The notes under the pieces: generated by a model
Seen by the model: only the letters and a program-made list of their open reading frames with translations
The model's database searches: none
Told to the model about the DNA's origin: nothing
Source: Deltaproteobacteria bacterium
GTDB lineage: Bacteria; Desulfobacterota_D; UBA1144; Nemesobacterales; UBA2774
NCBI GenBank assembly: GCA_029262275.1
Contig: JAJCZS010000027.1
Coordinates: forward strand, 1 to 46,875
Direction of reading: 5' to 3'
Length of the DNA: 46,875 bases
Position numbers and translations under genes: made by a program
Part shown: positions 1 through 46,875 of the stretch, piece by piece
Layout: each line of letters starts with the position of its first letter
Position numbering within the stretch: position 1 is the first letter of the stretch

Positions 1-89
1 ACTTTCTTTTCAATAACACCGTACTTTTCTACAATATTGACTTTTATATGATTTATAACTACTCCACCATTTAGCCATAATTCATACCA
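1..89 (-). pseudogene. 3'-terminal remnant of a second LOG-family gene
   Basis: Read on the minus strand, bases 1-59 encode a close copy of the C-terminal end of the LOG-family protein at 1876-2640: Val-Ile-Asn-His-Ile-Lys-Val-Asn-Ile-Val-Glu-Lys-Tyr-Gly, against Met-Asn-His-Ile-Lys-Val-Asn-Ile-Val-Asp-Lys-Tyr-Gly. At DNA level 1-56 aligns with 1910-1965, including a 20-base identical run. The frame is closed by a stop at 90-92 and has no start codon, so only a decayed tail is present here; the rest may lie left of the window. The lipoprotein gene at 240-1802 lies between the two copies. Confidence 0.6.
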
Positions 90-178
90 CTATAATCCAT
101 ATAAATCATGCTCTCAAGACTCATTTAATCTCTACAATCAACTAGGCAGGAGCATGTATGATTAGATATATTGCACAT

Positions 179-207
179 ATGACAAATATCGGTAACTGGG
201 CTATAGT
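179..207 (+). promoter_or_regulatory. Possible sigma70-type promoter of the lipoprotein gene
   Basis: ATGACA (179-184), a 17-base spacer and TATAGT (202-207) precede the gene start at 240. It is one mismatch from consensus in each hexamer. Only position and sequence support it. Confidence 0.35.
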
Positions 208-239
208 GTTAAAGAGAGTAAAGGTAGAGGAGGATTATC

Positions 240-1802
240 ATGACAAACGTATCAATTTTTTCAGCTTTAAACAGCTTTAAGAAATTAGGAGCAATCATAC
301 CCGCAGTTACGTGCTTGATTATTATATCTTTCTTTGCAATCGGAGGTTGTAATAATTCAGATTCAAACCAAGTAGACGCGCGTACAATCGGGGAGATAGA
401 CGGTGCCGTAGTACCGGCGCTCAAGCAGGTGCTTACTCTTAGAAATTGGAAAGAGGGAGACCCCGACGGCGATCTCTATCTAAACGGGAGCCGAGTAGCC
501 ACACTTACAACCGCTGAGCAGCAGGCTGTAAGTGATGCATATCAAATGGGTTACATAGTGGCGCTCGTAACCCCTAATATAGACCACATACTAAATATGC
601 ACGATGTGCTTGGGCTAAACCCGGTATTTGCTGATAACGGCACGCTTGATCTTCTGGCGTTCTCAAGGGAATTTGACGTAAGCGGGATCCGCTACTTTAT
701 ATTGAGACCTTACCAAAGTCATGACGGAAGCCCTATCCCTGAGGACCTAAATTTAGACCGCGTCGTCGCTCTTGGTGATTGGGCACCGATAATGTCGTCC
801 TCAGTATCGACAGCACAGGTGGACCTTCGAGAAACAGGTGGACTGTCTGATTTGACGTTACTTTCCGACAGCGTCTCATGGACCGAGCACGGTACCTGGC
901 CAGCAACCCCATCCTCAGATCCACAATTAGCTGCTTTCCCTCCAGATTTAAGAGTGACATTTCCTGGCAGCACTGTACAGGCCTGGTCAGCCCATTCTAC
1001 TGCAAGCAATAACGACTTTTATTACATTCGTACTAAAAGTTTGGGGTTGACTCCCACATCTACGCTTGGCGCACTAGGCGCTGTTTGCAATGAAGTCTGT
1101 AATATTTTCACACCGGACGGGGTATGTTCTGAAGATCCTGCATTTTTCGCTGATCAAGTAGGGGTTATCCAGTATACTTTGAATAGTACTCAGCCAACAT
1201 TTAACATCTCTGAGTTAAACGTCACCGATTTCAACCCGACCACAACGACAGGAGTGATCACTACCTCTAGCAGCCTTGATCATACTTTTTCTGAGAATGT
1301 TTCATATACCCAAGATGATGGTGGAGGAGTAGGAGTTACCAACAGCAGCACATACTCTCATAGTACTTCATATAGCTCCCCGGCAGTTACAACAACAGCA
1401 TTTATTGGAACCGGTCCAAATATGAATAATGCGGAGTGGGTCTGGTTTGTTGGGGATTCCCGTGTTTCCACGTCTTCGTTCAAACCTAACTATCAATGGA
1501 TATGGGAAGCTACCCCCTCTACGCGTGCAGCAGGTTCTATTACTTTGGAGCAGGGGTTCGATTTTTTCTCTTATCCCTACAGTTGTGCCCCACTTAAGAC
1601 GTCCACTTTTATCCCTGTGCTTAAAATAGCGGTTCCCGTTCCACCGCTTCCGAAAGATTGTTCAACCAATCAAGACTGCGGCGTGGGACAGGTATGTGCT
1701 ACAGATTTATCACCAGCTATTTGCGTTCCTCAACCATGTGACGAAATGGTGCTATGTCCTGCTGATTTTGGATGTGTAAATGAGCAATGTCAGCCTAGCT
1801 AG
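240..1802 (+). CDS. Large secreted lipoprotein with Cys-rich C-terminus, unknown function
   Basis: The N-terminus has a long hydrophobic signal segment (residues about 17-36) ending in Ile-Gly-Gly-Cys, a lipobox, so the mature protein is probably anchored in the outer membrane through Cys37. The middle (about 260-440) is rich in Ser, Thr and Asn and looks like extracellular beta structure. The last 50 residues hold a dense set of cysteines (C-x5-C-x5-C spacing, then two further C-x-n-C groups), like the disulfide knots at the ends of many myxobacterial and deltaproteobacterial lipoproteins. An AGAGGAGG ribosome site lies just before the ATG at 240. I recognise no catalytic domain. It is monocistronic, convergent with the LOG gene, and flanked by two LOG 3' ends. 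Confidence 0.8.
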   Translation: MTNVSIFSALNSFKKLGAIIPAVTCLIIISFFAIGGCNNSDSNQVDARTIGEIDGAVVPALKQVLTLRNWKEGDPDGDLYLNGSRVATLTTAEQQAVSDAYQMGYIVALVTPNIDHILNMHDVLGLNPVFADNGTLDLLAFSREFDVSGIRYFILRPYQSHDGSPIPEDLNLDRVVALGDWAPIMSSSVSTAQVDLRETGGLSDLTLLSDSVSWTEHGTWPATPSSDPQLAAFPPDLRVTFPGSTVQAWSAHSTASNNDFYYIRTKSLGLTPTSTLGALGAVCNEVCNIFTPDGVCSEDPAFFADQVGVIQYTLNSTQPTFNISELNVTDFNPTTTTGVITTSSSLDHTFSENVSYTQDDGGGVGVTNSSTYSHSTSYSSPAVTTTAFIGTGPNMNNAEWVWFVGDSRVSTSSFKPNYQWIWEATPSTRAAGSITLEQGFDFFSYPYSCAPLKTSTFIPVLKIAVPVPPLPKDCSTNQDCGVGQVCATDLSPAICVPQPCDEMVLCPADFGCVNEQCQPS

Positions 1803-1825
1803 TTAATTTCCAGAAATAAATTATG

Positions 1826-1856
1826 CCCTTCTCTCTATAATAAATGGGGGGAAGGG
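1826..1856. terminator. Hairpin between convergent genes
   Basis: CCCTTCTCTC (1826-1835) pairs with the bases up to 1856 (GGGGGGAAGGG) across an AT-rich loop, with two G-U pairs. It lies between the stop at 1802 and the convergent stop at 1876, so it could serve both strands. Neither side has a good T run. Confidence 0.45.
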
Positions 1857-1875
1857 TGTAGATTGAGCTATTAAA

Positions 1876-2640
1876 TCACTTCTCAAGCAGAATTCTAGAA
1901 GGCTTAGGTACTTTCTTAAGTGTGATACCGTACTTATCTACAATATTGACTTTTATGTGATTCATTGCGTCTTCAATCGAGTCCGTGAAGTAGAAAAGGT
2001 CTATATCCTCAGGGCTGATTGTCTCTTCCTCCACCATATGCTCAAGCATCTCTCTTAGCTCTTGGAAATACTCTGTTCCAATGAGCACTACCGGGAACTG
2101 GAAGATCTTCTTGGTCTGAATAAGAGTGATTACCTCAAAGAGCTCATCCATAGTACCTGCTCCGCCCGGCATAACCACAAAAGCATAGGAATACTTAAGA
2201 AGTATCACTTTTCTTACAAAGAAATAGTTGAAGTTGATCATCACATCTAGGTACGGGTTGGGCTCCTGCTCAAAAGGGAGGATAATATTGCAGCCAATGG
2301 AAGTTCCGCCTGCTTGATAGGCGCCTCTATTTGCAGCCTCCATAATCCCAGGCCCACCGCCTGTCATAACGCCAAATCCAAGGTTCACAAGCTCCTCTCC
2401 AACTTTGACCGCGTTCTTATAATAGGGTTCATCCTCTTGAGTCCTGGCAGAGCCAAATACTGTTACAAGAGGGCCTACAAAATGCAGTTTACGAAAACCA
2501 TACAAAAATCCCCACATTACACGAATTAGAAACCAAAGCTCTCTAAGTCTAGAGTGAGGACCTTCAAGAAATACCCTCTCCTCCATCTCTTCATCCGTAA
2601 CAGGTTTCTTAACAAGTAGATTAGCAATCCAATCGAGCAT
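1876..2640 (-). CDS. LOG-family protein (Rossmann-fold nucleotide phosphoribohydrolase type)
   Basis: Contains the LOG signature: a Gly-Gly-Gly-Pro-Gly-Ile-Met-Glu-Ala-Ala motif (94-103), Arg143-Lys144, and Pro-Gly-Gly-Ala-Gly-Thr-Met-Asp-Glu (158-166). Family members cleave nucleoside 5'-monophosphates such as cytokinin ribotides to a free base and ribose 5-phosphate; older annotations say lysine decarboxylase. At 254 residues it is longer than the minimal family (about 190), with an extra N-terminal segment of about 55 residues. It is cytoplasmic. It is the last gene of a minus-strand run after the dehalogenase (9-base gap) and thioesterase. A 3' fragment of a second copy lies at the left window edge. 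The substrate cannot be read from sequence. Confidence 0.85.
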   Translation of the reverse strand: MLDWIANLLVKKPVTDEEMEERVFLEGPHSRLRELWFLIRVMWGFLYGFRKLHFVGPLVTVFGSARTQEDEPYYKNAVKVGEELVNLGFGVMTGGGPGIMEAANRGAYQAGGTSIGCNIILPFEQEPNPYLDVMINFNYFFVRKVILLKYSYAFVVMPGGAGTMDELFEVITLIQTKKIFQFPVVLIGTEYFQELREMLEHMVEEETISPEDIDLFYFTDSIEDAMNHIKVNIVDKYGITLKKVPKPSRILLEK

Positions 2641-2649
2641 AAAATTCTC

Positions 2650-3369
2650 CTATGAATTAAGTTTATCGGCTAGGTCGTTCATATCGTGGGCAATTATATC
2701 ATAAGGCATATCAGGAGCCTCGTCAGTTTCTCCATTTGGGCCGAACTCAAGCGGACGGGACAGATAGGCAGTCCTAAACCCGAGCTCTGCCGCTGCATCC
2801 AAATCGTATCTATGAGCAGCAACCATCATTATCTCCTCAGATTGCAGATCAAGCAGTGATGCTGCGGTTATATAGACCTCCTTGTCAGGTTTGTAGTGTC
2901 TTGCAAGCTCAGAGGATAGTATTACATCCCACGGGAGCCCCGTGTGTTTTGCCATGTTGGTAAGCAGTGAGACGTTCCCATTAGATAGGGTGACAAGTGT
3001 GTATTTCTTTTTTAGTCTGGTGAGTCCTTCCACAGAATCGGGCCATGGTGCAAGTCTGTGCCACGCTTTGTTAAGGTGAGCAAGCTCACTTTCTGTTAAA
3101 TCATTGATCTGAAACTCGTCAACCAGTTGATCAAGCACCATACGGTGAAGCTCGTCAATACTTTTCCAGGGAATCTCACCTTGTCGCACTTGATCCATTG
3201 CAGGCGCATACCCTCCCCTCCATTTATCAGTGAAGGATTCCCAAAAGGCATTAATGCCTTTTGACTCGCCAAGTTGTTTTAGTTCATTGATTATAGAAGT
3301 CCGCCAATCGACAACAGTGCCGAATACATCAAATGTAAGCGCTTTTACTGATGAGAGATCTCTACTCAT
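2650..3369 (-). CDS. Haloacid dehalogenase type II-like HAD hydrolase
   Basis: The nucleophile motif Phe-Asp-Val-Phe-Gly-Thr is at residues 13-18 (Asp14). A later Leu-Ser-Asn-Gly-Asn motif, Lys-Pro-Asp-Lys and Val-Ala-Ala-His-Arg-Tyr-Asp-Leu complete the pattern of L-2-haloacid dehalogenases, which hydrolyse short 2-haloacids through an aspartyl ester. At 239 residues it matches the family's usual length. The soluble cytoplasmic enzyme is encoded 14 bases after a FlK-like thioesterase and 9 bases before the LOG gene, so all three are probably co-transcribed. Many proteins of this subfamily act on other phosphoesters or small acids, so the dehalogenase activity is an inference from family and neighbour. 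Confidence 0.82.
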   Translation of the reverse strand: MSRDLSSVKALTFDVFGTVVDWRTSIINELKQLGESKGINAFWESFTDKWRGGYAPAMDQVRQGEIPWKSIDELHRMVLDQLVDEFQINDLTESELAHLNKAWHRLAPWPDSVEGLTRLKKKYTLVTLSNGNVSLLTNMAKHTGLPWDVILSSELARHYKPDKEVYITAASLLDLQSEEIMMVAAHRYDLDAAAELGFRTAYLSRPLEFGPNGETDEAPDMPYDIIAHDMNDLADKLNS

Positions 3370-3383
3370 AGTAGTATTAAAAA

Positions 3384-3809
3384 TCAGGTCGCTGACCTGG
3401 CTTTCTCCTCGGCTTTAGCAACAAATTTCTCAGCGTTCACAATAAACCTTTGATGAGTTCCTTTGGTAATCTGATCGACCCCGTCGTCTGCTTCAACATT
3501 AAAAACAAGGCGTTTTCCATCAACCTCCGCAAGCTCGCCCTTAACTGTAACAGTCATCCCTGGAGGTGTGGCGGCTGTGTGATTAACTCTCACATCAATT
3601 CCCACAGATTGCTCCCTGGGCCAATCGATGTGCTCGTTTACAAACCGCACGCACGCCCACTCTATAAGCGCAATCATAAACCCGGTCGAAAAAACCCGAG
3701 GCATAAGCTGAAACTCTTCTGACTCAGGATATATATGAGGAACAGTTTTATTCTCAGGAACTACATATTCAAATTCAAAAGTAAGGCCTGGCTTTAGTGT
3801 TGGATACAT
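3384..3809 (-). CDS. Hotdog-fold thioesterase, fluoroacetyl-CoA thioesterase (FlK)-like
   Basis: The start was chosen at the internal ATG (complement of 3807-3809) because a clean GGAGG sits six bases upstream; the longer frame from 3830 has no ribosome site. The protein opens Met-Tyr-Pro-Thr-Leu-Lys-Pro-Gly-Leu, as FlK-type thioesterases do, and holds a Ser-Thr-Gly segment, a Glu in the following helix, and a His-Thr-Ala-Ala-Thr-Pro-Pro-Gly segment that fits the Thr/Glu/His active-site set of that family. Such single-domain hotdog proteins (about 140 residues) hydrolyse acyl-CoA thioesters. It is the first gene of the minus-strand cluster with a HAD dehalogenase. The substrate is not certain. 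Confidence 0.75.
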   Translation of the reverse strand: MYPTLKPGLTFEFEYVVPENKTVPHIYPESEEFQLMPRVFSTGFMIALIEWACVRFVNEHIDWPREQSVGIDVRVNHTAATPPGMTVTVKGELAEVDGKRLVFNVEADDGVDQITKGTHQRFIVNAEKFVAKAEEKARSAT

Positions 3810-3938
3810 ATACGCCTCCAGTAAACACAAAATCTGTAGTAAATGGGATTATACATAATTGTATTCAAACTTTTAATCAGATTGAAAAATCATTGACATA
3901 ATTATCCCGATATGAGACCCTGTTTTTAGAGGGCACGC

Positions 3939-5369
3939 ATGCTAAAAACTCCAGAGCAATTTGTTGAAAGTCTAAGAGAATTAAACCCCACTGTTTATAT
4001 AAAAGGAAACAAGGTCCAAAGTGTGGTCGACGAACCGCTTTTGCGCCCTGGGGTAGAGGCAATTTCCGTAACCTATGAGTATGCTCTGCTGCCTGAGTAT
4101 TCTGAGACAATGACTGCCATATCTCACGTGACCGGCAGAAAGGTAAACCGCCTTTTGCATATAAACACAAGCCAGGACGATCTACTTAAAAAGCTTGAGA
4201 TGACAAGGCTTCTCTGCCGTGAGACAGGATGCGCGCAGAGATATTTATGCCACGACGCACTAAACGCCCTATATGAAAACACAAACAATACCGATCAAAA
4301 ATACGGCACCGACTATCACGTAAAATTTTTAAACTATCTTGAGCGCGTGCAGGATGAAGACCTTACCACCTGTGTTGCAATGACTGATGCCAAGGGTGAC
4401 AGAACCAAGCGCCCTCACGAGCAGCACCATCCAGATCTATACCTCAGAATGGTTAGCAGGGATGAGAATGGGATAGTTGTCAGAGGCATTAAAGCAATTG
4501 TCACGGGCGCCCCGTATACGCATGAAATACTTGTTCTGCCCACAAGAAACATGACGTTTCAAGATAAGGACTACGCAATATCATTTGCTATTCCAATAGA
4601 CACCCCGGGTGTAGAAATTGTATCACGCCAGGCAGGAAGACCTGGAGAATCAGGAGCGCCGCTTACATCCAAATATGGTCAGGCCACAGCGCAGATACTT
4701 TTTGATGACGTGTTTGTCCCATGGGACAGGGTGTTTCTAGCAGGAGAGTGGGATTTTGCAGGATCTCTCACGGAATCCTTCGCCACTCATCACAGAGTTA
4801 GCTGCATTGGAGCCAGAGCAGGGCTTGGAGATATACTGATCGGAGCCACAGCATCAATGGCAGAGGCAAACGGTCTCGATATACAAAAAACAGGTCACGT
4901 TAGAGAAAAAATTGCTGATTTGATTAAGTTTGTTGAGTCATTTTATGCCTGCGGAGTAACATCTGCAATTTTTGGCAACGAAACCACTGCTGGCAACTTC
5001 AAGCCAGACCCAGTATACGCAAACATCGGCAAACTGCTGCAGGGCACACATATATACGATATGTTTAGAATTGTGCACGACACAACTGGCGGAATACTTG
5101 TTGCATCTCCCTACCTTGAGGACATGGAAATCCCAGACATTGGTGAGAAGCTCAACACTTATCTGCAAGGCCGTGAGGATATTTCAACAGACTACCGCTT
5201 ATCTGTTGCTAAACTGTTAGAAGATATAACAGCCTCATACCAAGGCGGCTGGTACTCTGCCATTAGCATCTCAGGCGGCGGATCGCCCGAGGCTACAAGA
5301 ATGGAAATAATGCGCAAGTATGATATTGATGAGCGCAAATCATTAATTGAGAAAATTTCAGGAGTATAA
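3939..5369 (+). CDS. 4-hydroxybutyryl-CoA dehydratase / HpaB-family flavoprotein with altered cluster ligands
   Basis: The 476-residue protein has the acyl-CoA-dehydrogenase-like fold of the HpaB/AbfD family. Met-Thr-Asp-Ala-Lys-Gly-Asp-Arg (148-155), Val-Val-Arg-Gly-Ile-Lys-Ala (180-186) and Gly-Leu-Gly-Asp (295-298) are typical of AbfD, which uses FAD and a [4Fe-4S] cluster to dehydrate 4-hydroxybutyryl-CoA. Aligned from memory to the Clostridium ligands Cys99, Cys103, His292 and Cys299, this protein keeps Cys98 and His285 but has Tyr102 and Ala292 at the other two places. It may therefore be a cluster-free relative acting on another acyl-CoA or phenol. An AGAGGG precedes the ATG. The Cys-rich mini-gene follows 14 bases downstream. 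Confidence 0.75.
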   Translation: MLKTPEQFVESLRELNPTVYIKGNKVQSVVDEPLLRPGVEAISVTYEYALLPEYSETMTAISHVTGRKVNRLLHINTSQDDLLKKLEMTRLLCRETGCAQRYLCHDALNALYENTNNTDQKYGTDYHVKFLNYLERVQDEDLTTCVAMTDAKGDRTKRPHEQHHPDLYLRMVSRDENGIVVRGIKAIVTGAPYTHEILVLPTRNMTFQDKDYAISFAIPIDTPGVEIVSRQAGRPGESGAPLTSKYGQATAQILFDDVFVPWDRVFLAGEWDFAGSLTESFATHHRVSCIGARAGLGDILIGATASMAEANGLDIQKTGHVREKIADLIKFVESFYACGVTSAIFGNETTAGNFKPDPVYANIGKLLQGTHIYDMFRIVHDTTGGILVASPYLEDMEIPDIGEKLNTYLQGREDISTDYRLSVAKLLEDITASYQGGWYSAISISGGGSPEATRMEIMRKYDIDERKSLIEKISGV

Positions 5370-5383
5370 GGTTATAATAAAAA

Positions 5384-5569
5384 ATGTCTGAGACAAAAGA
5401 CAAATTGGAAGCAAACAAGGAAGAGCACTGCATAGAATGCCCGGTCGGGCTAGATGAGTGCGTGGATTGCGGCGCCTGTGATCACTGCGACCACGATGCT
5501 GTGCTGGACGTAAGTGAACTCCCCCCAAACTGGCTCAAGTTTATAGAAAAGAGCAAAACACAGAGCTAA
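5384..5569 (+). CDS. Small Cys-rich protein, six cysteines in CxxC series
   Basis: A 61-residue acidic protein with cysteines at 16, 19, 26, 29, 32 and 35, i.e. CxxC-x6-CxxC-xx-CxxC, mixed with His and Asp. The spacing suggests a metal or Fe-S site, though it is not a standard ferredoxin because no CP follows the last cysteine. There is no signal peptide, so it is cytoplasmic. It begins 14 bases after the dehydratase-like gene ends, without a strong ribosome site, so it may be translated by coupling. The position suggests it serves that flavoprotein, possibly as an electron or cluster donor. That role is inference and no named family was recognised. Confidence 0.65.
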   Translation: MSETKDKLEANKEEHCIECPVGLDECVDCGACDHCDHDAVLDVSELPPNWLKFIEKSKTQS

Positions 5570-5609
5570 GAAGTTAAACTCAGAAATAATCCAGCCTCTT
5601 ATACTGTTA

Positions 5610-5739
5610 TATATAGTAGGGATAGGGCATAGAAGTTGTCTAGAAAAAGAATGCGGAACCCTCGCCGCACTCTAGAACTGAAGGTCAGCCCTATGTTGCA
5701 ACGAGGGAAACCGCGTTGGTGTTCCCTCACCACTATATA
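5610..5739. ncRNA. Candidate structured RNA (three-way junction)
   Basis: Within the gene-free stretch 5570-5940, several helices nest: an outer stem TATATAGT (5610-5617) with ACTATATA (5732-5739); ATAGGGC (5622-5628) with GCCCTAT (5688-5694), which encloses TCTAGA (5639-5644) with TCTAGA (5671-5676) and TGCGG (5652-5656) with CCGCA (5665-5669); and a side hairpin GAGGGAAACC (5703-5712) with GGT plus TTCCCTC (5718-5728). The loop bases CCCTCG (5659-5664) also match CGAGGG (5702-5707), allowing a pseudoknot or an alternative fold. It lies after the dehydratase/Cys-rich operon and before the next promoter. No known Rfam class was recognised; the strand is assumed plus. Confidence 0.45.
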
Positions 5740-5849
5740 CTACGTAGCCACTATTAAATTTGGATGTGAAGATAGGAAAAACTGTAATTATCATCTGTTT
5801 ATAATATAAGTATCGTAGATATTTATAAAATAGATAATAAATCTAATTT

Positions 5850-5878
5850 TTGACACATTATGCAAAGATATGCATACT
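5850..5878 (+). promoter_or_regulatory. Promoter of first IPTL-CTERM gene
   Basis: TTGACA (5850-5855), 17 bases, CATACT (5873-5878). The gene starts at 5941, leaving a leader of about 55 bases. The same -35, spacing and C at the first -10 position recur before the other two paralogues. Confidence 0.7.
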
Positions 5879-5940
5879 TTTTTATACAAGTAGCGTTTTA
5901 ACGTCTTACCGAGGATAAAAAGATTCTAGAGGGGGATCAA

Positions 5941-7236
5941 ATGAGAAGACTTATCAGTAATTTTGTATTTACTGTATTAGTAGGTGCATTCCTTGTACTT
6001 TCAATTTCAACAATACAATCTAAGGCAGAATCATGCTTTCCAACTTGTAGCAGCGTAGATGCAAGATTTTTGGCATTAACAGAAGGTGATGTTTTTGCTA
6101 CTCTTACACCTGACACACTCAATATAAGGCTAGTTGTACCGGCAGGCGTTGAAACTTTTTCACTGGGCATTTTCGATGGTGATCATCAAAATGGCTTCAA
6201 TACCGGCGGTGAGTTTAATTGGGATAGCGGCCCTGCCTCAGAGTTATACAACTATGCTGTAAAGATAGATCCAGACAGAGACAACAACGGTGCTACAGTT
6301 TTTGGAGTACAAAGTAGCGACTTGCCAGACAACAACTGGGCAGATTTCAATATTACAAACGACCCAGCGGCACAGGATGCTGATGGAAACCATGTTTACA
6401 CTATTACTATCACCCATATAACGGGCGGTAATGCATTAAATGCTTTTAAAATTAGAACTGATGTTGGCATATTAGAAATTGACGAGATATTTACATTCGT
6501 TGCTAATATGGGCAGCTTGACTGATATTCCAATCGTTTATCCTGAAGCCAATTTCCTTGACGGATTTCAGCCTGAAGATCTAAACGGTACTACCTACGAC
6601 GGGACGTTCACATTTTTCTTTGACATTGCAGAGCCAGCAGTTGAGCTGGTATTTTGGGATGGTGATACAGATATAGGTAATTTCGACGGTACAACCAACG
6701 ACACTGATGATCTTAACACACCTAATAATATCCCAGCGTTTTCGCCACCCGGTGCAGACACCCTACCTGAAGGCATAAACATTGCGGATCCTTTTGATGA
6801 TCTAGACCCTGCAGGAAACGGTGGGTTTAACTTCTTTTTCACCAAATCTCCTGCAGTTACATATAGCTTAATTTCTCCTACGGGCACTGTTTTTCATAAT
6901 CCAAATCCATCAGGAAACCAGGAATGGGAAAATTTTGTTATATCAGCTTTGTCTGATGACCCAACTCTAGTTGATTTCAATGTTCCCGAAATACCTGCGG
7001 GTTCTTATGAAATCCGTTTCGAAGGTCTAGATATAACAAATATCGTCTCTATCAACCCACTATTCCCAATAGTTTTAAGAGGAGAAGTGATTCCACCGCC
7101 AGGTCCAGGTGAACCAGGATTTATGCCTGAGGCTGCTGCGGTACCAACAATTTCTGAATGGGGACTGATTGCGGTAGCGATAGCGATGGCTATTATTGGT
7201 ATTGTGACAGTTAGAAGAAGACATCAAGTATCATAA
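5941..7236 (+). CDS. Secreted IPTL-CTERM protein, paralogue 1
   Basis: The 431-residue protein has a signal peptide (about 1-30), a Ser-Cys-Phe-Pro-Thr-Cys-Ser-Ser segment at the mature N-terminus, a large Asp/Asn/Gly-rich beta body, and a C-terminal tail (401-431) of Val-Pro-Thr-Ile-Ser-Glu-Trp-Gly, a hydrophobic helix and Arg-Arg-Arg. That tail is the IPTL-CTERM class (TIGR04174), thought to be removed by an exosortase-like enzyme during export. Motifs shared by all three paralogues include Phe-Trp-Asp-Gly-Asp, Gly-Asn-Phe-Asp-Gly-Thr and Asn-Pro-Ser-Gly-Asn-x-Glu-Trp-Glu. The Asp-rich loops could bind calcium. A GAGGGGG ribosome site precedes the ATG. Function unknown; a surface or matrix role is likely. 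Confidence 0.85.
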   Translation: MRRLISNFVFTVLVGAFLVLSISTIQSKAESCFPTCSSVDARFLALTEGDVFATLTPDTLNIRLVVPAGVETFSLGIFDGDHQNGFNTGGEFNWDSGPASELYNYAVKIDPDRDNNGATVFGVQSSDLPDNNWADFNITNDPAAQDADGNHVYTITITHITGGNALNAFKIRTDVGILEIDEIFTFVANMGSLTDIPIVYPEANFLDGFQPEDLNGTTYDGTFTFFFDIAEPAVELVFWDGDTDIGNFDGTTNDTDDLNTPNNIPAFSPPGADTLPEGINIADPFDDLDPAGNGGFNFFFTKSPAVTYSLISPTGTVFHNPNPSGNQEWENFVISALSDDPTLVDFNVPEIPAGSYEIRFEGLDITNIVSINPLFPIVLRGEVIPPPGPGEPGFMPEAAAVPTISEWGLIAVAIAMAIIGIVTVRRRHQVS

Positions 7237-7249
7237 CTCTATAAACAAA

Positions 7250-7283
7250 CCTGCTAGGTTATATATCAATATAACCTAGCAGG
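7250..7283. terminator. Perfect 15-bp hairpin after paralogue 1
   Basis: CCTGCTAGGTTATAT (7250-7264) pairs perfectly with its complement at 7269-7283 across a four-base loop. It begins 14 bases after the stop codon. The plus side is followed by AAATATTT rather than a T run. Confidence 0.6.
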
Positions 7284-7368
7284 AAATATTTACTCCAAAA
7301 CTACCAACTTTATCACATCCAAGAATAACAAATAAAAGAGCATGACCCCTTCTCATGAAAGTTCTTTA

Positions 7369-7397
7369 TTGACATGGCATATGAAGGTATGCATAAT
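7369..7397 (+). promoter_or_regulatory. Promoter of second IPTL-CTERM gene
   Basis: TTGACA (7369-7374), 17 bases, CATAAT (7392-7397). The TATGCATA around the -10 is shared with the promoter at 5850. It supports the downstream start at 7461. Confidence 0.72.
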
Positions 7398-7460
7398 TTT
7401 TAATATAGATAAGAATTTATGTATCTTTTAACGGACATATCTCTTTGGAGGGGACATAGG

Positions 7461-8723
7461 ATGATAAATAGAAAACCTGTTTTTTCTATACTATTAACAA
7501 CATTATTACTGCTTTCATTTTCAACTCTACAATCACTTGCACTATCTTGTCTTCCAACATGCAGCAGCACTGACGGAAGATTCCTAGCGGTAACTGAGGG
7601 CGCTGGTTTTCAAACCTTAACACCAAGCATGCTTAATATAAGAGTAGTGGTACCACCTGACGTTGAAACCTTTCAGATCGGCATTTTTGACGGTGACCAT
7701 CTAAACGGTGCTGGCGGTGAGTTTCACTGGGATACTGGAAATCCACTGATTCCCGGAACATATCTTTATTCTCTAAAGGCTGACCCTGACAGAGACAATA
7801 ATGGTCAACAAATATTTGCTGTTATAGACACGGATCTGCTAAATAACGACTGGGTAGATTTTGAAATTGAGAACAGTCCACTTGCACTAGATGCTGATGG
7901 CAACTATGTCTACACTTTCTCTATCACTCTCACAAATAATGTTTCATCTTCAAATGTATTTAAAATCAGACTGAGTGAAGGGCAATTGGAAATAGACGAA
8001 ATCTTTACATTTATAGCCAATGCATCAAGTGCTTTTGATTTGCCGATTATTTACCCAAACATTGATGGAACTGACATTACAAATCCTGCCAATCTTACCC
8101 CTACTACATATGATGGGACATTCACTTTCTTCTTCAACATTGCCGAGCCTGCAGTTGAGTTAGTATTCTGGGATGGTGATGCAGATCACGGGAACTTTGA
8201 TGGTACAAGTGAAGATACCGATGACCAAAACACACCTAATGTCATTCCTGCTTTTGCCCCACCTGCTGCGGACACCTTGGCTGAGGGAGTAAACATTGCC
8301 AATCCTTTTGACGATACTGACCCCGATGGAGCTTCAGGAACGAACATATTATTTCTTAGATCTCCAGCAGTAACATACAAGATAATATTTCCTGATGGAC
8401 AAGAATTTAGTTCCACCAATCCTTCAGGAAACCGTGAATGGGAAAATTTAGTTTTATCCACTTTGTCTTCTGATCCTAACATTGTGGATTTTACCCCAAC
8501 TTCTATACCCGCAGGGGATTATGAAATTCGTTTTGAAGGTCTAGATATGGGAAATTTCGTCTCTGTTAACCCACTTTTCCCATTGGTATTAAGAGGAGAA
8601 GTAATAGAGGATGATATTACAAAAGAAGTGCCAACGATTTCTGAGTGGGGACTAATCGTTGTTGCAATAGCGATGGCAATTGTTGGTGTTTTAACAGTAA
8701 GAAGAAGACAGCAAGTTTCTTAA
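7461..8723 (+). CDS. Secreted IPTL-CTERM protein, paralogue 2
   Basis: I chose the ATG at 7461 because GGAGGGG (7447-7453) lies eight bases upstream; the longer frame from 7419 adds 14 residues that would spoil the signal peptide. The 420-residue product has a signal peptide ending near Leu-Ala-Leu, then Ser-Cys-Leu-Pro-Thr-Cys-Ser-Ser-Thr-Asp-Gly-Arg-Phe, the same Asp-rich body as paralogue 1, and the same tail (Val-Pro-Thr-Ile-Ser-Glu-Trp-Gly, helix, Arg-Arg-Arg). It is very similar to 5941-7236 along its whole length, so these arose by tandem duplication. It is exported and probably surface-located. The function is unknown. Confidence 0.85.
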   Translation: MINRKPVFSILLTTLLLLSFSTLQSLALSCLPTCSSTDGRFLAVTEGAGFQTLTPSMLNIRVVVPPDVETFQIGIFDGDHLNGAGGEFHWDTGNPLIPGTYLYSLKADPDRDNNGQQIFAVIDTDLLNNDWVDFEIENSPLALDADGNYVYTFSITLTNNVSSSNVFKIRLSEGQLEIDEIFTFIANASSAFDLPIIYPNIDGTDITNPANLTPTTYDGTFTFFFNIAEPAVELVFWDGDADHGNFDGTSEDTDDQNTPNVIPAFAPPAADTLAEGVNIANPFDDTDPDGASGTNILFLRSPAVTYKIIFPDGQEFSSTNPSGNREWENLVLSTLSSDPNIVDFTPTSIPAGDYEIRFEGLDMGNFVSVNPLFPLVLRGEVIEDDITKEVPTISEWGLIVVAIAMAIVGVLTVRRRQQVS

Positions 8724-8726
8724 TTC

Positions 8727-8771
8727 AAAAAAAAATGCCTCCCAGGTTGTAGAAATATAACCTGAGAGGCA
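8727..8771 (-). terminator. Rho-independent terminator of the isomerase-like gene
   Basis: TGCCTCCCAGGTT (8736-8748) pairs with AACCTGAGAGGCA (8759-8771) with one C-A mismatch. A run of nine A at 8727-8735 becomes nine U on the minus-strand transcript, so it terminates the gene at 8802-9125. The hairpin may also help end the plus-strand gene at 8723. Confidence 0.8.
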
Positions 8772-8801
8772 AAACCTAAAATATGACTTTTGCTATAAAG
8801 C

Positions 8802-9125
8802 TTAGTTTTTCTTCTTCAGATCTGTAAGAATTTCTCTTTCCTGAGCAGATCTTGCTTCAAAATCTTGAAGTGGCGTTACTTCCCATTCCATAGCACCCCA
8901 CATAGGCAGTGAACGTAATGTGCGGTCAACATCATCGTGAGAATCTGCCTCTATAATAAACACTAAAGAACGCTCACCAACAGGCACACCACCCACGAGC
9001 GCCCCATCACTCTCAAGCTCTTCAAGCTCATCAAATGCTGGAAGAACAACATTTTCTAATATCTCGGCCGCTTCTTCTGCGGAAAAAAACCCAGGCCCTT
9101 CGGTTCCTGTAACTAGATATTTCAT
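8802..9125 (-). CDS. Muconolactone delta-isomerase-like small protein
   Basis: This 107-residue cytoplasmic protein resembles the muconolactone isomerase (MIase) family, small alpha/beta ferredoxin-like barrels. Visible similarities are the start Met-Lys-Tyr-Leu-Val, a central strand Ser-Leu-Val-Phe-Ile-Ile-Glu-Ala, the segment Leu-Pro-Met-Trp-Gly-Ala-Met-Glu-Trp-Glu-Val-Thr-Pro-Leu and a helical, charged end. Classical family members isomerise muconolactone in the beta-ketoadipate pathway, but no other gene of that pathway is present in the window, so a different substrate or a YCII-type role is possible. An AGGAG site precedes the ATG. It sits alone on the minus strand between two IPTL-CTERM paralogues and ends at a strong terminator. 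Confidence 0.65.
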   Translation of the reverse strand: MKYLVTGTEGPGFFSAEEAAEILENVVLPAFDELEELESDGALVGGVPVGERSLVFIIEADSHDDVDRTLRSLPMWGAMEWEVTPLQDFEARSAQEREILTDLKKKN

Positions 9126-9311
9126 TAAAGATTCTCCTTTTTTGGGAAATTTTAAAAATATATAAAAAGTAATAATATCATATTAAATTGAGACCCAGGA
9201 TATCTCACATAATTACAGCTTAGTATATAGACCATCGCTCTTAAAACTCAATCAAAGCAATTAACGCCTGACAACAGTTTAACTATTCACCATATAGATA
9301 ATTGTCTTTTT

Positions 9312-9340
9312 TTGACATTCGATTTTGATTTCGACATATT
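9312..9340 (+). promoter_or_regulatory. Promoter of third IPTL-CTERM gene
   Basis: TTGACA (9312-9317), 17 bases, CATATT (9335-9340). It matches the architecture before the other two paralogues, including the C-for-T change at the first base of the -10. The leader is about 75 bases. Confidence 0.65.
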
Positions 9341-9419
9341 TATATTTAGAATTACTTCTTTAGTCAGATAGAAACTTATAGATTAAACCAAAATGGATAG
9401 ACTATGCAACAAAGGAGAT

Positions 9420-10703
9420 ATGGTGAAAAATTTAATAATGAGAAATATCTTTACATGTTTATCGGTACTGTTACTAACTCTCTCAATCTCAACGGTACGT
9501 TCCTATGCGCTATCCTGCATGCCGACATGCAGCAGCACTGATGGAAGATTTTTACTGGTAGTTGTTGGAACTGGATTTCAGACACTAACAACCGAAACGC
9601 TAAATATAAGGGTTGTTATCCCCGGTAATCAACAAGAATTCACACTCGGGATTTTTGATGGAGATTCAGAACCTGGGGTAATGCCAACTAGACATTGGGA
9701 TGCAGGTGCGCCGTTTCAATATTCATACGATTTAAAAATAGACCCGGATGAAGACGATAACGGTCCTAGCGTATTAAGTGAGCTTGGAACAAACTTTCCG
9801 GATAATGATTGGCGGGACTTTACACTACCAACTAACGATGCTGCCCGGAATGCCGAGGGAGACTTTGTATACACGCTAACCATTACAGCCCAGGACCCAC
9901 TTAACCCAGCATTCCCTTTTGTTACGAGCAATTCATTTAAGATTAGATCTAGCGGGCTAGTACAAATAAATGAGATATTTACATTTACTGCTTCTATGCA
10001 GACCTTAGATTTTCCTGATTCAGATGCTAGTATTATCTATCCTAATTTAGACACTACAAATGGCTTCGACCCTGAAGATAAAGTAGGTGCAAATTATGAT
10101 GGGACAGTTTGTTTCTTCTTTGACGTTGATGAAGATTCATCAGAGTTAGAATTTTGGGATGGTGATGCTGACAGAGGTAACTTTGACGGAACACAGACAG
10201 ATACGGATGATCCAAACACCCCGAATACTATTCCAGACTTTGCTCCGCTAAGCACCGATGTCGTTGCACAAGGAGTAAACCCACCTATACCATTTGATGA
10301 TGTGAATCCAAGCTTAATAGCTGATCCTTCAGGCTTTAATTTCTTAATATTCCAAGAAGGACCTGTATCATATCTGACTATATTTCCAGACGGTCAAATT
10401 TTCGACAACATTAATCCTTCAGGCAATAGAGAATGGGAGAAGTGGCTAATTTCCACTATAACAGATGACCCCGCTATAGCTGACAGAATGGCCCCTGTAA
10501 TACCTGCAGGTGAGTATCAAGTATGTTTTGAAGGATTGGATATAAACAATTTTGTCTCTCTACGGCCTCTAACCGCTTTTAGAGGAGAAGTTATACCTGA
10601 TGACATTCCTGTACCAACAATGTCAGAGTGGGGATTAATCACTGTTGCTCTATTAATGGCTACTATTGGTATTTTAACAGTAAGAAGAAGACAAAGGATA
10701 TAG
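9420..10703 (+). CDS. Secreted IPTL-CTERM protein, paralogue 3
   Basis: AAAGGAG lies just before ATG 9420 and GTG 9423; either could initiate (GTG has the better spacing, five bases). The upstream ATG at 9393 lacks a ribosome site. The product (about 427 residues) has a signal peptide, Ser-Cys-Met-Pro-Thr-Cys-Ser-Ser-Thr-Asp-Gly-Arg-Phe, the common Asp-rich body and an IPTL-type tail (Val-Pro-Thr-Met-Ser-Glu-Trp-Gly, helix, Arg-Arg-Arg). It is the most diverged of the three and has two extra cysteines in the body (Val-Cys-Phe-Phe-Phe and Gln-Val-Cys-Phe-Glu), where the others have Thr or Ile and Arg. An added disulfide is possible. Exported; function unknown. Confidence 0.85.
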   Translation: MVKNLIMRNIFTCLSVLLLTLSISTVRSYALSCMPTCSSTDGRFLLVVVGTGFQTLTTETLNIRVVIPGNQQEFTLGIFDGDSEPGVMPTRHWDAGAPFQYSYDLKIDPDEDDNGPSVLSELGTNFPDNDWRDFTLPTNDAARNAEGDFVYTLTITAQDPLNPAFPFVTSNSFKIRSSGLVQINEIFTFTASMQTLDFPDSDASIIYPNLDTTNGFDPEDKVGANYDGTVCFFFDVDEDSSELEFWDGDADRGNFDGTQTDTDDPNTPNTIPDFAPLSTDVVAQGVNPPIPFDDVNPSLIADPSGFNFLIFQEGPVSYLTIFPDGQIFDNINPSGNREWEKWLISTITDDPAIADRMAPVIPAGEYQVCFEGLDINNFVSLRPLTAFRGEVIPDDIPVPTMSEWGLITVALLMATIGILTVRRRQRI

Positions 10704-10742
10704 ACTGTAAAAGTTTTAATTCTCTTCAAATTGTCCTGAAAC

Positions 10743-10780
10743 AAAAAATGCCGCTTAAGCTCATAGAGCTTAAGCGGCAT
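10743..10780. terminator. Perfect 15-bp hairpin after paralogue 3
   Basis: ATGCCGCTTAAGCTC (10748-10762) pairs perfectly with 10766-10780 over a three-base loop. Six A precede it, giving a U run only on the minus strand, so it may act in both directions. It begins about 40 bases after the stop at 10703. Confidence 0.7.
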
Positions 10781-11008
10781 AATTATTATGCCGCAACAAA
10801 ATGGGGTTGCCCGTCCCATTGTCACTTAAATGCGGCCAAGGAAATTATTTCAGAATTGTAAATGTCCCCTCTACTATATATAACAACCCATGGAGCCAAA
10901 ATATTCCCAGAAAATTCAGATTATATGTTTTTTAGACGTTAATAGTCTATAAAGATTAAGATGGAAGGTATTAAATTGTAAGTAAGATGGGGAATTTAAG
11001 GAAAAATT

Positions 11009-11076
11009 CCAACATCCTATCCCAAAATCCAAGATGGCGGTAGGTGGAGGGAACGGACCCGGGATAGGGATGTTGG
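11009..11076. other. Long hairpin in a gene-free stretch (10781-11348)
   Basis: CCAACATCCTATCCC (11009-11023) pairs with GGGATAGGGATGTTGG (11061-11076) with one bulged G. The 37-base loop is GC-rich (GGCGGTAGGTGGAGGG) in an AT-rich setting. I see no gene in 10781-11348; other visible items are AT-rich tracts and an ACGTACGT palindrome at 11275-11282. The hairpin could be a small RNA or a decayed mobile repeat. Confidence 0.4.
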
Positions 11077-11348
11077 ATTAGGTAGTCAAAATAACTTAAA
11101 CTTTAATGTATTTCGCTGGTATTAAAATTTATTATTCCCTCTCTATATATATAAACAGTTATAAATCACAAAATATTCCCGAAACGGAAAAATAATTTAT
11201 CAACTAAATTATTTGAGCTACCTAAGTAATAATATTGTAATCACGAAAACCTAAAATACAACAAGTTCATGCGAACGTACGTATGTTATGAATATATATT
11301 AAACAAATTATAAATCAAGCAGATATATAATACATATATTCTTGATTT

Positions 11349-11801
11349 TTATTTCAATTGTGAAGAGATTTTATCCAGACTAATTCGGTAGTGATCTCCA
11401 AACTTTGAGAACTTCTCATCCAACAAAAGCTCATCTATTCGGCTAGAAATACCTGCTTTTTCATCCTCAGAGAATCCAGAGATATTCTGATCGGAGATAA
11501 AAATAGATGCGTAACAGGCAATTTTATCTCCACCATTTATAAATATGTCTGTCAGCATTTTAATAGAACCACTTGATCCTGATTCCCCTAGCACAAAAAC
11601 GCACGCTTCCTGCCATACATGAGAGCGCTCCTCAAATATCTTTTTAAGGCTGTGCCAATTGAGATCAGTAAATCCCCACACAAGGTCTTCTGCTTCACGG
11701 TAATCCTTTTCATACCAATTCTCGCCCGGATGCATATTTCCATTAGCGGTATTTTCTTTCAGGTGTTTATCTAACATATCAGTTGCATCAAGGTTAGCCA
11801 T
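11349..11801 (-). CDS. Uncharacterised 150-residue acidic protein
   Basis: The protein is soluble, acidic and mainly helical by composition, with Trp-rich N-terminal half (Gly-Glu-Asn-Trp-Tyr, Leu-Val-Trp-Gly-Phe, Leu-Asn-Trp-His) and a repeat-like segment (Ser-His-Val-Trp-Gln-Glu-Ala-Cys-Val-Phe-Val-Leu-Gly) that resembles HEAT-like or immunity-type helical pairs. No signal peptide or catalytic motif is visible and I do not recognise the family. A GGAG ribosome site precedes the ATG (complement of 11799-11801). It stands alone, divergent from the polyphosphate kinase gene. Confidence 0.7.
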   Translation of the reverse strand: MANLDATDMLDKHLKENTANGNMHPGENWYEKDYREAEDLVWGFTDLNWHSLKKIFEERSHVWQEACVFVLGESGSSGSIKMLTDIFINGGDKIACYASIFISDQNISGFSEDEKAGISSRIDELLLDEKFSKFGDHYRISLDKISSQLK

Positions 11802-11925
11802 TGCTGTTCTCCGAATTTCGTATTTAAGAGTTGATGATCACTATTTTACACAATTGTTTTGTTTTATTAATATGTTGTAGAGATTATAATAGTCTTAATT
11901 TACAAATACTGGAGTGGAAACCTAA

Positions 11926-12735
11926 ATGGGAAAGAAAAAAGAAGAGAAAATGAACCAGGACAAGCTTGATAACAAGACCTATGAGAAAGAGCTTGAAAAA
12001 TTACAGATTGAGCTTGTAAAACTTCAGGAATGGGTAAAGAAGGAAGGCAAAAAAATTGCCGTTATTTTTGAGGGAAGAGACGCCGCTGGTAAGGGTGGGA
12101 TGATAAAGCGGATTACAGGGCCTCTCAACCATCGCATCTGCCGAGTAGTGGCTCTTGGGGTTCCCACAGAAAAAGAAAAGACCCAGTGGTATCTTCAGCG
12201 CTACGTGCAACACCTACCCTCGGCTGGGGAGATAGTACTTTTTGACCGCAGCTGGTATAACCGTGCTGGAGTGGAGAGGGTTATGGGTTTTTGCACCTCT
12301 GATCAGTACAACGAGTTCTTGCGAATATGCCCGGGGTTTGAAGAAACTTTAATCAGATCGGGTCTCATTCTATTTAAATACTGGCTCGACATAACCCCTG
12401 AGGAACAAGAGGAAAGATTCCAAGAGCGGATAGAGAACCCGATGAAACAGTGGAAGATAAGCCCAATGGATAAATATGCTCGAACAAAATGGTATGACTA
12501 TACCAAGGCTAAGGACGATATGTTCAAGTTTACGGACAAGAAAATCAGTCCTTGGTATGTTGTAGACGCTAATGATAAAAAACGGGCGAGGCTAAACTGT
12601 ATCAGTCACTTGTTAGACCACATACCATATGAAGAAGTGCCAAAAGATAAGATAAAGCTCCCTTCACTTCAAAAGAAAAAGAATTACAAGAGGCCCCGAG
12701 TATTGGATAAAACATTTGTTCCTGAGAAGTACTAA
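11926..12735 (+). CDS. ppk2: Polyphosphate kinase 2 (PPK2 family)
   Basis: A 269-residue P-loop kinase of the PPK2 family, which transfers phosphate between polyphosphate and nucleotides (GDP or ADP to the triphosphate, and back). The Walker A segment Gly-Arg-Asp-Ala-Ala-Gly-Lys-Gly-Gly is at 50-58; the Walker B region is Val-Leu-Phe-Asp-Arg-Ser-Trp-Tyr-Asn-Arg-Ala-Gly-Val-Glu, and the lid carries Pro-Met-Lys-Gln-Trp-Lys-Ile-Ser-Pro. The length and single domain fit class I. It is cytoplasmic. The N-terminal 25 residues are lysine-rich; a second ATG at residue 9 is a possible start, but GGAGTGG upstream of 11926 favours the longer form. TATAAT at 11885-11890 may be its -10. Confidence 0.93.
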   Translation: MGKKKEEKMNQDKLDNKTYEKELEKLQIELVKLQEWVKKEGKKIAVIFEGRDAAGKGGMIKRITGPLNHRICRVVALGVPTEKEKTQWYLQRYVQHLPSAGEIVLFDRSWYNRAGVERVMGFCTSDQYNEFLRICPGFEETLIRSGLILFKYWLDITPEEQEERFQERIENPMKQWKISPMDKYARTKWYDYTKAKDDMFKFTDKKISPWYVVDANDKKRARLNCISHLLDHIPYEEVPKDKIKLPSLQKKKNYKRPRVLDKTFVPEKY

Positions 12736-12801
12736 AAACTTCTTTTTTCCGAGAATTTATCAGTTAAGCTTTAATATATAAACAAAGGAGTGTGAATAAC
12801 T

Positions 12802-13407
12802 ATGAAGAAGAGTTTACTACTATTATTTATGTTTATCATGGGACTTAGCCTTGGAATATCCACTTCATCAAATGCAGATCAGAAAGCAGACATGGAAAAA
12901 ATGAAGGCCGAAGCGATGGCCAAATGGCAGGCATATGCCACACCAGGAGAGGGACATGAAGTTTTGGCCCAATTAGTAGGCGACTGGGATTATACTCTTA
13001 AATATTGGTCATCAGCAGGCGCACCTCCTGAAGAATCTACGGGTGAGAATGAGATCGAGTGGATATTGGGAAAACGCTTCCTGGAAATGGATGTAGAAGG
13101 CACCTCCATGGGGCAGCCCTTTAAGGGAATGGGAATTATAGGTTATGACAATGCCAAGAAACAATACATAAGCACATGGATGGACACCATGGGAACAGGC
13201 ATGATGAGCGCAACGGGCACATATGACGCCAGCTCTAAAACAATGACGGAGACAGGAACATTCAATGATCCTATGTCAGGAGAACAAACTTTTAAAGGTG
13301 TAACGCACTTTGTAGATAAAGATAACTTTACTTATAACATGTATATAAATTCTCCAAGTGGGGAAGAAGTTCTTGTAATGGAAATCAAATATAGTCGAGA
13401 GAAGTAA
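12802..13407 (+). CDS. Secreted DUF1579 protein
   Basis: A signal peptide (about 1-26) precedes a helical stretch and a DUF1579 domain: Leu-Val-Gly-Asp-Trp-Asp-Tyr near residue 58, Gly-Lys-Arg-Phe-Leu-Glu, Gly-Tyr-Asp-Asn-Ala-Lys-Lys-Gln-Tyr, and a repeated Gly-Thr-Tyr / Gly-Thr-Phe pattern. The fold is a lipocalin-like beta barrel found in many secreted bacterial proteins whose function is unknown. The product is probably periplasmic. AAAGGAGTG precedes the ATG with a spacing of about eight bases. It follows the polyphosphate kinase gene by 66 bases and might be co-transcribed with it. It is convergent with the DUF389 gene. Confidence 0.85.
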   Translation: MKKSLLLLFMFIMGLSLGISTSSNADQKADMEKMKAEAMAKWQAYATPGEGHEVLAQLVGDWDYTLKYWSSAGAPPEESTGENEIEWILGKRFLEMDVEGTSMGQPFKGMGIIGYDNAKKQYISTWMDTMGTGMMSATGTYDASSKTMTETGTFNDPMSGEQTFKGVTHFVDKDNFTYNMYINSPSGEEVLVMEIKYSREK

Positions 13408-13421
13408 GTTTTTAGATTTTT

Positions 13422-14450
13422 TTAGAAGTATCCTTGAGACCTTAGTATCGTAGCAACTAATATAATCAGGAGAGCGCTCCATATTAATATTGCTCTTCTT
13501 GTGGCCTTTTCAGCTTTCTTAGTTTCCCACCAGGTCCTTGGCCTAACACCCTTAAAGAAAAAGGTTGTCACAGCAGCCAAGTTGACGCATATGATGTTTA
13601 CAAGCACCAACTGAACTGCCCCCGGGACAAGAGCCATATTGTTTGAGCCAAGAAGCATACCCACCGTTACTGTTGGAGGAAGAAGAGCCACAGCAACCAT
13701 CACCCCTATTAGCGCGCTTGGAAGCCCTTTGGTAAAAGACAATGTGCCGGCCACTCCTGCGGCAAGAGCTATTGCAATATCCCCAAGGCCAACTTGTGTC
13801 CTGGAGGAGAGCTCCCCTATAGTTGGGTCTACGGTGAAGAGAGCGCCTATAACAATTGAGAGCAGTAGTGTTGCAAAGATCCCTGCAATGTTAGCTTTGA
13901 GTGCTCTTCCTATCAGGTCTGTATCGCCAAGCGTTGTACCCAAGGCAAGCGCAATATTTGGCCCCAGCAAAGGGGCTATTACCATTGCGCCTATGATTAT
14001 TGCGACGTTGTCTTTTAGGATTCCAATTGAAGCAACTATTGAGGAAAGAACAACCAGGACAAGATATACTGAGGTTATATTAGCTTTCCCGTCCATATCA
14101 GCATAGAGCTCTTCACGGCTGATTCTGCCAATTGTTGCAGTCTTCTCTTTCTCATTATTTTTTTGCGGTACCTCAGGCTCTTCGTCTTTGTTTGGTTTCT
14201 CTGGTCTTGGAATTGAAGCCTCAACTGGAAGAAGCATTATCCTGAAGTGCTCAGTTTTAGAATATCTCTTCTCAAGTAAGTCTAGTATCTTCTCAGACTC
14301 TTCAGCTTTTACCAATATCTTGATGATTATTTTCTGCCCCGAGATGCTGTCTTCCCATATCTCAATTAGCGGGTGATCCTCAAGCAGCTCTCGAAGCCGC
14401 TCTAGGTTCTCAGTCTCTGGAAGTATGATTTCAATTAGACGAAGGCTCAT
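13422..14450 (-). CDS. DUF389 (TIGR00341) family membrane protein
   Basis: A 342-residue protein with a soluble N-terminal half (about 1-95, alpha/beta ACT-like, followed by a charged Pro/Glu/Lys linker) and a hydrophobic DUF389 domain of about seven helices (from about 125). Typical segments are Asp-Asn-Val-Ala-Ile-Ile-Ile-Gly-Ala-Met-Val-Ile-Ala-Pro-Leu-Leu-Gly-Pro and Val-Ala-Leu-Leu-Pro-Pro. The family sits in the inner membrane and has no proven function; some members are annotated as hydrophobic domain proteins. Start at the complement of 14448-14450. It is monocistronic. The upstream region 14451-14833 also holds a candidate small RNA on the other strand. Confidence 0.88.
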   Translation of the reverse strand: MSLRLIEIILPETENLERLRELLEDHPLIEIWEDSISGQKIIIKILVKAEESEKILDLLEKRYSKTEHFRIMLLPVEASIPRPEKPNKDEEPEVPQKNNEKEKTATIGRISREELYADMDGKANITSVYLVLVVLSSIVASIGILKDNVAIIIGAMVIAPLLGPNIALALGTTLGDTDLIGRALKANIAGIFATLLLSIVIGALFTVDPTIGELSSRTQVGLGDIAIALAAGVAGTLSFTKGLPSALIGVMVAVALLPPTVTVGMLLGSNNMALVPGAVQLVLVNIICVNLAAVTTFFFKGVRPRTWWETKKAEKATRRAILIWSALLIILVATILRSQGYF

Positions 14451-14590
14451 AAATTATCTCAAATAATATAAAGATCTCTAAGACATGATGATCAATTAGA
14501 GTATAAATATCAACTTCTCCCTCAATGCGAGTGCTAATTTTATTTATTTGATATACTGTTTCGACTTTTGTATTTATTTTATTTTGCTAT

Positions 14591-14615
14591 ATACCATTTT
14601 AATAAATAATGGTAT
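14591..14615 (+). promoter_or_regulatory. Inverted repeat overlapping a probable promoter
   Basis: ATACCATT (14591-14598) and AATGGTAT (14608-14615) form a perfect 8-base inverted repeat with a 9-base spacer, a typical repressor or activator site layout. It covers the AT-rich promoter-like region before the candidate RNA. A TTTGCT (14583-14588) with AATAAT (14605-14610) is a weak promoter match. Confidence 0.4.
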
Positions 14616-14619
14616 CATG

Positions 14620-14783
14620 CTCTTGCTGTTTAATTACAGCAACACACGACAACTCAGCAGGAATCAACAACAATTAGCAATTAGCAACCAGAGAAACAAA
14701 TATGTTCCGGAAGATATATTTATTCTCTGATAAGAAATTAGGTAGGGGCCTCTCTTTAGTAAAATAAGGAGGGGCCTTTTTTT
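14620..14783 (+). ncRNA. Candidate small RNA with terminator
   Basis: After the inverted repeat comes a small hairpin TGCTGT/ACAGCA (14626-14643), then about 60 bases of A/C-rich, weakly structured sequence, and a rho-independent terminator at 14747-14783. That order (5' hairpin, open A/C-rich stretch, terminator) is common in trans-acting small RNAs. A 60-residue frame at 14548-14730 overlaps it but has no ribosome site and unlikely composition. Alternatively it is an attenuator leader for the methyltransferase at 14834. Confidence 0.45.
14747..14783 (+). terminator. Rho-independent terminator
   Basis: GGCCTCTC (14747-14754) pairs with GAGGGGCC (14769-14776), one G-U pair, followed by seven T (14777-14783). 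It ends about 50 bases before the methyltransferase start. Confidence 0.8.
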
Positions 14784-14833
14784 ATATCTATTTCACCTCC
14801 CCCATATATCAAATATAATATCTACCTAATCCC

Positions 14834-15547
14834 ATGACTAAACCAGATACGAAAGAGGACCTCTCAACTAAAATATTTGTTAAGAATTGGTCTATTTACA
14901 AAAAGATTATAGAAAATGACAATATGTCTCACAATGCAGGTTATTCAAAACTAAAACAGATAATCTCTTATGAAATGCAAAGACCCTTTTCATTTGTTGA
15001 TTTAGCCTGCGGGGATGCCTATTATTCTTCGAGAGTCTTAAGAGAAACAAATGCTAAGACTTATACCGGGCTTGATATATCAGAGCAGGCACTTTCATTT
15101 GCAAGGGAGAACTTTAGAGACTCTGAAATAAGAGCTGATTTTATAAGAACTGATTTTATTAATTTTGCAGAGCACATAGACCCTGGGGCTGATTTCATAT
15201 GGGTGGGTTTCTCTATGCACCATTTAGAAACTATAGATAAGCTTCAGTTTATGAAAGATGTACGAGAGGTTCTAGCAGATGGGGGCATTTTTATGCTCTA
15301 TGAGCCGATCTTGCTTGAGGGAGAGGATCTAAGCCAATACTACAAGAGATTTAAAGTTACATTTGATAAGTTTTGGAAGGGACTTAATAATGAAGAATCT
15401 GAATACCTGCTTGAGCATGTGAGAGAAACTGAGAAACCCGAAACCACCCGTGACTGGATAGCGCTTGGCAAAGAAGCTGGATTTGAGAATGCAGCGAAAG
15501 TATTTTCTGAACGAACAGGTCTGTATGAAATATTTAAGTACAAATAG
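14834..15547 (+). CDS. Class I SAM-dependent methyltransferase
   Basis: A 237-residue soluble enzyme. Motif I is Phe-Val-Asp-Leu-Ala-Cys-Gly-Asp-Ala (53-61), followed by Gly-Leu-Asp-Ile-Ser (79-83) for ribose binding and the motif IV region Phe-Ile-Trp-Val-Gly-Phe-Ser-Met-His-His. The post-motif Leu-Ala-Asp-Gly-Gly-Ile-Phe-Met-Leu-Tyr-Glu-Pro is typical of small-molecule methyltransferases. The substrate is unknown. The ATG has no ribosome site; TATAAT (14814-14819) ends only 14 bases before it, so the transcript may be almost leaderless, or a later ATG (residue 31) is used. It ends 8 bases from the convergent kinase-like gene. Confidence 0.85.
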   Translation: MTKPDTKEDLSTKIFVKNWSIYKKIIENDNMSHNAGYSKLKQIISYEMQRPFSFVDLACGDAYYSSRVLRETNAKTYTGLDISEQALSFARENFRDSEIRADFIRTDFINFAEHIDPGADFIWVGFSMHHLETIDKLQFMKDVREVLADGGIFMLYEPILLEGEDLSQYYKRFKVTFDKFWKGLNNEESEYLLEHVRETEKPETTRDWIALGKEAGFENAAKVFSERTGLYEIFKYK

Positions 15548-15555
15548 CTCTACAT

Positions 15556-16632
15556 TTAATCTGGCAAAATTGAGCCCGCATCAATCTCCACAGCTGAAGC
15601 AAATGTACGAGTAACGATAGCACGTATAAGCTCCTGAGCTCTTCCCACAGATTCAATGGCCGCAGTATGGAAGTGAACCGGGATGCACAAATACGAGATT
15701 GCTCCAAGGCGGAAATCATATACGGCCTCATCCCAGGAGTAATTAGAGACCCCTTCTTCAATCAACGTATCGTACCATTTTCTAAGGATCTCAAACTGAT
15801 GCCCCTTACGCTCAACAGGAATCTCACTTCCTCCCATAACCCTAAAAACATCCATAGCACCTATACCCCGAATTGTAACCTGCCAGTCCAAAATAAGTAT
15901 CGGCCCCTCCTCTCCCGCTGGGGGGAACATTAGGTTGTCTTCACGTAGATCAAAGTGAACAATTGTTTTTTGTCTGCTTAGAATCTGTTGTTTTTTCCAA
16001 TCTATATGACGGCTGATTTTGTTGCCTAGCTCAACTGCCCTATCATCTATACAAAATCCGAAGCGCTTAACAAAGGATGGCCACTTTTGGACGTAATCGA
16101 GACCCACTCCGTTGAACTCAGGCATCCAGTCCAACTTCTCAAGCTCTTCATTATTCCAGTACTTTGCCTGCAATCTGGCTATCTCTTCTACTGTTTTCAT
16201 AACCTGTGCAGAATGCATACCTGAAAGCTGGTCACCGGGCACATAATGGGACAAATCCTCCATAACAATAGAATATGCTGGAGGCTCATCAACAGCGTAA
16301 TACAGCTTTGGCAATCGAACTGGCACGTTGCCGGCTACTTCTCTGTAAAAGCGTATCTCTCTTTCAAAGGCATGCATCTCATCGCCAAAATCTTTAAACC
16401 CGCCCTCTTCCGGCTCAAGTTTAACAACCACAGATTCTGGTGCCCCCTCTTCTTTGTGATCATAGTCAATCTTGACCCTCACAACGGAGCTCAGAAAACC
16501 CTTGGCCTCGCCAATTATTTTTTTGTCGATTGATATTACAGCAGCCTCTTTTAGAGACCCGCCTTCTCTAAGTGCATGGGTCAGCCACTGGTGGGTTATC
16601 TCGCTAACATGCATCGGGTTTTTGATGGACAT
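15556..16632 (-). CDS. Kinase-like phosphotransferase (APH / ecdysteroid-kinase-like family)
   Basis: A 358-residue protein with an aminoglycoside-phosphotransferase-like kinase fold. Visible elements: Val-Val-Val-Lys (Lys71), the helix Glu in Ala-Phe-Glu-Arg-Glu-Ile-Arg-Phe-Tyr (about 88-96), the hinge Met-Glu-Asp-Leu (124-127), the catalytic loop His226-Phe-Asp228-Leu-Arg-Glu-Asp-Asn233, and Asp249-Trp-Gln for metal binding. Such proteins phosphorylate small molecules or CoA-linked alcohols (for example beside acyl-CoA dehydrogenases); the substrate here is open. It is cytoplasmic, with start at the complement of 16630-16632 and a weak ribosome site. It is a single gene, convergent with the methyltransferase. 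Confidence 0.82.
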   Translation of the reverse strand: MSIKNPMHVSEITHQWLTHALREGGSLKEAAVISIDKKIIGEAKGFLSSVVRVKIDYDHKEEGAPESVVVKLEPEEGGFKDFGDEMHAFEREIRFYREVAGNVPVRLPKLYYAVDEPPAYSIVMEDLSHYVPGDQLSGMHSAQVMKTVEEIARLQAKYWNNEELEKLDWMPEFNGVGLDYVQKWPSFVKRFGFCIDDRAVELGNKISRHIDWKKQQILSRQKTIVHFDLREDNLMFPPAGEEGPILILDWQVTIRGIGAMDVFRVMGGSEIPVERKGHQFEILRKWYDTLIEEGVSNYSWDEAVYDFRLGAISYLCIPVHFHTAAIESVGRAQELIRAIVTRTFASAVEIDAGSILPD

Positions 16633-16658
16633 ACTCTGAATTATATAGATGTATCAAT

Positions 16659-16699
16659 AAGATTCAATTGGATTAACTTTATTAATCCAATTGAATCTT
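16659..16699. terminator. Perfect 18-bp hairpin
   Basis: Bases 16659-16676 (starting AAGATTCAATTGG) pair perfectly with 16682-16699 across a five-base loop. It lies 42 bases downstream of the minus-strand gene 16741-17670 and upstream of the kinase-like gene, so it most likely ends the former. The stem is AT-rich and the U run is weak. Confidence 0.65.
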
Positions 16700-16740
16700 T
16701 ATCTGTGGATATTATCAATCTTAGGAATTTTTAAGTTAGG

Positions 16741-17670
16741 TTATGCAATCACTCTTCTTTTTCTAATGTAGAAGATTCCAGCAACTGCGAAAGCAACGAC
16801 TACGGCCATTATTCCCCATGTGCTTAGAGCTGGAACAGGCTCTGCTTTAGCCTCAAACACTAAAGCATCAAAACAATCAACCCCTTGGCCTACAAGGCTA
16901 ACACTAGGCAGGTTTTCATCAATGGTTACAAGATAACCAGGTCCTGCGGTATCAGCATCTTTGCTTGACCCGAATAGCTGACCGGTAATAGGATGAAAGT
17001 CTAATGAGTTGACGTTGAGTCTTGGGACAGGTGGGATATTAGCATCTATAGTACCTATTAGAGTTCCAGCACCTGTATTTTGATTGATTGTAAGGAATGA
17101 AAGGTTTTCGTTAGACAAAGTGGAATGAAACAATGTGCCATCAGACCTCATGGCTAAACCGAGTCCGCCTCCACTGAATCCTGTCACTCCTATAAATGTA
17201 GCCTGTGCAGTATTAGGGTCAATCGTAAAGATAGACCTGCTCATTCCGAGACAATTAGAACCAGTTGCATAAAGAGTATTGGTAGTATTGTCGTATGAAA
17301 GGTCGGGAAACCTACCGCATTCGCCCTGATTATTAAAACTACCAAGAACACCAATCAAGCTTCCTTGTCCAGTAGCAGGGTTAATTTGTATAAGAACTCC
17401 TGCATCAACTCCCTGCCTGGCTGTCCCTATGAGCCGTCCGTCAGGCAGAAACTCAAGGCCAGTAACGCCATCAAACCCTATAGGCCCAATTGGCTGCATA
17501 TCACCTGTATCTGGGTTTATCCTGTATAAAAGACTCTGACCAGCACCAGGGTTGGTGCCGGTAGCGCAGCTTTCAGCGGCGGCTCCGTAAAGCACTACAT
17601 CCTGAGCATATAGATAATTTGGAATACATAATACTAAAGCTAGTAGCAAAATCGTTCTAATAGTGTTCAA
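16741..17670 (-). CDS. Secreted beta-propeller-like protein with IPTL-type tail (TTG start)
   Basis: GGAGG (complement of 17680-17684) is followed eight bases later by TTG (complement of 17668-17670), the best start; a farther TTG at 17685 overlaps the ribosome site itself. The 309-residue product has a signal peptide ending Leu-Tyr-Ala-Gln, then repeats built around Asn-Pro-x-Thr-Gly-x(4-5)-Ile-Gly, resembling DUF4394/NHL-type propeller blades, and ends with Val-Pro-Ala-Leu-Ser-Thr-Trp-Gly, a helix and Arg-Lys-Arg-Arg, an IPTL-CTERM relative. It is likely exported and processed like the three paralogues at 5941-10703. The binding partner is unknown. Confidence 0.82.
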   Translation of the reverse strand: MNTIRTILLLALVLCIPNYLYAQDVVLYGAAAESCATGTNPGAGQSLLYRINPDTGDMQPIGPIGFDGVTGLEFLPDGRLIGTARQGVDAGVLIQINPATGQGSLIGVLGSFNNQGECGRFPDLSYDNTTNTLYATGSNCLGMSRSIFTIDPNTAQATFIGVTGFSGGGLGLAMRSDGTLFHSTLSNENLSFLTINQNTGAGTLIGTIDANIPPVPRLNVNSLDFHPITGQLFGSSKDADTAGPGYLVTIDENLPSVSLVGQGVDCFDALVFEAKAEPVPALSTWGIMAVVVAFAVAGIFYIRKRRVIA

Positions 17671-17685
17671 TTTTATATCCTCCAA

Positions 17686-17950
17686 TTAGATATATATTTC
17701 TGTTTAGAAATATACGCATAAGTTAACGGGAACTATATCATATTCTTTAAAGAAATGTAACATTAACTATAGTAAATCGTTTAGATTTCTTCTGTGTAAA
17801 CATATAGTGTCGTTATTACCAAAATACCAGCCGTAGCAACACCCCCCACTCCGAACAGTGTTGGAAAACTTACTTCTGCCGGACACCCGGGAGCTCTCCC
17901 TCTGGATCCACTCCTAGGAGCAAAAGGGAAACAAGGAGAGCAGTCTTGAC
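17686..17950. other. Divergent intergenic region with two foldable segments
   Basis: No gene is seen. CAACAC/GTGTTG forms a hairpin around 17837-17865 and GCTCTCC/GGAGAGC encloses a GC-rich segment around 17892-17941, GC-rich for this genome. These could be part of an RNA or a protein-binding region; no known class was recognised. Confidence 0.3.
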
Positions 17951-17980
17951 TTGACTTGCACCAATTTAATATTTTATACT
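17951..17980 (+). promoter_or_regulatory. Promoter of the CSLREA-domain gene
   Basis: TTGACT (17951-17956; another overlapping copy at 17946-17951), 18 bases, TATACT (17975-17980). It gives a leader of about 45 bases before the start at 18033. Confidence 0.6.
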
Positions 17981-18032
17981 CGACTTAGTGGCGGACTTAC
18001 ATATTTAAAAATAAATGTACTGGGGGGTAATC

Positions 18033-19397
18033 ATGCATAGATTACTATCTACGGTTTTATATTTATTTTTATCTTCAGCTTTATTCCTTTCTTTTTCTTA
18101 TGATACAAGAGCGGCTACGATCACTGTAACAACAGCCAGTGATGTTCTTGCAACTGACGGCCTTTGCAGTTTAAGAGAGGCAATTACTAGAGCCAACACG
18201 GATCCAGTCGGCTTGATAGTGCTTGGAGAATGCATCCTTGGAAGCGGAGATGATCTGATCGTATTTGATCCATCTCTAAACGGCGTTCCAATAGAGCTTA
18301 GCATTCCCGGTATAGGAGATGATGACAACCTTACAGGAGACCTGGACATTTTCTCGAATATTATGATTATGGGAAATGGTGTAGACAACACCGTGATTGA
18401 TGCAAACTCTATTGAAAGAGTTTTTCAGATAATCGGCAGTACCCCTATGGTCTCAATGTCTCAGTTGACCATAACCGGCGGGCTTTTAGTTGATACCATT
18501 GGCGCAGGCATATCAAACGGAGGAACTCTGCTTTTAGACAATGTCTCCATTCATACAAATGTCGTCTTAGGAACAACAAGCTCAGCCATTGGGGGCGGGA
18601 TTTTCAATAGCGGCACGGTAGCCATAATCGAAAGTACAATAGACAACAATACGGCAGACAGAGGCTCAGGCATATTCTCTAACAATACTCTCGAAATTTT
18701 TCAGAGCACAGTAAGCAACAATATCGGAAGGACTGGAGTTGGCATCATGAATTTTGGTGGATTAGGCATTTTCAACTCCACTATATCTAATAATGCTGCC
18801 ACAGGGAACACGGGAGGAATAGACAACTCAACCGGCGGAATTATGGTCATCACAAACTCAACAATAGTAGAAAACGGGGCTCAGGGAATACTCAGCTCAG
18901 CTCCAGGCGATTTGACCATCTCTAACTCGATTGTGGCAAACAACTCTGGCCTCAACTGTTCTGGTTCAGGTGCAAATATTGTTTCCCAGGGGAATAATCT
19001 GGACAGTGACGGAAGCTGTGGTTTTGTACAAGCAGGAGATATTTCCAATACAGATCCAATGATTGGACCACTTGCTGATAACGGAGGTCCTACACATTCG
19101 CACGCTCTTTTGAGCGGAAGCCCTGCAGTGGATGCTGGTAACAACGCTACATGTGAGAATGAGGGTCAAAGAGCAACACTTCGCCCTCAGGACGGCGATG
19201 ATAATGGAGCGGCAGTATGTGACATGGCCGCTCTTGAGATGTTACTATCAGAACTCATTACACAGGGTCCAACATCTAGTGACGGAGGCGGTGGATGTTC
19301 AATGGCTTCAGTTAATAACTCAAGCACAGCGTTTCCACTATACTTGCTGATTCCTGCATTGATTTTATTTAGAAGATTGAGACGAAAGCAGAAATAA
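18033..19397 (+). CDS. Secreted CSLREA / choice-of-anchor Q beta-helix protein with Cys-type tail
   Basis: The ATG at 18033 follows GGGGGG by five bases, better than the ATG at 18015. The 454-residue product has a signal peptide, then the motif Cys-Ser-Leu-Arg-Glu-Ala-Ile that names the CSLREA domain, a right-handed parallel beta-helix with repeated Asn-Ser-x-Ile/Val-x-Asn-Asn units, and a choice-of-anchor Q region (Asn-Ser-Ile-Val-Ala-Asn-Asn through Gly-Ser-Pro-Ala-Val-Asp-Ala-Gly). It ends with Gly-Gly-Gly-Gly-Cys-Ser-Met-Ala-Ser, a helix and Arg-Arg-x-x-Arg-Arg-Lys, a JDVT/MYXO-like sorting tail different from the IPTL class. It is probably a surface adhesin or polysaccharide-binding protein. 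Its stop codon abuts the convergent stop at 19398. Confidence 0.85.
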   Translation: MHRLLSTVLYLFLSSALFLSFSYDTRAATITVTTASDVLATDGLCSLREAITRANTDPVGLIVLGECILGSGDDLIVFDPSLNGVPIELSIPGIGDDDNLTGDLDIFSNIMIMGNGVDNTVIDANSIERVFQIIGSTPMVSMSQLTITGGLLVDTIGAGISNGGTLLLDNVSIHTNVVLGTTSSAIGGGIFNSGTVAIIESTIDNNTADRGSGIFSNNTLEIFQSTVSNNIGRTGVGIMNFGGLGIFNSTISNNAATGNTGGIDNSTGGIMVITNSTIVENGAQGILSSAPGDLTISNSIVANNSGLNCSGSGANIVSQGNNLDSDGSCGFVQAGDISNTDPMIGPLADNGGPTHSHALLSGSPAVDAGNNATCENEGQRATLRPQDGDDNGAAVCDMAALEMLLSELITQGPTSSDGGGGCSMASVNNSSTAFPLYLLIPALILFRRLRRKQK

Positions 19398-19868
19398 TTA
19401 ATTCTGCGTTTGAAGTTTTTCGTCTACCGATAATTTGAGAAACAATGATGAAGCATTAAAAGAGTCCGGCACTTCGCCCTCTAATACTTTAGCTTCAAAA
19501 GTTAGAGAATTTAGGGTTGATGTAGGGTTGGATACCTGAATCACAGCACCCACTGATCCGGACTGATCTAATACGGATAGTGTGCCTCTTGGAGGGTTTG
19601 CTCTATAGATCGCTGAGTTTTTCTCCCACACATCAACGAAAGTGCCTACTAGAAAATGTCCCACACCTCTTGTAGTTCCAAGATAATTAAAGCTTACAAT
19701 TGGCACCCCTGTGAGGGCAAGTTTGCCATCTTTATATGTACCAATGTCACTAGTTATCACAAAGAGATATTCAAGTTTTTTGGAATCGTCAGCTATAGAG
19801 TATTGTGTGTTATTTAATAAGCCGCTAAAACTAAAGATTATAGACAGAATGAGAATTTGGGTTTTCAA
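19398..19868 (-). CDS. Secreted protein of unknown family, paralogue of 21199-21672 (TTG start)
   Basis: A GGGAGG ribosome site precedes a TTG start codon (complement of 19866-19868). The 156-residue product has a signal peptide (about 1-26) and a beta-rich domain: Phe-Val-Ile-Thr-Ser-Asp-Ile-Gly-Thr-Tyr, Leu-Thr-Gly-Val-Pro-Ile-Val-Ser, Ala-Asn-Pro-Pro-Arg-Gly-Thr-Leu-Ser-Val-Leu, and Val-Leu-Glu-Gly-Glu-Val-Pro-Asp-Ser-Phe. The same order of motifs occurs in 21199-21672, so the two are paralogues. It is probably periplasmic or extracellular. I do not recognise the family. Confidence 0.75.
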   Translation of the reverse strand: MKTQILILSIIFSFSGLLNNTQYSIADDSKKLEYLFVITSDIGTYKDGKLALTGVPIVSFNYLGTTRGVGHFLVGTFVDVWEKNSAIYRANPPRGTLSVLDQSGSVGAVIQVSNPTSTLNSLTFEAKVLEGEVPDSFNASSLFLKLSVDEKLQTQN

Positions 19869-20022
19869 AATTTTCCTCCCTAAATATTGCCTACGAGCAC
19901 AATAACATATTACTGTGAGAATTTATAGAATAGTAATCTAAATACGAAATTGGAAATTTTAACAGAAGGAAAAAAATGAACTTATTGTTAGTGTTTAATG
20001 TGGTTAGAAGTAGAAAGAGTAT

Positions 20023-20057
20023 AAAAAGGGGCGATATGAAGAATTCACAACGCCCCT
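20023..20057 (-). terminator. Terminator of the 42-residue protein gene
   Basis: On the minus strand AGGGGCG (complement 20051-20057) pairs with CGCCCCT (complement 20027-20033), followed by a U run from the A bases at 20023-20027. It lies 17 bases past the stop at 20075. Confidence 0.75.
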
Positions 20058-20074
20058 AACCTTTTATTCAAAAC

Positions 20075-20203
20075 TTAAAAGTCACAATATTCAAATTTGT
20101 GACATTTTTCCATCAAGGAATCGGTTGTATCTATAGAACTAGTAAATTGAAGCCCTACAACCATAAACAACGCAAAAACAGTAATTAAAATTGATTTACT
20201 CAT
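20075..20203 (-). CDS. Small secreted or membrane protein of 42 residues
   Basis: A short frame with an AGAGGAGGG ribosome site just upstream of its ATG (complement of 20201-20203) and a strong terminator just after its stop. The product starts Met-Ser-Lys-Ser-Ile-Leu, has a hydrophobic segment (5-20), a likely cleavage region near Ser22-Ser23, and a short tail with Cys34 and Cys40 that could form a disulfide. It is monocistronic on the minus strand between a gene of unknown family and a ModA-like gene. No homologue is recognised, and it could be a toxin-like peptide, a regulator of a membrane protein or a small cell-envelope protein. Confidence 0.65.
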   Translation of the reverse strand: MSKSILITVFALFMVVGLQFTSSIDTTDSLMEKCHKFEYCDF

Positions 20204-20383
20204 AATACCCTCCTCTAAAAAGGTAGTTTTTGTATCTATTAATATCATGTATGAATATCAAACACAGATATCAATAGAACGACCTTATGCTTGTCCCTTA
20301 TTTTCATTTTAAGATAAATCAAAATAAATTGCAAGAGGTTTCGTTAATTACCTAATTCGTTCTTAAGTAATCTAAAAGGGTAG

Positions 20384-21151
20384 TTACTTTACTTCTTCTA
20401 CGTTGGTTACACCGTAGCCTTGGGATATAAGAATGTTCTTTGCAGTATCAGTCTCCATGAACTTGATCCACTTTGATGCCTCAGGGCCGCTTCCCTTAAG
20501 AGCAACTTGGGCCTGGTTTATAGGATTGTGCATACGAGAGGGAACAATCCATGCCTGAGAGGTCTGACCTTCTTTAAGATCCCCGTAGGAAATAAGACCT
20601 GCCTCTACTTTTCCAGACTCAACCATTTCATATGCCTTTAACACATTGTCTGCATACACTATTTGACTTTGCACCTGTTCATAAATGCCTAGCTTCTTCA
20701 GTGTCTCCACAGCAGCAATACCATAGGGAGCATTCTTTGGGTCTGCTATAACGAGTTGTGTAAATCCTCCGGGCTGAAGGAGATCTAGACCATTGTGGCT
20801 AATTTCTTTCCCTTTTGCATAAAGCGCTAGACTACCCAGGGCATAAAGGTATGGGCTGCCATTTGTGTAGCCGCTTTTCTGAAGATCCAATGGATAATTA
20901 GTATTGGCGGACATGTAAACATCAAACTGGGCACCTTTTTTAATCTCTTGGAGCAAATCTTCGCTTGAGCCGCTTGTGAATTTAATAGGAATTCCGGTAA
21001 TTGCTGTAAACTCTTTTCCAAGCACCTTCGCAGTTGGTGCAAAATCTGCAGCCACTGCTACATTTAGAGGTGTTTTCTCATTCTGTGCGTTAACAGCACC
21101 CGTGCTAAGTCCTACAATTAATGTAAGTGCAATTAATATTTGTTTAAACAT
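20384..21151 (-). CDS. modA: Molybdate/tungstate-type ABC transporter binding protein (ModA-like)
   Basis: A 255-residue periplasmic binding protein with signal peptide (about 1-22) and the ModA pattern: Val-Ala-Val-Ala-Ala-Asp-Phe-Ala-Pro-Thr near the start of the mature protein, Thr-Ser-Gly-Ser-Ser-Glu-Asp-Leu, Phe-Asp-Val-Tyr-Met-Ser-Ala, Tyr-Ala-Leu-Gly-Ser-Leu-Ala-Leu-Tyr and Asp-Pro-Lys-Asn-Ala-Pro-Tyr-Gly. It binds an oxyanion such as molybdate or tungstate and hands it to a permease. No ModB or ModC gene is in the window. It is preceded 47 bases upstream by the unknown secreted gene 21199-21672. A second ModA-like protein lies at 25621. AGGAG precedes the ATG. Confidence 0.88.
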   Translation of the reverse strand: MFKQILIALTLIVGLSTGAVNAQNEKTPLNVAVAADFAPTAKVLGKEFTAITGIPIKFTSGSSEDLLQEIKKGAQFDVYMSANTNYPLDLQKSGYTNGSPYLYALGSLALYAKGKEISHNGLDLLQPGGFTQLVIADPKNAPYGIAAVETLKKLGIYEQVQSQIVYADNVLKAYEMVESGKVEAGLISYGDLKEGQTSQAWIVPSRMHNPINQAQVALKGSGPEASKWIKFMETDTAKNILISQGYGVTNVEEVK

Positions 21152-21198
21152 AATTTCTCCTGTGATGGTCTAAATATCCTACTCTGTATATACCGTTA

Positions 21199-21672
21199 TT
21201 AGTAACCAGGGTTTTGTACAAGTCCAGAGTCAACAAAAAGTGTTGCATGTTTAAATGACTCTGGCAGCTCTCCTTGAAGAACTCGCACCTTAAACGAAAT
21301 TGACCCTTCTTTCACTTTCACGTTTGGATCGGAAAGTTCAACAACAACATTAGTATCGCTATCTTTTCCTAAGATTGAGAGTGTCGCATTTGGAGGATCA
21401 GCTTTGAAGCTGTCAGATCCTTGTCTCCATCCTTGCTCAAACACCTGGATGCTAAGCATTCCTGAGATTCTATGTGGACGGTCGGCAAAATATGTAACAA
21501 GTGGTACGTCTTTAAGTGTAAGTCTGCCATTCTCAAACGTGCCTGATTTTGCACTCATTGTGTATAGAAACTTTGGTGCATCTGCTTCATTAATAACTGG
21601 ATTAGCTTGAATAAAACTAGCACTCAAAACAAAACATAATATTGATAAGATAGTAAGTGTTGAAATTCGCAT
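21199..21672 (-). CDS. Secreted protein of unknown family, paralogue of 19398-19868
   Basis: A 157-residue protein with a signal peptide (about 1-23) and the same beta-rich layout as 19398-19868: Ser-Gly-Thr-Phe-Glu-Asn-Gly-Arg-Leu-Thr-Leu, Lys-Ala-Asp-Pro-Pro-Asn-Ala-Thr-Leu-Ser-Ile-Leu, and Val-Leu-Gln-Gly-Glu-Leu-Pro-Glu-Ser-Phe. GGAGGGAG lies four bases before the ATG. It is 47 bases upstream of the ModA-like gene, in the same direction, so they may be one operon and might act together in the periplasm. The family is not recognised. Confidence 0.75.
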   Translation of the reverse strand: MRISTLTILSILCFVLSASFIQANPVINEADAPKFLYTMSAKSGTFENGRLTLKDVPLVTYFADRPHRISGMLSIQVFEQGWRQGSDSFKADPPNATLSILGKDSDTNVVVELSDPNVKVKEGSISFKVRVLQGELPESFKHATLFVDSGLVQNPGY

Positions 21673-21839
21673 CGAACTCCCTCCTTGTTTTGACTATGAT
21701 TATATCAACTTATTTGAAAAAAGCATTATTTATAGTTTCTTCGTATTTTGGACTGAATAAAATATTTTTTGTAGATTTTTTATATAGCACACTATATCTT
21801 ATTTGTATAACAAATCTCAACACAACACAAGGCTCTCAA

Positions 21840-22583
21840 ATGGACAATAACAATCGCTCTTGGCTTGGATTATCTCTCTTAGGACTACTACTCGCAGTTG
21901 GAATAATAATTTCAACTTTTGTCATATCCAATACAGTTGAGCGAGTAAAAACCCAAAACCAGAGGATTACTGTCAAAGGGTTTGCCGAGCGCACAATCAC
22001 CTCAGACATTGCAGTATGGGAGGGGCAGATTACTGCCAGATCCCCAGAGCTTGTTACTGCATATGACAACCTTCAAGCAGATCTCCAGAAAGTCCTTTCA
22101 TATCTAAAAGAACAAGGTGTCCAGAGCGATGACATTTCTATGTCTGCTGTTACAACAAGAATTCAGTATAGGAGAACAGACAAAGGCGGCTCAACAAACA
22201 TAGTAGACGGATATGTATTGGTGCAAAATGTAAAAATATCATCCTCAAACATTGAACAAGTGGCCGAGATTTCAAGCAGTATTACAGGTCTTATAAAAGA
22301 AGGAATAGAGTTTGATTCTTTTGCTCCTAGATACTTCTATACAAAGCTAGATGATATAAAGATAGAGCTTCTTGGTGAGGCCACAAAGAACGCCGGCATG
22401 CGTGCAAGCTCACTTGCAGAGAATAGCGGCAGCAAAGTGGGCGCGCTCAAATATGCAAGCCAGGGTGTTTTTCAGATAACCCCTCTATACTCAACAGAGG
22501 TTTCAGGTTACGGAGTGTACGACACCAGCACAATAGAGAAGAGTGTTAAAGCCGTAGTTACGATGGAGTATTCAATTCGTTGA
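21840..22583 (+). CDS. SIMPL domain (DUF541) periplasmic protein
   Basis: I place the start at ATG 21840; the longer frame from 21657 runs into the divergent gene at 21672. The 247-residue product has an N-terminal membrane segment (about 9-32) and a SIMPL domain with Val-Lys-Gly-Phe-Ala-Glu-Arg, repeated Lys-Val-Leu-Ser-Tyr-Leu-Lys segments and a final Val-Thr-Met-Glu-Tyr. SIMPL proteins are periplasmic or outer-membrane associated; the E. coli relative is induced by oxidative stress and the general function is not settled. The ribosome site is weak (AAGG, 21829-21832). It precedes purE by 50 bases on the same strand. Confidence 0.8.
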   Translation: MDNNNRSWLGLSLLGLLLAVGIIISTFVISNTVERVKTQNQRITVKGFAERTITSDIAVWEGQITARSPELVTAYDNLQADLQKVLSYLKEQGVQSDDISMSAVTTRIQYRRTDKGGSTNIVDGYVLVQNVKISSSNIEQVAEISSSITGLIKEGIEFDSFAPRYFYTKLDDIKIELLGEATKNAGMRASSLAENSGSKVGALKYASQGVFQITPLYSTEVSGYGVYDTSTIEKSVKAVVTMEYSIR

Positions 22584-22599
22584 TTGCTTAATGTGGGAT

Positions 22600-22628
22600 T
22601 TGACTTTGTTTTGATTTTTCCATAACAT
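22600..22628 (+). promoter_or_regulatory. Promoter of purE-purK, possibly leaderless
   Basis: TTGACT (22600-22605), 17 bases, TAACAT (22623-22628). The purE ATG is at 22634, about where transcription would start, and there is no ribosome site, so the mRNA may begin at or next to its start codon. Confidence 0.5.
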
Positions 22629-22633
22629 TTTGC

Positions 22634-23170
22634 ATGAGTAATTCCCCTAAAAAACCTGTAATCGGTATCATAATGGGCTCCCAGTCAGATTGGAAGACTA
22701 TGGAAAACACAGCCCAGATCTTAGATGAACTTAAGATAAAATATGAGAGCAAAATAGTATCCGCTCACCGTACTCCAGACAGACTCTACGAATATGCTAA
22801 GTCTGCTAGGGACAGGGGACTAAAGGTTATTATCGCAGGCGCAGGTGGGGCAGCTCATCTCCCTGGGATGACGGCTAGTATGACAAGCCTTCCAGTGCTT
22901 GGAGTGCCCGTTGAAAGCAGAGCACTTAAGGGACTAGATAGTCTTTTATCCATAGCACAAATGCCAGCTGGTATTCCTGTTGGGACACTGGCCATAGGCA
23001 CAGCAGGGGCCAAAAATGCAGCGCTTCTGGCTGCGGCTATAATCTCTACTTCAGATGATAAGGTGGCCACAAGACTAGAGCAATATAGAAGCAAACAAAC
23101 AAAGAGCATTGCAGTTAAACCTAAGAAGGACCCAAGCTCTGAGATACTAAAAAAAGTTACAAAAAAGTAG
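22634..23170 (+). CDS. purE: N5-carboxyaminoimidazole ribonucleotide mutase
   Basis: A 178-residue class I PurE, which converts N5-CAIR to CAIR in purine synthesis. The signature segments are Gly-Ser-Gln-Ser-Asp-Trp, Ser-Ala-His-Arg-Thr-Pro (catalytic His) and [12 protein letters not shown]. The C-terminal 20 residues are lysine-rich. The enzyme is a cytoplasmic octamer in the family. purK follows 58 bases later and supplies its substrate, which matches the class I type. The start has no ribosome site, see the promoter entry. Confidence 0.95.
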
Positions 23171-23228
23171 ACTCGCTTAAGTTCATACTGCTTGGGATTA
23201 AACAATACGGGATTGTAGTCAGCACGAA

Positions 23229-24308
23229 ATGAAACCGAAAACTATAACACTAGGCATACTTGGAACTGGACAGCTTGGGCGCATGAGCGCACTTGCTGCT
23301 GCTGAGCTTGGAATTAGGGTTCACGTATACGGACCTGACAAGGACAGCCCGGCAGAACACGTTGCGGCAAAGTCATATGTTGGAAGCTACACGGACAAGA
23401 AAAAGCTAAAGGCTTTTGCACAGAGTGTTGATGTGGTTTCGTATGAGTTTGAGAACGTGCCTGTTGAGACTGCGCGTTACATCCAGAAGATAAAACCTGT
23501 TTATCCAGACGACAAGCTTCTTGAGATTGCCCAAAACCGCATTACCGAGAAAAAATATCTAAACGATGTTGGAATACCTACAGCGCGTTGGGCACCTATT
23601 TATAGCCCCGAGGATATAGATAATGCAGTTAGTGATCTGGGCTGCAAAAATTATATTCTCAAAACCACACGCTTTGGATACGACGGCAAAGGGCAGACTG
23701 TTCATAGATCTAGTGACAGTTCAAAGAGAAGTTTTAACAAACTTGGCTCAGATGAATTAATTCTTGAAGAGATGGTCGATTTTAAGTGCGAGATCTCGGT
23801 AATAATAGCTCGCGATAAATGGGGCAAGTCTGCAATCTATGGCCCGGTTGCCAATGTCCACAAAAACCATATCCTTCACACAAGTACCACTCCAGCAAAG
23901 ATTGATCCTAAGATTGCAGCCAAAGCCAAAAGAACAGCTAAGAAACTGGCAGATGCTGTTGGTCTCATAGGAGTGCTTGGACTTGAGATGTTTGTAACTA
24001 AAGAAGGCACTATATTGGCAAATGAAATAGCCCCGCGCACTCATAATTCTGGACACTGGACCATAGACGCCTGCTCCGTCTCTCAGTTTGAGCAGCATGT
24101 CCGCACGGTGTGTGGATTACCGGTAGGTGACCCTACCCCACATTCTGCAGCAGTTATGACTAACCTAATTGGAAATGATGTGAACAAGGTCAAAGAGTTC
24201 TATGAAACCAAAGGCGCATGCATCCATCTTTATGGAAAGAGTGAAACCAGGAATGGCCGCAAAATGGGCCATATAACTGTGATAAAACCGCTTAAAAAGC
24301 CTAAATAA
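23229..24308 (+). CDS. purK: N5-carboxyaminoimidazole ribonucleotide synthase
   Basis: A 359-residue ATP-grasp enzyme that makes N5-CAIR from AIR, ATP and bicarbonate. The N-terminus holds Leu-Gly-Thr-Gly-Gln-Leu-Gly-Arg-Met; the ATP-grasp core has Tyr-Asp-Gly-Lys-Gly-Gln, Glu-Met-Val-Asp-Phe-Lys-Cys-Glu-Ile-Ser-Val, and Asn-Glu-Ile-Ala-Pro-Arg-Thr-His-Asn-Ser-Gly-His-Trp-Thr. It is cytoplasmic and pairs with PurE, probably in one operon. The coding region converges with the tail-anchored protein gene at 24381. Confidence 0.95.
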   Translation: MKPKTITLGILGTGQLGRMSALAAAELGIRVHVYGPDKDSPAEHVAAKSYVGSYTDKKKLKAFAQSVDVVSYEFENVPVETARYIQKIKPVYPDDKLLEIAQNRITEKKYLNDVGIPTARWAPIYSPEDIDNAVSDLGCKNYILKTTRFGYDGKGQTVHRSSDSSKRSFNKLGSDELILEEMVDFKCEISVIIARDKWGKSAIYGPVANVHKNHILHTSTTPAKIDPKIAAKAKRTAKKLADAVGLIGVLGLEMFVTKEGTILANEIAPRTHNSGHWTIDACSVSQFEQHVRTVCGLPVGDPTPHSAAVMTNLIGNDVNKVKEFYETKGACIHLYGKSETRNGRKMGHITVIKPLKKPK

Positions 24309-24380
24309 CAGTTGAAATTAACCTAAAGTAACACTTTAAGAATACGGCTCATCTCTCTTTTCTGACACAACTGTCAAACC

Positions 24381-25481
24381 TTAAGAACTTAAACCATGCT
24401 TTCTTTTGTAAAAGACCAGACCAACAAGCAAAAGAACTGCACCCGTGACTATAATCCCAGCAGTTGAAAGTGCTGGAACTTCTCTTGTTGGAAGGATTCT
24501 TACGGCAATCGCTTCAACCACAACTGGCGCGTCAGGAAGCTCTACAATATAGTCGACACTAAGTGTTTCAAGGTCAATCAAGCCAATAGCGATCCAATCG
24601 CCGGCTTCTGCTGTCTCAAACGCTGGACTTGCGACCATATCGGATTTTTTCATTAATACTGCAAAATCAGCATCATTCTCATCAAATGCATACCCTATAG
24701 CTGCTGCCGACAAAGTGTTTGTGGGTGGTATATCTACTCCAGCTATTCTTCGAGTATCCATCGATGCAAACTGAATCAAAGCCGGCTCCGCCCTAGTACT
24801 GATTCCCTGCATAACCGCTATACCTATGGAATCTGGGAAACTAAAAGCCCCTAAGAATTTAACGTCACCTGTTTCAGAATCCACCGAATAAATTCCCGGT
24901 ACAGAATCCACATTTGCAGCAACCTTGAGCTCTGCATCTCCCCAAGCCGCAAGACCATGATCAAAGGCCTCAATTCCCGGGTTGCCGATAAATGTAGCCT
25001 GGAAATCATCAACCTCTTCATGTCTGTGCAAGTTACTCTCTTTAAGGTTTTCATAACTAAATAGAGTGCCATCCTCACGTATTGTAATATCGCTTATGTA
25101 ATTGCTTACCCCATGAGGGACTGCCCAGCTTAGACCACCATCATCAACATCAAGCTCCACAACAACTGGGACCCCTGCTTCTAAGGCATTTGTTTTAGAG
25201 TCAACTTCACCCCTTGTCTCACAAAAAGCCTTGAGTTTTCCCTCAGGGTTGAAATCAAGCCCCCTACAGTTATTGAGCCCTGTATCCCCTATCAGATTAA
25301 GCTCTCCCGTGACCGGATTAATTTCATATAGATAACTTTTCTCTGTACCCTTCACAACACCAACAGCATAGAGCCCATTTGTAGCCGCAAAGACTCTCCA
25401 TGCAAAACTTGGTGTGTTTGTGTATAAAACAAATAACATCAAGACCGCCAATATAGATAAGATTCTGCTCAATCTAAACAT
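24381..25481 (-). CDS. Secreted propeller-like protein with IPTL-related C-terminal tail
   Basis: An AGGAGG lies before the ATG (complement of 25479-25481). The 366-residue product has a signal peptide (about 1-27), blade-like repeats (Glu-Ile-Asn-Pro-Val-Thr-Gly-Glu-Leu-Asn-Leu-Ile-Gly, and later Val-Asp-Ser-Glu-Thr-Gly-Asp-Val-Lys-Phe-Leu-Gly) similar in style to 16741-17670, and ends with Val-Pro-Ala-Leu-Ser-Thr-Ala-Gly, a helix and Lys-Arg-Lys. The tail keeps the Pro-Ala-Leu-Ser-Thr core but has Ala in place of the usual Trp. It is probably exported. Function unknown. Confidence 0.8.
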   Translation of the reverse strand: MFRLSRILSILAVLMLFVLYTNTPSFAWRVFAATNGLYAVGVVKGTEKSYLYEINPVTGELNLIGDTGLNNCRGLDFNPEGKLKAFCETRGEVDSKTNALEAGVPVVVELDVDDGGLSWAVPHGVSNYISDITIREDGTLFSYENLKESNLHRHEEVDDFQATFIGNPGIEAFDHGLAAWGDAELKVAANVDSVPGIYSVDSETGDVKFLGAFSFPDSIGIAVMQGISTRAEPALIQFASMDTRRIAGVDIPPTNTLSAAAIGYAFDENDADFAVLMKKSDMVASPAFETAEAGDWIAIGLIDLETLSVDYIVELPDAPVVVEAIAVRILPTREVPALSTAGIIVTGAVLLLVGLVFYKRKHGLSS

Positions 25482-25620
25482 TATTAGATCCTCCTAGAGC
25501 TTCAAATATAAAGCCTGGTTTGATTTAAATACCTATCGCCAAATCTATATCTAAATATATTAGGAAGTTTCGAGTTTGTACAGAATCCGAACTCATGAAC
25601 AGAAAAATAATTAATTGTGA

Positions 25621-26436
25621 TTAATGTGAGGAGGTTACTTCTTCACTGCCTATAATCCCATATCCTGATTGTTGGATAATTGACCTGGCACCCTCTGAGT
25701 TTAGGTATCCCATCCAGATTCTAGCGGACTCATTAACAGGTTCTGTTTTAACCAACACAGCTCCCTGCTCTATCGGTGGATAAAAAGCTTGAGGCACAAT
25801 CCATGCCCACCTTTTATCTTCATCAGAAAGTGAAGAAAAAGCTATGAAACCAGAATCAACTTGTCTTGTATCAACAAGCTCAAAGGATTCCGCTTCATTC
25901 TCAGTAAGGACTAGCTTCTTTTGAACAGCTTCATAAACTCCCACGTTCTCAAGAGCCAAAATCCCAGCTCTTCCATAGCGGTTATCGTCATTAGGAATTG
26001 AAAGAGTATTAAATTGTCCGGACTTTAAATATTTAACTCCAGTCCAGTTTACCTTCCAGTCTCTACTGTAAAGAACGGCTGTTCCAAGAGCATACACAAA
26101 TGCTCCATCAGCCATTGCCTTGCCCTTATCTATAAGCACCCTAGGGTGCTCCGCATCTGAGGCCATAAAAACATCTATCTCTGAGCCGTCTACTATCATC
26201 CCCACAAGCTCCTGATCTGATCCGCCTGTTAACTCAACTCCAATTCCAGTGTTAGTGGTAAATTGAGCGGCTAACAATTTAGCAGTAGGCAAGAAACCTG
26301 AAGCTACAGCAATTCTGACTGGCTCCACAGTCGTATCAACAACAGGAGCCTCTTTTTTTCCGCACGCAGCAAAAACTGTCATACAAAGAATTAGAGCAAC
26401 TAAGATTTTATATTTTTCTAAATTGAACATATGCAT
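25621..26436 (-). CDS. ModA-like binding lipoprotein
   Basis: A 271-residue ModA-family protein whose signal peptide ends in Val-Phe-Ala-Ala-Cys-Gly, a lipobox, so this copy is membrane-tethered. The mature part has Ile-Ala-Val-Ala-Ser-Gly-Phe-Leu-Pro-Thr, Leu-Thr-Gly-Gly-Ser-Asp-Gln-Glu-Leu, Ile-Asp-Val-Phe-Met-Ala-Ser and Tyr-Ala-Leu-Gly-Thr-Ala-Val-Leu-Tyr, in the same order as 20384-21151. The ligand is probably an oxyanion, but sites differ (Gly-Gly-Ser for Gly-Ser-Ser) and the two may bind different anions. A GAGGG site precedes the ATG. No transporter genes are adjacent. Confidence 0.82.
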   Translation of the reverse strand: MHMFNLEKYKILVALILCMTVFAACGKKEAPVVDTTVEPVRIAVASGFLPTAKLLAAQFTTNTGIGVELTGGSDQELVGMIVDGSEIDVFMASDAEHPRVLIDKGKAMADGAFVYALGTAVLYSRDWKVNWTGVKYLKSGQFNTLSIPNDDNRYGRAGILALENVGVYEAVQKKLVLTENEAESFELVDTRQVDSGFIAFSSLSDEDKRWAWIVPQAFYPPIEQGAVLVKTEPVNESARIWMGYLNSEGARSIIQQSGYGIIGSEEVTSSH

Positions 26437-26491
26437 TTATCCCTCAAAAAAATAATAATTTACACAGCGTGCTTACAAAAACAATATGTTG

Positions 26492-27175
26492 TTAGCTACT
26501 CTGCCAATATTTAAAAGTATCCACATCCATAATGGTCAATTTACCTTCCCAGCCTGCTCCCTGGTCTAGATTCCAAAGATTAGCCATCTTTACGGGCTTA
26601 CAGTCCGGGTAATCAAGCTCCGTGTGAGTATGTCCAATAAAGACTGTTTTATATGGAAACTTTTTTCCAGCCTTCTCTAGTTTTGGAGCTACAACTCTCC
26701 AAGTATCCCTACCGGTGTAGTAGTTCTTTTCATGGGGCTGCTTATCGACTGGATATTTCCAATCAATGCCCGCGTGAATATAGAGTCTGTTCTTTTTATC
26801 TATATAGTAGAGTACAGCCTTATCCAATAACTCTGCGTGTTTCTTGATTAGCTTTTTTTGAAGCTTTCCATTTTTCTGATACGTCTCTTTCGTTATAAGT
26901 CCGCCTTTCTTGAGCCACCTCTCCTCACCAACCGGATCTTTGTTCCATTCCCCCCGAAACCAGCGTCTGACAAATTCATCATGGTTCCCAAGGACCCAGA
27001 TAAAATTCTTAGCCTTCATAAGAAGATCCATGCATTCGGGCGCTCTTGAATGGCCGTCAAAAATATCCCCAAGAGATATTAGACGGTCCTTCTTCATATC
27101 AAACTTTGAGCGCTCAAGTACCTGCACCAGAGCTTTGTAGTTTCCGTGTATGTCGCCTACGCAGAGTGTTCTCAT
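26492..27175 (-). CDS. Serine/threonine-phosphatase-like metallophosphoesterase
   Basis: A 227-residue calcineurin-like phosphoesterase. Metal-binding motifs: Gly-Asp-Ile-His-Gly (7-11), Ser-Leu-Gly-Asp-Ile-Phe-Asp (near 35-41), Gly-Asn-His-Asp (near 58-61), a later His in Tyr-Ile-His-Ala-Gly, and Ile-Gly-His-Thr-His. The layout is that of PrpA/Ser-Thr phosphatase-type or diadenosine-tetraphosphatase enzymes, cytoplasmic. A Trp-Asn-Leu-Asp-Gln-Gly-Ala-Gly-Trp near the end is typical of such phosphatases. There is no clear ribosome site. It is not obviously in an operon with the ModA-like gene downstream, 55 bases away. Confidence 0.85.
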   Translation of the reverse strand: MRTLCVGDIHGNYKALVQVLERSKFDMKKDRLISLGDIFDGHSRAPECMDLLMKAKNFIWVLGNHDEFVRRWFRGEWNKDPVGEERWLKKGGLITKETYQKNGKLQKKLIKKHAELLDKAVLYYIDKKNRLYIHAGIDWKYPVDKQPHEKNYYTGRDTWRVVAPKLEKAGKKFPYKTVFIGHTHTELDYPDCKPVKMANLWNLDQGAGWEGKLTIMDVDTFKYWQSS

Positions 27176-27278
27176 ATTTATTTAGATTAAAGCCATTTGT
27201 TGAATAAAACTGGGTTTACATATTATAACCAATACTATAAATTCATTTAGCGTCTAGAATAAAAAATAGAAATAGGGT

Positions 27279-27307
27279 TTGAAATAAAGACCGAGTGAGC
27301 ATATAAT
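27279..27307 (+). promoter_or_regulatory. Promoter of the small secreted protein gene
   Basis: TTGAAA (27279-27284), 17 bases, TATAAT (27302-27307). The gene begins at 27346 after a leader of about 30 bases. Confidence 0.65.
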
Positions 27308-27345
27308 TATATGTAGGATGGATTAATATTTAGGAGAAGAAGTTA

Positions 27346-27687
27346 ATGAAATTTATATCGTCTTTTGTTTTTATGATCTTACTAGCTCTTGCTTTGTTTA
27401 TCCCCAACTCATCTTGGTCACAGGTTCAAGGCATAGACGGCTCATGGTATATGGGAGAAAAAGAGCTCTCCGTTGAGATTTATGACGGCGGTTGGCGCTT
27501 TAGAGTCATAAACCAAGCGGGAAAAACGTCTACCGGAAAAGCCTTTAATGAAACTGTTATTTATTTGCCATCTGAGAACATCTCAGGCCAGATAGAACTT
27601 GATGCCACTATTATAGAATGGTCAGACGGAACATTCTGGGCAAGAGAGCCTTTCACCGGCGAAAAACCGCCCGGCTTACCTCAATAG
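27346..27687 (+). CDS. Small secreted beta-rich protein, unknown function
   Basis: A 113-residue protein with a signal peptide (about 1-25, ending Trp-Ser-Gln). The mature part is beta-rich with Gly-Ser-Trp-Tyr-Met-Gly, Gly-Gly-Trp-Arg-Phe-Arg-Val, Ile-Ile-Glu-Trp-Ser-Asp-Gly-Thr-Phe-Trp, reminiscent of small lipocalin-like or DUF-type folds, but I recognise no family. TAGGAGAAG precedes the ATG. It is the only gene of its unit; the terminator at 27910 may end its transcript, giving a 3' region of about 220 bases. Confidence 0.75.
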   Translation: MKFISSFVFMILLALALFIPNSSWSQVQGIDGSWYMGEKELSVEIYDGGWRFRVINQAGKTSTGKAFNETVIYLPSENISGQIELDATIIEWSDGTFWAREPFTGEKPPGLPQ

Positions 27688-27909
27688 AGTATCTATTCTC
27701 TAACTACAATCGTTTACCTCCAGCATTCTTATATTTACTCAAGAATTAAACTCTTTATATCCAAAACGGTCCTATAAAAGTCCGATACAAGAACAACAAG
27801 AATTAGACTTTCTTGGGACTGTACACCCACTTCGCTGGTGCTATTCTGATTGGCGGAGGGAACGGGAATCAAGACAAATCCCCTTCTCGATAAGGCTAAA
27901 TTAGCCTAT

Positions 27910-27940
27910 GGGTGGGTACGGCAAGTATCCACCCTTTTTT
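27910..27940 (+). terminator. Rho-independent terminator
   Basis: GGGTGGGTAC (27910-27919) pairs with GTATCCACCC (27925-27934), one G-U pair, five-base loop, then six T. It belongs to a plus-strand transcript, either the 3' end of 27346-27687 or a separate small RNA. The minus-strand gene ends 21 bases to the right. Confidence 0.8.
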
Positions 27941-27960
27941 ATGTTGCTAAAAAGGGAGAG

Positions 27961-28809
27961 CTAAACCTTCTCAAAATTCTCGGCATGGAATTCGATGTGG
28001 TCTTTAATAAAAGAGGCAATAAAATAATAGCTGTGGTCATAGTCCCGCTGCATTCTAAGCTTTAGAGGGAACTTCTTTTCATGGCATGCTTCAACAAGAT
28101 AGTCCAGTAATAGCTGGTCTTTTAAAAATTCATCATCGGTGCCTTGATCCACAAGAACAATATCATTTCTTCTAATGTTCCGAACCAACTCAGAGGCGTC
28201 GTACTGTTTCCATAGCTCTCTGTCTTCTCCAAGGTAACCGGTAAAAGCCTTTTGTCCCCAAGGACATAGAGATGGTGCCCCTATTGGAGAGAAAGCGGAT
28301 ATGGATTTATAGAGATCGGGGTTTCTAAGACCTAGCACCAAAGCTCCGTGTCCACCCATTGAATGCCCCGAGATTCCAACTCGGTCCATGTCGGCATTAA
28401 AGTTCGACTCCACAATTTTTGGGAGCTCGTCTACTACGTAGTCATACATATTATAGTAAATACTCCACCCGGGGGTTACCGCGTTTACATAAAACCCGGC
28501 TCCAGAACCAAAATCCCAGCTATCATGCTCGCCAGGAAGATTTGTACCCCTGGGGCTAGTGTCGGGACAAACTAGCATCACTCCGTAGTGTGATGCCCAC
28601 ATCTGAGCACCAGCTTTGGTTATAAAATTCTCCTCGTTGCAGGTAAGCCCTGAGAGCCAAAACAACACTGGCACTTTCACCTTGTACTCTTGAGGCGGAT
28701 GATACACTGCAAATTTCATTTCAGTTTTGGTGGACTCTGACTCATGGGAATAAAATGCCACTCTTCCACCAAAAGATAGATGTTGTTTTAGTAATTTTAT
28801 TTCACTCAT
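27961..28809 (-). CDS. fghA: S-formylglutathione hydrolase
   Basis: A 282-residue esterase-D family enzyme that hydrolyses S-formylglutathione to formate and glutathione. Segments include Leu-Ser-Gly-Leu-Thr-Cys (52-57), Ser-Pro-Arg-Gly (85-88), the nucleophile elbow Gly-His-Ser-Met-Gly-Gly (Ser150), Asp-Gln-Gly-Thr-Asp-Asp-Glu-Phe-Leu and the His of Tyr-Asp-His-Ser-Tyr-Tyr-Phe-Ile. It begins 7 bases after the dehydrogenase gene ends, so the two form an operon that oxidises formaldehyde with glutathione. It lacks a clear ribosome site and is probably translated by coupling. Confidence 0.95.
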   Translation of the reverse strand: MSEIKLLKQHLSFGGRVAFYSHESESTKTEMKFAVYHPPQEYKVKVPVLFWLSGLTCNEENFITKAGAQMWASHYGVMLVCPDTSPRGTNLPGEHDSWDFGSGAGFYVNAVTPGWSIYYNMYDYVVDELPKIVESNFNADMDRVGISGHSMGGHGALVLGLRNPDLYKSISAFSPIGAPSLCPWGQKAFTGYLGEDRELWKQYDASELVRNIRRNDIVLVDQGTDDEFLKDQLLLDYLVEACHEKKFPLKLRMQRDYDHSYYFIASFIKDHIEFHAENFEKV

Positions 28810-28816
28810 TATTTTT

Positions 28817-29926
28817 TTAGTAGAGTACTACACTCCTTATGCTTTTGCCTTCATGCATTAAATGAAACGCATCATTTATTTCCTCAAGAGGCATATTAAA
28901 ACTCACAAGCTCATCTATTTTAATATCCCCTGCCATATAGTTATCAACAATACCTGAGAGCTCAGTGCGTCCTTTGACTCCTCCAAATGCTGACCCTCTC
29001 CATACGCGCCCTGTAACCAGCTGAAATGGTCTTGTCGAGATTTCTTCTCCTGCTCCAGCAACACCGATAATAGTCGACTCGCCCCACCCTTTGTGGCAAC
29101 ACTCAAGAGCGGGTCTCATAATATCCACCTTCCCCACACACTCAAAGGAATAATCAACTCCGCCGTCAGTCATATCTACAACCACATTTTGAATAGGGTC
29201 TGTAACTTTTGCCGGGTTTATAAAATCAGTTGCCCCAAGCTGCCCCGCAATCTCAAACTTGTCTTCATTTACATCTATTGCAATTATGCGCTCAGCCTTT
29301 GCCATCACGGCCCCTTGGATCACGGACAGTCCTATGCACCCAAGCCCGAAAACTGCGACTGTTGAGCCAGGCTGTACTTTTGCCGTGTTTAAAACTGCTC
29401 CGATCCCTGTGGTTATACCGCATCCAAGAAGACACACCTTATCAAGCGGCGCCTCTTTGTTTACCACAGCCAAAGAGATCTCGGGAATAACAGAGTATTC
29501 TGAAAATGTAGAAGTGCCCATATAATGAAATATTTCTTTCCCATCTTTTGAGAACCTAGTAGTGCCATCAGGCATAAGCCCCTTTCCTTGCGTGTCCCTT
29601 ACAGCTTGGCATAAATTGGTTTTACCGGACAAGCAGTATTTACATTTTCTACACTCAGGAATGTATAGAGGAATCACGTGGTCTCCAGGTTTAACACTTG
29701 TAACCCCAGAACCCACTTCCTCAACAACCGCGCCACCTTCATGGCCCAATACGGCCGGGAATACTCCTTCGGGATCTATACCAGAGAGGGTGTATGCATC
29801 TGTGTGACAAACACCAGTTGCCACCATACGACATAGCACCTCTCCTTCCTTTGGCCCCTCAAGCTCGATCTCCTCGATCACTAGATCACTCTTTGCTTCC
29901 CATGCTACAGCAGCTCTCGTTTTCAT
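28817..29926 (-). CDS. frmA: S-(hydroxymethyl)glutathione dehydrogenase / class III alcohol dehydrogenase
   Basis: A 369-residue zinc dehydrogenase that oxidises the formaldehyde-glutathione adduct with NAD. Catalytic zinc ligands are Cys40, His62-Glu63 and Cys169; structural zinc cysteines are 92, 95, 98 and 106. The NAD fold carries Gly-Leu-Gly-Cys-Ile-Gly (194-199) with Asp219-type acidic end (Ile-Ala-Ile-Asp). Length and motifs match class III enzymes closely. A GGAGGAG precedes the ATG (complement of 29924-29926). It is the first gene of the frmA-fghA operon. Chief role: formaldehyde detoxification, with nitrosoglutathione reduction also known for the family. Confidence 0.96.
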
Positions 29927-30062
29927 TTTTGCTCCTCCGAATGTGTCAGATTACAGCCCCAAGTAACTAAGTCTTCCCTAGAAATTATTATCACATAAAA
30001 CCGATCATAAAATCCAGTCTTTTCTCTATTAGGATCTCACTTTGCACGTAGAAAAAAACTAC

Positions 30063-30092
30063 TTGACTTGAGACCCTAAAATCTCATATAAT
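30063..30092 (+). promoter_or_regulatory. Promoter of the compact RNA/peptide unit
   Basis: TTGACT (30063-30068), 18 bases, TATAAT (30087-30092). The spacer contains GAGACCC and ATCTC, half of which form a small inverted repeat (GAGA, TCTC), a possible regulator site. Transcription would begin near 30099. Confidence 0.65.
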
Positions 30093-30136
30093 ATAATTAG
30101 TTAGTGGTTATGAAAGTTACATAGGAGGTTTTAATT

Positions 30137-30181
30137 ATGACAACAAGTGACACTCCACCATACAAGGAACTTTCATCATAA
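30137..30181 (+). CDS. 14-residue peptide ORF with perfect ribosome site
   Basis: AGGAGG (30123-30128) lies eight bases before ATG 30137. The frame reads Met-Thr-Thr-Ser-Asp-Thr-Pro-Pro-Tyr-Lys-Glu-Leu-Ser-Ser and ends in two consecutive stop codons (TAA TAA, 30179-30184). The strong site, double stop and own promoter argue for real translation. It may be a leader peptide, a dual-function RNA peptide, or a chance frame. There is no membrane segment. Confidence 0.45.
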   Translation: MTTSDTPPYKELSS

Positions 30182-30283
30182 TAAAAGTGCTAGGTATAGC
30201 GCTTAAAACAACTAGTGAGTCGGAATTGGAACTCACAATATAAATAGCCAACGGGCTATTAAATCAAAAAATGATAACAAAAA

Positions 30284-30318
30284 AGGGAGCCCTTCTTAAA
30301 AAAAGAGGCTCCCTTTCT
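30284..30318 (+). terminator. Rho-independent terminator of the compact unit
   Basis: AGGGAGCC (30284-30291) pairs with GGCTCCCT (30307-30314) over an A-rich 15-base loop, followed by TTTCTCAT. Confidence 0.75.
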
Positions 30319-30356
30319 CATATCTAGACCTTTTAGTTTTTCTAAAGAGAGCTTAG

Positions 30357-30860
30357 CTATTCTGACTTTCTCACTTTAAAGACATACATTGCAACAAGCC
30401 CTACAGCAACAGCAGTTAGTGAACCAATTATGGATTCAGCAAACCTGAGCCCTGCGTTGGCTATTGGGCCGATGTCAGTAACAATCAGAGATATGATCAC
30501 CACAACTGATAGGGTGATGTTTGTAGTTCTAATATAGTCAGGAATCCGCAAGATATGACAAACAAGAACTCCGATTGCTATTGCTATTGCAAAACCGATT
30601 ACGGAGAAGCTAAAGAAATAAAGATATACACCTGCAATCAAACAGCCCATGAAAGAGGCCTTTATCCTCATTTTTGCAGACTTTACAGTTAAGGCTTCCT
30701 TGTCGGACATTACAAAAACGCCTGAGATAACTGACCACAGTCCCCCTACCTCAGCAGTGCCCAGATGGAACATTACTGTAAAGTAATAACCCAGGATATA
30801 GGCTATTACCGCAACCACAAAGTTTTCTATTACCGACCTTGTTATATGTGATGTTAACAA
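30357..30860 (-). CDS. FUSC-family / aromatic acid exporter-like membrane protein
   Basis: A 167-residue inner-membrane protein with about five hydrophobic helices and the FUSC-type pattern Leu-Trp-Ser-Val-Ile-Ser-Gly, a basic loop Met-Arg-Ile-Lys-Ala, and Arg-Phe-Ala-Glu-Ser-Ile-Ile-Gly in the last third. Full exporters of this group add a cytosolic domain; this one is a membrane half only, like the short ArAE_1 family. The start codon appears to be TTG (complement of 30858-30860), with GAGGTG upstream at a suitable distance. It is expected to export aromatic or other small acids, but the substrate is unknown. It lies after 30941-31405 on the same strand. Confidence 0.72.
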   Translation of the reverse strand: MLTSHITRSVIENFVVAVIAYILGYYFTVMFHLGTAEVGGLWSVISGVFVMSDKEALTVKSAKMRIKASFMGCLIAGVYLYFFSFSVIGFAIAIAIGVLVCHILRIPDYIRTTNITLSVVVIISLIVTDIGPIANAGLRFAESIIGSLTAVAVGLVAMYVFKVRKSE

Positions 30861-30940
30861 ATACAGACACCTCTGGCTTATCTAATAGAGTGAAACAAAA
30901 TTATACTTAATACACTATGATTATAGTAGCTAAGGAGTTA

Positions 30941-31405
30941 TTAGGAAATTAGTTTAAGTGTGTCCTCATCCATGTGATAGGAAAAGTAGGTTTTTCTAAG
31001 CAGCTTTTCAAGAAAGTCTTGTGAATGAAGCGCCTCCCGTTCGGGATAGGCAAACATTACAACTAGATGCTCATCCTCTTTAGCCTCTACCTGCTCAAAA
31101 ATGTATGCGTACTCACTCTCGGATATGCCGTATGAGATTCCATATTCAGGTCTCTCATCGGAGGTGAAAAAGCCAAAGTTATCCAGCTTCTCTGCAACTG
31201 TGTCGCAGATTAATCTTCCGTACTTTTTGGTCTCATCTCTGTCTTTTCGAAATAGCCCTTTGAGGAGAGGATATTTGGCGCAGTAAATCTGGCTATTATT
31301 ATTTTTTATAATTTTGCACTTGGTCTTGGGCAGCTCCACCAAATAAAGCGGCGCAGGTGAGACGGGATAGGTCATCAAGTCTTCTACTATAGTTTTCTCA
31401 GCCAT
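30941..31405 (-). CDS. Uncharacterised 154-residue cytoplasmic protein
   Basis: The protein has no signal peptide. It is rich in Glu, Lys and aromatic residues, with Lys-Cys-Lys-Ile-Ile-Lys near the start, a Tyr-Gly-Ile-Ser-Tyr-Gly-Ile-Ser-Glu repeat-like segment, and a His-rich end (Ser-Tyr-His-Met-Asp-Glu-Asp-Thr-Leu). No family is recognised. AGAGGTG precedes the ATG (complement of 31403-31405). It is separate from the FUSC-like gene by 80 bases and from the TPR gene by 71. Confidence 0.65.
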   Translation of the reverse strand: MAEKTIVEDLMTYPVSPAPLYLVELPKTKCKIIKNNNSQIYCAKYPLLKGLFRKDRDETKKYGRLICDTVAEKLDNFGFFTSDERPEYGISYGISESEYAYIFEQVEAKEDEHLVVMFAYPEREALHSQDFLEKLLRKTYFSYHMDEDTLKLIS

Positions 31406-31476
31406 TTATCCACCTCTATTATTTTAGAGTATAGAAATAATGGCTGAGATTCAATTATCTTTTTCTAATAACTGCT

Positions 31477-33105
31477 TCAGCTTTTGTCTTGTGATAAGTA
31501 TTCCTTAGCTTTATCAACCCTTGGTCTAGGGCTGTCAGCATTTGCTGCAACATTGATCAGCTCTTGGTAATACTTGGTAGCAAGCTCACTATTGCCTGAG
31601 AGCTCAGCTGCATAACCAGCTCCGTATAGGGCATAAAAACGGTTAGGCGAGGTCTTGAGACTTTTCTCATATGCAACAAGAGCTTTCTCTGGCTGACCCA
31701 TATCAATTAGCATATCGCCCAACAGATCTCTGGCAGGTAGCACTGCACCAGGAGTCACAGGGTGTTTGTCGACTGAATCCTCAACATCCGCAGCCTGCTC
31801 CATCATTGCTAGAGCCTGTTTCTTATTACCCTTGGCATACTCAATCCAAGCTTCTACAGACTTACGCTGTGCATCTACTATTGTGCTCCAGTATTTGTCC
31901 CCACTTGCAGAGGTTGCTTCGTACAGCTCATTTAGTTTGGCAAGCGACTGCTCAGCAACTTCCATGTTGCCGCTCCTTGCTGCACCAATGCCGCGACTGA
32001 AATAGGTGATCGCTTCATACTGAGGAAACTTATCCCAAGTAAAGTTCTCGTGAGTACGGGTTTTAAGTGAGGCCGCCTCTTCCCAGTTCATAGTCTCAAG
32101 AGCATAGCGAGACTGCACTCCTGCAATACCGTAGGCTGAGATAAAACTGACTTGATGATTAGATATATTGTTTACCTCTTCAAGTACCTGCATGGCTTTC
32201 TTATCCTGTCCCTTTTGCAGATATGAGTAGACTAAATAGTCAGCAGCATGGGTAAAATGGTGAGAAATTGTATCTGTGGACTGCCTTTTTGCCGCATCTG
32301 CTGAACGCAGGTTCCAACTGACAACCTCTGGCCACATCCCAAGTCTAACAAATATGTGGCTTGGCATATGAAGCGCATGAGGCACATCTGGTGCAATCTT
32401 ATCATAGCCCTGCGCCACTGGAACTGCTCTTTGCGCAAGCACAGGATTGTCGTATGCATGAATTGTATAGTGGAAAACCCCAGGGTGCTGTGGAGCAGTT
32501 TTTTGTTGCTCTTCAAGCATAGCGCCAGACTCTTTTTGATTTGTAAATGTTTTATCAGCCTTAGGTGCTGTCGCAAGATGTGAGAGAGCATAGAGAGCTA
32601 CAGCATCTTCGTCAGTAGGGTTTGAGTTCATGACATTTCTCTGTCCTATCTCCCATAGTGCTATACGGCTCTTATGATCCTTGGTATCGTAATCTGTATA
32701 GAATAGTTCAACTGCCGACACATAATCTTTCTCTCTTCTGGTCGGAAGGTCTTTAGATTTTGCGGTGTTAACTGCGCTTAGGCCATTTGCAAGCTCTTCC
32801 TTACTTGGCGGAGCCCACAGGGGATGAAACTGAGTCATTGCAAGACCCCAGTATCCCATTGCACAATCGGGATCTTTCTCAACAACTCCAGTAAAAACCT
32901 GCTCTGCCTGTTTGTACATCATATGATGCAAAAGAGCCACACCACGGTTAAAGTCATCTGCCACTGCATCACTACAAGAGGTCTCAAATTCAACAACTCC
33001 AAGAGAACCCTCGGCCATCTTCGAATCTTTTGCAGCCTCAGCAAAACCTAAACTTGCCGAAACAAATAAGATCGCTACTAATAAAACTATCCTTGATATG
33101 AACAT
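31477..33105 (-). CDS. Secreted tetratricopeptide-repeat protein
   Basis: The ATG at complement 33103-33105 is preceded by GGAGG at six bases; the longer frame (33120) starts inside the ribosome site. The 542-residue product has a signal peptide (1-22) and TPR motifs at the N-terminus (Phe-Asn-Arg-Gly-Val-Ala-Leu-Leu, Ala-Met-Gly-Tyr-Trp-Gly-Leu-Ala) and C-terminus (Lys-Ala-Leu-Val-Ala-Tyr-Glu-Lys-Ser-Leu, Ala-Leu-Tyr-Gly-Ala-Gly-Tyr-Ala-Ala-Glu). The central region has a His-rich pair, His-Pro-Gly-Val-Phe-His-Tyr-Thr-Ile-His and His-Ala-Leu-His-Met-Pro-Ser-His, conserved in a widespread family of unknown function and possibly metal-binding. Periplasmic. Confidence 0.85.
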   Translation of the reverse strand: MFISRIVLLVAILFVSASLGFAEAAKDSKMAEGSLGVVEFETSCSDAVADDFNRGVALLHHMMYKQAEQVFTGVVEKDPDCAMGYWGLAMTQFHPLWAPPSKEELANGLSAVNTAKSKDLPTRREKDYVSAVELFYTDYDTKDHKSRIALWEIGQRNVMNSNPTDEDAVALYALSHLATAPKADKTFTNQKESGAMLEEQQKTAPQHPGVFHYTIHAYDNPVLAQRAVPVAQGYDKIAPDVPHALHMPSHIFVRLGMWPEVVSWNLRSADAAKRQSTDTISHHFTHAADYLVYSYLQKGQDKKAMQVLEEVNNISNHQVSFISAYGIAGVQSRYALETMNWEEAASLKTRTHENFTWDKFPQYEAITYFSRGIGAARSGNMEVAEQSLAKLNELYEATSASGDKYWSTIVDAQRKSVEAWIEYAKGNKKQALAMMEQAADVEDSVDKHPVTPGAVLPARDLLGDMLIDMGQPEKALVAYEKSLKTSPNRFYALYGAGYAAELSGNSELATKYYQELINVAANADSPRPRVDKAKEYLSQDKS

Positions 33106-33263
33106 CACGCACCTCCACATACGTTAAATTTTTATCCGAGGTAACTCCTAAAGGAACCCATTACCTACGCCATTTTGTATTATAAACCAAAACGGAGTCT
33201 TATTGAAAGTGCTATAGGTTTTGCTATTTGCGAATATTTATAATAAGCAGTAATAATTATGTT

Positions 33264-34073
33264 ATGAATCAAGTCGAGAAGATATCTGAGAGAATAGAAA
33301 AAGAAGCACTTGTTAGCCTACATAAACATTGCCCACCTCAAGCAGCCCAAACTCTTGGGCTCCATATCTCGGAATTTGGAGATGCGGTCTCAGCTGCTGC
33401 TGCAAATGATCCAAGTGTAGTTATAAACAGAACCTTGGGGCTTGGAACAGAAAATAAAGTTACTCAAGACACATTAGAAAACATTGTGGGGTTTTATAAA
33501 AGTCTGAATATTGTGAAATACTTTATACATATCTATCCTGACGAGCTTCCACAAAATAGCAGAGAGATCTTAGATGCAATTGGCCTACAAAAATCGCGCG
33601 GTTGGATGAAGTTTAGCCGTGACAACTCACCTGCCCCTCAAGCTCCAACCGAGCTTGATATCAGAGAGGCTCAAACACCCGAGGAAGCTCTTGCTTTTGG
33701 AAGAATTGTAGCAAACGCATTTGGCATGACCGAGAATTCAGCCCCTATGCTCGCAGGACTATTTAACGACCCTGGCTGGCACATCTTTTTAAGCTACTTG
33801 GGTGACTCACCCGCAGGAGCAGGTGCAATGTACGTAAGTGGTGAGAGTGCCTGGATGGAATGGGGGGCAACAGATCCTGAGTTCAGACGCCGCGGTAGCC
33901 AGGCAGCAATCATGTCCGCTAGAATACAAAAAGCCCTTGATCTTGGATGCAAACAAATGTTCACAGAAACAGGTGAAGCTGTTGAGGGTGATCCCCAGCA
34001 TTCCTATAAAAATATTTTGAAAGCCGGATTTACTGAGTCTGTGCTAAGAGAGAATTACTCACCTAAGAGTTAA
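33264..34073 (+). CDS. GNAT-family N-acetyltransferase
   Basis: The ATG at 33264 is chosen; the longer frame begins with TTG at 33228 without a ribosome site. TATAAT at 33239-33244 ends 20 bases before the ATG, so the leader may be very short. The 269-residue product has an N-terminal helical half and a C-terminal GNAT domain: Ala-Gly-Ala-Gly-Ala-Met-Tyr-Val, Trp-Gly-Ala-Thr-Asp-Pro-Glu-Phe-Arg-Arg-Arg-Gly-Ser-Gln (the acetyl-CoA binding Arg/Gln-x-x-Gly-x-Gly/Ala type loop) and Phe-Thr-Glu-Thr-Gly-Glu. The substrate is unknown. Its stop codon abuts the stop of the convergent phosphatase gene at 34074. Confidence 0.82.
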   Translation: MNQVEKISERIEKEALVSLHKHCPPQAAQTLGLHISEFGDAVSAAAANDPSVVINRTLGLGTENKVTQDTLENIVGFYKSLNIVKYFIHIYPDELPQNSREILDAIGLQKSRGWMKFSRDNSPAPQAPTELDIREAQTPEEALAFGRIVANAFGMTENSAPMLAGLFNDPGWHIFLSYLGDSPAGAGAMYVSGESAWMEWGATDPEFRRRGSQAAIMSARIQKALDLGCKQMFTETGEAVEGDPQHSYKNILKAGFTESVLRENYSPKS

Positions 34074-35333
34074 CTACGGAAAACAGGTAGCTTGATCGCC
34101 ATCAATCTCACAAGCTAGGATTTCCTGACCTTCTACATCGCGGATACTCATTTGCCAAACGCCGTCATCTTGAAGTTCAAGAAAAGCAAAGCCGAATTGA
34201 TTTAGGTTAAAGCCCTCGTTTACTGTGGCCCCTCCTACCTCAAGACCTGGGAAAGGGGTTGTAACAAGTGAGTCTACCTCTGTACCGCTATTTCCTATTA
34301 TTAGTTGTGGCTGACGGCTGCCTACAAAGTTAAGGAGTTCAAAGAAATGTATGTGTCCTGACAGTACAAGATTTATTCCGCCGCCCAGCACGTTATCACT
34401 AGCCGCCATAAGCGTATCATTTATCATAAATAGCTCACCCGAGCTCTCACCTATTCCCCAAAATGGGTGGTGAGTTACAAACCATGCACTATCTCCTGAG
34501 GATGCCTCTAGTGTAGCAATCTGAGATGCATAAACTGCCACTTGGTCAGAAGGAGCGCTGTTATCTTTTGCAGCCGATGAGTCAAGCATTAAGAGATTTA
34601 GAGGTCCTATATCTACAACATATGGAGGAGTAAATTCCTCACACTTCTCAAAAGGTGTATTAGGATCTAGAAAAACAAACCAGCCTTTGCCTGCTCGCCC
34701 ACACTCCTCATGATTACCTCTTGTAAAAGCCCACGGGGCTTTTCTAAGTAGTCTATTGGCAGGGGCAAAGAAATCTGCGTCCCAAGTAGCATAATTATCC
34801 CCAAAAGGTGAGCCCTCACAGCCAGCATCCCCTTGCGGACAAGCGTCCTCTCTATATAAGTAGTCACCTACATGAATAACAAGGTCCGGATTAAATGACG
34901 CAGCCTTATCTGCTATCTGCTTAAAAGGCCACTGCTCCGGGTCATTGCAAGACTGAGGCGGATCACCTGTCTCTAATCTACAGCCGGTATCGCCCAACAA
35001 TACGATCCTCTTTGGGTTTTCTACTGGGAGTTTAAGAAATTTGCCTTTAATTGATGCCTTGTTAGTTCCTGGCGGAATAACAACTTCACACACTAAAACA
35101 GGGAAATCATTATCCGGCGAGTGGCGTACTTCCATCCTAACTGCTTCGCCGTTTAAGACTATGTTAGGACAGTCCTTCCTTGATGATATGACCCTTGCAA
35201 TCGTAGAACCGTTTGGTCCATACTCTACCCAGGAAGATAATATTTCATTATTTGCAGTATCATCACATGTTATAAGCCCAAGAATAAAGAGAGGAAAAAA
35301 GAGTGCTATGAGAGTTATTCGATAATTTTTCAT
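34074..35333 (-). CDS. Secreted metallophosphoesterase, purple-acid-phosphatase-like
   Basis: A 419-residue exported protein. The hydrophobic N-terminus ends with Gly-Leu-Ile-Thr-Cys, a lipobox variant with Thr before the Cys, so it may be a lipoprotein. Metal-site motifs are Leu-Gly-Asp-Thr-Gly-Cys, His-Val-Gly-Asp-Tyr-Leu-Tyr, Arg-Gly-Asn-His-Glu-Glu-Cys, Val-Thr-His-His-Pro-Phe-Trp-Gly and Ser-Gly-His-Ile-His-Phe-Phe. They fit a calcineurin-type dinuclear centre as in purple acid or PhoD-like phosphatases. Six or more cysteines suggest disulfides. It probably hydrolyses phosphomonoesters outside the cytoplasm. It converges on the GNAT gene with abutting stop codons. Confidence 0.82.
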   Translation of the reverse strand: MKNYRITLIALFFPLFILGLITCDDTANNEILSSWVEYGPNGSTIARVISSRKDCPNIVLNGEAVRMEVRHSPDNDFPVLVCEVVIPPGTNKASIKGKFLKLPVENPKRIVLLGDTGCRLETGDPPQSCNDPEQWPFKQIADKAASFNPDLVIHVGDYLYREDACPQGDAGCEGSPFGDNYATWDADFFAPANRLLRKAPWAFTRGNHEECGRAGKGWFVFLDPNTPFEKCEEFTPPYVVDIGPLNLLMLDSSAAKDNSAPSDQVAVYASQIATLEASSGDSAWFVTHHPFWGIGESSGELFMINDTLMAASDNVLGGGINLVLSGHIHFFELLNFVGSRQPQLIIGNSGTEVDSLVTTPFPGLEVGGATVNEGFNLNQFGFAFLELQDDGVWQMSIRDVEGQEILACEIDGDQATCFP

Positions 35334-35560
35334 ACCGTCTATTTTACATATAACTTACCTAAAATGATAGTTTTTTTGAACAAATGATCAACAAATTAGT
35401 TCTAGAAATAATATTTCGTTTAAGGTAGAATGGGAAATGGTAGGAGTATTAATCGACTACGATTATAGATATAGCTCATACAATAAAGCTATATATTCTT
35501 TTAAGCAGGGGATGGAAAGGGTTTTTATTTCTTTGTAAAAACTTTCATGGAGGTGTAAGG

Positions 35561-36607
35561 ATGAATTACAGTTCTTTTTTTACTTCAAGAATGATGTTTG
35601 TTATTGCTCTAGTTGCTTTGGTTTCAGTATTTAGCTGGACCAGCATAGCTAGTGCGTCAGGAGTTTTTATAAGCAGTAACGGAAATGACAAGATACTCGA
35701 ATTTGAGCCAGACGATGGTGAATTCTTCAGAGCATTTGCTGATGGTCCCCCATTAGACGGTCCTGAAGGTTTGCTGTTTGATAGGAATGAGAATCTTTTT
35801 GTTAGCAGCTGTGAGAATGATTCTGTTCTTTATTATGACGGCGGATTTGGAGGACTAATTAGTATAATTATCCCTTCAGGCACAGGCGGTCTTGATTGTC
35901 CAACGGCTTTAGTCTTTATTCCAAACGATGACATTCTTGTAGCAAGTTTCAACAGTGATGAGATACTACGCTACAATAGAACTACTGGAGCCTTTGTTGG
36001 AGCATTTGTCTCAGCAGGATCTGGCGGTTTGGATGGTCCAATCGACATGAAATTCGGCCCAAGAGGCAACTTATTTGTAGCCAGTGAAAACACTAGTGAA
36101 GTCCTTGAATACGACGGCAGCACCGGAGCATTCGTAGGAACTCATGTTGCTAGTGGTTCAGGAGGCTTGTCCATACCAAGCGCTATATTCTTCTCCCAAG
36201 GAAACTTGCTTGTAGCAAGTGTTGGTACTAATAACGTTCTAAGCTACAATGCTCACACCGGTGCGTTCCAGAGTGTGTTCATTAGCTCTGGTTCTGGTGG
36301 ACTTCAAATCCCAACTTGTATTGATTTTGGTTTTGAGGGCACTGGAAACGTTTTTGTTTGCAGCTTCGACACGAATGAGATACTAAGATACTCAAGAAGA
36401 GACGGCTCATTCCTTGGAGTATTTGTTCCACCAGGCGGTGGAACTCTAAGCGGACCTGTTGCAGTAGTGCTTAAGGAAAAAATACGCGGTAGTGGCAGTT
36501 GCTCTATAGCAAGTGCTGGAACCACATCCAAAGCAGCTATACCTGCGATTCTTCTTTTTGCTCCGATTCTATTTGTAGCATTGAGAAGAACCATCATAAA
36601 AAGATAA
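35561..36607 (+). CDS. Secreted NHL-like beta-propeller with Cys-type sorting tail
   Basis: GGAGG lies shortly before the ATG at 35561. The 348-residue protein has a signal peptide (about 1-32) and about six blade-like repeats of roughly 45 residues around the core Gly-Asn-Leu-Phe-Val-Ala-Ser, Glu-x-Leu-Arg-Tyr, and Gly-Ala-Phe-Val-Gly-x-Phe-Val, resembling NHL/SMP-30-type propellers. The C-terminus is Gly-Ser-Gly-Ser-Cys-Ser-Ile-Ala-Ser, a hydrophobic helix and Arg-Arg...Lys-Arg, the same class as in 18033-19397. It is expected to be exported and anchored or released by a tail-specific protease. Ligand unknown. Confidence 0.85.
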   Translation: MNYSSFFTSRMMFVIALVALVSVFSWTSIASASGVFISSNGNDKILEFEPDDGEFFRAFADGPPLDGPEGLLFDRNENLFVSSCENDSVLYYDGGFGGLISIIIPSGTGGLDCPTALVFIPNDDILVASFNSDEILRYNRTTGAFVGAFVSAGSGGLDGPIDMKFGPRGNLFVASENTSEVLEYDGSTGAFVGTHVASGSGGLSIPSAIFFSQGNLLVASVGTNNVLSYNAHTGAFQSVFISSGSGGLQIPTCIDFGFEGTGNVFVCSFDTNEILRYSRRDGSFLGVFVPPGGGTLSGPVAVVLKEKIRGSGSCSIASAGTTSKAAIPAILLFAPILFVALRRTIIKR

Positions 36608-36634
36608 TAAGATTTTAGGGATGTTGGATAAACG

Positions 36635-36662
36635 AAAGGGGGCCTCTTGGCTCCCTTTTTTT
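36635..36662 (+). terminator. Rho-independent terminator
   Basis: AAAGGGGGCC (36635-36644) pairs with GGCTCCCTTT (36649-36658) over TCTT, followed by T bases to 36662. It ends the propeller gene and lies just before the convergent stop at 36670. Confidence 0.85.
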
Positions 36663-36669
36663 AGCTCTA

Positions 36670-37719
36670 CTATTCTTCTACAATACTACTCACAGCCCTT
36701 GCTGCAGCTGCAAGAGCTCCTTCTATGTGTCCGGGGGTCTCAGTTGCAGTCTCTGTTGATGCCCAATGCAAACGACCTTCCATTACAGGCTCCGCAAATG
36801 CAGAATGCCCGAAGGCTTGATAAGTAACAAGACGCTCTACTTCTGGTGGAGATGTATAGCGCTCGTGCCGCCAGTCGTTTATATACAGCTCCTTTGGCTC
36901 AGCAGCTTTTGGTCCAAATAGTGCAGCAAGTTGTTCGAGTAAAGCTTCCTTTGAAAAAGTTGGCTGACTAACCTTTGTAGGAGGAGCAAAACCAAAAAGT
37001 GCTGCAGGCGCTCCCTCAGGCCCACTCATATCGTGCACCTCTCTCATTGGCCCAACATAGCTAATAGCTGATCCCGCAAGCCCTTCGCTGCGCCAAAAAG
37101 GCTCTTCATAAATTGCGACTAACTTGGTAATAGCACCCATCCAAACAGGGGTGATTCTTGCAAGTTTAAACAATTGCTCCGGAAGCTTGGGGGTGAATTC
37201 AATAGTCGTAACAGCCAGCGGGGGAGGAAGTGCTAGTACTACATGCTTAGCTGAGTATATTGCGCTATCCGTTATTGCCTGGATCTCACCCTCGGATGAT
37301 TTGATTTGTGTAACAGGCTCGCTAAGCCTTATAGCTCCCTCGGGCAGCTCATCCGCTATAGCCTGCGCCAAGGACTGAGCACCATGAGTAAACCTGCTTG
37401 AATAAACATCTATTGGATTCCCTTGGATACGCTCAACTCCATCAGGTGTCTGATACAAAGCATCGCCTGATGTGTGTTGAGGGAAAGTTTCAATTCCAAG
37501 ATCAGAGACAAGTTTTGTGACCCTGGGCTCGTTTGGCCAGAACCAAGTAGCGCCTAGGTCCAGATTAAAGATAGAATCAGATAGCAAACGCCCGCCTATT
37601 CGGTCTCTTGCTTCTAAGATTGCAACGGAAAATCCTTTGGCGCTTAGCTCCCTGGCTGCAGCTAAGCCCCCAATTCCAGCACCTACTACAACCACATCCA
37701 CTTTATCAAATCCGGCCAT
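36670..37719 (-). CDS. Flavin-containing amine oxidase family protein
   Basis: A 349-residue FAD enzyme. The N-terminal Val-Val-Val-Gly-Ala-Gly-Ile-Gly-Gly-Leu-Ala-Ala-Ala-Arg (near 8-21) with the following Leu-Glu-Ala-Arg-Asp-Arg-Ile-Gly-Gly-Arg is the dinucleotide-binding signature of monoamine oxidases and phytoene-desaturase-like proteins, and the C-terminal segment with Thr-Glu-Thr-Ala-Thr-Glu-Thr-Pro-Gly-His-Ile-Glu-Gly-Ala fits the flavin-contact region. It is shorter than classical amine oxidases (about 450). No signal peptide. The substrate cannot be assigned; polyamines or carotenoid-type compounds are possible. Confidence 0.82.
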   Translation of the reverse strand: MAGFDKVDVVVVGAGIGGLAAARELSAKGFSVAILEARDRIGGRLLSDSIFNLDLGATWFWPNEPRVTKLVSDLGIETFPQHTSGDALYQTPDGVERIQGNPIDVYSSRFTHGAQSLAQAIADELPEGAIRLSEPVTQIKSSEGEIQAITDSAIYSAKHVVLALPPPLAVTTIEFTPKLPEQLFKLARITPVWMGAITKLVAIYEEPFWRSEGLAGSAISYVGPMREVHDMSGPEGAPAALFGFAPPTKVSQPTFSKEALLEQLAALFGPKAAEPKELYINDWRHERYTSPPEVERLVTYQAFGHSAFAEPVMEGRLHWASTETATETPGHIEGALAAAARAVSSIVEE

Positions 37720-37813
37720 ATAGAATCCCAGTATTCATATTTAGATGCATAAACTTATAGATTCATTATCAAGGTTAGTGGATTCTAAAATAACCTAGTT
37801 GCAGATTTTGATC

Positions 37814-38860
37814 TCAATTATCACAACCTATTGCTCTATCGGAACAGCCGCTTGGGTCCGAGCCCATAGCACACAAGGTGGAGAAATATGTGCAATGATC
37901 ATGATTCTCTCCAATGCCGTCCTTATTAACCACTCCATATAAAACTATCTGCGCTGCTATTGTAATCAGGTTGCAATTATCTTGAGAGAAATCAGGTAGA
38001 GCAGGAAGCTGGGTACCAAAAGTTATAGTCTCCTCTCCATCAACATGAAAATATGAGAAGTTAGTACAATCAAGACCAATTGGCGGTAGCATTGGAACTA
38101 AGTCGTTTGTGTTTACGACTCTAAAACTGATCCTATTTTCTGATTCAGTCGCTTCATAGGCGCTTACAAAATCACTATCACCCAAAACGGGGCTTGCAAA
38201 ATTATACATAGTCACATTATCTATCATCCCTAAATTCTGAGCAAGATCAGGAAAAGCCACTCCTGCAACAGCTGCTCCAAGGCTATGCCCGGTAATGTAG
38301 AGGTTGGTAAAATTCCCTGTCATTATGAGCTCATCAAGCTTATTAATGATAGTACTTTGAATAGGGTTTGTCTCATCGCCTTGATATGATGCTAAGAATC
38401 CAAGAGAAATTTTGCCACCATTTGGAATAAAGTTGTAAGGAACCTGAAGTGCTGCAAAATCACTAACATCATCAGAGAAAGTCTCTGTCCCTCTAAAGGA
38501 GAGATAGATGTTGTCGTCCATTGTAGCTATAAACGCAAAAGGGACGACCGTACTATCATCCATGCAAGCATTCTTAGCATCACTCTCAGACTCAAATATC
38601 ACTTCCTCAAGCGTATAAGGAGAAGGCACTGTGATTGCGCTCTTTCCACCCATTATACATTGCACCCTCTGGTTGTAAGCCACCAGTGATAACTCCATTA
38701 GCTCAATTGCAAGCTCAAGATCATATTGCGGCTCTTGTGGCCCTGGGTCCCCTACTCCTCCGTCGTCGTTATTGCCATTGTTATTGTTGTTACATCCGCC
38801 CGCAATTCCAAAAGAAACTACAACAAGAAATATTACTAAAAATAAATTGGTCCGTCTCAT
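37814..38860 (-). CDS. Class 3 lipase-family lipoprotein, copy 1
   Basis: Signal peptide and lipobox Ile-Ala-Gly-Gly-Cys (Cys23), then an Asn/Gly/Asp-rich tether of about 20 residues. The lipase core has Tyr-Leu-Ser-Phe-Arg-Gly-Thr (near 119-125), Leu-Tyr-Ile-Thr-Gly-His-Ser-Leu-Gly (Ser193 nucleophile), Val-Asn-Thr-Asn-Asp-Leu-Val-Pro (catalytic Asp, near 252), and a His near the end (Glu-Asn-His-Asp-His-Cys). It matches the fungal-type class 3 lipase family, esterases on long-chain lipids. It lies 45 bases after copy 2, and is most likely anchored in the outer membrane. GGAGGG precedes the ATG (complement of 38858-38860). Confidence 0.88.
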   Translation of the reverse strand: MRRTNLFLVIFLVVVSFGIAGGCNNNNNGNNDDGGVGDPGPQEPQYDLELAIELMELSLVAYNQRVQCIMGGKSAITVPSPYTLEEVIFESESDAKNACMDDSTVVPFAFIATMDDNIYLSFRGTETFSDDVSDFAALQVPYNFIPNGGKISLGFLASYQGDETNPIQSTIINKLDELIMTGNFTNLYITGHSLGAAVAGVAFPDLAQNLGMIDNVTMYNFASPVLGDSDFVSAYEATESENRISFRVVNTNDLVPMLPPIGLDCTNFSYFHVDGEETITFGTQLPALPDFSQDNCNLITIAAQIVLYGVVNKDGIGENHDHCTYFSTLCAMGSDPSGCSDRAIGCDN

Positions 38861-38904
38861 TTTAATTCCCTCCTAACTCCATCTAATTTTTTCTATATCC
38901 AATC

Positions 38905-39963
38905 CTAGGGATTTGGGTTGCCATCATCACATCCAACTGCACCACCGGCACAAGAGGATGGATCTGAAGTCATATTACAAAGTGTGTCGTAATATGTACA
39001 CATACTGTGATCCTCTAATATGTCATCAGAATTCGCTAATCCATAAGTAACCAACTGAGCAGCTATGGTGATAAGGTCACAATCATCCGAAGCAAAATCC
39101 GGAAGCGCCGGTAGAGGTGTTCCAAAAGTTATCTCATGCTCTCCGTCCACATGCTCATATGAAAACAAAGTGCAATCTAGTCCCTGTGGCGGTAGCATAG
39201 GGACTAAATCATTAGTATTTACTATCCTGACACTAGTTCTGTTTGCAGACTCTATTCCTTCATAAGTACTTACAAAAGTGCTGTCACCTACTGCTGGGCC
39301 AGCAAAGTTATACATTGTAACACTATCTATCATCCCCAGGTTTTGTGAGAAATCTGGGAAAGCTAAAAACGCAAGCGCTGCTCCCAGGCTGTGACCTGTA
39401 ATGTATAGGTTTTTAAAATCCCCGGTCATTGTGAGTTCATCAAGTTTATTTAGAATTGTGCTTGCGATCGGCTGCGTGTTATCGAATCCATATACATCTA
39501 AGAACCCAAGCGCAGCATTACCACCGTTCGGAACAAAGAGATAGGGGATCTGAATCGCAGCGAAATCACTTATAGCATCCGAGAAATTTGCCGTGCCTCT
39601 AAAAGATACATATATATTCTCTCCCTCCGTTGCAATAAATGCAATTGGGATATTATCGCTATCATCAAGACAACTGCTGTTAAAAAATGTACTTACTGGT
39701 TCAAAAATCACTTCCTCCAGCTTATAAGGAGAAGGAACTGTGATTGCGTTCTTTCCCATGTTAATACACTGAATCCTCTGCTCATATGCTACGAGTGCAA
39801 GCTCCCCAAGCACAATTGCAAGGTCCAGATCAAACCCCTCTTCAGCATCAGGAACCTCACCACCGCCATTATTACCGTTGTTATTATTGTTGTTGCATCC
39901 TCCGGCTACTCCGAAAGAAACCGTTATAAGCAGAAGTAATGCTAGTAAGCTAGTACGTCTCAT
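38905..39963 (-). CDS. Class 3 lipase-family lipoprotein, copy 2
   Basis: A 352-residue paralogue of 37814-38860. Lipobox Val-Ala-Gly-Gly-Cys (Cys23) with an Asn/Gly tether, Tyr-Val-Ser-Phe-Arg-Gly-Thr, Ile-Thr-Gly-His-Ser-Leu-Gly (Ser192), Val-Asn-Thr-Asn-Asp-Leu-Val-Pro, and a C-terminal Glu-Asp-His-Ser-Met-Cys. Both copies keep paired cysteines near residue 100 and in the last 80 residues, probably disulfides. The order in the likely operon is copy 2 then copy 1. The pair suggests use of extracellular lipids. GGAGGG precedes the ATG. Substrate preference is unknown. Confidence 0.88.
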   Translation of the reverse strand: MRRTSLLALLLLITVSFGVAGGCNNNNNNGNNGGGEVPDAEEGFDLDLAIVLGELALVAYEQRIQCINMGKNAITVPSPYKLEEVIFEPVSTFFNSSCLDDSDNIPIAFIATEGENIYVSFRGTANFSDAISDFAAIQIPYLFVPNGGNAALGFLDVYGFDNTQPIASTILNKLDELTMTGDFKNLYITGHSLGAALAFLAFPDFSQNLGMIDSVTMYNFAGPAVGDSTFVSTYEGIESANRTSVRIVNTNDLVPMLPPQGLDCTLFSYEHVDGEHEITFGTPLPALPDFASDDCDLITIAAQLVTYGLANSDDILEDHSMCTYYDTLCNMTSDPSSCAGGAVGCDDGNPNP

Positions 39964-40018
39964 TTAAACCCTCCATATAAAGTGATTAATAATATTATAG
40001 CTAAAGTTTGGTAAGGAA

Positions 40019-41167
40019 CTAAAAAAGTCCGTAAAGAATTCCGACTAGACCTCCAGCTGCTATTAGCCATGTGGAATTAATTCTAAGGAAAAACAGAGCC
40101 CCTACACAAAGCACTGCAATGGAAATAGTGACTGGGTCGATCAAAGAAACCCTTGCAAGCTGAATCGTAACTGCAGCCATTAATCCGAGCGAGGCAGCAT
40201 TTACTCCATCAAGAGCGGCTCCTGCAAGAGGAGATTTTCTAATCCACGGCACAGCCTTGTTTACAAACGGAACAAAAAAGAAGGAAGGTAAGAATATGGC
40301 TACTGTTGCAAGTATTGCCCCCTTTAGCCCTGATACTAGATATCCTACCGCTGCAGCAGTTGTAAGTAACGGCCCTGGGGTCACCTGCCCTATTGCTACA
40401 ACATCAATTAACTGCTGAGTCGTGATCCATCCAAGTGTGTTTACAAAATCAGCCTCCAAAAATGCAAGCAGCACATAGCCGCTCCCATATAGCACAGCTC
40501 CGATCTTAAGAAAGGTTAAAAAGAGTGTAGACAGAGTTATCTCTGCCGCGGTTATTGCAGCAATATTTATTCCTAAGATAGGGGCTACAAAGCTAAACAT
40601 CCGGGAGCCTGCAATGTTCTTGTAATTGCCTGCGATCATTATAATAATTCCGCCCAAGAAGATTAAAAGTATTTCATTTAGACCTAAAAAGTATCCGGCC
40701 ACAACCCCTACCCCCACCAGCGAAGTAAGCACCCCTTTTACAGCTTTTCTGCCAAGCACATATAAAGCCTGCAGCACTATTGCAATCACCACAGGTTTTA
40801 TTCCATAAAATAGCGACTCGGCATAGTTAGTGGTGCCGTATTCAACATAGAGCCAGGTTAGGATTATTACGAAGATAGTTGAGGGGATAATAAAACACCC
40901 GCCCGACACAAGCATCCCCCAAAGCCCGGCGCGGCTATAGCCCATGTGGATTGCCATCTGTGTAGAGTTAGGCCCGGGGATCAGGTTTGTGGCACCCATA
41001 AGATCTAAAAACTCTTGCTCATCCATCCACTTACGCCTGGTTACAACCTCGTCATTCATCATGGCAATATGAGCTGGAGGCCCTCCAAATGCAGTTATCC
41101 CAAGCCTAAGAAAAAGATAGGCTAACTCTTTTAACCTATTAGGTGTGGCACCGTTAGCAGGATTCAT
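40019..41167 (-). CDS. chrA: Chromate transporter family protein (CHR)
   Basis: A 382-residue membrane protein with two homologous CHR halves. Each half opens with Phe-Leu-x-x-Gly-Ile/Ala-x-Phe/Tyr-Gly-Gly/Ser (Phe-Leu-Arg-Leu-Gly-Ile-Thr-Ala-Phe-Gly-Gly-Pro in the first, Phe-Leu-Lys-Ile-Gly-Ala-Val-Leu-Tyr-Gly-Ser-Gly in the second) and carries the Pro-Gly-Pro signature (Leu-Ile-Pro-Gly-Pro-Asn-Ser-Thr-Gln; Val-Thr-Pro-Gly-Pro-Leu). About ten membrane helices. The family exports chromate or transports sulfate-like anions; the true substrate is not visible. Start at the complement of 41165-41167, with GAGAG upstream. Monocistronic. Confidence 0.92.
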   Translation of the reverse strand: MNPANGATPNRLKELAYLFLRLGITAFGGPPAHIAMMNDEVVTRRKWMDEQEFLDLMGATNLIPGPNSTQMAIHMGYSRAGLWGMLVSGGCFIIPSTIFVIILTWLYVEYGTTNYAESLFYGIKPVVIAIVLQALYVLGRKAVKGVLTSLVGVGVVAGYFLGLNEILLIFLGGIIIMIAGNYKNIAGSRMFSFVAPILGINIAAITAAEITLSTLFLTFLKIGAVLYGSGYVLLAFLEADFVNTLGWITTQQLIDVVAIGQVTPGPLLTTAAAVGYLVSGLKGAILATVAIFLPSFFFVPFVNKAVPWIRKSPLAGAALDGVNAASLGLMAAVTIQLARVSLIDPVTISIAVLCVGALFFLRINSTWLIAAGGLVGILYGLF

Positions 41168-41300
41168 ATTCTCTCAAAGTTACTGGAAAATCTACATTGA
41201 GACAACATGGAAACTGCTGTTTTAATACTAAATTCATAATGTTAGAATAATATTTCATAAACCATTTAGAGATATCAATGAAAAACCAAGGAGGTGCGTG

Positions 41301-41735
41301 ATGAGCGAAGGTCAAACATATAAAGGAAGCTGCTTTTGTGGAGCAGTGGAGGTTGAAGTTACTGGTGATCCCTTATTTATGGGATACTGCCACTGTGATT
41401 CTTGCAGGCATTGGTCTGCAGCACCCGTTACGGCCTATACACTATGGCCACCCGAGGCTCTGAATGTTAGCAAAGGTGAAGATAATTTAATAACCTATAA
41501 TAAAACAGAGGCGAGTTACCGAAAATCCTGCAAAAATTGTGGAGGCCATATTTTCACAGATCATAAAACGATGGAGATATTTGATGTTTATCCAGCAATC
41601 ATTCCCGGGCTTGAATTCATACCCGACATGCATGTCCATTATGGTGAAGCTGTTCTACCAATAAAAGATGGGCTGCCCAAATTTAAGGACCTGCCCAAAG
41701 AAGCTGGCGGCTCAGGTGAAATAATTCCTGAATAG
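41301..41735 (+). CDS. GFA-family zinc protein, copy 1
   Basis: ATG 41301 follows GGAGG at six bases; a GTG at 41298 is less likely. The 144-residue protein carries the GFA zinc pattern: Gly-Ser-Cys-Phe-Cys-Gly-Ala-Val, Tyr-Cys-His-Cys-Asp-Ser-Cys-Arg, and Cys-Lys-Asn-Cys-Gly-Gly-His. It is named after a glutathione-dependent formaldehyde-activating enzyme, though most family members are of uncertain activity. It has a paralogue 250 bases downstream. A link with the frmA-fghA pair 11 kb away is possible but not shown. Cytoplasmic. Confidence 0.88.
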   Translation: MSEGQTYKGSCFCGAVEVEVTGDPLFMGYCHCDSCRHWSAAPVTAYTLWPPEALNVSKGEDNLITYNKTEASYRKSCKNCGGHIFTDHKTMEIFDVYPAIIPGLEFIPDMHVHYGEAVLPIKDGLPKFKDLPKEAGGSGEIIPE

Positions 41736-41988
41736 TCTGCACTCAGTATATAGTCCATAAAATATATTTTATTGTTCCCCTTAATTACTAGTAGAGTTTT
41801 ATCCAATCATCTCTGGGCTTTATGTATAGCTTGAGATTCTAAGAAATATTTCATACCAATTCAAATTAAAAAACAAACTTTCTAGTATATGAGCTATTTA
41901 ATACTCTATTTTGCAACAAAGGGAATAAACCGGGCATAGAGACTGTTTATTGATGTATAGGGACTTATCTCTATACAGGGGACAATTT

Positions 41989-42420
41989 ATGAGCGAGAAA
42001 ACTCACAAAGGAAGTTGTTTTTGTGGTGCAGTTGAATTAAGCGTAAGCGGTGAGCCTGTGGTTATGGGCTATTGCCACTGCAGTTCCTGCCGACTTTGGT
42101 CTGCAAGCCCTGTTACCGAGTTTACCCTATGGTCCCCCGGTGCCGTGCAAGTCACCAAGGGCGAAGACAACATAGAGACATATAACAAAACCCCAAATAG
42201 CTACCGCAAATGGTGCAAAACATGCGGCGGCCACCTTTTCACTGACCATAAACCTATGGAACTTATCGATGTATATGCGGCGGTAATTCCTGATCTTTCT
42301 TTCGAACCTGCTATGCATGTTTTTTATGGAGAATCTGTTTTACCAATTAAAGACGGATTGCCAAAATTCAAAGATTTGCCCCAAGAGGCAGGAGGCTCAG
42401 GTGAACAATTACCTGAATAG
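41989..42420 (+). CDS. GFA-family zinc protein, copy 2
   Basis: The ATG at 41989 follows CAGGGGAC; the longer frame begins with TTG at 41950 and lacks a ribosome site. The 143-residue protein is closely similar to copy 1 throughout, with Gly-Ser-Cys-Phe-Cys-Gly-Ala-Val, Tyr-Cys-His-Cys-Ser-Ser-Cys-Arg and Cys-Lys-Thr-Cys-Gly-Gly-His. Both end with a Gly-Gly-Ser-Gly-Glu tail. They arose by tandem duplication. The 253-base gap between them (41736-41988) shows no further gene. Confidence 0.88.
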   Translation: MSEKTHKGSCFCGAVELSVSGEPVVMGYCHCSSCRLWSASPVTEFTLWSPGAVQVTKGEDNIETYNKTPNSYRKWCKTCGGHLFTDHKPMELIDVYAAVIPDLSFEPAMHVFYGESVLPIKDGLPKFKDLPQEAGGSGEQLPE

Positions 42421-42474
42421 ACTTTTTTCAATCCGAGGATTCTTCTAAAAACCCCTACCAACAGTGTTCTGCGA

Positions 42475-42490
42475 ACATACGCACGTATTA
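42475..42490 (+). promoter_or_regulatory. Operator-like near-palindrome before the first collagen gene
   Basis: ACATACGCACGTATTA, centred 28 bases before the -35 hexamer. It differs by one base from the palindrome ATACGTACGTAT that stands before the second collagen promoter (45348-45359). An activator site upstream of the -35 is one reading. Confidence 0.5.
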
Positions 42491-42510
42491 AATATAATTA
42501 TAAATTAATT

Positions 42511-42539
42511 TTGACAGACAATAAAACAAGTACTATAAT
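42511..42539 (+). promoter_or_regulatory. Consensus sigma70 promoter of collagen-like gene 1
   Basis: TTGACA (42511-42516), exactly 17 bases, TATAAT (42534-42539): a perfect match. It gives a leader of about 130 bases to the ATG at 42679. Confidence 0.85.
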
Positions 42540-42678
42540 TGTACTTATTTGATGAGAGCATTAGATTATTTATGTTCTAAGCTTTTGAAGAAAGAATTAG
42601 GTATTTAAGTTATGAGCTAATTTGTATGCAATTAGGATGGTATAAAAAGTAAAATAACCAAAGAGGAGGAGGATATAG

Positions 42679-45171
42679 ATGATTAGGAAACATCTACCTA
42701 CCACAAGTAAAGTATCAAGCGCTTTAAGTAGGGCTTCGATATGTATGGTTTTGGTATTAGGACTTTTCTCATTTTTAGTTGTGCAAACAACTGATACTTA
42801 TGCACAAAGAATTAGACTGCAAATCACTGAAGTATTTGTTGATGAAGATAGCGGTCATATTGAAATTACAGGTGAACATTTTAATTTAGGCCCTAATGCA
42901 TTGGAAGTAACTCTGGGTGAATTTGGAAATTTAAATATTATCACCGAACAACCGGACTTTATTGTTGTTGAATTACCCCCTGGCATCATGCCTGGGGACT
43001 ATCTACTAAAAGTCTTTAGTGGACCGGGAAATAGGAAAAAAGACGAAGAATCTATAACTGTTGGAGCAATAGGACCAACAGGAGACCCTGGTACTCCAGG
43101 TGACCCTGGTAATGATGGACCTCAAGGACCTAGTGGACCTTCGGGACCTAGCGGACCTAGTGGACCTTCCGGGCCTGCTGGACCTTCCGGACCTACGGGA
43201 CCTGCCGGACCTACGGGACCTGCTGGTGCTGATGGTGATCCGGGACCTCCTGGTGCTGATGGTGCTGATGGCGATCCAGGACCTCCTGGAATTCCAGGAA
43301 TGGACGGATCTGACGGTGCCGAGTGTTGGGATACAAGCCCTACTAATGGAACATGTGATGCATCTGAAGATATAGCAGCTCCTGCGGGATGCGATCCACT
43401 TGATTGTGCCGCTGCCGCTATTGGACCTCCGGGACCTCAAGGTGACCCAGGTGCTCAAGGAGACCCAGGACCTCAAGGGGATCCAGGTGCTCAAGGAGAC
43501 CCAGGACCTCAAGGGGATCCAGGTGCTCAAGGAGACCCAGGACCTCAGGGTGATCCAGGTGCTCAAGGAGACCCAGGACCTCAGGGTGACCCAGGTGCTC
43601 AAGGAGACCCAGGACCTCAGGGTGATCCAGGTGCTCAAGGAGACCCAGGACCTCAGGGTCTTATTGGACCTATGGGTGCTGCCTGCTGGGACACTATCAC
43701 TATTGATGGACTTTGTGATATGCCTGGTGGAGCTGGAACCGGAGAAGACATTGACGGTTCTGGAGACTGTGATCCTCTTGACTGTGCTTTAGCCGCTGAA
43801 GGAGCAGACGGAATATCATGTTGGGACCTAAACAGTGACGGAATGTGTACAGATACAGGAATGGGCAATCCAGGTAATGAAGATCTAAACGATGACAATA
43901 TGTGCGATTCGCTTGATTGTGTTTTAGGTTCACCAGGACCTCCAGGACCTCAAGGTGACCCAGGACCGCAAGGAGACCCAGGTGCTCAGGGCGATCCAGG
44001 ACCTCAGGGAGACCCAGGACCTCAGGGTGATCCAGGTGCTCAAGGAGACCCAGGTGCTCAAGGAGACCCAGGTGCTCAAGGAATTCAAGGAGATCCGGGT
44101 GATGATGGAGTTGCATGTTGGGATTTAGATGGTGATAGCGTTTGTGATCCTGAGGAAAATGTTAACGGTATTGGCTCATGTAATGCTAGAGACTGTGCCG
44201 GTTTAGGATGCTGGGATCTAAACAACAATTTACGATGTGATGATCTTGGAGTTGGTGTGCCCGGCAACGAAAACCTCAATGGCGTTGGCGGATGTAACGC
44301 AGCGGACTGTGCTTTAGCCGCTGAAGGAGCTGACGGGCTATCATGTTGGGACACAAATGGAAACGGGACATGTGATCCGGCAGAAGACTTAAATGGTGTT
44401 GGTGGATGTAACACAACGGATTGTAGGATTGCTGCTATGGGTGATCCGGGACCTCCAGGACCTCAGGGTGATCCAGGTGCTCAAGGAGACCCAGGACCTC
44501 AGGGTGATCCAGGTGCTCAAGGAGACCCAGGACCTCAGGGCGATCCAGGTGCTCAAGGAGACCCAGGACCTCAGGGTGATCCAGGTGCTCAAGGAGACCC
44601 AGGACCTCAGGGCGATCCAGGTACTAACGGTACTAACGGTATGGATGGCGCATTCGGCCAAGCCTGCTGGGATTTAAACAATAATGGAGGCTGCGACACT
44701 CTTGAAGCTGCAGTTGCTGCACCATTTGGAACATGCGGCACAGAAGATTGTGCGGGACCTGTTGGCCAAGCTTGCTGGGATACAAACGGCAACCTGGCAT
44801 GTGATATACCTGGCGGAGCTGGAACCGGTGAAGATGTCGATGGTGACGGCATGTGCGATGCAGACGATTGCCAAGGATTCACTGGCATCAACATGCAGGA
44901 TGGGGGTACGAACCCAATAACCGTGCTTGGACCAAGCACTTTTTCTGACGACGTGAGCTGTCCTGCTGGGAATGTAGCAACTGGCGGAGGATGTATACTT
45001 ACACCCGACCCAGGAAGTGTGACTGTTCCACTTCTAACCTCATGTGGTCCAGTACCGGTATTTTCTATGCCGAATGATCCTCCGGTATCTTGGGCTGGTA
45101 CATCAACAACCATTGGTGCGGCTGACTATGAATTCATTGTTTACGTGATATGCATAGAAAACCCAAATTAA
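42679..45171 (+). CDS. Collagen-like surface protein with IPT-like N-terminus and Cys modules
   Basis: AGAGGAGGAGG precedes the ATG. The 830-residue protein has a signal peptide (about 1-43), an IPT/TIG-like beta domain (about 45-130), then Gly-X-Y triplets broken into blocks, many as Gly-Asp-Pro-Gly-Ala-Gln. Between blocks sit eight modules that start Cys-Trp-Asp and usually hold four cysteines and Asp/Asn-rich loops (Asp-Thr-Asn-Gly-Asn-Gly), like calcium-binding type-3 repeats. The C-terminal 100 residues are a separate domain with paired cysteines ([13 protein letters not shown]). It is probably a trimeric rod on the cell surface or in a matrix. A terminator follows. Confidence 0.9.
43441..43656 (+). 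repeat. Six tandem 36-bp collagen repeats
   Basis: Units begin at 43441, 43477, 43513, 43549, 43585 and 43621 and encode [12 protein letters not shown]. Copies differ by a few silent changes, so they are recent expansions likely to vary in number between strains. Confidence 0.92.
44467..44610 (+). repeat. Four tandem 36-bp collagen repeats
   Basis: The same unit as at 43441, starting at 44467, 44503, 44539 and 44575. A third, less regular block lies at about 43951-44090. Confidence 0.92.
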
Positions 45172-45204
45172 AGATAATTAAAGCGTAGTGTAAAAACATT
45201 AACC

Positions 45205-45245
45205 AAACCCGGAGAGGCCTTAGAAAGCCTCCCCGGGTTTTTTTA
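45205..45245 (+). terminator. Rho-independent terminator of collagen gene 1
   Basis: AAACCCGGAGAGGC pairs with GCCTCCCCGGGTTT across a short loop, followed by a long T run to 45245. The rest of 45172-45495 holds the palindrome and promoter of the next gene. Confidence 0.92.
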
Positions 45246-45345
45246 TTAGCAAAAATCCATTCTGTTTAGGTAAAAACAAGTTATTAATTTACTAGATTAT
45301 TATTAGCATGTTTAAAACTTTTCATTATCCTCAATCCAAAAAATG

Positions 45346-45360
45346 ACATACGTACGTATA
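45346..45360 (+). promoter_or_regulatory. Perfect palindrome before the second collagen promoter
   Basis: ATACGTACGTAT (45348-45359) is a perfect 12-base palindrome inside ACATACGTACGTATA, centred about 30 bases before the -35. The same site with one change occurs at 42475-42490, and a related ACGTACGT at 11275-11282. Confidence 0.55.
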
Positions 45361-45383
45361 TATCTTTAAGACATATATCTATT

Positions 45384-45412
45384 TTGACAGATAGTTATAC
45401 CACAGATATATT
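45384..45412 (+). promoter_or_regulatory. Promoter of collagen-like gene 2
   Basis: TTGACA (45384-45389), 17 bases, TATATT (45407-45412). The ATG is at 45496 with a purine-rich ribosome region between. Confidence 0.75.
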
Positions 45413-45495
45413 GTTCGGCTTGGCGGAGCGTCTTGGATTTCAATCTTATCTAAGTCAACCAAAAGCACATCAAATTCTCAGGAGGAGAAGGAGAG

Positions 45496-46875
45496 ATGAA
45501 GAGTACACATCTATCTAATGCAAAAGATATATTGAGCATATTAAGCAAATTTTCACTATATAGCATATTATTCTTAAGTATATTTACCCTTTCTTTTACA
45601 GTATCCAACAAAGCAGTTGCACAACAACCAGAACTGACGATAACAGAAGTATTTGTGGATTTTGATACTCAGCTTATAGAGATTATGGGTTTCAATTTTA
45701 ATTTAGGCCCAAACGCTATAAATGTAAGCCTGGGAAACTTCGGCAATCTAAATATTATTACAGAGCAGCCAGACTTAATCGTTGTTGAATTTCCTCAAGG
45801 TGGTCTTATAGAGGGAGATTACCTTCTAGCCGTCTCTAGTGGTCCAGGAAAAAGAAAAATGGACCAACGAACTATTACAATTGGGGCACAAGGTCCCCAA
45901 GGTGAGATGGGAGACCAGGGAGATGAGGGGCCTCAAGGGAATCAGGGAATTACAGGACCTACTGGACCTCAAGGTATTCAAGGGGAACAAGGCGAAGAAG
46001 GACCGCAGGGAGAACAAGGTCCTCAAGGCGAGCAAGGGGAACAGGGTGAGAAAGGTGACCAGGGCGAACAAGGCGAGCAAGGACCTCAGGGTGAGAAAGG
46101 TGACCAGGGAGAAAAAGGAGACACTGGCGATATAGGACCCGCCGGACCTGATGGACCTGTTGGACCTGCCGGACCTGATGGACCTGTTGGACCCGCCGGA
46201 CCTGATGGACCTGTTGGACCTGCCGGACCTGATGGACCTGTTGGACCCCAGGGAGACCAAGGACCGCAGGGTGATCAAGGTGTTCCAGGACCCGAAGGAC
46301 CTCAAGGAACTCCAGGTGACCAAGGACCGCAGGGTGATCAAGGTGTTCCAGGACCCGAAGGACCTCAAGGAACTCCAGGTGACCAAGGACCGCAGGGTGA
46401 TCAAGGTGTTCCAGGACCTGATGGACCGCAAGGACCCCAGGGAGACCAAGGACCGCAGGGTGATCAAGGTGTTCCAGGACCCGAAGGACCTCAAGGAACT
46501 CCAGGTGACCAAGGACCGCAGGGTGATCAAGGTGTTCCAGGACCCGAAGGACCTCCGGGAACTCCAGGTGCTCAAGGACCTATTGGACCTGCCGGAGCAG
46601 ACGGTGCTACTGGACCTGCCGGACCTATGGGAACTGCTGGTAGCGATGGTGCTACTGGACCCGCTGGACCTGCCGGACCTATGGGAACTGCTGGTAGCGA
46701 TGGTGCTACTGGACCCGCTGGACCTGCTGGACCTGCCGGACCTATGGGAACTGCTGGTAGCGATGGTGCTACTGGACCCGCTGGACCCGCTGGACCTGCC
46801 GGACCTATGGGAACTGCTGGTAGCGATGGTGCTACTGGACCCGCTGGACCTGCCGGACCTATGGGAACTGCTGGT
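45496..46875 (+). CDS. Second collagen-like surface protein (partial, runs off the right end)
   Basis: The frame is open from ATG 45496 (after GGAGGAGAAGGAG) to the window edge, 460 codons. A signal peptide (about 1-42) leads to an IPT/TIG-like domain closely similar to that of 42679-45171: Ile-Thr-Glu-Val-Phe-Val-Asp, Asn-Phe-Asn-Leu-Gly-Pro-Asn-Ala and Asn-Ile-Ile-Thr-Glu-Gln-Pro-Asp in the same places. The collagen part starts with Gly-Glu/Gln-rich triplets, passes through Gly-Pro-Asp-Gly-Pro-Val units, then 63-bp and 54/63-bp repeats. No Cys module is reached inside the window. It is paralogous to gene 1 and likely shares its control. Confidence 0.9.
46135..46242 (+). repeat. Four tandem 27-bp collagen repeats
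   Basis: Units start at 46135, 46162, 46189 and 46216 and encode Gly-Pro-Ala-Gly-Pro-Asp-Gly-Pro-Val, with only silent C/T changes. Confidence 0.9.
46252..46566 (+). repeat. Five tandem 63-bp collagen repeats
   Basis: Five copies of a seven-triplet unit ([12 protein letters not shown] and three further triplets). Four are nearly identical and the third is changed at its end. Confidence 0.88.
46621..46875 (+). repeat. Tandem 54/63-bp collagen repeats to the window edge
   Basis: Copies begin at 46621, 46675, 46738, 46801 and 46855 (cut by the edge). They encode Gly-Pro-Met-Gly-Thr-Ala-Gly-Ser-Asp plus Gly-Pro-Ala triplets. Lengths of 54 or 63 differ by one extra triplet group of nine bases, as expected from slippage. 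Confidence 0.9.

Follow-up and report, generated by a model that had tools for sequence, protein, structure and literature searches.

A small gene with a predicted translated micro-ORF and a structured RNA tail in the Nemesobacterales and related prophages

Architecture of the unit at 30063-30318

The window, which is the whole 46,875-nucleotide stretch analysed here, is contig C27 (JAJCZS010000027.1) of a 2.48-Mb assembly from a member of the Nemesobacterales. A zinc alcohol dehydrogenase gene occupies positions 28817-29926 of the minus strand, divergent from the unit under study, and is followed by an esterase gene; together, these two genes beside the unit resemble the glutathione-dependent formaldehyde pair. 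On the other side, a FUSC-type gene on the minus strand (30357-30860) is convergent with the unit. No open reading frame (ORF) of at least 60 amino acids was found between 29926 and 30357, in agreement with the original prediction that nothing else is coded there.

The unit lies on the plus strand and starts with a sigma-70-type promoter, TTGACT-N18-TATAAT (30063-30092), in which the -35 box TTGACT (30063-30068) and the -10 box TATAAT (30087-30092), separated by an 18-base spacer, match 11 of the 12 consensus bases. An alternative overlapping register, TTGAGA/TATAAT, is located 5 bases downstream and scores equally. The spacer (30069-30086) contains CCCTAAA at the place of a motif that is CCCCAAA-like in most copies (consensus CCCCAAA), and the promoter pattern with the spacer motif occurs once in the whole genome of the window, hinting at a possible dedicated regulator of the promoter. 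Downstream follow the Shine-Dalgarno sequence AGGAGG (30123-30128), whose GAGG is invariant in all copies, and a 14-codon ORF encoding MTTSDTPPYKELSS (30137-30181), with the ATG at 30137 and a TAA stop at 30179-30181; a second TAA (30182-30184) is not conserved among the copies. Within the frame, the core codons S-D-T-P-P-Y (30146-30163) carry the nucleotide motif GTGAC-N3-CCACC-N2-C.

The remainder of the unit is taken up by hairpins and a terminator, all on the plus strand. Hairpin 1 (8 bp, 30185-30204) is lineage-specific and occurs only in the window genome, G002 and G003. Hairpin 2 (6-7 bp, 30215-30236) and hairpin 3 (7 bp with an A-rich loop, 30243-30260) are conserved with compensatory changes, as is hairpin 4 (4 bp with an A-rich loop, 30263-30275) in most copies. 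The intrinsic terminator, with the stem AAAGGGAGCC/GGCTCCCTTT (30282-30316), is bidirectional; it also ends the convergent FUSC-type gene, and its T run is longer on the minus strand. In copies without a convergent gene, the terminator has its own T run CTCCCTTTTTT (L198, G007 and G010). The near-consensus promoter, the AGGAGG site, the 14-codon frame closed by two stops and the terminator were all claimed in the original prediction and are present; its three hairpins exist as well, but the first is found in only 3 of the 13 copies, and hairpin 4 had been overlooked.

The whole transcript folds at -59.3 kcal/mol, compared with -37.1 +/- 4.1 for dinucleotide shuffles (z -5.5), and none of 200 shuffles folded as well; the 106-nt hairpin region alone gave a z of -5.4. 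Promoter and terminator scans of the single sequence were not above shuffle expectation, so that conservation, rather than the match to consensus, carries the case.

Distribution and genomic neighbourhoods

Homology searches yielded 13 complete copies, which come from 11 genomes of the order and from one viral contig. Every copy has a Shine-Dalgarno site, an ORF of 9-16 codons, hairpins in tandem and a terminator with a GGGAGC stem. Within the genus, blastn located the unit in G001 (three places), G002, G003, G004 and G006, and in G005 only its end, at a contig edge. Across five species of the genus the unit is 79% identical, compared with 71% for the FUSC-type gene, 76% for the next gene and 54% and 44% for the flanks, and the -10 box, Shine-Dalgarno site, ATG and ORF core are all kept in the genus alignment. 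A covariance model built from the genus copies reached G007, G009, G021 and G029 and weakly matched a UBA2774 locus; a second one, derived from twelve copies, found these four genomes again and, as G010, the same UBA2774 copy. A DNA pattern of promoter, Shine-Dalgarno site and ORF core had one true match in 2.9 million viral contigs (L147/L198). As this contig was found by the 5'-end pattern alone and its downstream half, outside the pattern, then matched the hairpin model (76 bits for the whole element), it provides an independent confirmation. In the other genomes and on the viral contig, too, the copies are preceded by similar -35 and -10 boxes.

No true match outside the class was obtained in a 291-genome sample, and blastn did not find the unit in phage and plasmid collections. 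Matches rejected as false were one inside a phosphomannomutase-like gene of G049, those in G030, G036, G040, G025, G034, G022 and G018, and the viral L168, L169 and L218-L221. The distribution within the order is patchy, and the searches did not find the unit in several genomes of the same family that are nearly complete, G011 and G014 (>90% complete) among them. Judging from these searches, the unit appears to be restricted to this bacterial order and related prophages. In scans of the window and four relatives, every Rfam family stayed below its gathering score, and the sub-threshold matches at relaxed thresholds were to generic hairpins or terminators only.

The unit lies upstream of the alcohol dehydrogenase gene in the genus and in G010, except for the G001 copies and the G004 locus, which is without the dehydrogenase. 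The next gene is convergent in the window, G002-G004, G006, G009 and G029, and unrelated in G010 (a TetR gene) and G021 (a sulfatase-modifying enzyme gene); in G029 the unit follows a gene for a large secreted-type protein. Insertion among phage structural genes was seen in G009, G007 and the viral contig, where the unit is surrounded by tail genes and small zinc-ribbon membrane proteins are encoded close by, and not for the window copy, G010, G021 or G029. The phage assignment draws on several findings: G009 has a Phage_tube_2 domain, G009 and the viral contig each match a minor-tail PHROG and have tail proteins that are 78% identical, and tape-measure-like homologs occur on the viral contig as well as in G007. 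The presence of the unit in prophage tail modules as well as at unrelated chromosomal sites suggests travel in the manner of a phage 'moron'.

On the viral contig (L147 1762-13077, L198), three consecutive tape-measure-like proteins of 970, 803 and 1323 aa share near-identical blocks and alternate with paralogous small zinc-ribbon membrane proteins in a cassette-like array, parts of which recur in G009 (L141) and G007 (L142). G001 holds its three copies at atypical sites (C3:1600-1821, C114:3495-3717 and C70:1-125), and in one of them the ORF is cut short by a stop after nine codons. An intergenic repeat with approximately the sequence CCAACTTAAACCGAGCTTGACAAAAGGGGTGCAGTAC is dispersed over G000:C11:2167-2241, G000:C8:51725-51799, G000:C9:9243-9307 and G001:C3:1270-1345 and some 20 other places each in G001 and G006; it often comes right after GGGAGC/GCTCCC terminators, those of surface-protein genes that end in an IPTLSEWG-type sorting signal. 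The tail common to the G001 copies is this separate repeat, which follows many terminators, and the idea of the unit as a mobile repeat was rejected.

Constraint on the micro-ORF and the hairpin tail

The ORF is 9-16 codons long and contains the core [SCG]-D-x-P-P-[YDC] in 13/13 copies. The encoded peptides are MTTSDTPPYKELSS, MKTSDTPPYKALFIS, MGTCDTPPYKEVEIS, MGTCDTPPYKVAFIA, MGTSDSPPYNAVHL, MTMCDSPPCKPVHI, MTTCDSPPC, MTSECDSPPDRLVENS, MSESDTPPDKLVENL, MGSESDTPPDYMVINL, MDSDSPPDQ, MGNNGDEPPYN and MDNHGDVPPD. Three, four or five codons precede the Asp, with the ATG in frame in all 13 copies, and the ORF ends 1-7 codons past the second Pro; that these insertions and deletions kept the frame argues for translation. 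All four third bases occur in the second Pro codon, as expected under selection at the peptide level. Conservation does not extend to the residues past the core, which can also be missing; as the ORF ends 1-2 codons past the Pro-Pro in G001a, G010, G021 and G029, only the beginning of the peptide can be important.

The same segment is conserved at the nucleotide level. GTGA and CC-CC are found in 13/13 copies, the Asp codon is GAC in 12/13, the codon after Pro-Pro ends in C in 13/13 and the codon before Asp always ends in T, all of these being counts over related sequences and not independent events. The usage of GAC and TAC in the genome of the window is 0.37 and 0.36, respectively, and the GAC bias together with the fixed T and C third bases around the core indicates that the segment is also constrained as nucleic acid. 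A GUG/CAC mini-stem within the core is invariant. Sequestration of the Shine-Dalgarno site by the core was considered and rejected, since by eye the pairing is not kept in G002, G029 and others.

In the 13-sequence alignment, compensatory double changes were observed in 16 of the 17 pairs of hairpins 2-4, and 93% of the alignment cells pair. None of 500 shuffles reached the observed covariation score; slid controls gave 1-4 compensatory pairs, and shifting the partner by 1-3 columns reduced pairing to 26-49%. Since fitting this alignment to the model favours the structure, each sequence was also folded alone. In these single folds, which largely agree with the alignment, tandem hairpins corresponding to hairpins 2 and 3 precede the terminator (z -3.3 to -11.2); hairpin 2 is less regular in G010, and hairpin 4 appears in most copies. 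The loops and linkers of the tail are A-rich. A CsrA-sponge role was dismissed, as only members of the genus have a GGA in the hairpin 2 loop.

The covariance search among relatives thus revealed conserved hairpins with compensatory changes as well as a conserved peptide core, and a joint drift of stems and ORF without covariation did not occur. The original prediction of a translated small RNA is strongly supported by this comparison, through frame-preserving change, the peptide core and the compensatory hairpin changes. The comparison establishes, at the level of sequence, a stand-alone small gene with a structured RNA tail, predicted to be translated over at least its first 8-10 codons.

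A plain small-protein mRNA, in which the 9-16-residue peptide is the sole product and the hairpins form a stabilising 3' UTR, could account for the near-perfect Shine-Dalgarno site, the kept frame and the conserved peptide core, and a hairpin sequence that varies while the structure stays is what a stabiliser would show. This explanation is unlikely, though still to be taken seriously, because the residues after the core are unconserved and sometimes absent, the synonymous sites of the core are constrained, and the hairpins retain their number, their order and their A-rich linkers from family to family, beyond a stabiliser's needs. It is more doubtful whether the unit is a regulatory RNA with translation as its switch, in which the early D-x-P-P stretch slows or stalls the ribosome and so controls hairpin folding, stability or binding, with a functionless peptide. 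Normal elongation through consecutive prolines needs EF-P, and several features would suit such a switch: the Pro-Pro falls within codons 6-9, the codons around it are constrained, the C-terminal tail is short and variable, and the hairpins begin right after the stop. However, there is no downstream gene for regulation in cis, the residue after Pro-Pro varies (Y, D or C), and stalling is itself a prediction.

Predicted mode of action and comparison with known systems

The small ORF, structured mRNA, prophage location and several G001 copies would also fit a type I toxin gene, that is, the mRNA of a small toxic peptide under antisense control. Such a gene is very improbable: the peptides (e.g. 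MTTSDTPPYKELSS and MDSDSPPDQ) are short, hydrophilic and Pro/Asp-rich rather than hydrophobic membrane toxins, and no convincing antisense promoter was found, the best site on the minus strand matching 9/12. A leader peptide or attenuator of a neighbouring gene, which the original prediction had offered as an option in view of the order of promoter, short ORF, hairpins and terminator, has a negligible chance, as the next gene is mostly convergent or unrelated and the copies have no co-directional downstream gene in common, which excludes a cis-acting leader. Equally hard to credit is a non-functional repeat or mobile element remnant conserved through recent spread; the three G001 copies at new sites with the dispersed repeat adjoining them and the variable genomic position would suit it, but nearly all genomes have a single copy, the dispersed repeat is separate, and recent spread cannot account for compensatory changes and a frame kept across genera and families.

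We consider it probable, with modest confidence, that the unit is an autonomous translated and structured small RNA of the dual-function type that acts in trans and possibly moves as a phage 'moron'. Promoter and terminator are conserved among copies with unrelated neighbours, which points to a predicted independent transcription unit. The case for a translated ORF comes from comparison, namely the Shine-Dalgarno site, the ATG that stays in frame through length changes and the conserved core, and a role of the RNA beyond coding is suggested by hairpin covariation and synonymous constraint; a target search gave none. In that search, complement matches to the core motif as antisense targets were no commoner than for a reversed control, and those inspected lay inside open frames, e.g. 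in an ABC-transporter signature motif. No Hfq domain was detected in the 11 unit-carrying genomes, with positive controls in E. coli, B. subtilis and others, so classical Hfq-dependent pairing is unlikely. Post-transcriptional regulation in the order, given no detectable Hfq, may use other RNA chaperones or none.

Under the dual-function reading, a strong constitutive-type promoter would drive one RNA of about 190-225 nt from an autonomous small gene, and the near-perfect ribosome-binding site at its 5' end would allow efficient translation. Selection acts on the core [SCG]DxPP[YDC] at the peptide level as well as at the nucleotide level, and the early Asp-x-Pro-Pro stretch with its constrained codons may be the effector or ribosome-sensing part. 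The RNA would in addition work as a structured RNA, i.e. as a translated regulatory RNA in trans, with the three conserved tandem hairpins and their A-rich linkers stabilising it or presenting it to a partner. The unit may travel as a self-contained, 'moron'-like phage accessory that some lineages have domesticated. A more specific and only tentative proposal is an undescribed family of translated structured RNAs, limited to the order and its phages, in which the start of the micro-ORF could form a combined peptide and RNA signal (GUGAC-N3-CCACC-N2-C, xDxPPx) that is read by the ribosome or a partner, is Hfq-free and is mobile between tail modules and chromosomes.

No genes are harder to prove from sequence than very short ORFs, and for this unit the frame, the peptide core, the synonymous constraint, the covarying stems and the autonomous position are independent lines that agree. 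The bacterial group has almost no cultured members, and the covariance model and peptide motif enable annotation of the family. The unit is also a compact test case of a 9-16-codon ORF plus RNA structure in bacteria without detectable Hfq, and its prophage copies suggest that such units spread as phage cargo.

Among the papers searched, none connects Dadabacteria with an RNA of this kind. Spot 42, found in enteric bacteria, is a pairing RNA that depends on Hfq. Like the unit, it is a stand-alone small RNA with a very short ORF, the SpfP peptide of Escherichia coli having 15 residues as cited in PMC11955535. In contrast to Spot 42, the unit has no sequence or Rfam match, no Hfq was found in its genomes, and its ORF starts near the 5' end and has the most conserved part of the unit as its core. 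In VcdRP of Vibrio cholerae, the small ORF and the regulatory RNA part are conserved together (PMC8672173). VcdRP and SgrS/SgrT share with the unit the order of an upstream small ORF and a downstream RNA part that is regulatory, putatively so in the unit; their peptides are longer (29 residues for VcdP) and unrelated to those of the unit, and base-pairing is known there, whereas the target search for the unit gave none. Phage morons resemble the copies of G009, G007 and the viral contig as self-contained transcription units in the tail region. Most morons carry ordinary protein genes, while the unit combines a tiny ORF with RNA structure and sits at non-phage sites too. Surveys of intergenic regions have described standalone sORF motifs with a conserved short ORF, a ribosome-binding site and context-independent transcription, a label that in the survey pipeline denotes cases without structure beyond the terminator (PMC6429828); to these features the unit adds three covarying hairpins and a prophage link. 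Spot 42, VcdRP, SgrS/SgrT and the sORF motifs work similarly but are not relatives of the unit. The claim that the unit belongs to no known class holds against Rfam, but dual-function small RNAs or small-protein mRNAs, its general kind, have been described before; the unit is a new family of that kind, unusual in combining a micro-ORF at the 5' end with synonymous constraint, three covarying hairpins and carriage by phages.
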